From Magnetococcales bacterium HA3dbin3 (GTDB lineage Bacteria > Pseudomonadota > Magnetococcia > Magnetococcales > DC0425bin3), in NCBI GenBank assembly GCA_002753495.1, contig PEAJ01000003.1, forward strand, positions 1 to 40,624: DNA of 40,624 bases, written 5' to 3'. A program made the position numbers and the translations under genes. The first letter of the stretch is position 1. Each line of letters begins with the position of its first letter. The notes under the pieces were generated by a model. It worked only from the letters and a program-made list of their open reading frames with translations. It ran no database searches and was not told the DNA's origin. Of the stretch, positions 1-40,624 are shown piece after piece.

Positions 1-1
1 T

Positions 2-18
2 GGGGGGGGGGGGGGGGG
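2..18. other. Poly-G run (17 nt) at window start, possible assembly/sequencing artefact
   Basis: Sequence begins t followed by 17 g, then tataaccgc. Confidence 0.6.
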
Positions 19-61
19 TATAACCGCGACCACAAAAGGCGATGCGCAGGGCAATCGCGGT

Positions 62-1231
62 TTGACAGGGCGGCGGAGTGGGAACGTGGGCGGAGCATCG
101 GCGGCACAGCGGGCAGCGGCGACCCTGGTCCTGGAGGATGGTACGGTCTTCACCGGTTGGGCTCTGGGGGCGGATGCCCGGCAGGTGGGAGAGGTGTGCT
201 TCAACACTTCGATGACCGGCTACCAGGAGATCATGAGCGATCCCTCCTACGCCGGCCAGATTGTCACCATGACCGCCACCCAGATCGGCAATGTTGGTCT
301 CAATCCCGAGGATATGGAGTCGGCGCGGCCTTACATTCGCGGATTTGTCATCAAGGAGTCCTCGCGCATTGTCTCCAATTGGCGGCAGCAGGAGACCCTC
401 GACCATTTCCTGAAGCGCCATGGTATTCCCGCCATCGAGGGGATCGACACCCGGCAGCTTGTCAACCTGCTGCGCACCAAGGGGGCACAGCGCGGCGCCC
501 TCTCTACCCGTGGTGATTCCGCCGAGGCGCTTCTCGCCCAGGCACGCTCCTGGCCTGGATTGGTTGGTATGGATCTGACCGGCGAGGTAACCTGCGCCGC
601 CTCCTACCCCTGGGACACAGGGGGGTGGCGACTCGGGGATGGGTATCGCCGGCCAGGGGCGGATGAGGGGAGATTCCACGTCGTTGTCATGGATTTCGGC
701 GTCAAGCACAACATCTTGCGCTGTCTGGTCGAGGTTGGTTGTCGGCTCACCGTCGTGCCGGCTACCACCGGTGCCGATGCCATCCTTGCCCGTAATCCGG
801 ACGGGGTGTTTTTCTCCAACGGCCCCGGTGATCCAGACGCGGTCAAGGGGGCTATCGCGGCGATCCGAACCCTGCTCGCCAGCGACAAGCCGCTGTTTGG
901 CATCTGCCTCGGTCACCAGATGCTTGGCCTGGCCCTGGGTGGCCGGACGACAAAGCTGAAATTTGGCCATCGTGGCGGCAACCATCCGGTGCAAAACCTG
1001 CGCACCGGTCAGGTGGAGGTCACCTCCCAGAATCACGGCTTCATGGTTGAGGAGGGGAGTTTGCCGGCCGGTGTCGAGGTGACGCATCGCTCCCTGTTCG
1101 ACGGGACGGTCGAGGGGATGGCCCTGCGCGATCGCCCGGTCTTCTCGGTGCAGTATCACCCGGAGGCAAGCCCGGGCCCACACGATTCGCGCTATCTCTT
1201 TCGGCAGTTTGCCGACCTGATGCGGGGGTGA
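62..1231 (+). CDS. carA: Carbamoyl-phosphate synthase small subunit (glutaminase)
   Basis: 389 aa ORF, TTG start; GATase class I motif [33 protein letters not shown]; immediately upstream of carB. Confidence 0.95.
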
Positions 1232-1234
1232 GCC

Positions 1235-4200
1235 ATGCCCAAACGCACAGACATCGAGAAAATTTTGTTGATCGGCTCCGGCCCGATCGTTATCGGTCAG
1301 GCTTGCGAGTTTGATTACTCGGGGGCGCAGGCGTGCAAGGCGTTGGCCGAGGAGGGGTACCAGGTGGTGCTCGTCAACTCCAACCCGGCGACGATCATGA
1401 CCGACCCCGATCTCGCCGCCCGCACCTACATCGAGCCGATCACCCCGGAAGTGGTGGCCGAGATTATCCGCAACGAACGCCCACAGGCCTTGCTCCCAAC
1501 CATGGGCGGACAGACCGGGCTCAACGTTGCCATGCAGCTCGCCGAACGTGGCGTCCTGGCACAATACGGTGTCGAGATGATCGGTGCCTCGCGCGAGGCA
1601 ATCGATAAGGCGGAAAACCGCGAGCTGTTCAAGGCGGCCATGCACCGGATCGGTCTCGATATGCCGCGTTCCGGCTTTGCGCACAACTTGGACGATGCGC
1701 GGCGCATTCTTGGCGAAGTTGGCTTTCCGGCCGTCATGCGCCCGAGCTTCACCCTCGGTGGCACCGGCGGCGGCATCGCCTACAATCAGGAGGAGTTCGA
1801 GGAGATTGTCCTGGGTGGTTTGGAGGCTTCGCCAATCACCGAGGTGCTGGTCGAAGAGTCGGTCCTCGGCTGGAAAGAGTACGAGATGGAGGTGGTGCGC
1901 GACCGCGACGACAACGCCATCATCATCTGCTCGATCGAAAACCTCGACCCGATGGGGGTGCACACCGGTGACTCCATCACCGTCGCCCCGGCGCTGACGC
2001 TGACCGACAAAGAGTACCAGATCATGCGTACCGCCTCGATCGCCGTCCTGCGCGAAATCGGGGTGGACACCGGCGGTTCGAATGTGCAGTTTGCCGTGCA
2101 TCCGCAAACCGGGCGGCTGGTGATCATCGAGATGAACCCGCGCGTATCGCGCTCGTCGGCGTTGGCATCGAAGGCGACTGGGTTCCCGATTGCCAAGGTG
2201 GCGGCCAAGCTTGCAGTCGGCTACACCCTGCCCGAGATCATGAACGACATCACCGGCAGCATCCCGGCCTCGTTCGAGCCGACCATCGATTATGTCGTCA
2301 CCAAGATTCCCCGCTTCACCTTTGAAAAATTTCCCCAGGCCGAGCCACGTTTGACAACACAAATGAAATCGGTCGGCGAGGTGATGGCGATCGGCCGCAC
2401 CTTCAAGGAGTCGTTCCAGAAGGCCCTGCGCTCGATGGAGACCGGCCTGAGTGGCCTCGATGAGGTCCTGGATCCGGCACTGTCACTGGAAGACCGGCAG
2501 GCGATTCTGGAGCGGGAGTTGCACCAGACCGGGCCCGATCGCGTGCGCTATGTCGCCGAGGCGTTTCGTTGTGGTCGTTCCGTGGCCTGGGTTCACGAGT
2601 TGACCGCGATCGACCCCTGGTTCCTCGACCAAATCTGGCAGATCATCGCTGCCGAGGAGAATCTGCGGGGACAGGCGTTGTCGGGGCTTTCCCCGGATAA
2701 GCTGCGCACACTCAAGGTGATGGGGTTTTCCGACCGGCGTCTGGCAACCTTGCTCGGAACGACACCCGATGCCGTGCGCGCGACGCGGCTGGCGGTCGGG
2801 ATCAGGCCGGTGTTCAAGCGCGTCGACACCTGCGCGGCCGAGTTTGCCACCCAGACCGCCTACGTCTACTCCACCTACGAGGCCGAGTGCGAGGCGCGCC
2901 CGACCGATCGCCAGAAGATCATGATCCTGGGTGGCGGACCCAATCGCATCGGTCAGGGCATCGAGTTCGACTACTGCTGCGTCCACGCATCCTTTGCCCT
3001 GCGCGCGGCTGGCTATGAGACGATCATGGTCAACTGTAACCCGGAGACTGTCTCCACCGATTACGACACCTCCGACCGGCTCTATTTCGAACCGCTGACG
3101 CTGGAGGATGTCCTCTCCATCGTCGATGTTGAGAAGCCGAAGGGGGTGATTGTCCAGTTTGGCGGGCAGACCCCGCTCAAGCTTGCCAAGGCGCTGGAAG
3201 CGGCCGGTGTGCCGATCATCGGCACCACACCGGATGCGATTGATGTTGCCGAGGATCGTGAGCGATTCCAGAAACTTCTGCATCAGCTTAAGCTTTTGCA
3301 ACCAGCCAACGGTCTTGCCCGTTCGGAGGCCGAGGCACTGGAGGTGGCCGAACGCGTCGGCTATCCGGTGGTCGTGCGTCCCTCCTATGTGCTGGGTGGG
3401 CGGGCGATGGAGATTGTCTTCGACGCGCGCGACCTCAACCGCTACATGCGCACGGCGGTGCAAGCCTCGCCCGATCATCCGGTGTTGATCGACCATTTTC
3501 TCCAGGATGCGATCGAGGTGGATGTCGACTGCATCGCCGATGGCCAGACCTCCGTCGTTGGCGGCATCATGGAACACATCGAGGAGGCTGGCGTCCACTC
3601 GGGTGACTCCGCCTGCTCGTTACCCCCCTACTCGATCAGCGATGAATTCCGGGAGGAGATTGGTCGTCAGACCCTGCAACTGGCCGCCGCGCTGGGGGTG
3701 GTCGGGTTGATGAACGTCCAGTTTGCCATCTGCCAGGGGCGGGTTTACATCCTGGAGGTCAATCCGCGTGCCTCACGCACGGTGCCGTTTGTTTCCAAGG
3801 CGACGGGGGTTCCCTTGGCCAAGATTGCGGCCCGGCTCATGGCGGGGGAGACCCTTGCCGCACTGGGTATCACCGCTTCGCCGATACCTAAGCACATATC
3901 GGTCAAGGAGTCGGTTTTTCCGTTCGCCAAGTTCCGTGGCGTTGATACCATCCTCGGGCCGGAGATGAAATCGACCGGCGAGGTGATGGGGATCGCCGAC
4001 TCCTTCGGCATGGCCTTCGCCAAGGCGCAGTTTGGGGCGGGGGTGTTTCTGCCGCGCGCCCGCGATCTCAAGCCACAGCAGCGGATTTTTGTCTCGGTAC
4101 GCGATGCCGACAAGGAGGGGATGATCCTCCCCTCGCGCCAGCTGCTGGCAATGGGGTACCGCCTCTGTGCCACCCGCGGTACCGCCGAGAGGTTGCGGCG

Positions 4201-4477
4201 TGAGGGCCTGGAGGTGGAGACCGTGCACAAGGTGAACGAGGGGCGGCCGCATGTGGTCGATCACATGAAGAACGGCGTCATCGCCATGGTGTTCAACACC
4301 ACCGAGGGCAAGCAGGCGATGGCCGACTCCTTCGTCGTGCGCCGCACCGCCCTGATGTGCAAAATTCCCTATTTCACGACCATGGCCGGCATGCGTGCCA
4401 CCGTCTCCGCCATGGAAGCGGTGCAAGATACCGGGTTCCATTGCAAGGCGCTCCAGGATTATTATCCTCGCGGGTAG
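1235..4477 (+). CDS. carB: Carbamoyl-phosphate synthase large subunit
   Basis: 1080 aa, [30 protein letters not shown], duplicated ATP-grasp halves. Confidence 0.98.
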
Positions 4478-4504
4478 CTCTTTTGCGCGTGCATCCTCTT
4501 TCCT

Positions 4505-4653
4505 TGAGAGGCTGTTTAAAAGCGCCGGATTGCGCCGCCCCGGCGAGGAAGAGCGGCGCGCAGATGCGCAGTGTACTGTGCTGTACATGAGCAATCGAGC
4601 ACCGATCTGACGAAGCCGCGGCAAGCAGGACGGTGTTTTCAAACAGCCTCTCA
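4505..4653. mobile_element. MITE-like nonautonomous element, ~149 bp
   Basis: Near-perfect 18-bp terminal inverted repeats: TGAGAGGCTGTTTAAAAG at left and TTTTCAAACAGCCTCTCA at right; no long coding content; sits between carB and greA. Confidence 0.6.
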
Positions 4654-4669
4654 GACGGGACATCGTAAT

Positions 4670-5143
4670 ATGGCACAAAAAATCCCCCTGACCCTGGAAG
4701 GGGCCGACATGCTGAAGGCGGAGCTGAAGCGGCGCAAAACCGTGGATCGCGCCAAAGTGATCGAAGCCATCGCCGAGGCCCGGGCGCATGGCGATCTCTC
4801 CGAGAACGCCGAGTATGCCGCCGCCAAGGAGCAGCAATCCTTCAACGAGGGGCGCATTCAGCATCTGGAGTCGATCCTCGCCAACGCCGATGTCATCGAT
4901 ACAAGCCGGTTGCGTTCGACCAAGGTGGTGTTCGGGGCGAAGGTCACCGTCACCGACGAACAAACCGACGAGGAGGTGACCTACTACATCGTCGGCGCGG
5001 AAGAGGCCGATTTTGACAAGGGGAAGATCTCCATCACCAGCCCGCTGGCACGCGCGATGATCGGCAAGGAGGAGGGGGATTCGATCAACGTGCAGGCGCC
5101 CGGCGGCGTGCGTCACTACGAAATTCTCTCCATCCGCTTTTGA
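4670..5143 (+). CDS. greA: Transcription elongation factor GreA
   Basis: [63 protein letters not shown]; the given ORF starts upstream inside the MITE. Confidence 0.96.
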
Positions 5144-7253
<2,110 letters not shown>

Positions 7254-7259
7254 GACCCC

Positions 7260-8852
7260 ATGCCCGCACACCCGAATCACCCGGCCGCGGATGCCGCGCC
7301 GACGCAGGACGAACGCATTCTCATCCTCGATTTCGGTTCCCAGTACACGCAGCTGATTGCCCGGCGCGTGCGTGAGGCGCGTGCTTACAGCGAGATTCAC
7401 CCCTGGTTCATGGCCCCCGAGGCGGTGCGCGCCTTCAACCCGAAGGGGATCATTCTCTCCGGCGGGCATCAGTCGGTCTACGAGCTGAAGGCGCCGACTT
7501 TGCAACCGGAGGTGCTCGCCCTTGGTGTGCCGGTCCTGGGTATTTGCTACGGCATGCAGGTCCTGGCGCGGCACTTGGGTGGTGCGGTTGAGGCCTCGGG
7601 CAAGCGCGAGTACGGCCCGATGCGCGTGCGGCGACAGGGGGATCCGGGTGAGCTGTTCGGCGAATTTTTCCACGAGGAGTCTACCCCGGTGTGGATGAGT
7701 CACGGCGACCATGTGACCGAATTGCCAGCCGGGTTTCGTGTCGTCGGGGCGAGCGATAATGCACCGATCGCCGCCATGATCGATGATCAGCGCCACATCT
7801 ACGGGGTGCAGTTTCACCCGGAGGTACACCACACGCCGCGTGGAAGCTTCCTGATCGATGCCTTCGTACGCAGGGTGTGTGGGTGTCGGGGATTGTGGAC
7901 GCCTGGGCATTTCATCGCCCAGGCCATCGCCCGTGTCCGGCAGCAGGTCGGCGATGATCAGGTGCTGCTTGGGCTCTCGGGTGGAGTGGATTCGGCGGTG
8001 ACGGCGGCCCTGGTGCATCGGGCGATCGGCGACCGCCTGACCTGCGTCTTCGTCGACAACGGTCTGCTGCGTTTGAACGAAGGGGACGATGTCATGGCCA
8101 CCTTCGCCGAGCATATGGGGGTGCGGGTGATCCGGGTCGACGCCGAGGATCGCTTTCTCGAACGTCTACGCGGCATCAGCGACCCGGAACGTAAACGCAA
8201 GATCATCGGCCACACCTTCATTGATGTTTTCGAGGCCGAGGCGCGGCGTTTGCCGGCCGTGCAGTGGCTGGCGCAGGGGACGATCTATCCGGATGTCATT
8301 GAATCCGCCGGCGGCAAAACCGGTGTCGCGGCAAGCATCAAATCGCATCACAATGTCGGTGGCCTTCCCGCCGACATGGGGTTGCGCCTGCTCGAGCCCT
8401 TGCGCGAACTCTTCAAGGACGAGGTGCGTCAGGTCGGCGAGGAGCTGGGATTACCGCGGCGCATGCTCTATCGTCACCCCTTTCCCGGCCCGGGGCTTGG
8501 GGTGCGCATCCTCGGCGAGGTGCGCAAGGAGTTTGCCGACATGTTGCGCCAGGCCGACGCCATCTACATGGAGGAGCTGCACAGTTCCGGCCATTATGAT
8601 CGGACTTCGCAGGCCTTTGCCGTCTTTCTCCCGGTGCGCAGCGTCGGCGTCAAGGGGGATGGGCGCAGCTACGAATATGTCGTTGCCCTGCGCGCGGTGG
8701 AGACACAGGATTTCATGACCGCCTCCTGGTACGCGCTGCCGCAGGAGCTTCTGTCGCGCATCGCCAACCGTATCATCAACGAGGTCCCCGGCATCAACCG
8801 GGTGGTCTACGACATCACCTCCAAGCCGCCAGGGACGATTGAGTGGGAGTGA
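7260..8852 (+). CDS. guaA: GMP synthase (glutamine-hydrolysing)
   Basis: 530 aa; [39 protein letters not shown], ends PPGTIEWE. Confidence 0.97.
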
Positions 8853-8947
8853 TTCAGGTCGCCCACTCGAAACACACCCTGCGGCTGGCAAGTTCCTGAC
8901 ATAACCGAGAGTTGTCGTGTGTCAGCCAAGTTTCAGCGGACGACCGC

Positions 8948-11303
8948 TCACACCTTGGCCCTCCCACGCGTCCGTGCCTGGAGCTGGCTTCTGACTTGTG
9001 TATAAAGCCGGGCCTCCCCGTTTTCCCGGTCACGCAGGCAGACCACCAGGGCATAGTCCTCTTCGGTGGCACATAGCGGTTCACCCCACGGAAGATCGTT
9101 GCGGGTAACAACAACGAACAGCCGGTTGTTGCGCAGGAGGGATCTGCGATCAAACTGCCTGAATTGCCAGAAGTCGGCCTGCACCGTGCCCTTGCTGCGG
9201 GCCCGCTGGCCAACGGTAGCGGTTTTCAACTCGGAGATGCTCTCGTAATCGTCCTTCTCGGTGGCCTTGTTGAACATGGTGGTGACATGTTCCAGATCCG
9301 GTGCCGTCACCAGGCGAAAGTCGATGCGGGTGGCACGGTACTTGATTCGGGTTGAACGGACGATGGGCGCATAGGCCAGCCCCACGGCAATTTCCCGCGA
9401 TCGACGACGGCCACCGCTGGTAAACTCCTCTGGAATGGGAATCTCATAGAAGTGGTGACGCTTGTTCTCAATGGAGCTATCGGCGATAAGGGTCACCGCA
9501 TTTTCGAGGGAGCGGTACAGAGCCGATTCATCCACCCGGCCATAGCCGCAGACCTTTCTGAACGCCTCATCGCGGTCTATCAGGGCCTGGCTTTCCTTTG
9601 GCATGATGGCATGGGCGCAGAGCAGTGCCCGCAATAGTCTGGCGCTGGCGTCAGGATGTTCCCGCAGGATGGACGCCGCCAGGTGGGCCACCTGGGGCGC
9701 GGCCATGCTGGTTCCCGAATCGACGGCAAAAGGATGGCCCATGGCAAATTGATGATGGGTCGAGACGACTCCCAGACCCACAGCCCGATCCAACAATGCG
9801 TTGCCAACCCGCCGAGTATTGAACGCCCAGTTGCCGCCATGCGCCATCAATTCTGGCTTGATCGCCCCATCCACGGAGGGCCCGCTGCGGGTGAAAGGGG
9901 ATGGCTGATCCGGCTGGGCAATCGGGATCTCTGACGGGTCCAGCGGGTAGTGCTGGCTGTTGTAGGTTTGGTTGTGTCGAGCCAGGCTGCCTACGGTGAG
10001 GACGTTCAACGCCGGGGCCGGCTCGATCATCCGCCACGCCTTGTCCAGCAGGTAGTGCGGGTAGTTGTCCCGCCAGGCAAGTCCGTCAGGGGAATCCTCG
10101 CCGACCCTGTGGTTGCCCGCCGACACCACGAACAGCACCCCCAATTCTCTGGAAAGGGCATCCAGAGTCAAGGAAAGTCCTTTCAAATGGCCGCCCAGGT
10201 AGGGTTTGTTGGCGTCACCGAAAGAGAGATTGAAGACCCGGCAGTTGTACTCCTTCACGAAATACCGCACGGCCTTTTCGATATGTTTCTCGACAAAGCC
10301 TGTGGTGTTCTCGTTATTCTTGTCGAGAATCCTGCCACTGAACAGGCGCAGTGTGGGCACGAATAAACGGGAGCGCAGGCTGCTCTCGAAATCCCCGTAC
10401 AGGGCCAACCCGGCCACATGGGTGCCATGCCCGCTCTCATCGGCGGCAGACTCTCCAGGCAGAAAACTTTGAGCGTCCCCCACCGCCGCCCCCAACAAGG
10501 GGTGTCCCGTGGCCAGGCCGCTATCCAGGACCACGACACCGGGAGCTTGCTCGCCCGGGGCATTGACGATAGGGAACTTCTGGATATCCTGAAAGACGAC
10601 GGAGCGTTCCAAACCGAAGCTGGGTGGCAGGTCTACTGACCGCACATCCCGGTGTCTGAGAAGCTGATGAGCCTGGACAGCGTTGCACTGCACTCGGTAA
10701 AGAGTCAGGCCGGACTGTTTGGCCTGATCTTTCTTATCAATGCCTTCACGAGTCAACCACGTTTCAAACGCCTCCCATTCTTGGCCTCGTTCCCGATGAT
10801 TATCTTCCAGGGGCCACAGCTCCACATCCAACAGGAAGGAGTCCGATTCTGGAAGGCCCTGTTTTTTTCAGCGCCCACCCTTTGCGATCCTCGGGACGCC
10901 AGTTGTCTATGCTTTGCAGGGCATAAATGACCTGCTTGTTGGTGACGTCACCCCCGCTGGCCATGGTGGCCAGTCGGGCTTCGAACTGGGCAAGGGCTGC
11001 GTCACTGGCGAAGACGACAACAACCGTCTCGTCCTCCTGGCTGACGAACTCGATTCCCGAGGAAATCTTGCGCAGGTCGTCGGGGTTGAATCCCTTCTGC
11101 ACGGAAAAGCGGAACAAGCGGCGCTCGTCAAACCCACCTACATCCCCCGCGGTTTGCTCCCTGGCCTGGGCGAGTTTTTGCTGCAATCCTCGTCCATGGC
11201 CACGAATATCTTGCGGAACAGAAAACCTTGGCGGCTGGCCCGGTCGTTTCTCATTGACCAGTGCCTCCCGTTGCAGTGGCAGATGAGGATAGGACTCAGC
11301 CAT
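8948..11303 (-). CDS. ietS: Subtilisin-like S8 serine protease, IetS-type; ORF split by frameshift near 10862-10868
   Basis: Two overlapping minus ORFs (10800..11303 and 8948..10831) join into one protein if one A of an A7 run is skipped. Triad motifs VLDSG, GHGTHVAG, GTSMAAP. Start lies 6 bp after the AAA-ATPase stop. Confidence 0.8.
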
Positions 11304-11309
11304 GGGTCA

Positions 11310-12305
11310 TCAACCTCGCTTCATCCGGGCACGCCGGGCATCCTCCCGGTGGATGGCGGACTGGATGTGCCGTTCGCTCAGGAACTCCTTGCCGGCTAGA
11401 ATCATTTCTTTAGCGGCCCGGCGCAATACCCGCTCCACATCGGCTTGACTCATCCCCTTGAAGAGGGTGGCGATCTCGTTGCTCTCCACCTCGAAATTTC
11501 GTCGCAGACCGCGCAGTTTGCAGGCCAGCAGCTTCCGCAATTGCTCCAGATTGGGCGGTTCGAAAACCAGAACCTCGTCGAACCTGCGCCAAACGGCGGC
11601 ATCCAAAATGCCCTCGTGATTGGTGGCGGCGATGAGCAGGCTCCTGCCATTGTAGGTATCGAGAAGCTGTAAAAAGGCATTGACTACTCTTTTCAGCTCG
11701 CCATGATCCGCCGCATCGGCGCGTTCCTTGGCCAGGGCGTCGAACTCGTCGAACAGCGCCACCATGGGCACGGAGGCTACGAAATCCAAAACCTGACGCA
11801 AATTGGCGGCTGTCTCTCCCAGATAGGAGGAGACCACACTGTCGATACGCACGATGGCCAATGGTAGACCGAGTTCCGAGGCCAGGACTTCCGCCGTCAG
11901 GGTCTTGCCGCAGCCAGGAGGGCCGCAGAACAGGAGTCGATCCGCTGGCGCGAGACCATGACTCTTTAATACCTCTTGTCGATGGTACTCCTGGAGAACC
12001 TCGTCGATCAGGGAGCGGTTGTCATCGGAAAGAATGACATCCTCCAACCGCCGAAGGGGTTCCCTGATATACAGGAGTGGAAGGCCACGCTCTTTGTCGC
12101 TTGGAACTTGCTTGGTCAAGGAGACGAATGGTTGACTGGTAACACTTGACCGGCCGTAAAGGATTTTTTCCAGGTCGCTGGCAAGTAGGTGGTGGTGTCT
12201 CTCCCGCTCCTCTCGGATGACATCCTCGGAAGCCTTTTTGAAAGCCTCCAGGTCTCCTTCCGCGCCTGACCGAATGAGCTGTCTTAGCAAGCTGCCCGAT
12301 GCCAT
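11310..12305 (-). CDS. ietA: AAA+ ATPase, IetA-type
   Basis: Walker A LLFCGPPGCGKTLTAEVLASELG, Walker B MVALFDEFDALAKER; directly coupled to the S8 protease gene. Confidence 0.8.
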   Translation of the reverse strand: MASGSLLRQLIRSGAEGDLEAFKKASEDVIREERERHHHLLASDLEKILYGRSSVTSQPFVSLTKQVPSDKERGLPLLYIREPLRRLEDVILSDDNRSLIDEVLQEYHRQEVLKSHGLAPADRLLFCGPPGCGKTLTAEVLASELGLPLAIVRIDSVVSSYLGETAANLRQVLDFVASVPMVALFDEFDALAKERADAADHGELKRVVNAFLQLLDTYNGRSLLIAATNHEGILDAAVWRRFDEVLVFEPPNLEQLRKLLACKLRGLRRNFEVESNEIATLFKGMSQADVERVLRRAAKEMILAGKEFLSERHIQSAIHREDARRARMKRG

Positions 12306-12537
12306 GGTTTAAACCCTCTCTTCGGACCTGTTTGCCTTATTGGGGGGACTCCATGGAAATTTTCAAGGAGTAGGGCAGGGTCCAGGGCAAGGGCAAGGGG
12401 ATTCATCGATGCCCGTGGTTTCCACGCCTCCCTTCCCCGATCGGCACTGGCCTATCCGAACTTGAGGACAAAATTATCATAGCTTTCGGTCATGCCATAG
12501 TCATTGCCAATGCCGCGCGCAGGAACGCCAAAAAGCA

Positions 12538-12915
12538 TTACTCCTGGAAGCACGAAAGGCGATAGTAGCGCCGATTGATGGTGACGCATCGGTGGTCGCA
12601 AGGCATGATCTCGTAGACCATCGAGTGATGCATGCGCGGTTCGCGGCCGCAGTAGAGGGTGTGGCAGTGCTTGCGGATGGCCTGCTCTACCTGGTCTTGG
12701 CGCAGGATGTCACCCCATTCGGCATTCTTGTATCCCAGGGTAAGTCCGAACCAGTTGCAAGCCGGGGTTCCCGGCATGGCGCCGACGATGCCAGGCGAAC
12801 ACAGAAAGACAAAGGACAGGAGAGGCACGCACAAAAGGGCCACTCTCCTCCCCTTGCCTTGCGACTCCAGGCTCTGTTTCGCCGTGGTCACGCCTCCATG
12901 TTGCCGCGGTTTCAT
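12538..12915 (-). CDS. Small secreted Cys-containing protein of unknown function
   Basis: From MKPRQ..., hydrophobic segment VALLCVPLLSFVFLCSPGIVGA then mature part with several Cys; the longer ORF overlaps the neighbouring gene. Confidence 0.45.
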   Translation of the reverse strand: MKPRQHGGVTTAKQSLESQGKGRRVALLCVPLLSFVFLCSPGIVGAMPGTPACNWFGLTLGYKNAEWGDILRQDQVEQAIRKHCHTLYCGREPRMHHSMVYEIMPCDHRCVTINRRYYRLSCFQE

Positions 12916-13063
12916 TCGTGTTACCGCCCGCGTCGCCACGCCTTCATCCCTGCCTGACAACCGCCCGGTGACGCCAGAAATGACCCGCGAAGGGGGCACT
13001 CCAGCCTCCTCGCGGCCACGCTCCCGCAGGCGAAACGCCCACACCTCTTCCCGGCCATCAACT

Positions 13064-13936
13064 TCAGCGAGGCGGGTACCGGTTACCCCCCGGCGGCTCG
13101 GTGCCCCCCTGCGGACCACCCTGTGGCGGCGGACCACCCTCACCGCCCATGCGCGGATCGGGCATTTTGGGAGCGGCCACCTGTTGAAAATCGCCCGGCA
13201 GCACGAAGAGGGCATCAGCCTGAGGCCCTTCCTGAATATTGCGAACCTCAAGGAGGTATTTCTGATCGCTGCTCATGCCGCGCACGGGAATGCGCAAACG
13301 CGCATCGATCCATTGGGTGCTGCTCATGCTCTGACCACGGAAGGAGCGCACAAACTCCCATTTTTCGGTCTGACGCCCGTTGACGTCCTCCATGCCCTTG
13401 AAGAGCCGTTCCATGATTGGGCCATCCTGCGCTTCCTGGCGCAGCACAATGCGACGTTGCGCATCCACCCACAAGTTGACCTGCATCGTCCGATTCTGGA
13501 ACGCACGCACAATCACCCACTTCTCGGCAGCAACCCCGCCGACATTTTCCGTACCGGTCTTGCTGCATTTGACCTGACCAGCGCTGGTGTTGCATGGGCT
13601 GTCCGCGTCGGAGGGCATCGGCTCGACGTCAGGCTGAGGCGGGACCGGGGCATCGGCCACCCCCTCGTAGTACTGCTTGCTTGTCGGGAGGAGCGTCCAC
13701 GCCTTGTGGTTGGTATCATCGATGAGGACAACCTTGCTCTGCCCACGATAGGACCCTTCCGCGCGCAGGCGCCCCTTGCCGACGAAGACGCGCCCCGTCG
13801 CCTGATTGCTGGGGTTGTCCTTGCTGCTCATGGTCACTTCCGCCGAAAACTCCCCCCCGTACCAGGGAGCGGCAGCCGCCGGAGAAGCCACGACACCCAC
13901 GACCAACAGAGCCAACGCCCCGGTAACCTGTTTCAT
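13064..13936 (-). CDS. Secreted protein, DUF4412/LolA-fold-like
   Basis: 290 aa, signal peptide MKQVTGALALLVVGVVASPAAAA; domain pattern GRVFVGKGRLRAEG...KAWTLLPTSKQYYEG, P/G-rich C-terminus. Confidence 0.6.
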   Translation of the reverse strand: MKQVTGALALLVVGVVASPAAAAPWYGGEFSAEVTMSSKDNPSNQATGRVFVGKGRLRAEGSYRGQSKVVLIDDTNHKAWTLLPTSKQYYEGVADAPVPPQPDVEPMPSDADSPCNTSAGQVKCSKTGTENVGGVAAEKWVIVRAFQNRTMQVNLWVDAQRRIVLRQEAQDGPIMERLFKGMEDVNGRQTEKWEFVRSFRGQSMSSTQWIDARLRIPVRGMSSDQKYLLEVRNIQEGPQADALFVLPGDFQQVAAPKMPDPRMGGEGGPPPQGGPQGGTEPPGGNRYPPR

Positions 13937-14242
13937 ACCTCTGCTCCCCTTCGGATTGCATCCATCCTGAACAAACCAACCCCTCCCTCGGCATCATAGG
14001 CGTCGACACTGCCCGACGCAAAGGGAAAACACCCCCGCAACCGGATGATGGGTTTCGGAATGCCTTGGCGGCGGAGCGCGGCTTTGCTACCCTCGGCCGC
14101 GTTCTGTCGCGCTTGGCGTTCCGGCGTTTCATGTTCGTCATCGATCGGCCACCTCCCTTGGGGGGTGTCGCCGGTGCCCTCCGCATCCGCAAGGGTGATG
14201 GGGACCTCCCCCGCGCCCGTCCATCCCATCAGGAGAGATTTT

Positions 14243-14668
14243 ATGGCAATCGAGCGTACCTTTTCCATCATCAAACCGGATGCCGTGGCCAAAAATGTCA
14301 TCGGCCAGATCGTGGCCCGTTTCGAGGCCGCCGGCCTGCGGATTGTTGCCTCGCGCATGATCCACCTGACACGCGAGCAGGCTGGGGCGTTCTACGCCGT
14401 GCATAAGGGACGTCCCTTTTACGATGAGTTGACCGCCTACATGTGTTCCGGGCCGATCGTGGTTCAGGTTCTTGAGGGCGAAAATGCCATCAAGAAGAAC
14501 CGTGAGGTCATGGGGGCAACCGATCCGAAAAAGGCAGCGCCGGGAACCATTCGCGCCGATTTTGCCAGCGATGTTTCCGCCAACGCGGTTCACGGTTCCG
14601 ATGCACCGGAGACCGCAGCCCAGGAGATTGCCTTCTTCTTCAATGGTCTTGAGATTTGCCCGCGCTAG
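14243..14668 (+). CDS. ndk: Nucleoside diphosphate kinase
   Basis: [23 protein letters not shown]...[20 protein letters not shown]. Confidence 0.97.
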
Positions 14669-15729
14669 GAATCCGCCTGACGGGCCTTTCCAGGGCGGAG
14701 CTGACCGAACTCGTTGCCGGATGGGGGGAAAAACCTTATCGGGTTCGGCAGCTCTGGTCCTGGATCTACGTGCGTCTCGCCTCGGAGTGGGACGCCATGA
14801 GCGACCTTTCCAAGGATTTTCGTCGCCGTTTGGCGGAGAGCTGTGCCCCGATGCGACCGCTGCCGGTGACGCATCAGGTGGCGGCTGATGGCACCGAAAA
14901 GTGGCTTTTGCAGCTCCAGGATGGCCAGACGATCGAGACGGTGTTCATCCCGGAGGAGGGGCGAGGCACCCTCTGCGTTTCGTCACAGGCGGGTTGCAGC
15001 CTGAATTGCAGTTTCTGCCATACTGGCGCTCAGGGTTTCAGCCGCAATTTGACGGCAGCGGAGATTGTCGAACAGGTGTTGTTTTGCCGGCAGGATCTGG
15101 CCCAGCGTGATCGGCGGTTAACCAACATCGTCCTCATGGGGATGGGCGAACCCCTTTACAATTACGATGCCGTCGCCAAGGCGGTACACATCCTGATGGA
15201 CGACGCCGGTGTCGCCATTGGCACACGCAAAATAACCCTCTCCACTGCCGGGGTGGTGCCGCGTTTGCACGCGGTCGGACGCGAACTGGGCGTCAATCTT
15301 GCCATCTCTCTCCATGCCGTCCGCGACGACCTCCGCGATCAATTGGTGCCCCTCAATCGCAAATACAACCTCGCTGCGTTGCGACAGGCCCTGCTCGACT
15401 ACCCCCTGAAGGGAAGCCGACGCATCACCTGGGAGTATGTCCTGCTTTCCGGAGTCAACGACACCCCGGACGATGCCCGGGAGATGGCGCGCTATCTGCG
15501 CGGCATTCCCTCCAAGGTCAATTTGATCCCCTTCAACCCCTGGCCGGGCTGCCCGTATGAGCCGGCGCCGGCGGAGCGCATGCTCCGTTTCCAGGAGATC
15601 CTGCATCAGGCAGGCTATGTGACGGTGATCCGCGACAGCCGCGGTGCCGATATCGCCGCCGCCTGTGGGCAACTGAAGGGGATGCTTCCCGGGGCGCGTT
15701 CGCGCGTTCATGCCCCCGCCGACGTGTAG
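14656..15729 (+). CDS. rlmN: 23S rRNA (adenine2503-C2)-methyltransferase
   Basis: 357 aa, radical-SAM [59 protein letters not shown] start overlapping ndk. Confidence 0.95.
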
Positions 15730-15818
15730 CCTTGCCCCTTGTCGAGTCTGTTCGGCATGGTGTCCGCTGGATTGGCATTCGGGCGCGCGCGCAGGTCGCA
15801 CGGTCGATTGCAGGCACA

Positions 15819-17483
15819 TCAAGCCAACGCCGCCGGAAGGGACTGGCCCAGTGCGGGGGCGTGGTGGCTTGAATCACGCTCGGCATCACCCAAATGAAGG
15901 GCGGCGGCCAGGAGTTTCCGCGTATAGGGGTGTTGCGGCTGGTCAAAAATTTCCCGCGTCGGGCGATATTCGACGATGCGCCCCTGGTGCATGACGGCAA
16001 CATCGTGCGCCATGGCGCGAATGACACGCAAATCATGGGAGATGAAAAGATAAGCCAGATGGTGATCCGCCTGCAGGCGCAGCAAGAGCTTGAGGATTTG
16101 CGCCTGTACCGAGAGGTCGAGGGCGCTGGTGGGTTCATCGAGGAGAAGCAGATCGGGTTTGAGGACCATGGCGCGGGCGATGGCGATGCGCTGGCGCTGC
16201 CCGCCGGAGAATTGATGCGGGTAGCGATCAAGGATCTCCCCGCTCAGGCCGACCTCCTCAAGCATGGCGACGATGCGGTTGCGCCTGCGTGCCGGATCGC
16301 TCTCCAGACGGTGAACCTTCAACCCCTCCTCAAGGCTCTGGGCAATGGTCAGGCGTGGCGACAGGGAGGAGACCGGATCCTGAAACACCACTTGCAGGCG
16401 ACGTCGCAGATATCGCAACTCAGAGCGTTTGGCTCGGGTCAGATCCTGACCATCGAAGAGAAGTTCCCCACCACCGGTATTGAGACGGAGCAGGGTCTCC
16501 CCGAGGGTACTCTTGCCGCTGCCGGATTCGCCAACCACGCCCAGGGTTTCACCACGATGCAGCGTCACATCTACCGCGTCGACTGCCTTGATCCAGGCCA
16601 CGGTACGCTGCAGCACCCCACGCCGGATCGGAAAGTGGCAGTGCATACCCCGGGCAGCGTAGAGAGGGGTCGCCGCTTGCGGACGTGGTGGCGGGTGAGT
16701 GGATGGAAGGCTTGCAAGCAGGGTGCGCGTGTAGGGGTGACTGGGGGCATGAAACAGTTGCCCGGTGGCCGCGCTCTCCACCACCTTGCCGGCACGCATG
16801 ACGCAAACCCGATCGGCCGCACGCTGCACCATCGGCAGATCATGCGTGATCAGGAGCAGGGCCATGCCCAAGTCGCATTGCAGATCACGCAAGAGGTCAA
16901 GTATTTGCGCCTGAATGGTGACATCGAGGGCGGTGGTCGGCTCATCGGCAATGAGCAGGGTTGGTCGACAGGCCAGCGCCATGGCAATCATCACCCGCTG
17001 CCGCTGCCCGCCAGAGAGCTGATGCGGATAGGCATCGAAAACGCGCGGTGGATCAACAATCCCGGTACGTTCGAGCAGGGCAAGGGCCGGTACCCGAATC
17101 GCCGTGGTGCTTAACCCCTGATGCTGCATCAATGGCTCCGCCAGTTGCCGCCCGATCGGATAGACCGGATTGAGCGCGGTCATCGGCTCCTGGAAGATCA
17201 TCGCCACCTTGTTGCCACGCAGACGACGCCACGCCGTCTCGTCCATCTTCAGCAGGGAGTCATCTGCAAAACGCAGCGTTTTTGCCACGTGCCTGGCACC
17301 CGGGGGAAGCAAGCCGAGAACAGCCAGCGCGGCCATGGTCTTGCCGCTGCCTGACTCTCCGACCAGCGCCAGGGTTTCGCCCGCGTCGACGTGAAACGAT
17401 ACCCCGTCGAGGGCGACGACTTCCCTGTCCCTGTCGCCAAAACGGACGGCCAGATCCTCCACTTGAAGCAGGGGGCGATGCAT
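15819..17483 (-). CDS. yejF: ABC transporter ATP-binding protein with two fused ATPase domains (YejF-like)
   Basis: 554 aa, two Walker A ([22 protein letters not shown]) and two [16 protein letters not shown] signatures. Confidence 0.88.
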
Positions 17484-17522
17484 GCAACCTTCACCTGTCT
17501 GGACGACGTGATAAAAAAACGA

Positions 17523-18563
17523 TTAACTTCCCAGCTCTTGCCGGGGATCCATCGCGTCGCGCAAGGCTTCGCCGATAAAATTGAGCAACAGAAGAACCAC
17601 CACCAGAACCACAAAGGTGGAAAGGGAGAGCCACCAGGCGTCGATGTTCTCCTTGCCCTGGCGCAACAGTTCGCCGAGACTCGGGGTGGTTGGTGGCACG
17701 CCCAGCCCGAGAAAGTCAAGGCTGGTCAGCGCCATGAACGCCTCCGAAATCCGAAACGGCAGAAAGGTGATGACCGGTGTCAGGGCGTTTGGCAGCAAGT
17801 GTCGCCCCATGATCGCCAGGTCGGACACCCCCATGGCCTGCGCCGCCTTGACGTAGACCATGTTGCGCGAACGCAAAAACTCCGCGCGCACGTAATCCGA
17901 CAGACCAATCCAACCAAAAAGCGAGAGCAAAACCAAAAGCAGCCCCAATGTCGGCGTGAACATGCTCGCAAAGATGATCAACAGGTACAGCTCGGGCATG
18001 CTGCCCCAGACTTCGATGAACCTCTGCAACGACAGGTCGACCCGACCGCCGAAATAGCCCTGGATCGCCCCGGCCAGGGTGCCCAAAACCACACCAATGG
18101 CGGTCAGGGCCAGGGCGAAGAGCACCGACAGGCGAAAACCGTAAATCAGCCGCGCCAATACGTCGCGACCGCGATCGTCGGTGCCGAGGAGATTTTCGCG
18201 CGAAGGGGGGGCCGGCGAAGGACGCGAGAGCTGGGTGTTGATCGAGCGGTAGCTGTGCGGGTTCAGAGGGAAAATGACGCGATTGCCGGCCGATTGCAGT
18301 TGCCCCAGAATGAAAGGATCCCGATAATCAGCCTCCGTTTCGAGAAAACCACCAAAGCGGGTTTCCGGATAGGTGACAAACAGTGGAAACAGCCATGTCC
18401 CCTGGTAGCGCACGATCAATGGCCGATCGTTGGAAAGAACCTCGGCGAAGAGGGAAAACCCAAACAGGATGCCAAAAATCCAAAGGGAGACGTATCCCCT
18501 GCGGTGCTTTTTGAAGAGCCGCCAGCGACGTTGAGTCAGTGGTGAAGGGTTCCAGGGGCGCAT
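17523..18563 (-). CDS. yejE: ABC transporter permease (YejE-like)
   Basis: 346 aa, LFAEVLSNDRPLIVRYQGTWLFP, LGTDDRGRDVLARLIYGFRLSV. Confidence 0.88.
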   Translation of the reverse strand: MRPWNPSPLTQRRWRLFKKHRRGYVSLWIFGILFGFSLFAEVLSNDRPLIVRYQGTWLFPLFVTYPETRFGGFLETEADYRDPFILGQLQSAGNRVIFPLNPHSYRSINTQLSRPSPAPPSRENLLGTDDRGRDVLARLIYGFRLSVLFALALTAIGVVLGTLAGAIQGYFGGRVDLSLQRFIEVWGSMPELYLLIIFASMFTPTLGLLLVLLSLFGWIGLSDYVRAEFLRSRNMVYVKAAQAMGVSDLAIMGRHLLPNALTPVITFLPFRISEAFMALTSLDFLGLGVPPTTPSLGELLRQGKENIDAWWLSLSTFVVLVVVLLLLNFIGEALRDAMDPRQELGS

Positions 18564-18652
18564 GCGGCGATTATAACGGCTCTCGACAGGTTGCAGCAGG
18601 TATCTTGTGTGCCAGGTGGATGGGTTGATCGCGGGATTTGGGAGACAACAGC

Positions 18653-20329
18653 ATGGAGAACAAAAGGAAAAAGGGTCTTGACATCACGTTGCGCTGGGGG
18701 CTGGGGAGCGCCTTTGTTGGTCTGTCCCTGCTGACTCTGTTTCTCTTCGGGTTGGTCACCCACCTCATGGTTCATACCTCGGCCAAGGAGGAGTTTCGGA
18801 ATTGTCTTTTTGAGGCAACCGGCATTGCCGCTCTGGTGGTTGATGCTCGTCTGCATAGCTCCATTCACGGTCCCACCGACGAATCCAGCGAGGCCTATCT
18901 GGCCATTCAGCGTCAATTGCGGCGCGTGCGCAACGTTTCCGGTGAAATCCAGTCCATTCATACCCTACGCAAGGAGCCGAGTGGTCGGATCATCTTTGCT
19001 GTCGATGCAACGCAGGGTGCTGATCGCACCAACCATGTCGGTCATCCGCGTGAGAAGGTCACGCCGGCGATGCTTGCGGCGTTCGAGAAACCCTATCGTG
19101 TTACAGTCGAGCAGGAGTTTCACACCGACAAGGCGGGGACGACCCTCTCCAGCTACGCCCCGATCTTCAATACCGATGGCTCCCTGGAGGCGGTCCTCGC
19201 CATTGTCATCAACGCCCAAAAAATCGCTGGTTACGAGAGCGACTACATCTACACCCTTTGCACGATCATCTTCGTTTCGACCCTCGTCGCGATGGTTCTG
19301 GGATTTCTCTTCTCGCGCCGTATCAGCAAACCTTTGCTGGCCCTGGAGCAGGACATGGCGCGGATCCAGCGGTTTGATCTCGATCACAAACCCGAGGTTG
19401 ACTCCCGTGTGCGCGAGATTGTCATGATGAAGTCGACGGTCGACAACATGAAGAACAGTCTGCGCTCCTTCAAGAAATATGTTCCCGCTGATTTGGTGGC
19501 GGAGTTGATTCTGTTGCGCAAGGAGGCGGTTCTGGGGGCGGAAAAGCGGGAGATGACCATCTTTTTTTCCGATATTGCCGGCTTCACTACGATATCCGAG
19601 CAGGTCTCTCCGGAGGTGTTGTCCGAGCGTCTGGGGGTCTATTTCGAGGGGATGACCAGCACCATCTTGCGGCAGCGTGGGACAGTGGATAAGTTCATTG
19701 GCGATGCGATCATGGCCTTCTGGGGGGCGCCGGGATTGCTCGCGACCCATGCCGAAGCGGGGTGTCGCGCGGCCCTGGCCTGTCAGCGTCTGCTTGCCGA
19801 ACAGGCGCCGGCATGGAGCCAGGCTGGATTTCCCGCGTTTCCCACGCGCATGGGACTGTGCAGTGGCGAGGTCATTGTTGGCAACATGGGATACAAGGAT
19901 CGTCTGAGTTACACGGTCATCGGCGATACCGTCAACCTCGCCAGCAGGCTGGAGAGTTTGAATAAATATTACGGTACGCGCATCGTGATTGGTGAAAGCA
20001 CGCAGGCACAGGTGGATGCCAGCATGGTGACCCGGTTTCTGGATGTGGTGGCCGTCAAGGGCAAGAGCCAGGGCGTACGTATCTACGAACTGGTGGAGGA
20101 GCGGGACCGAGTGACGCCCGAGGAGTTGCAATTTGTCAATCGCTACAATGACGGTATGCGTCTTTATCTCGATCGTCAGTGGCAACAGGCGGCGGAGCTC
20201 TTTTCGGCTTGTCTTGGGGAGCGGCCTCAGGACCAGCCTGCGGGCATGTTGCTCACGCGCTGTCGAGAGCACGCCATTCAATCGCCCCCCGCTGACTGGT
20301 GTGGCGTGACAATCATGAAGGAGAAGTGA
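18653..20329 (+). CDS. Membrane class III adenylate/guanylate cyclase with periplasmic sensor region and HAMP linker
   Basis: N-terminal TM, second TM SDYIYTLCTIIFVSTLVAMVLGFLFSRRISKPLLALE; cyclase motifs MTIFFSDIAGFTTISEQ, DKFIGDAIMAFWGAP, YTVIGDTVNLASRLE. Confidence 0.88.
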   Translation: MENKRKKGLDITLRWGLGSAFVGLSLLTLFLFGLVTHLMVHTSAKEEFRNCLFEATGIAALVVDARLHSSIHGPTDESSEAYLAIQRQLRRVRNVSGEIQSIHTLRKEPSGRIIFAVDATQGADRTNHVGHPREKVTPAMLAAFEKPYRVTVEQEFHTDKAGTTLSSYAPIFNTDGSLEAVLAIVINAQKIAGYESDYIYTLCTIIFVSTLVAMVLGFLFSRRISKPLLALEQDMARIQRFDLDHKPEVDSRVREIVMMKSTVDNMKNSLRSFKKYVPADLVAELILLRKEAVLGAEKREMTIFFSDIAGFTTISEQVSPEVLSERLGVYFEGMTSTILRQRGTVDKFIGDAIMAFWGAPGLLATHAEAGCRAALACQRLLAEQAPAWSQAGFPAFPTRMGLCSGEVIVGNMGYKDRLSYTVIGDTVNLASRLESLNKYYGTRIVIGESTQAQVDASMVTRFLDVVAVKGKSQGVRIYELVEERDRVTPEELQFVNRYNDGMRLYLDRQWQQAAELFSACLGERPQDQPAGMLLTRCREHAIQSPPADWCGVTIMKEK

Positions 20330-22380
20330 CCGTGGTGGCACGATACCTGTCGGCGATTCTCGTTCTTGGCACGTTGTTTGTCGGTGGCTGTCTGGTCAGT
20401 TGGAGAAAGTGGGCGGACATTACGGTCGACTATGGCCGCAGTCTGTACATTCCCTGGCGCATGAACGAAGGGGAGGTGCTCTATCGTGACCTCGATGCCA
20501 TCTTTGGTCCCCTCTCCCACGCCTTTCATGCCTGGCTGTTTCGGATCTTTGAAACCTCGTTCATGACCCTTGTCGTGCCGAATTTGATAGGGATTATTCT
20601 CCTTGCCGCCTGCATTTTCCATTTTTTCCGACGCCATACACTACCCATTTCCGACCAGTCCACGGGATTGTTTGTGGGTACCCTGGTTTCCTCCGTGTTT
20701 TTGGCGGTGTTTGCTTTTGGCCACTACGCCTGGATGGGCAACTTCAACTACGTTACGCCCTACAGTCCGGAGGCGGTTCATGGAACAATTCTGCTCACCT
20801 TTATGGTCACCCTTGGTGCGTCGACGCTGGGGAATCCGGGGCGAATCCGGCTTCTGGTTTGGCTGATGGGGGGGGTGTGTGGTCTGATTTTCATGACCCG
20901 CGTGGATATGACCCTGGCGGCGTTGATGATTGTGGCGGTCTACATGCTGCTTGCCTGGCGTGCCCCGGCGCATCGGGTACTTGGGCTTTCCCCGCGCGTT
21001 GCCCTGTTCGCGGGCGGTGTGGTCACGGCGATACTGGTTGTTTACGTGATGATTGGCCAGTTTCCGTTGGCCTATATCTGGCATGACATCAACGTATTGC
21101 TCGTGCGGGGTCGCATCGACAAAAACCCCTTCTACGCCACGGTGATGGGAACCGATAATTGGCAGGGTAATCTCTGGGTGATGACGAAAAACATGTTTGT
21201 CTACCTGGCCCTGATTGTTGGCACGGCCATGGTCTACCGTGCCCCGCCGGCGGCCATGGGCGTGGGGGGGAAATTGGTGTATGTGGTGGCGGGGCTCTTT
21301 CCCATGCTTATGGTAACGCTGTGGATCTGGGAGATGTTTCCCATCTCCGGGCTTGCATTAATCTGCCTGTTGCCGATCGTTGGTCTGGTCTGGTCGACTT
21401 ATCGCTCCCCGCCTGTGGTGGGAAGGGTCGAGGGATGGCTGCGCAAGGCGGCAAGTCTGGTTCCCATGCTTGTGGCGGCGCTGTGGATCCTGCTGACTCC
21501 CCCTACGCCATTCCTTAAGTTATTGTTGCTTTCCATCCCGCTCCTGGTCCTGATGATGGCCGGGATGTTCCTGGTTGCCCTCTTGCGCCCGCGAGAGAAA
21601 CAGGGGTTTGACGGGGAAGGGGCCGTCCCCTGGTTGCTTTGGGCAACCTTCTCCTTTGCCCTGTTGCTGAAGGTGCCTTTTAATGCCCGTATTTTTCATT
21701 ACGGCTTTATCCATGTCATGCCCGCAACCCTTCTGCTGGTCGCATTTCTGGTCGGCCACCTGCCAGCGTGGCTGCGAGCGCTTGGATTGAACGATCGACA
21801 TTTTCGTTTGGTCATGACCGTGCTGATTGTCTTGACATCGGCGCGCCTTGTGAGTTTGGGTTACAGCCTTTATGCGAAAAAAGACTTTCCGGTTGGAGAG
21901 GGGCAAGATCAGATGTTTGTTTATTCGCCGAAGAACGATGCACGCGGCGAGGTGATCGGCAACTTTCTTGCCTGGATGAAAGAACGCGCAGCACCGAATG
22001 CCACGTTTGTCGTGGTCCCTGAAGGGGTGATGTTGAATTACCTTGCCCGGCGCAAGACTGTAACCCCGTCCATGTCATTTCTCCCTCTCGAGTTGCTGCG
22101 CATTCCTGAGGAACAGCAAATTGCTTATTTTGAGCAACGTCCGCCGGATTATTTTGTCGTGATCAAGCGAACACTCAAGGAGTATAGCCTGCCAGGTTTT
22201 GGCGAAAGTCCGAAGCTTGGGCAAAAAATGATGAGCTGGATTCACGGTCATTACAGCCAGCTGGCGTTTCTGGAACCGAAAAATGAGGATCCCGGCAAGT
22301 TTTGGATCCGGATTCTTGGCAGAAAGGAATCCCCTTATAACACGAAGCAAGGTGAAACCGGCATTCGCGGAACACAGTGA
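19761..22380 (+). repeat. Tandem duplication unit 1 (cyclase 3' half plus GT-C gene)
   Basis: Aligns to 22409..25028 at a constant 2648-bp offset at the start, the gene junction and the end. Confidence 0.9.
20332..22380 (+). CDS. Polytopic membrane protein, GT-C/GT39-like glycosyltransferase, copy 1
   Basis: Many TM segments; N-terminal DYGRSLYIPWRMNEGEVLYRDLDAIFGPLSHAFHAWLF resembles the GT-C family; GTG start with AAGGAG upstream. Confidence 0.65.
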   Translation: MVARYLSAILVLGTLFVGGCLVSWRKWADITVDYGRSLYIPWRMNEGEVLYRDLDAIFGPLSHAFHAWLFRIFETSFMTLVVPNLIGIILLAACIFHFFRRHTLPISDQSTGLFVGTLVSSVFLAVFAFGHYAWMGNFNYVTPYSPEAVHGTILLTFMVTLGASTLGNPGRIRLLVWLMGGVCGLIFMTRVDMTLAALMIVAVYMLLAWRAPAHRVLGLSPRVALFAGGVVTAILVVYVMIGQFPLAYIWHDINVLLVRGRIDKNPFYATVMGTDNWQGNLWVMTKNMFVYLALIVGTAMVYRAPPAAMGVGGKLVYVVAGLFPMLMVTLWIWEMFPISGLALICLLPIVGLVWSTYRSPPVVGRVEGWLRKAASLVPMLVAALWILLTPPTPFLKLLLLSIPLLVLMMAGMFLVALLRPREKQGFDGEGAVPWLLWATFSFALLLKVPFNARIFHYGFIHVMPATLLLVAFLVGHLPAWLRALGLNDRHFRLVMTVLIVLTSARLVSLGYSLYAKKDFPVGEGQDQMFVYSPKNDARGEVIGNFLAWMKERAAPNATFVVVPEGVMLNYLARRKTVTPSMSFLPLELLRIPEEQQIAYFEQRPPDYFVVIKRTLKEYSLPGFGESPKLGQKMMSWIHGHYSQLAFLEPKNEDPGKFWIRILGRKESPYNTKQGETGIRGTQ

Positions 22381-22383
22381 CGA

Positions 22384-22977
22384 ATGGGCGTGTGGTGTGG
22401 TGGTACGAGGTGTTATGCCGCCCTGGCCTGTCAGCGTCTGCTTGCCGAACAGGCACCGGCGTGGAGCCAAGCTAGATTTCCCGCGTTTCCCACACACATG
22501 GGGCTGTGCAGTGGCGAGGTCATTGTTGGCAACATGGGGTACAAGGATTGCCTGAGTTACACGGTCATCGGCGATACCGTCAACCTTGCCAGCAGGTTGG
22601 AAAGTTTGAACAAGTACTATGGTACGCGCATCGTGATTGGTGAAAGCACGCAGGCACAGGTGGATGCCAGCATGGTGACCCGGTTTCTGGATGTGGTGGC
22701 CGTCAAGGGGAAGAGTCAGGGCGTGCGTATCTACGAGCTGGTGGAGGAACGGGGTCGGGTGACAGCCGAGGCGTTGCAATTTGTCGAGCGCTACAATGAC
22801 GGTATGCGTTTTTATCTTGACCGTCAGTGGCAGCGGGCGGCAGGGCTTTTTTCGGCCTGTCTTGAGGAGCGGCCCCAGGATCGGCCTGCGGACATGTTGC
22901 TTGTCCGTTGTCGGGAGTACGAAGTTCAATCGCCTCCCACGGACTGGCGTGGTGTGACGATCATGAAGGAGAAGTGA
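22384..22977 (+). pseudogene. N-terminally truncated duplicate of the cyclase (C-terminal half only)
   Basis: ACQRLLAEQAPAWSQARFPAFPTHMGLCSGEVIVGNMGYKDCLSYTVIGDTVNLASRLESLNKYYGTRI matches 18653..20329 but lacks sensor, TM, HAMP and both metal-binding motif regions. Confidence 0.8.
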
Positions 22978-25028
22978 CCGTGGTGGCACGATACCTGTCG
23001 GCGATTCTCGTTCTTGGCACGTTGTTTGTCGGTGGCTGTCTGGTCAGTTGGAGAAAGTGGGCGGACATTACGGTTGACTATGGCCGCAGTCTGTACATTC
23101 CCTGGCGCATGAACGAAGGGGATGTGCTTTATCGCGATCTTGACGCCATCTTTGGTCCCCTTTCCCATGCTTTTCATACCTGGCTGTTTCGGGTTTTTGA
23201 AACCTCGTTCATGACCCTTGTCGTGACGAATTTGATAGGGATTATTCTCCTTGCCGCCTGTATTTTCCATTTTTTCCGACGCCATATACTACCCTTTTCC
23301 GATCATGCCACGGGATTGTTCGTGGGCACCCTGGTTGCCTCTGTATTTTTGGCGGTGTTTGCTTTTGGTCAATATATCTGGGCGGGTAACTACAACTACG
23401 TTGTGTCTTACAGCCCGGAGGCGGTCCACGGGACAATTCTGCTTGCTTTCATGGTTACCCTTGCTGCGTCGACGCTGGGGAACCCGGGGCGAATCCGGTT
23501 TCTGGTTTGGCTGATGGGGGTTGTGTGTGGTCTGATTTTCATGACCCGCGTGGATATGACTCTGGCGGCGTTGATGATTGTGGCGGTCTACATGCTGCTT
23601 GCCTGGCGTGCCCCGGCGCGCCGGGTACTTGGGCTTTCCGCGCGCGTTGCCCTGTTTGCGGGCGGCCTGGTCACGGCGATACTGGTTGTTCACGTGATGA
23701 TTGGCCAGTTTCCGTTGGCCTACATCTGGCGTGACATCAACGTGTTGTTCGTACAGGGTCGCATCGACAAAAATCCCTTCTATGCCATGGTGATGGGAAC
23801 CGACGATTGGCAAGGTAATCTTTGGATAATGACGAAAAACATGTTCGTCTACCTGGCCCTGATCGTTGGCACGGTCATGGTCCATCGCCCTCCGCTGGTA
23901 ACCATGGGCGCGGGTGGGAAATTGGCGTATGTAGCGGCGGGGCTCTTTCCTATGCTTATGGTGACGCTGTGGATCTGGGAGATGTTTCCCAGCCCCGGGC
24001 TCGCATTAATTTGCCTGTTGCCGATCGTTGGCCTGGTCTGGTCGACCTGTCGCCCTCCGCTTGCGCTGGGAAGGGTCGAGGGATGGCTGCGCAAGGCGGT
24101 GAGTCTGATTCCTATGTTCCTGGCGACACTGTGGATTATGCTGACTCCTCCCCTTCCTTTTCTGGGGCTGTTGCTGTTCTCCATTCCAATCTTGGTCCTG
24201 ATGATGGCTGGGGCATTTCTGGTTGTCCTCTATCGGCCATGGATGGAACGGGGGCTTGCTGGAGAAGATGTCGTGCCTTGGCTGCTCTGGGCAACCTTCT
24301 CTTTTGCCCTGTTGCTGAAGATGCCTTTTAATGCCCACATTCCCCATTATGGTTTCATCCATGTCATGCCTGCGACCCTCCTGTTGGTTGCATTCCTGAC
24401 TGGCCACCTGCCAGCGTGGCTACGGGCATTTGGATTGAACGATCGACATTTTCGTTTGGTCATGACCGTGCTGATCGTCTTGGCATCGGCGCGCCTTGTG
24501 AGTTTGGGTTACGGCCTTTATGCGAAAAAGGACTTTCCGGTTGGAGAGGGCAACGATCAGATGTTTGCCCTTTCGCCGGAGAGCGACGCGCATGGCGAGG
24601 TGATCGGCAACTTTCTTGTCTGGATGAAAGAACACGCAGCTCCGAACGCCACGTTTGTCGTGGTTCCCGAAGGGGTGATGTTGAATTACCTCGCCCGGCG
24701 TAAGACTGTAACCCCGTCCATGTCGTTCCTTCCCCTGGAGCTGCTGCGCATTCCTGAGGAACAGCAAATTGCCTATTTTGAGCAACGTCCGCCGGATTAT
24801 TTTGTCGTGATCAAGCGGACTTTCAAGGAGTACGGCCTGCCAGGTTTTGGTGAAAGCCCGGAATTTGGACAAAGGATGATGAGCTGGATTCACGGTCATT
24901 ACAGCCAGCTGGCGTTTCTGGAACCGAAAAATGAGGATCCTGGCAAGTTTTGGATCCGGATTCTTGGCAGAAAGGAATCCCCTTATAACACGAAGCAAGG
25001 TGAAACCGGCATTCGTGGAACACAGTGA
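22409..25028 (+). repeat. Tandem duplication unit 2
   Basis: Second copy at constant +2648 offset. Confidence 0.9.
22980..25028 (+). CDS. Polytopic membrane protein, GT-C/GT39-like glycosyltransferase, copy 2
   Basis: Same length (683 codons) as copy 1 and colinear with it. Confidence 0.65.
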   Translation: MVARYLSAILVLGTLFVGGCLVSWRKWADITVDYGRSLYIPWRMNEGDVLYRDLDAIFGPLSHAFHTWLFRVFETSFMTLVVTNLIGIILLAACIFHFFRRHILPFSDHATGLFVGTLVASVFLAVFAFGQYIWAGNYNYVVSYSPEAVHGTILLAFMVTLAASTLGNPGRIRFLVWLMGVVCGLIFMTRVDMTLAALMIVAVYMLLAWRAPARRVLGLSARVALFAGGLVTAILVVHVMIGQFPLAYIWRDINVLFVQGRIDKNPFYAMVMGTDDWQGNLWIMTKNMFVYLALIVGTVMVHRPPLVTMGAGGKLAYVAAGLFPMLMVTLWIWEMFPSPGLALICLLPIVGLVWSTCRPPLALGRVEGWLRKAVSLIPMFLATLWIMLTPPLPFLGLLLFSIPILVLMMAGAFLVVLYRPWMERGLAGEDVVPWLLWATFSFALLLKMPFNAHIPHYGFIHVMPATLLLVAFLTGHLPAWLRAFGLNDRHFRLVMTVLIVLASARLVSLGYGLYAKKDFPVGEGNDQMFALSPESDAHGEVIGNFLVWMKEHAAPNATFVVVPEGVMLNYLARRKTVTPSMSFLPLELLRIPEEQQIAYFEQRPPDYFVVIKRTFKEYGLPGFGESPEFGQRMMSWIHGHYSQLAFLEPKNEDPGKFWIRILGRKESPYNTKQGETGIRGTQ

Positions 25029-25136
25029 CGAGCCGAACGTGTGTGTGCGGTGTACCCGAAGAGAGGAAGGGGAGGGGAGCATGAAGAGTTCACCGCATCT
25101 CCCCGACGCGTTTCGGCCATCCGCGCGGAAAACCAA

Positions 25137-25276
25137 TAACTCCAATGCCAGATCAAGGTGGCAACGAGGCCCATAACGCGTGAACGAGAAGGAGACAGCA
25201 CACGTTTGGTGCGGCGAGGAGCGAGCAAGGCAGCCAACGAAGTTGCTGTCTTGGTCTGGAATTGGAATTACGGTTT
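25137..25276. repeat. Imperfect palindromic element A (MITE/REP-like)
   Basis: TAACTCCAATGCCAGATCAAGGTGGCAAC near the left is an imperfect inverted match to GTTGCTGTCTTGGTCTGGAATTGGAATTA at the right; contains GCAGCCAACGAAG. Confidence 0.45.
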
Positions 25277-25939
25277 CAGGGTTTCAGGAAATTTTTCGGC
25301 CCATTCGCGGCTTAAGCGTTGCGCTTCCTCAATTTGGGTGCGCGTCATGATCCTGGAGATGGCCGTGCGGTACGCGACCGCATCGTCGGCACCATTCGAG
25401 GCCGCCAGATTGAACCAGGCATAGGCCAGGGTGTCGTCCTTCGGAACACCTTCCCCCTCCCGGTAGAGCAGGCCGAGGTTGCACTGGGCGCTGACGATGC
25501 CCTGTTTTGCAGCCTTGCGCAGCCACTCTGCAGCCTGCCTGTCATCTTTTGGGGTTCCGTGTCCTTCGTGGTAGGCCGTGCCCAACATGCCCTGGGCTAC
25601 GGCAAACCCCTGTTCCGCTGCCTTGCGCAGCCATGTCACGGCGCGTCGGCTGTCTTGTGGCAGCCCCTGTCCCTCTTGGTACATGAGCCCGAGCATGGCC
25701 TGAGCGCTTGCGTCCCCCTGTTCCGCGGCCTTGCGAAACCATGTCGCCGCCTGTTCGTCGTCCTTGGTGACGCCGAGGCTGTAGTAGTACACCATGCCGA
25801 GGCTGGATTGGGCGTTGGCGTCGCCGTGCTCGGCTGCTTCTCGCGTCAGATCGATGCTTCTTGAATCGGCACAAACTCCGACCCCAACCTGGACAAACGT
25901 GATGATTCCGATCGCCAACAATGCCGAGAAAAATCTCAT
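25268..25939 (-). CDS. Secreted Sel1-repeat (SLR) protein
   Basis: 223 aa, signal peptide, tandem ~36-aa repeats such as GDASAQAMLGLMYQEGQGLPQDSRRAVTWLRKAAEQ. Confidence 0.88.
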   Translation of the reverse strand: MRFFSALLAIGIITFVQVGVGVCADSRSIDLTREAAEHGDANAQSSLGMVYYYSLGVTKDDEQAATWFRKAAEQGDASAQAMLGLMYQEGQGLPQDSRRAVTWLRKAAEQGFAVAQGMLGTAYHEGHGTPKDDRQAAEWLRKAAKQGIVSAQCNLGLLYREGEGVPKDDTLAYAWFNLAASNGADDAVAYRTAISRIMTRTQIEEAQRLSREWAEKFPETLKP

Positions 25940-26288
25940 TGCGTATCCTCCATCAAGTGCGCGACAGGCGGGAAGAGGTCGAGGGACAAGACGAAGCGGA
26001 CACGCCTGCGGCCGGTGCCCTTGCCATTACGTGGTGAAAAGAAGCCGATCACATCTCGGGTAGCGTTTCCGAAGCCGCGAGAGACGGGACAACGGCCTCA
26101 AGATCGACGTCCCGTGAATCAGGGTTCGGCACCTCAAGCAACCACCCCGGGGATTCTGGAACACGCTTCCGATCGTGTCAATCGAAAGTGAAACGCGCGC
26201 AGGGCAAACAGACCTGAAACCTGGCCAAGGGGTGGTAATCCGTCGGGGGCATGGGTCTCCTTTTTGGCGCGGACCTCTGAAGCGGAGT

Positions 26289-26361
26289 CAATCCAATTCC
26301 AGTATTCAAGGTGGATGCAAAGCAGCCAACGAAGCGGATGCTTGAATTGGAATTGGAATCA
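26289..26361. repeat. Imperfect palindromic element B, related to element A
   Basis: CCAATTCCAGTATTCAAG ... GCAGCCAACGAAG ... CTTGAATTGGAATTGG; shares GCAGCCAACGAAG and GAATTGGAAT(T)GGAAT with element A. Confidence 0.45.
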
Positions 26362-26394
26362 GGTTGCAAGTTCGCCCCGATGGCATATCCGACT

Positions 26395-26451
26395 CCGTGA
26401 CCGGATGGCAGTCACGGTCCTGTACTGGCACCTCCATGCGTGAAAGTGCCA
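26395..26451. other. Two consecutive hairpin-forming inverted repeats in intergenic DNA
   Basis: CCGTGAC(9 nt)GTCACGG followed by TGGCAC(14 nt)GTGCCA. Confidence 0.35.
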
Positions 26452-27071
26452 ATTTCCATCAGCGTCTTTTTTAACCGTTGGTTCAGTGCGGCCATCTCAA
26501 TGCCGGATTCATGCTTCCCATGACATGTTTCTATTGGATGTATTTACCAGATGATCCTCTGTTTGCAGCAAGAATTGTCTAATATCTGGCAGGTTATTCC
26601 CATCAAAATTCATAATCGCGGACGGTCTGAGTGTGATTAACGTGTAAAATACATACAAACTGGCGCAGAATCAAGTTTCAGCTCCGCAGACAAGATGGCA
26701 ATATCTTGATGTTTACAATTATTTCCCACCATGCCGCCGCGCAGAAATTTTTAAATATCATCACGGCGCTACCGGGACATTGCATTATTTTGTGCTATAT
26801 TTAATAGGATTAATTTTAATACTAAAATCATTGAAAGATGTTTTTTTTGCATTGTTTCGGGTTATTAAGTCTGTTTTTCTAGTGATCTTTCCCTGTTCGG
26901 CCTTATCAGCCTTTGCATATTTCATGAGGATGGTCACGTTGTATTCTGTGCATGGATTCAAGCGCCCAAAAAAATCGAGTGCCAGCGATTCCGGCGTTTT
27001 CATCGCGGGTATTCTGTGCTATCGTGCCGAGCTTGGTCCTGCCTGGGGCTGTACGGGGGCTGGATTGCGAT

Positions 27072-27147
27072 GGGCCGTTAGCTCAGTCGGTAGAGCAACA
27101 GACTTTTAATCTGTGGGTCGTTGGTTCGATTCCAACACGGCTCACCA
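27072..27147 (+). tRNA. tRNA-Lys (anticodon UUU), CCA encoded
   Basis: gggccgttagctcagtcggtagagcaacagacttttaatctgtgggtcgttggttcgattccaacacggctcacca folds as a cloverleaf with CUUUUAA anticodon loop. Confidence 0.95.
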
Positions 27148-27154
27148 AAAAAAT

Positions 27155-27188
27155 CAGGGGGTTGCGATCTTTCGCAGCCCCTGTTTTT
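27155..27188 (+). terminator. Intrinsic terminator after tRNA-Lys
   Basis: CAGGGGGTTGCG-atcttt-CGCAGCCCCTG followed by TTTTTTT. Confidence 0.8.
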
Positions 27189-27368
27189 TTGTGGGTGTCA
27201 ACCAGGTGTCAACGTTGAGCGGATTCATCCGCTTGGCGTTTCGGGGATCGTATCTCCGCTGTGGGAGGGACGAAACCAGGGCGTCTTGATCTTTCTGGGA
27301 CGCTGAGGGAGAATCCCCGGCCTTGGCTTTTGGCGGCCATTTTTTCAGCACAGCGAGGGCGCGCGGGC

Positions 27369-27869
27369 ATGACGAGCGACCAGACGTTGACTCACTTCGA
27401 TGCCCATGGGGCGTCACGGATGGTGGACATTGCCGGCAAGGGGGAGACGGCACGTCTGGCAATAGCGGCTGGGGGCGTTGCCATGCGGCCGGAGACCCTG
27501 ACCCTGATTCTCGACAGACAACTCGCGAAAGGGGATGTTTTGGAGGTTGCGCGCATTGCCGGTATCATGGCGGCCAAGCGGGCGGGCGAGCTCATTCCCT
27601 TGTGTCACCCGATCGCCCTGACGGCAGTGAGCGTCGACTTTGCACCCGATCGCGAACGAAGCCGGGTGGACATTATTGCCCGCGTCACTTGCACCGGTCG
27701 TACCGGGGTTGAGATGGAAGCCCTGACTGCGGTGGCGGTGGCCGGTCTGACCATCTACGATATGTGCAAGAGCGTCGATCGGAGCATGGTGGTTGATGCC
27801 ATCCGCCTGCTTGAAAAGTCTGGCGGGCGCAGTGGTCATTTTGTTCGGATGGTCGAGGGACAAGGGTGA
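27369..27869 (+). CDS. moaC: Cyclic pyranopterin monophosphate synthase
   Basis: [62 protein letters not shown]. Confidence 0.96.
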
Positions 27870-28900
27870 CCGCGATCGAAACACCGTCAGCGCTAACATC
27901 CTCGGGGTTGCGGGATCGCTTTGGGCGGGTGATTCGCTATTTGCGTTTATCGGTGACCGAAAAGTGCAATTTTCGTTGTCATTATTGCCGGTTGGCAGCC
28001 GGTGAGGGCGGGGAGCCACGGCACGATCCCCTCACGACCGCCGAGCTCGTGCGCTTGGTGCGACTGTTTGCCCGGTTGGGAGTGGGGCGGTTTCGTCTGA
28101 CCGGCGGCGAACCGTTGCTGCGTCGTGACATCACCACCTTGTTGGCGGCGATGCTTGCACTGCCCGGCGTGGAGGAGGTCTCCCTTTCGACCAATGCCTA
28201 TCTGCTCGCCGGCATGGCCCAGGAGTTGAGGAACCTTGGCTTGCGTCGCGTCAACATCTCCCTGGACTCGCTTAAACCGGAGATGTTTGCCCGCATCACG
28301 CGCGGCGGGGATCTGGCGCGGGTGCTTTCAGGCATCGATGCCGCTGTGGCGGCGGGATTGGCGCCGGTGAAGATCAACACGGTGGTCATGGGTGGAATCA
28401 ACGAACAGGAGATTCCTGACCTGATCAACTACGCGCGTGGCCGGGGCGTTTTGTTGCGTTTTATCGAGACCATGCCGATCGGCGACGCCGGGGCGGCGGT
28501 GATGGGGCGCCACGTCCCGGCCGCGGAGATTCGGGCGCGCATCCTGGCCACTTGTGGCGGGGAGCTGTTGCCGGTATCCCAGCCCGTTGGCAATGGTCCC
28601 GCGAGTTATTTTCGCATTGCCGGACTTGGGGTTGATGTGGGCATCATCTCCGCTTTGTCGCAGCATTTTTGCGACACCTGCAATCGGGTACGTCTTACGT
28701 CGTGGGGAGATCTTGTTCTTTGTCTGGGTCGGGAGGATCGGGTTGACTTGCGGGAGGTGCTCCGGTCACATGCCGACGATGCAACCCTTTGTGACATGAT
28801 TGCCCAGGCCATCCTCCGCAAACCTCGCGGGCACGAGTTTGCCGCGTCATCCGTTAGTGATAACATCTCCCCCCACCCTATGGCCAGCCTTGGAGGATGA
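27866..28900 (+). CDS. moaA: GTP 3',8-cyclase
   Basis: GTG start overlapping the moaC stop; radical-SAM [21 protein letters not shown], second cluster [19 protein letters not shown]-terminal GG. Confidence 0.95.
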
Positions 28901-28981
28901 CGCGAGAGCCAAGCTGACCCAAAATGCGTGGCTGCCTTCCCCCCCGTCCGCTGCGCCACCTTGACGCTGCGTCCCCTGTGG

Positions 28982-29229
28982 TCATCTTTTGGTGATCTGT
29001 ACCGCCTGGTTGGGTTCCACGTGGATCGTCTGTTTTTCCTTGATGTGATCCCGCACCACTTCCCATATCGGTGTTCCGCCTGGAGACTCTGGTTTCTCCA
29101 CCGAAGCCCAACCAGCCACAACGTAGTTCCGTTGTGGTTCCAGCACACGTCCGTCGCTTAAGGTCAGACTGTGGATACGCTGACCGGCAGCCGCTTCCGG
29201 GTCGATCTGTAGGGCGCCGTTTGATTTGG
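28982..29229 (-). pseudogene. soxB: 3' remnant of a soxB-like thiosulfohydrolase gene
   Basis: Minus-strand translation GALQIDPEAAAGQRIHSLTLSDGRVLEPQRNYVVAGWASVEKPESPGGTPIWEVVRDHIKEKQTIHVEPNQAVQITKR*, matching the typical SoxB C-terminus (YxVAGWA...GxPIWDVV); no in-frame continuation to the right. Confidence 0.75.
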
Positions 29230-29372
29230 CACCGATCGTCGCTTAGGTTGGCACCGATTTAGGGTTGTAAAAAAGTCATCGGCACGCATCTTGCTTTTAC
29301 CAACCGGACACCTGCTGTACCGCGCCGCCTTCGTTGGCATAAATTTTTGCGCTCGTTGGCACTGATTTAGAG
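29222..29372. repeat. Cluster of direct iterons TTGGCACYGATTTAG (four clear, one degenerate)
   Basis: ttggcaccgat at 29226, ttggcaccgatttag at 29248, tcggcacgcat at 29279, ttggcataaattt at 29334, ttggcactgatttag at 29356; two pairs spaced exactly 22 bp. Confidence 0.6.
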
Positions 29373-29433
29373 CCTACCTTCCCCGCTCTCGCCACCTCCT
29401 CCTAAGAAAATGCATTGTTCTGTTTTTTTCTGT

Positions 29434-29526
29434 TGCATAGCCTACGCAGTATGCTATGATGGATTCATCGATCGGGGCAGACGGCCCCACCCGCTCCTCG
29501 GGGATATCAGGGGATGGAGATGGAAG
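29434..29526 (+). promoter_or_regulatory. Promoter plus structured 5' leader, copy 1
   Basis: TTGCAT-16 bp-TATGAT with TGC extended -10, then GGGGC-agacg-GCCCC hairpin, CCCGCTCCTCGGGG, GGGGATGGAGATG ribosome-binding region. Confidence 0.6.
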
Positions 29527-29919
29527 ATGCAAGAAAAAACACATCATTTCGTTCAGCTCGCCATTGATCGCGCAGCCCGCCTTTTAGAGGAAAGGCTTGT
29601 GCAGCTAAGGGCGGTTAAGGGCCCCGGCTGCCCCTTCCCCCAATTCGATCCACGCGTGGTTGAATGGCACCGGGAAATCAAAAAGAAGTGCTGTGCGGAG
29701 TCTGAGAGGCATGTACCTGCCATAACAGCAGCCGCTTTTGCCGCTGCCGGCGCTATGGCAGTGGCAGAAACTGATGCCGCAATAGTGACTGTGGCGGAAA
29801 AAGCCGCCCAGTCTGTTGTCCATAAGATATGCCCGTTCCCGACTGCGTTGGAGCTATCAGATGCATACGTAGGGCTCTCACCCCTCTATCCTCCCGAGGA
29901 AAACGACTGCGCAGGGTGA
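29527..29919 (+). CDS. Orphan protein in phage accessory cassette
   Basis: MQEKTHHFVQLAIDRAARLLEERLVQ...; preceded by promoter/leader copy 1. Confidence 0.55.
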   Translation: MQEKTHHFVQLAIDRAARLLEERLVQLRAVKGPGCPFPQFDPRVVEWHREIKKKCCAESERHVPAITAAAFAAAGAMAVAETDAAIVTVAEKAAQSVVHKICPFPTALELSDAYVGLSPLYPPEENDCAG

Positions 29920-30000
29920 CTAAGACGGCAAGCCGGTGGTGGGAGATAGCCCTCCCCCACCACCATCCTTCATATCCTCCAAAAAATGAGGTTGAGAAAA

Positions 30001-30551
30001 TGTTGAAATCTTTCGATAAATTTTCACAGGATTCCATTCTACTGGTCTCGGCGGAGGCTCGTGCCGTTCTCTCCGACGCGGCCCGGGAGGGACGGACGGC
30101 TGCGGTGATAGAGGATGTCCGTGATGCCTATGACATACTCCGTCCCCTCGCTGTTGTCTCCGCCGCACGCCTCCTGATCGGGGCGCGCGGGCGGATCGAC
30201 GAGGGGGAGCTCCGCCGACTCCTCGGCGCCCCCGGGACAGTCGTTGATCACCTATCCGTCGTAGAAATTTATGGGTCAACCCCTTATGATAATATTTTCT
30301 TATCTGACTTCTTCGACGCGACGACCCTCGATAACACCGTGAGACATGCCCTCACGGTGTCAATTTTTTGCGATCTCCGTGCGTGCCCTGTTTGCGTTGG
30401 GGGGGGCTGCCCCTCATGTGCGCAGATCGGGGACAGCATCGTCCAGGTGCGCCCTGGACGGCCATCGTGCTTTGGCAAGAGCCCCCAAGAGCGGTTTGAG
30501 GAGGAGATCAGGGAGTGGCTGTCCCTGCCTCCGTCAGAGACGAGGATCTGA
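30001..30551 (+). CDS. Orphan protein with C-terminal Cys cluster (possible Zn ribbon)
   Basis: MLKSFDKFSQDSILLVSAEARAVLSD...CDLRACPVCVGGGCPSC; GAGG-rich sequence upstream. Confidence 0.5.
30334..30369 (+). terminator. Terminator-like hairpin inside an ORF
   Basis: ACACCGTGAG-acatgcc-CTCACGGTGT perfect 10-bp stem then CAATTTTTT. Confidence 0.5.
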
Positions 30552-30563
30552 GAGATAAACACA

Positions 30564-30599
30564 CCCTGGCGGGCCATCCTCTGCCAGGGCATCTTTTTT
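30564..30599 (+). terminator. Intrinsic terminator
   Basis: CCCTGGC-12 nt-GCCAGGG then CATCTTTTTT, just after the stop at 30551. Confidence 0.7.
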
Positions 30600-30606
30600 G
30601 GAGTAT

Positions 30607-31098
30607 ATGCAAGGGCGTAACTATATGATAAAGCTGGTCTATCCCGACTCAGAGCACGCACTTAGGTTTGATCCCGTGCGGATCGCTGTCCGCTGGCCGC
30701 ACGGGAAAGTTATTGACGGGGAAGAGTTTTCGTCTATCGCCGCGGCTGGGGGCGTCATAAAGACCGACCAGAGAATCGGAGTTCTACGCGCGTTCCAGGT
30801 CGAGGACGGCAGCCTTTTGGCAGATTCCATTGTTTCTGTTGAGGATGTTCGTGGAAAGCGCTTGCGCGATCTGCTGTCGCTCATGTCTCTCACACGCGAC
30901 CAGGCGGCGGCGCTGGTGATGGTCTCGCCATCGACGCTGGATGCGTGGATCTCACAGACTGGGGGGGCGGCCAAAAGGTCTGCCCCCGCGTGGGCCCTGC
31001 TGCTCCTCTCTCTCCTCTACGAGGCACGCGCCGCCGGAGAGGTAGGAGAGGCGATCGAGCGTAGAGCGCGCGCACGGGTGGAGTCCAAAAAAATTTAG
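30607..31098 (+). CDS. Putative regulator with C-terminal helix-turn-helix-like segment
   Basis: LTRDQAAALVMVSPSTLDAWISQTGGAAKRSAPAWALLLLSLLYEA resembles an HTH; start could also be 30625. Confidence 0.5.
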   Translation: MQGRNYMIKLVYPDSEHALRFDPVRIAVRWPHGKVIDGEEFSSIAAAGGVIKTDQRIGVLRAFQVEDGSLLADSIVSVEDVRGKRLRDLLSLMSLTRDQAAALVMVSPSTLDAWISQTGGAAKRSAPAWALLLLSLLYEARAAGEVGEAIERRARARVESKKI

Positions 31099-31130
31099 GA
31101 TGGATCGCTCCTTGCCGTGCCGTTTTTTCC

Positions 31131-31226
31131 TTGTATAGACCACCACGCGTGCTATAATGAAATCATCGATCGGGGCACATCGCCCCGCCCGCTCCTCGGG
31201 GGGAAATCAGGGGATGGAGATGAAAA
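31131..31226 (+). promoter_or_regulatory. Promoter plus structured 5' leader, copy 2
   Basis: TTGTAT-16 bp-TATAAT with TGC extended -10, GGGGC-acatc-GCCCC hairpin, CCCGCTCCTCGGGG, GGGGATGGAGATG. Confidence 0.65.
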
Positions 31227-31967
31227 ATGAATAAAACCAATTTTTTGGTCCCGCTGCCATCCCTCACAGGCCTTGAAGCGGCTGAGGCTGAGCCTGTCCG
31301 CGACCGTCAGCTTGGCATAGCCCGCAGGATCGGCGAGGCGTTCGCTTTATCCGAGGACGGCGCCAGCCGTGAGGAGATCAGCTCGGGACTAGAAGGCCAG
31401 GAGCCAGTTTTTTTCGGTCTCGTGCTCGGATACGCTTCCCTGTCAGAGTACGACAGGGTGGTAGCTCATCTCGCCGGCATCACGTCGGCGCGCTGGTGGG
31501 TGACGACGGGGGCGAAGATTTTTCCGGAGCTGATCTCCAGCGCTATCAGACACATCCGTCTCGGTGAGCTGCCGGAGCTGGAAGGGACTGAAAAGCAAGC
31601 GGTCTGGGCGGGGGAGATCCGCGCCCAGCATCTCGATCGCGCAGAGCGTATGCTGCGCATCGCGCGTATCGTACAAAGTGAGACGATCTTCCTCAGTATG
31701 TCCGAACAGGCACAGGCGGAGGCATATACTGAGATCAAAAAAATTGCGGCGGGGACTTCTCTCCTGGACCAGGGCGCCCATGGAGGGGATTTTGTCACCC
31801 TCATGCGTCTCGCGGGCGACTCTGGTCGCTACGAGGCGTTTTACACCTGGCTGCGCGGCCGGACTGCATCTGGATGGTGGCTGGAGCGCAAGGTGGCGGG
31901 AATGGATTTGATTATGAAAGATTTTTTACGGGTGAGTTCAGCTGCTCAGAGCAGCTTCCGCTCCTAG
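31227..31967 (+). CDS. Orphan 246 aa protein in phage accessory cassette
   Basis: MNKTNFLVPLPSLTGLEAAEAEPVRDRQLGIARRIGEAF...; preceded by leader copy 2. Confidence 0.55.
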   Translation: MNKTNFLVPLPSLTGLEAAEAEPVRDRQLGIARRIGEAFALSEDGASREEISSGLEGQEPVFFGLVLGYASLSEYDRVVAHLAGITSARWWVTTGAKIFPELISSAIRHIRLGELPELEGTEKQAVWAGEIRAQHLDRAERMLRIARIVQSETIFLSMSEQAQAEAYTEIKKIAAGTSLLDQGAHGGDFVTLMRLAGDSGRYEAFYTWLRGRTASGWWLERKVAGMDLIMKDFLRVSSAAQSSFRS

Positions 31968-31989
31968 TCGGCGGCGGTAGGGTTCTCGA

Positions 31990-32217
31990 TCACATATAAA
32001 ACACTGGCGTATCATCGCTTTCCGTCTGCGCCTTGACGACCCTCCCGTCGCGCACGGTGACACGATCTCCCGACACCGAGACCCCATCCCACGCCGCCTC
32101 GACCACCCCGCGCGGCGTGGCGACGCGGGCGGTGCTGCCGGAGACGGAGAGGATCCGGCCAGAAGACGACGCATCGCCGACTAAAAGGGAACGCAGCTCA
32201 AGTAGAGGATGGGGCAT
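31990..32217 (-). CDS. Small phage protein
   Basis: 75 aa MPHPLLELRSLLVGDASSSGRILSVSGSTARVATPRGVVEAAWDG; overlaps the upstream tail gene end, same strand. Confidence 0.55.
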   Translation of the reverse strand: MPHPLLELRSLLVGDASSSGRILSVSGSTARVATPRGVVEAAWDGVSVSGDRVTVRDGRVVKAQTESDDTPVFYM

Positions 32218-33598
32218 AGCGGAGCACCTCCAATGAAGTCGTGATGCGCGGCAAGCGCGCCTCGTGCGTGACGCTCGTGACCTTGCCGCGCCAGGAATCG
32301 CCCATCAGGGCGTCGTGGACCTCGACCAGCTGGCCAGGCATGATGCCGGGGCGGTAGATACAGGTCAGTGAAATCTCTTGCAGATCCTCCCCGGCGTCGA
32401 TCTCGGAGCGGCCGCGCTCGATCTTTTCGGCGCTGTTGGCAAGAAGCGGTTCAGCGATGTCTTTGCCCGGGTAATCGCCAGCGCCGCGCTGACAGATGAT
32501 GTCGCTGTCCCCGTAGCCGGTGCCGTTTTTGGTCTGCCCGGAGATGCGCAGAGAGACCGGGTAGGCTTCGAGCCCGCCGGCTGTTTTGGGCGTGATCAAT
32601 CCCCAGGCCTGGGCAACGGATCGGTACTTCACCCGCGCGACGGCCGTGCCGGCGTACTCCGCGGTCAGGGTGCGGTTGTCGGATTCCAGATTCAGCTCAC
32701 CCAGGGTTACCCCGAGCCAGAGGACGCTGACGATGGCCACTGCTGGCTTACTGATGGCAGCCATGGAAGTCCCTGAGAATGTGACGATTTCTTCGTTCTC
32801 TACCAGGTGGTTTCCCTCAGGGAAGATAAGTCCGGCGGAGGCCTCCAAAGCCAGATTGGTCACATTGGCGTCGACGTAGGCGAGGGTGTGTACCGTGTCG
32901 CCGCCGTAAAACTCCGTGCGGCCGCGATTGAGACCGGCCGGCCTGGCGTCCGGCTCGATATTGATCGGGCTGCCTTGTGGCAGATAGCCACGCACGACGA
33001 TCCGATTGACGCGCAGTCGCGACCGGTGCGACTCGCGGCAGGAGAGATTGTCGGCGATGTCGGTCAAGACATGATCCGGCGTGGCCGTGCCCCAGTCCGG
33101 TGGCGAGACCGGAAAGCGCTTACGCGTATGCAGCCGACCGTCGGGCAGACTCTCGACCACCCCGCCCGCCGCCTCGGCGATGGTGCGGACTACCTCGATT
33201 GGAAACCCCTCATGAATCGCCAGCCGGACCCGCCCGGATATGAGCCAGTTAATCATGTCCCAAACGATGGTCTCGCCGATCGCTTCCTCGGCGGCGGTGT
33301 GCGCCATGATCGGGGCATCCCAGGTGCGCTCGATAGGCTTTGCGCGCGGGGTTGCATAGCGCGCGGCCGGGCTGATGACGGCAACGACCAGTCGCGGCCG
33401 ATGTACACCCTCGCGCGACAGCTCTTTGCGATCGACGATCACACCGTATGTTTCGCCCGCGGCGTCGGCGCCGCCCAGGCGGATGGTCAGCGCGTCGTCG
33501 ACCTGGATGCGCTGATAATCTGCCGGGTTTTCCAGCTCGACCTGGCCGGTCCAGAACAGGTCGCCCTCGGATACTGAAAGAGTGATGGAGATTGGCAT
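32198..33598 (-). CDS. Phage tail/baseplate-associated protein (hub-like)
   Basis: MPISITLSVSEGDLFWTGQVELENPADYQRIQVDDALTIRLGG...PGQLVEVHDALMGDSWRGKVTSVTHEA; late-gene context. Confidence 0.6.
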   Translation of the reverse strand: MPISITLSVSEGDLFWTGQVELENPADYQRIQVDDALTIRLGGADAAGETYGVIVDRKELSREGVHRPRLVVAVISPAARYATPRAKPIERTWDAPIMAHTAAEEAIGETIVWDMINWLISGRVRLAIHEGFPIEVVRTIAEAAGGVVESLPDGRLHTRKRFPVSPPDWGTATPDHVLTDIADNLSCRESHRSRLRVNRIVVRGYLPQGSPINIEPDARPAGLNRGRTEFYGGDTVHTLAYVDANVTNLALEASAGLIFPEGNHLVENEEIVTFSGTSMAAISKPAVAIVSVLWLGVTLGELNLESDNRTLTAEYAGTAVARVKYRSVAQAWGLITPKTAGGLEAYPVSLRISGQTKNGTGYGDSDIICQRGAGDYPGKDIAEPLLANSAEKIERGRSEIDAGEDLQEISLTCIYRPGIMPGQLVEVHDALMGDSWRGKVTSVTHEARLPRITTSLEVLRYAPSST

Positions 33599-33626
33599 CG
33601 GATTAAACCAAAACAAGCTGCAAAGA

Positions 33627-34499
33627 TCATGATTTGCGCCGAAACGACAGAAAGACATCGCAAACAGGAATGAGTGACGAAGATGATTGTGTCGGGAGTG
33701 ACCAGGTATCCCCAGACCTCAAAAGCACGACCGGTCCCCCGGTCACCACTGGGCCAAACCAGGCTGCCGTGAGTGATGAAGCGATTGACTGCATCGGCAT
33801 AGAGTTGTCATAAACAGGGATGTTTATCGTCGATACAGCTGACGAAACCGTAATATTCACCCCATTGACTATAAATTTTTTAATTAAAAAGGTACCTTGT
33901 AAACAATTATAGAAGAACCCATAAACAGGGGTAAGAACTTCGATAACACTAATTGGTTGAATTCCTTTGCTTACCCAGTTTTCAATAGAAATTTCATCCC
34001 AACTGGTAGAAATCCTGTAGTAGGTAAAACATCCGGAGCATGGGCCGGTTGGGAATTTACTATCGTATGAAATTTTCTCATATAGCGGAGAGCCAGGAGT
34101 CCGTAAAATCGCCGGGTAAGACGGGATCCCTCCATCTGTGACGAAGGAGGAAGTGTAGATGGACAGCGTAACATTTCCACCGTTAACATTATCTTGCCTA
34201 GAGGGTTCCCTATAGAAATTAACCACATAGGACTCAAGGTATCCATCACCTACAAACTTTATGTATATTACAGACGTGCCTGAGTCGAAAAACGCCCCAG
34301 TTCCATCATTAAAAAAATTGAGAAATCTCCACGGGAAAATATCTCTAAAATTAGCGTCTATCCTGATAAGGAACCTCCATGAAATACCGTCTTGACCAAG
34401 GAACCGGTAGAGTTTTCCGCTATATCTTTTTGGGCCAAGGCTCGCCCCCACCACCTCATCAAACGGTCCAAGATCAATGGCTTGCGTCTGCGTCGTCAT
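33627..34499 (-). CDS. Orphan phage protein, locally AT-rich gene
   Basis: 290 aa; overlaps the neighbouring gene start in a compact late operon. Confidence 0.5.
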   Translation of the reverse strand: MTTQTQAIDLGPFDEVVGASLGPKRYSGKLYRFLGQDGISWRFLIRIDANFRDIFPWRFLNFFNDGTGAFFDSGTSVIYIKFVGDGYLESYVVNFYREPSRQDNVNGGNVTLSIYTSSFVTDGGIPSYPAILRTPGSPLYEKISYDSKFPTGPCSGCFTYYRISTSWDEISIENWVSKGIQPISVIEVLTPVYGFFYNCLQGTFLIKKFIVNGVNITVSSAVSTINIPVYDNSMPMQSIASSLTAAWFGPVVTGGPVVLLRSGDTWSLPTQSSSSLIPVCDVFLSFRRKS

Positions 34500-35053
34500 C
34501 GAATTGGTATCCCGAGGTGGATGATGCTCACCCCACCATCTGGCATGAGCGGTGGCGTGTCACCGAGGACGGCATAGCGGATGGTCATGCTTTTACGTAC
34601 CGGATTCAGCGCGAGGAGGGGGTAGGAGATGGTCGCGGACGCCCGTACCGGACTTGTGCAGGCCCACTCCGCCCGCATAGCCTGCGCTACCGAGGTCAGA
34701 GTGCCGTACTGGGCTGTTGCGGCTGCGGCCACCCCCAGGCCGTAGACGCCTCGCGCTGCGGCAGAGAGGTAGCTTGCCCCACAGATGCCGCGCGCCGCCG
34801 CCTCGACGCGCAGGCCGTAGCTCGCTCTGACAGCGGCCGAGACACCGAGAGACCATGCCCCACGCTCGGCAACCCGGGTGACGGTGATCCCCTCCGTGAG
34901 GACGGCGTTGCCGGTCTGGTCGAGGATCCTGCCGCCATCCTGCCCCAGGATCCGGCCCGGGTAGACGGACGGGAACTCGATTGCCAAGAGATTCCCGGCC
35001 TGGTCGAGGATCTTCCCCCCAGCCTGGTCGAGGAGATGTGAGACGGTCGTCAA
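34496..35053 (-). CDS. Phage tail protein with ILDQAG-type short repeats
   Basis: LLDQAGGKILDQAGNLLAIE...GRILGQDGGRILDQTGNAVLTE. Confidence 0.5.
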   Translation of the reverse strand: MTTVSHLLDQAGGKILDQAGNLLAIEFPSVYPGRILGQDGGRILDQTGNAVLTEGITVTRVAERGAWSLGVSAAVRASYGLRVEAAARGICGASYLSAAARGVYGLGVAAAATAQYGTLTSVAQAMRAEWACTSPVRASATISYPLLALNPVRKSMTIRYAVLGDTPPLMPDGGVSIIHLGIPIR

Positions 35054-35502
35054 GGCGCGATCGCCCAGGGCGGATGCCCTTCATAAAGGTGCAACCCTGC
35101 CACCTGCGTCGGCCGGCTGGTGGCGATCACCGGCGGCGTTGGCGGGCTCGCCAGCGGGTCCGGCGGCGCAGTGACGGTGAGGGTATCCTCCAGGTAGTCG
35201 AGGATCGTCACCGGCACCGGCCGCAAGATTGCCAGGTGTCCAGAGGCGTCGATCCCTTGCATGGCGAGCACCTGCCAGTCGAGCTGGTGCGCGGTGATGG
35301 CGCTCTCGATCGTCGCCAGCGGGTCAGCAGTGTCGATGTCGATCAGCACGTGCGTCAGCCGCCGTCCGCTCACCACGCGCGTCCCCGGCATCATCCCCGC
35401 CGGCCACTCGCCGCGCATTTGCCGGATGGTCGCTTGCACAGCGGCGGGGAGTGCGCCGAAAGACGTATCGTCCGGCATGTTGAGGATGGCGTCGCAAATC
35501 AT
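35050..35502 (-). CDS. Phage tail protein
   Basis: MICDAILNMPDDTSFGALPAAVQATIRQMRGEW...; ATGA overlap with previous gene. Confidence 0.5.
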   Translation of the reverse strand: MICDAILNMPDDTSFGALPAAVQATIRQMRGEWPAGMMPGTRVVSGRRLTHVLIDIDTADPLATIESAITAHQLDWQVLAMQGIDASGHLAILRPVPVTILDYLEDTLTVTAPPDPLASPPTPPVIATSRPTQVAGLHLYEGHPPWAIAP

Positions 35503-36860
35503 GAAAAATCTCCTTGGATGGCGACGGTAGACTGAACGCTGCCGAGGATCATCGCATTGGCGATCAGAATTGATTCCGGGATTCCCACCCCAAGGGTGAT
35601 GTAGCCATCGGAGCCTGCAAAGGAGCCGGCAAAGCTCGTGACCGTTCCCCAACTCCAAGCTCCAGGATCGGTGATGTTTTTACAGCCGATTTGCAGCTGA
35701 TTGGTCGCCACATCCCAGCGCACGGCGACACGGAAGCGTTTGCCGCGTGCCGGCACCGCTGCGATGCTTGCGCTGTTGCTACCATCGGTGGCCTTAAAAG
35801 CCTGCGCGGCAAAGTCGTAGTAGCAGAGTGACGCAGCGGACCCGGTGAGACTGACCAGCCCCATCGCGCCGGACGACAACAGAGAAGTGTCCTTCAAAAA
35901 CGGAAGCTCCAGCTCAACGATAAGCACGCCAGAGGCTCCATTGACGTTACCGGTGGCTGGCCACCGTAGAGCCTCGGATGCGCGGGTGACGGCGCTTATG
36001 CCTGTCACGATCGGGGTGCTGACCCCGTGCCCCGCTTCAACTTGTACATGCGCAGAGTCAATTGTTGTGGCGCCTGTCCCGCCGCTGTTGAAGGTCCAGT
36101 GCGTCGCCCCTCCGTCGATCAGGTGCTCGAGGTAGGCGTAGTCTTCTCCGCTTGGTATGTGACATTCGGTCGCGCGGATGAACCCTGTCGTCCCCAGCTC
36201 CGTGACATCTGCATCGATAGATGCGTCTCCTGTCACATGACATGTCTTGCTGTAAGGGTCGTGATAAAACTGGGAAGATGAGGCGCCGCCAAGAACTTGC
36301 ATGTAGCTGAAATGGGGGTTATCCCCGGCAATTATTTTATAGATTGCCTGTGCGGCGGCAGGAGTACCTGCCGGGAAAACGCCGTTGACCCCGCTCCAGC
36401 GGGCAGAATACCATCCCCACCCCTGCGGTTTGCCTAGACGTAGGCAAGCGCCGCCATCAATACCAGTACCGATATTTGCAAAAGTTTCGAGGTTGACGTT
36501 TTGAGGATTATTTCCCCCTTGATCTTGCGTCGACGCGTAGATGTAGTTTGTGCGCGTTGGCTCCAGGAGCAAGCCGAAGCCGTTTTGATCGAACCAGGTC
36601 ACGCCGAGCTTGCTGGTGCTCGTCACCCCCGGCGCTGACCACGCCGACCCCGACCAGATGCCGCCTTGAAGACGATGAACGTTGGTGCTCATTGACTTTA
36701 GCGCCCAGTTCGCATCGAAGACAGTACCCGTGCTTGCGCGGGTGAAGGTGGCCGCCCCCTGGCCCGCACGCAACGAAAGGTCAACGAAGTTCGGGCAAAA
36801 CAGCGGCGTTGCCTTGCCGCCGCCGGAGGCGAGCACCCCGATGCACGCTGGCGACATCAT
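35499..36860 (-). CDS. Phage structural/tail protein, LamG-like beta-sandwich likely
   Basis: MMSPACIGVLASGGGKATPLFCPNFVDLSLRAGQGAATFTRASTGTVFDANW... Confidence 0.55.
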   Translation of the reverse strand: MMSPACIGVLASGGGKATPLFCPNFVDLSLRAGQGAATFTRASTGTVFDANWALKSMSTNVHRLQGGIWSGSAWSAPGVTSTSKLGVTWFDQNGFGLLLEPTRTNYIYASTQDQGGNNPQNVNLETFANIGTGIDGGACLRLGKPQGWGWYSARWSGVNGVFPAGTPAAAQAIYKIIAGDNPHFSYMQVLGGASSSQFYHDPYSKTCHVTGDASIDADVTELGTTGFIRATECHIPSGEDYAYLEHLIDGGATHWTFNSGGTGATTIDSAHVQVEAGHGVSTPIVTGISAVTRASEALRWPATGNVNGASGVLIVELELPFLKDTSLLSSGAMGLVSLTGSAASLCYYDFAAQAFKATDGSNSASIAAVPARGKRFRVAVRWDVATNQLQIGCKNITDPGAWSWGTVTSFAGSFAGSDGYITLGVGIPESILIANAMILGSVQSTVAIQGDFS

Positions 36861-37423
36861 GCCAGGTCTCCGTACGCGCCCCAGGTGTTGGGGGTCCCAG
36901 CGACCAGCTTGATGATGGTGACCGGGGAGTGCTGGCCGGCCAAGGATGTTCTTCCCTGCTTGCTTTCGATTACGTCCGCCCCTTGAGCGACCATCGTCAC
37001 CGTGCCGACGCCTCGCTGGATCACGGCACACTGCCACCCGGCCGGGATGGCCTCGGTGGAGGTCTGCGGCAGCGTCAGGGTGATGGGGCTCGCGTTGCTC
37101 AGAGTGATGATCTTCCCGCGATCCGCCCCGGTGGCTGTGTAGCTGGTACCGGTCTGCGCGCTGATCTGCGCACCGTGGCCAGACATGCTGTTGTTGGCAT
37201 CGACGGCGATGCCGGAGGCGTGCGCCGCGCCGTTGCCGTCGGTGACCGGGAGATACCCAGCACTTCCGGACGGGCCCATCGCCTGTCGCAGGTTTGCTCC
37301 GGTGATTTTCCGCGTGCTCCCGGCGGAAGAGTCGGTCGTGTCGGACACATCGACTGTCACGAAGTAGTCGCTTGGGTCTGGGGTCGTCAGAGCCGGCAGG
37401 TCGGTGATTTTACGGTCGGCCAT
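36857..37423 (-). CDS. Phage tail fibre/structural protein
   Basis: MADRKITDLPALTTPDPSDYFVTVDVSDTTDSSAGSTRKITGANLRQAM, typical of phage fibre N-termini. Confidence 0.6.
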   Translation of the reverse strand: MADRKITDLPALTTPDPSDYFVTVDVSDTTDSSAGSTRKITGANLRQAMGPSGSAGYLPVTDGNGAAHASGIAVDANNSMSGHGAQISAQTGTSYTATGADRGKIITLSNASPITLTLPQTSTEAIPAGWQCAVIQRGVGTVTMVAQGADVIESKQGRTSLAGQHSPVTIIKLVAGTPNTWGAYGDLA

Positions 37424-37433
37424 ATCATTCCCT

Positions 37434-38399
37434 TTAGCTATTGCTGCTTTCGTCGTCTGGGAGGAACCTCATCTTGATTACCCTGCCCGTATCTTGGTCC
37501 TTCATCCAGACCTCTGTGGTTCTTTTTACATCGACCTTCTGAGAAGTGTCGTCCGGATTTGTTACTGGTTTGGTGTCGGTTTTTTTCTTGCCGGGCATCT
37601 GGATTAGTAGATCTTCATCCTTGACATCATCGCCGTTATTGTCCGCACCGTCCCTCGGCTTCCGGATGCGTATCTCGGGACGGCCACGCGGCCAGAAAAG
37701 GCGCGGAAAAGAGAGAGACCCGGCGTGATATTTCGACTTCCCAAAGACGCGGACTGGCGGGACTTCGGCGAGCGTGACATCGCCTTTCTCCCAGGCGCGT
37801 TGCATCGCCTTGAAAACGTCTGCCGACGCAACCTTTTTTCCGTTGTCATAGGGGATACTGTAGAGCGAAAAAGGCACTGTGTAGGACACAAACATCGCCC
37901 CCGTGCAGGCGACGGGCGAATAAAATTCTCCGCGGTCTCTGTCAAATACAGGCGTCGGCACCATGTTGTCGCGATCGTCCCAGAAATCAGTACGCTGGTC
38001 GATCGAGACGCTTGTCACATTGTATGGGTATCGCAGCGTCTTGCGCACCTCGCGGCGCCAGGTGATGTCCTCCTTGATGACATCCTGACGCCGGCCAAGA
38101 TAGTCATACCCCCAGCCGAAAGAGTTGCCATCGACCGAGAGCCTGACGGTGTTGGCAACCTCGTCCGAACAGAAAAGCTTGATGCGTTTGATGCCTGGCC
38201 GCTCTACACGCAGAGAGTCCTCAGACGTTGCCGGGGGAGGCTTCCCATCCTCCCAGACAGCTATCGTGCCAGCCTCGACGGTAAAGGCGACAATGCACGG
38301 GAAGGCCCCCCCTTGATCGTCATCGACGACCAGCTCAAACGGCTCACTCGCCGCACGCGAGGCGATGGAGAGCGGCAGGACGGCAGAGACGACGGCCAT
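37434..38399 (-). CDS. Phage protein of unknown function
   Basis: MAVVSAVLPLSIASRAASEPFELVVDDDQGG...; TAATG overlap with upstream gene. Confidence 0.55.
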   Translation of the reverse strand: MAVVSAVLPLSIASRAASEPFELVVDDDQGGAFPCIVAFTVEAGTIAVWEDGKPPPATSEDSLRVERPGIKRIKLFCSDEVANTVRLSVDGNSFGWGYDYLGRRQDVIKEDITWRREVRKTLRYPYNVTSVSIDQRTDFWDDRDNMVPTPVFDRDRGEFYSPVACTGAMFVSYTVPFSLYSIPYDNGKKVASADVFKAMQRAWEKGDVTLAEVPPVRVFGKSKYHAGSLSFPRLFWPRGRPEIRIRKPRDGADNNGDDVKDEDLLIQMPGKKKTDTKPVTNPDDTSQKVDVKRTTEVWMKDQDTGRVIKMRFLPDDESSNS

Positions 38400-39424
38400 T
38401 ACGCGCTCTCGCCGGAGATCATGAGGTCGAAGTAGTTGTTCGAGAGGCTGTTGGCCCCGGCTGGTACGATGCGCTTGGTCCAGACCGGCACGGATGATGG
38501 ATGCGTGCGGAAGGTCAGGACATCGCCCGTTGCCCACGTACCGCCCCAGCCGGCAGACGGCAAACTGAAATAGGGCCTGGAGAAGATGGCGTTGGCGGGC
38601 GAGAAATCGTTGCCGGTCGATCCACTACCGACCGCCCCGAGGGTGTCGCCGGTACAAGCAAAGGTCGTGGGACTGGTAAAAACCAACGTCCACACCTGCT
38701 CAACACCGCCAATCGAGTCCACCGTCGGCACCACGGATGTCGGCGGTGTTGCCGGCGCGTTACCGGCGTAGGTCCCTGCAACCGTCGACCCGCCCCAGTT
38801 GTCCCACGACCCAATGACATATCCCACCTCGATCACCGACGAAACCCGGGCCGTGCCCCCGGCATAGCCATACGCCGTGCTGACGCCGGCAGAGAGCGTG
38901 AGCGTGGCCTTGCTGCCGTTCCAGCTGACACCGGAGGTCGATGCCACGCGCAAAAACTCCTCGTGCCCGTTGGCATCACTGATGCTGGTCTGGTCGCAGA
39001 TGCGGATTAGGTCGCCGTTACGGAATATTTGGTCTGCCGCCTCGCAGTTGACTGCGAGTGTGGTAGCCCCGGCGCTGATTGTGACATCGAGCGTGCCGGC
39101 GCCGTAGAGTCGCTCGGCTCCGGTCAAGGCATTCTGGGTGTCGGTCTGTACCCCTGGAAAGATCAAAACCCGGTCATCGCCCGGTGTCGGCGCGTTGAGA
39201 AAGACCTTGGCGTTGACCATTCGCTGGTTGCTCGCCGGGGCGACTTTGGCGAACAGTTTTCGATACTTCGTTGACCCCGCCAGCCGCTCAGCCTGCGGGA
39301 CGTAAGGAAAAAGGTTGCCCATGCCAGCCGGAAGGGCGTTTGCGGACATCCGGCCGCCGTTGCTGGAGGCGTCGCTGACGGTCGCGGGGAGATAGAACTG
39401 GATGTCAGTTGCTTGGATGGCCAT
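38399..39424 (-). CDS. Phage virion structural protein
   Basis: 341 aa MAIQATDIQFYLPATVSDASSNGGRMS...; in tail operon. Confidence 0.6.
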   Translation of the reverse strand: MAIQATDIQFYLPATVSDASSNGGRMSANALPAGMGNLFPYVPQAERLAGSTKYRKLFAKVAPASNQRMVNAKVFLNAPTPGDDRVLIFPGVQTDTQNALTGAERLYGAGTLDVTISAGATTLAVNCEAADQIFRNGDLIRICDQTSISDANGHEEFLRVASTSGVSWNGSKATLTLSAGVSTAYGYAGGTARVSSVIEVGYVIGSWDNWGGSTVAGTYAGNAPATPPTSVVPTVDSIGGVEQVWTLVFTSPTTFACTGDTLGAVGSGSTGNDFSPANAIFSRPYFSLPSAGWGGTWATGDVLTFRTHPSSVPVWTKRIVPAGANSLSNNYFDLMISGESA

Positions 39425-39431
39425 GATATTT

Positions 39432-39824
39432 CTAGACCTCGATCAACTTTACAGTGCCACTGTAACGGTCGTTCCAGGTCGGCACCGGCGTGCGGTCATT
39501 GTGCGGAACGCACGGACGTAGATCGATTGCCGGCGGCTCTTGATGGCGAAACCGCACCTGGAATGATTTATCCCACCAAATCAACATAAAAACAGCGTCG
39601 GGTAGGGCGGCGATGGCTTGCAGGGCATCCACCATTGCCCGCGTCAGCCATACCACCTCCCGGTGGGCCTCAAGGGTGATCGGGCGCCCGCCGGTGAGCG
39701 GAGTTGACCAATAAGCCACCGACCCGCCCAGCGTGCGTACGCCCTCTTGGGTGACCGGCGCCCAGGCGTGCTCATCGCTCCACTGGATGGCGTCAGGCAA
39801 AATCAGATCTCCGAGCCTTTTCAT
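39432..39824 (-). CDS. Phage tail protein
   Basis: 130 aa MKRLGDLILPDAIQWSDEHAWAPVTQ... Confidence 0.55.
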   Translation of the reverse strand: MKRLGDLILPDAIQWSDEHAWAPVTQEGVRTLGGSVAYWSTPLTGGRPITLEAHREVVWLTRAMVDALQAIAALPDAVFMLIWWDKSFQVRFRHQEPPAIDLRPCVPHNDRTPVPTWNDRYSGTVKLIEV

Positions 39825-40624
39825 GGCAGCCCCCGCAGTGTCTCTTTGATGGAGTCGACCATGCCCTTGATCTGCTCGCGCGGCGCAAGCACCGATCCGA
39901 CACCTTTACCATTGATCACAATCTCATGCCGTACGACGTTTGCCTCTAATGCGCTTGGCGTGCCGCCCGATCCGCCGGCAGCGAAGGCCGGAGCAGGGAT
40001 GGCGGGGATGGTCAGGCGTGGGATTTCCGCCGTGAAATCATGGCCGGCATTCAGCCACGCCTGCATCCGGTCGGGCGGTGGCGGTGTAAACCCGGGCGGC
40101 CACGCGCCTTGCGCGTGGCTAGATTGAGATTGCCATGAGCTTAGGCGGTTAACAGCGGAGCCTCTCCAGAAATCATCGAAACCGCCCATCTGTTCGATAT
40201 ATGCTTCGGGACTTGATGGAACTTCGAGCTTTTCACCCTGCTTAGCTAACGAAAGAAGCCACTTTTCTCGCCATCCAGTCGTATGGCCAGGATGATGTTT
40301 TGCCGTGTTTTCCTCGTCTACAAGAGTCCCTAGATGCCGATTTTCTGGTTGCTCGGGCGCAGAGCCAAGATACTGCTTTTCCAGCACCCTGCCCTCCTTG
40401 TCCATAAGGGCTATCCAGGATCGCTCTTTTGGCTGTCCGGGCGCAGAGCCAAGATACTGCTTTTCCAGCATCCTGCCATTTTTATCCACAGATGCTATCC
40501 AGGATCGCTCTTTTGGCTGTCCGGGCGCAGAGCCAAGATACTGCTTTTCCAGCATCCTGCCCTCCTTGTCCATAAGGGCTATCCAGGATCGCTCTTTTGC
40601 TCCCCCGTCGCCAGCGCGAGGCTT
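39821..40624 (-). CDS. C-terminal part of a large phage protein, probably the tail tape measure; truncated by window edge
   Basis: ...VRHEIVINGKGVGSVLAPREQIKGMVDSIKETLRGLP*; reading frame stays open to the window end; first gene of the tail operon. Confidence 0.5.
   Translation of the reverse strand, partial: KPRAGDGGAKERSWIALMDKEGRMLEKQYLGSAPGQPKERSWIASVDKNGRMLEKQYLGSAPGQPKERSWIALMDKEGRVLEKQYLGSAPEQPENRHLGTLVDEENTAKHHPGHTTGWREKWLLSLAKQGEKLEVPSSPEAYIEQMGGFDDFWRGSAVNRLSSWQSQSSHAQGAWPPGFTPPPPDRMQAWLNAGHDFTAEIPRLTIPAIPAPAFAAGGSGGTPSALEANVVRHEIVINGKGVGSVLAPREQIKGMVDSIKETLRGLP
40310..40606 (-). repeat. 84-bp (28-aa) tandem repeats within tape-measure-like gene
   Basis: tatccaggatcgctctttt recurs at 40412, 40496 and 40580; encodes MDKEGRMLEKQYLGSAPGQPKERSWIAS with a diverged unit downstream. 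Confidence 0.85.

Follow-up and report, generated by a model that had tools for sequence, protein, structure and literature searches.

The two promoter-leader modules described here are members of a previously uncatalogued RNA family that phages place ahead of many unrelated small genes. That the family is a conserved structured RNA is virtually certain, and its tie to anti-defence is highly probable. The modules are likely to represent the structured 5' untranslated region cassette of Aca-type anti-defence operons, combining repression at a DNA operator with an RNA element. They lie in a 40,624-nt stretch of the Magnetococcales bacterium HA3dbin3 (contig PEAJ01000003.1), referred to below as the window.

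The modules occupy positions 29433 to 29529 and 31131 to 31229 of the forward strand, each 5' of an unrelated gene, and a repeat search recovered the pair independently as blocks of 79 nt (77% identity; 29425 to 29503 and 31123 to 31201) and 37 nt (84% identity; 29500 to 29536 and 31200 to 31236). All elements of the twin modules listed in the preliminary description, i.e., an extended −10 box with TGC, a 16-bp spacer, a hairpin and shared sequences, were read in both. Promoter 1 has TTGCAT (29433 to 29438), a 16-nt spacer and TATGAT (29455 to 29460), and it contains the imperfect inverted repeat CATAGC (29436 to 29441)/GCTATG (29453 to 29458), a possible operator at the position occupied by the operators of relatives. 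Promoter 2 (31131 to 31158) has TTGTAT (31131 to 31136), a 16-nt spacer and TATAAT (31153 to 31158), with the imperfect, operator-like inverted repeat TATAG...CTATA. TGC precedes the −10 box in both promoters.

Leader 1 has a hairpin, P1 (GGGGC-AGACG-GCCCC; 29474 to 29488), near the 5' end of the transcript. A second hairpin, P2a (29490 to 29503), is formed by CCCG, the loop CTCCT, C, a bulged G (G29500) and GGG, and position X of its loop (T29495) pairs with X' (A29514) in the downstream GGGGA-T-GGAG (29510 to 29519), of which GGAG (29516 to 29519) is the ribosome site. Leader 2 has the same arrangement: P1 (GGGGC-ACATC-GCCCC; 31172 to 31186, plus C31171-G31187), P2a (31188 to 31201; the same letters, with bulged G31198 and X at T31193) and GGGGA-T-GGAG (31210 to 31219; X' at A31214, ribosome site GGAG at 31216 to 31219). 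The sequence CCCGCTCCTCGGGG is identical in both leaders and has no other site without mismatch in the window; the leaders differ by a 2-nt insertion 3' of the second hairpin. As originally described, AGGGGATGGAG stands ahead of both open reading frames, but the start codons are at 29527 and 31227, each 7 nt 3' of GGAG, and "ATGGAGATG" in the leader is therefore the ribosome site and not the start. No copies beyond these two were found in the source genome (2.9 Mb, 77% complete). Elsewhere, the window contains a 300-nt repeat of 93% identity (19758 to 20057 and 22406 to 22705), an 84-nt triple tandem repeat near its right end (40338 to 40599) and, on the host flank of the prophage-like region, a tRNA-Lys gene (27072 to 27147) that lies upstream of moaC/moaA.

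Searches of the viral and genome collections with a pattern holding the exact letters of the T variant gave no match. A second pattern scan, of GTDB, returned a single true copy, in a Candidatus Kaiserbacteria MAG, whose P1 (TTTGC-aatctt-GCAAA) is wholly different in sequence and whose leader is otherwise identical. DNA searches of 100 relatives located two modules in genome G004, 1.38 kb apart, beside tail genes and preceding proteins unrelated to those of the window, and a small covariance model added copies within the order in G015, G032 (two) and G038 and a third in G004. The leader is present in four other genomes of the order, two of which have twin copies; those of G032 sit in a prophage with an integrase and a CI-like repressor. 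IMG/VR was scanned with a pattern that allowed G in the loop (the G variant) and left X' free, and the 90 matches obtained, against 3 for the reversed pattern, exclude chance. About 80 of the 90 had the full architecture, and a covariance model built from the nonviral copies alone gave the viral copies good scores. After cleaning, 81 distinct leaders stood ahead of about 69 unrelated, mostly small proteins. The preliminary description had made its proposal depend on the existence of further copies, and these were found in the order, in the Kaiserbacteria MAG and on roughly 80 viral contigs.

No relevant match to the Rfam 15 covariance models was obtained for the window (E up to 5) or for seven viral loci (E up to 1). 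In blastn searches, the consensus leader had no match in cultured phages and chance matches only in plasmids. Several other candidate leaders were likewise rejected as chance: DNA matches in G037 and G068, with G037:C88; loci L100, L110, L111, L117, L138, L159 and L184 to L188; and pattern matches in G157, G311 and G384. The Kaiserbacteria MAG has two leaders among cellular genes (L037, 6307 to 6363; L091, 7755 to 7808), the former near genes for SOD, ComEC and RecJ; no Aca-type gene was seen adjoining them, and a covariance-model search of 196 more genomes of that MAG's order gave no additional copy.

The second module of G004 is a recent duplication comprising promoter, operator, leader and the first 12 to 13 codons (L022, 13474 to 13638 and 14850 to 15015), and its junction to a different gene is direct evidence of cassette swapping. 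Three genomes also encode, close to their leaders, a 320-aa protein of phrog_6160 with the motif W.P.WC..PMA (L022, 15899 to 16864; L066, 7776 to 8852; L068, 1362 to 2333), which occurs in Leptospira, Lactobacillus and Erwinia phages as well. At L101, a segment of 42 nt (6618 to 6659) shares 97.6% identity with part of Halomonas phage phiHAP-1 and may be the telomere site of a linear plasmid-prophage.

Family members share a layout in which a promoter of the sigma-70 type, which often contains a palindromic operator, is followed by P1, P2 and GGGGX'UGGAG, P2 being a covarying hairpin with the loop CXCCU and a bulged G. P1 lies just upstream of the constant part and was detected (score of at least 4) in 62 of the 81 distinct leaders (77%), compared with 21% of shuffles; among these 62 there were 48 different 5' arms, i.e., the sequence is free and the pairing is kept. 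The "conserved stem, variable loop" of the preliminary description thus holds for the two window copies but not for the family, in which the constant parts are the loop of the second hairpin and the ribosome site. CGCCTCGG and CAGGGG.TGGAG were fixed by the viral search pattern and are not usable as evidence of conservation; X', p2 to p4, p3' and p4', P1 and everything outside were free in that search.

The free positions provide the evidence for pairing. P2a reads p4-p3-p2-G, the loop C-X-C-C-U, C, the bulged G and p2'-p3'-p4'. Position p3 was complementary in all 81 leaders, through C:G, G:C, A:U and U:A pairs, and p4 in 35 of 81, compared with 17 expected; neither value was reached in 5,000 shuffles, and p4=C accompanies p4'=G (Fisher test, 1e-7). 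Two leaders, L069 (p2 G:C) and L090 (U:G, G:C, U:A, C:G), require the bulged G in order to fit P2a. Leaders that deviate at p3 still fit P2a, whereas an extended pairing with the invariant UGG would be disrupted in them, which argues that P2a is real. X and X' were never mismatched (G:C in 70 leaders, U:A in 5, G:U in 4 and A:U in 2), and it follows that the loop pairs with the ribosome-site region in at least one state, whether alongside P2a, in an H-type pseudoknot, or as its competitor. Pseudoknot-free nearest-neighbor folding preferred a long hairpin that pairs the Shine-Dalgarno sequence, with the loop on GGGGX', in 52 of 81 leaders and P2a in 1 of 81, and GGAG was on average 37% unpaired; single leaders folded no better than shuffles. 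The start codon follows UGGAG by 5 to 9 nt and is ATG in 84 of 86 cases.

Ahead of the viral leaders are boxes resembling TTGACA and TATAAT, and the spacer between them contains palindromes such as TACACGCA-T-TGCGTGTA at L154 and CACGAACA-A-TGTTCGTG at L169. Palindromes with arms of at least 7 nt were present in 30% of promoters and in 2% of shuffles. The hypothesis of P1 as an RNA version of its own operator was rejected (4.27 shared nt versus 4.09 when shuffled; 50 of 500 shuffles reached the observed value). P1 is thus unlike the operator of its own phage, and the reading of both by one HTH protein under the same rule is unsupported.

An Aca10-type HTH gene lies downstream of 43 of 70 viral leaders, on the same strand and at a median distance of 346 nt, and for most leaders lacking one the contig ends within about 1 kb. 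These viral HTH proteins match PDB entry 7XI5 (E = 5.8e-15), and in the PDB sequence search they match the 65-aa Aca10, not Aca2. PDB entry 7XI5 is the crystal structure of Aca10, which represses acrIC7-acrIC6-aca10 and has ATACGCTCATTGAGCGTAT as its minimal site (PMC9410881); the operator core at L168, TACGCTCATTGAGCGTA, is identical to the core of that published site. The HTH gene that follows the leader-driven gene often begins with NHPNRS, and a similar N terminus is found both on Aca10-type HTHs and on otherwise unrelated leader-region proteins (L109, L112, L133, L151, L174 and L022, 14139 to 14864). The exact 21-bp Aca10 operator also occurs with an Aca10-type HTH gene on Klebsiella conjugative/IncF plasmids (L198, 2370 to 3192; L205), and no RNA leader was found in these plasmid operons. 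The plasmid HTH gene sits behind a gene for a protein of ∼148 aa, a candidate anti-defence gene.

In the window, operon 1 consists of gene A (130 aa; 29527 to 29919) and gene B (183 aa; 30000 to 30551), both without a family match, and gene C (163 aa; 30607 to 31098), which has a C-terminal HTH and is a candidate Aca-type regulator of both leaders. Gene D (246 aa; 31227 to 31967), on the same, forward strand, belongs to phrog_16123 (5.3e-6). It shares this family with a gene of G032, and a member at L067 (6038 to 6493; 7.1e-17) is driven by a leader in a prophage of another family. Gene C matches a repressor PHROG (0.0038). With a clean profile of viral Aca10-type HTHs, L068 ranked first (i-E of 0.038) and gene C second, with a weak i-E of 0.18, the best reversed decoy being at 3.3; when the four HTHs of the order (window, G038, G032 and G015) were taken together and aligned against the viral HTHs by hhalign, the value was 96%. 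Gene C is larger than Aca10 and has an additional N-terminal region, its similarity is weak and its single-sequence structure model (pLDDT of 38) was too poor for a structure search. Family searches matched no window protein to a known anti-defence family, and PADLOC gave no match among the proteins of the order. The HTH protein singled out in the preliminary description is the natural candidate regulator. We lean towards Aca-type control of the window leaders, with gene C as the putative regulator; gene C would presumably bind the window operators, and genes A, B and D are putative anti-defence genes.

The 86 leader-driven proteins fall into 69 clusters and are mostly of 56 to 150 aa. One, at L169, is AcrIF2-like (PDB 5yhr, 2.6e-4), and the HTH gene comes after it; the candidate was chosen by eye among 86, and this value is somewhat flattered. 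The pooled set of 86 also yielded a match to AcrIC5 (3.2e-5), an ArdC N-terminal domain (1.5e-6) and an anti-restriction PHROG. Other families reached were DUF932 (two), DUF2958 (L115), DUF6948 (two) and DUF7666, while most of the proteins had no family match (about 60 clusters without a known family). Three genomes of the order have CRISPR arrays with spacers against the leader, namely, CCAACCGGCACCTCGCGGCAATCAGGGGTGGAGA in G016 (C158, L089), TCGGCGGAATCAGGGGCTGGAGCACGGAGATGG in G018 (C122, L084) and CTCCAATCGCGCCTCGGATGACCAGGGGCTGGA in G021 (C110, L196). These arrays have 44 to 164 repeats of the sequence GTTTCAATCC[GA]CGCCCCCG...GCGAC, which appears type I-C-like. The spacers indicate that leader-carrying elements invade the order and that its CRISPR systems store the leader.

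We propose that these operons work as follows. A sigma-70 promoter would carry an operator over its core, seen as clear palindromes in viral relatives and as imperfect repeats in the window. Transcription would start just upstream of P1, such that the mRNA opens with a hairpin of free sequence, the role of which is probably 5'-end protection or that of a spacer. The XCC of the P2a loop would pair with GGX' beside the ribosome site, as a pseudoknot or a competing hairpin, making ribosome access switchable. Anti-defence protein would be produced in a strong burst on entry and then shut off, with an Aca-type repressor acting at the DNA operator and the RNA element on existing transcripts. For the window, this would place genes A, B and C, the last encoding the HTH repressor, under leader 1 and gene D under leader 2. 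Translational control by the leader RNA is somewhat favored, given the covarying pairing of loop and ribosome site and the Aca2 precedent; that the Aca protein itself is the RNA ligand is a tentative suggestion. Repression by the HTH protein at the DNA level is in line with what is established for Aca proteins (PMC9410906, PMC9410881). The preliminary description's selected RNA-plus-operator element, coregulating unrelated and probably anti-defence phage genes, is supported by these results; as to timing, analogy with Aca biology points to expression that peaks early and is then repressed, not to constant moron-like expression (PMC8434428, PMC9410906).

Regulation might instead reside in the DNA operator alone, with the leader as a constitutive expression cassette composed of a protective 5' hairpin and an optimized ribosome site. 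The pairing of P1 is kept and its sequence is not, as expected of a 5' protector, a promoter with an operator is usually present and the genes behind the leader are very diverse. However, a strong ribosome site requires neither X:X' covariation nor a bulged G nor a covarying P2a, and the predicted ensemble, in which the loop pairs with the ribosome-site region in about two-thirds of leaders, would lower translation; furthermore, the plasmid operons that share the operator and HTH type but lack the leader presumably work. We consider this explanation unlikely.

It is also rather improbable that the constant element is a riboswitch or sensor of a host factor (a metabolite or ribosomal protein) that adjusts the timing of expression to the state of the host, independently of the Aca protein. 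The near invariance of the constant part across phages with differing operators, and presumably differing HTH specificities, would fit such a sensor, as would the leader in the Kaiserbacteria MAG with no Aca-type gene nearby, but one HTH type is linked in 43 of 70 contigs, the aptamer would be very small and no Rfam relative was found. An exclusively DNA-level function, as operators or recombination sites for the swapping of moron cassettes, is in keeping with the duplication in G004, where the module moved as a cassette with its promoter and first codons. Pairing that survives sequence change, and an element that is always on one strand, downstream of the promoter and at a fixed spacing ahead of the start codon, make that explanation very hard to sustain. 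The interpretation as a doubly controlled Aca-type cassette accommodates features read directly from sequence, i.e., the family, the pairing, where the start codons lie and the association with HTH genes of the Aca10 type.

The closest functional parallel is the Aca2 protein of phage ZF40, which reportedly controls acrIF8 by binding both DNA and RNA (Birkholz et al., Nature 2024). In that acr operon, a promoter operator is said to be complemented by translational repression through stem-loops of the 5' untranslated region at the ribosome site. The leaders resemble this system in having, for the first gene, predicted stem-loops at its ribosome site (P1, P2a, X:X' and fixed start spacing). They differ in their regulators, which in the PDB sequence search match Aca10 and not an Aca2 family protein with its C-terminal dimerization domain, in a 5' hairpin that does not resemble the operator, in their constant sequence and in the pairing of loop to ribosome site. 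The acrIC7-acrIC6-aca10 operon of Pseudomonas citronellolis likewise has an Aca10-type HTH gene downstream and a palindromic operator over a sigma-70 promoter, but the published account is of DNA binding only (PMC9410881).

Other shared elements ahead of unrelated genes are more distant. The SAS/ESAS elements of Cluster K mycobacteriophages comprise a conserved sequence, GGGATAGGAGCCC, at the start codons of unrelated genes, with an upstream inverted repeat and several copies per phage (PMC3203893). The constant sequence here is GGGGX'UGGAG and its pairing covaries, whereas ESAS repeats do not, according to the authors, behave as RNA stems, and no tie between SAS genes and an Aca gene is described (PMC3203893). 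Early-promoter motifs of archaeal viruses also mark diverse anti-defence genes and are usable as bait, but these are DNA promoter motifs, in contrast to a structured RNA leader in bacterial phages (PMC11065993). The STAXI motif is, similarly, a pseudoknot-like RNA near antirestriction genes of mobile elements, but it is a tandem pseudoknot in which UUCG loops are frequent (PMC2864571), and no Rfam model matches the leaders.

The leader could tag anti-defence genes together with their shared switch. Most anti-defence genes are short, fast-evolving and unrecognizable by sequence, and a conserved leader that outlasts protein change would provide a protein-independent search handle for them. More speculatively, the pseudoknot between loop and ribosome site may serve phage anti-defence genes in general as a translational switch, read across differing operators by Aca-type HTHs or a common host factor, in which case a single RNA signature would tag a large part of the anti-defence repertoire. 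The proposed mechanism would carry RNA-level anti-CRISPR control from one Aca family to another and would make testable how phages join a fast burst of expression with the shut-off of existing mRNA.
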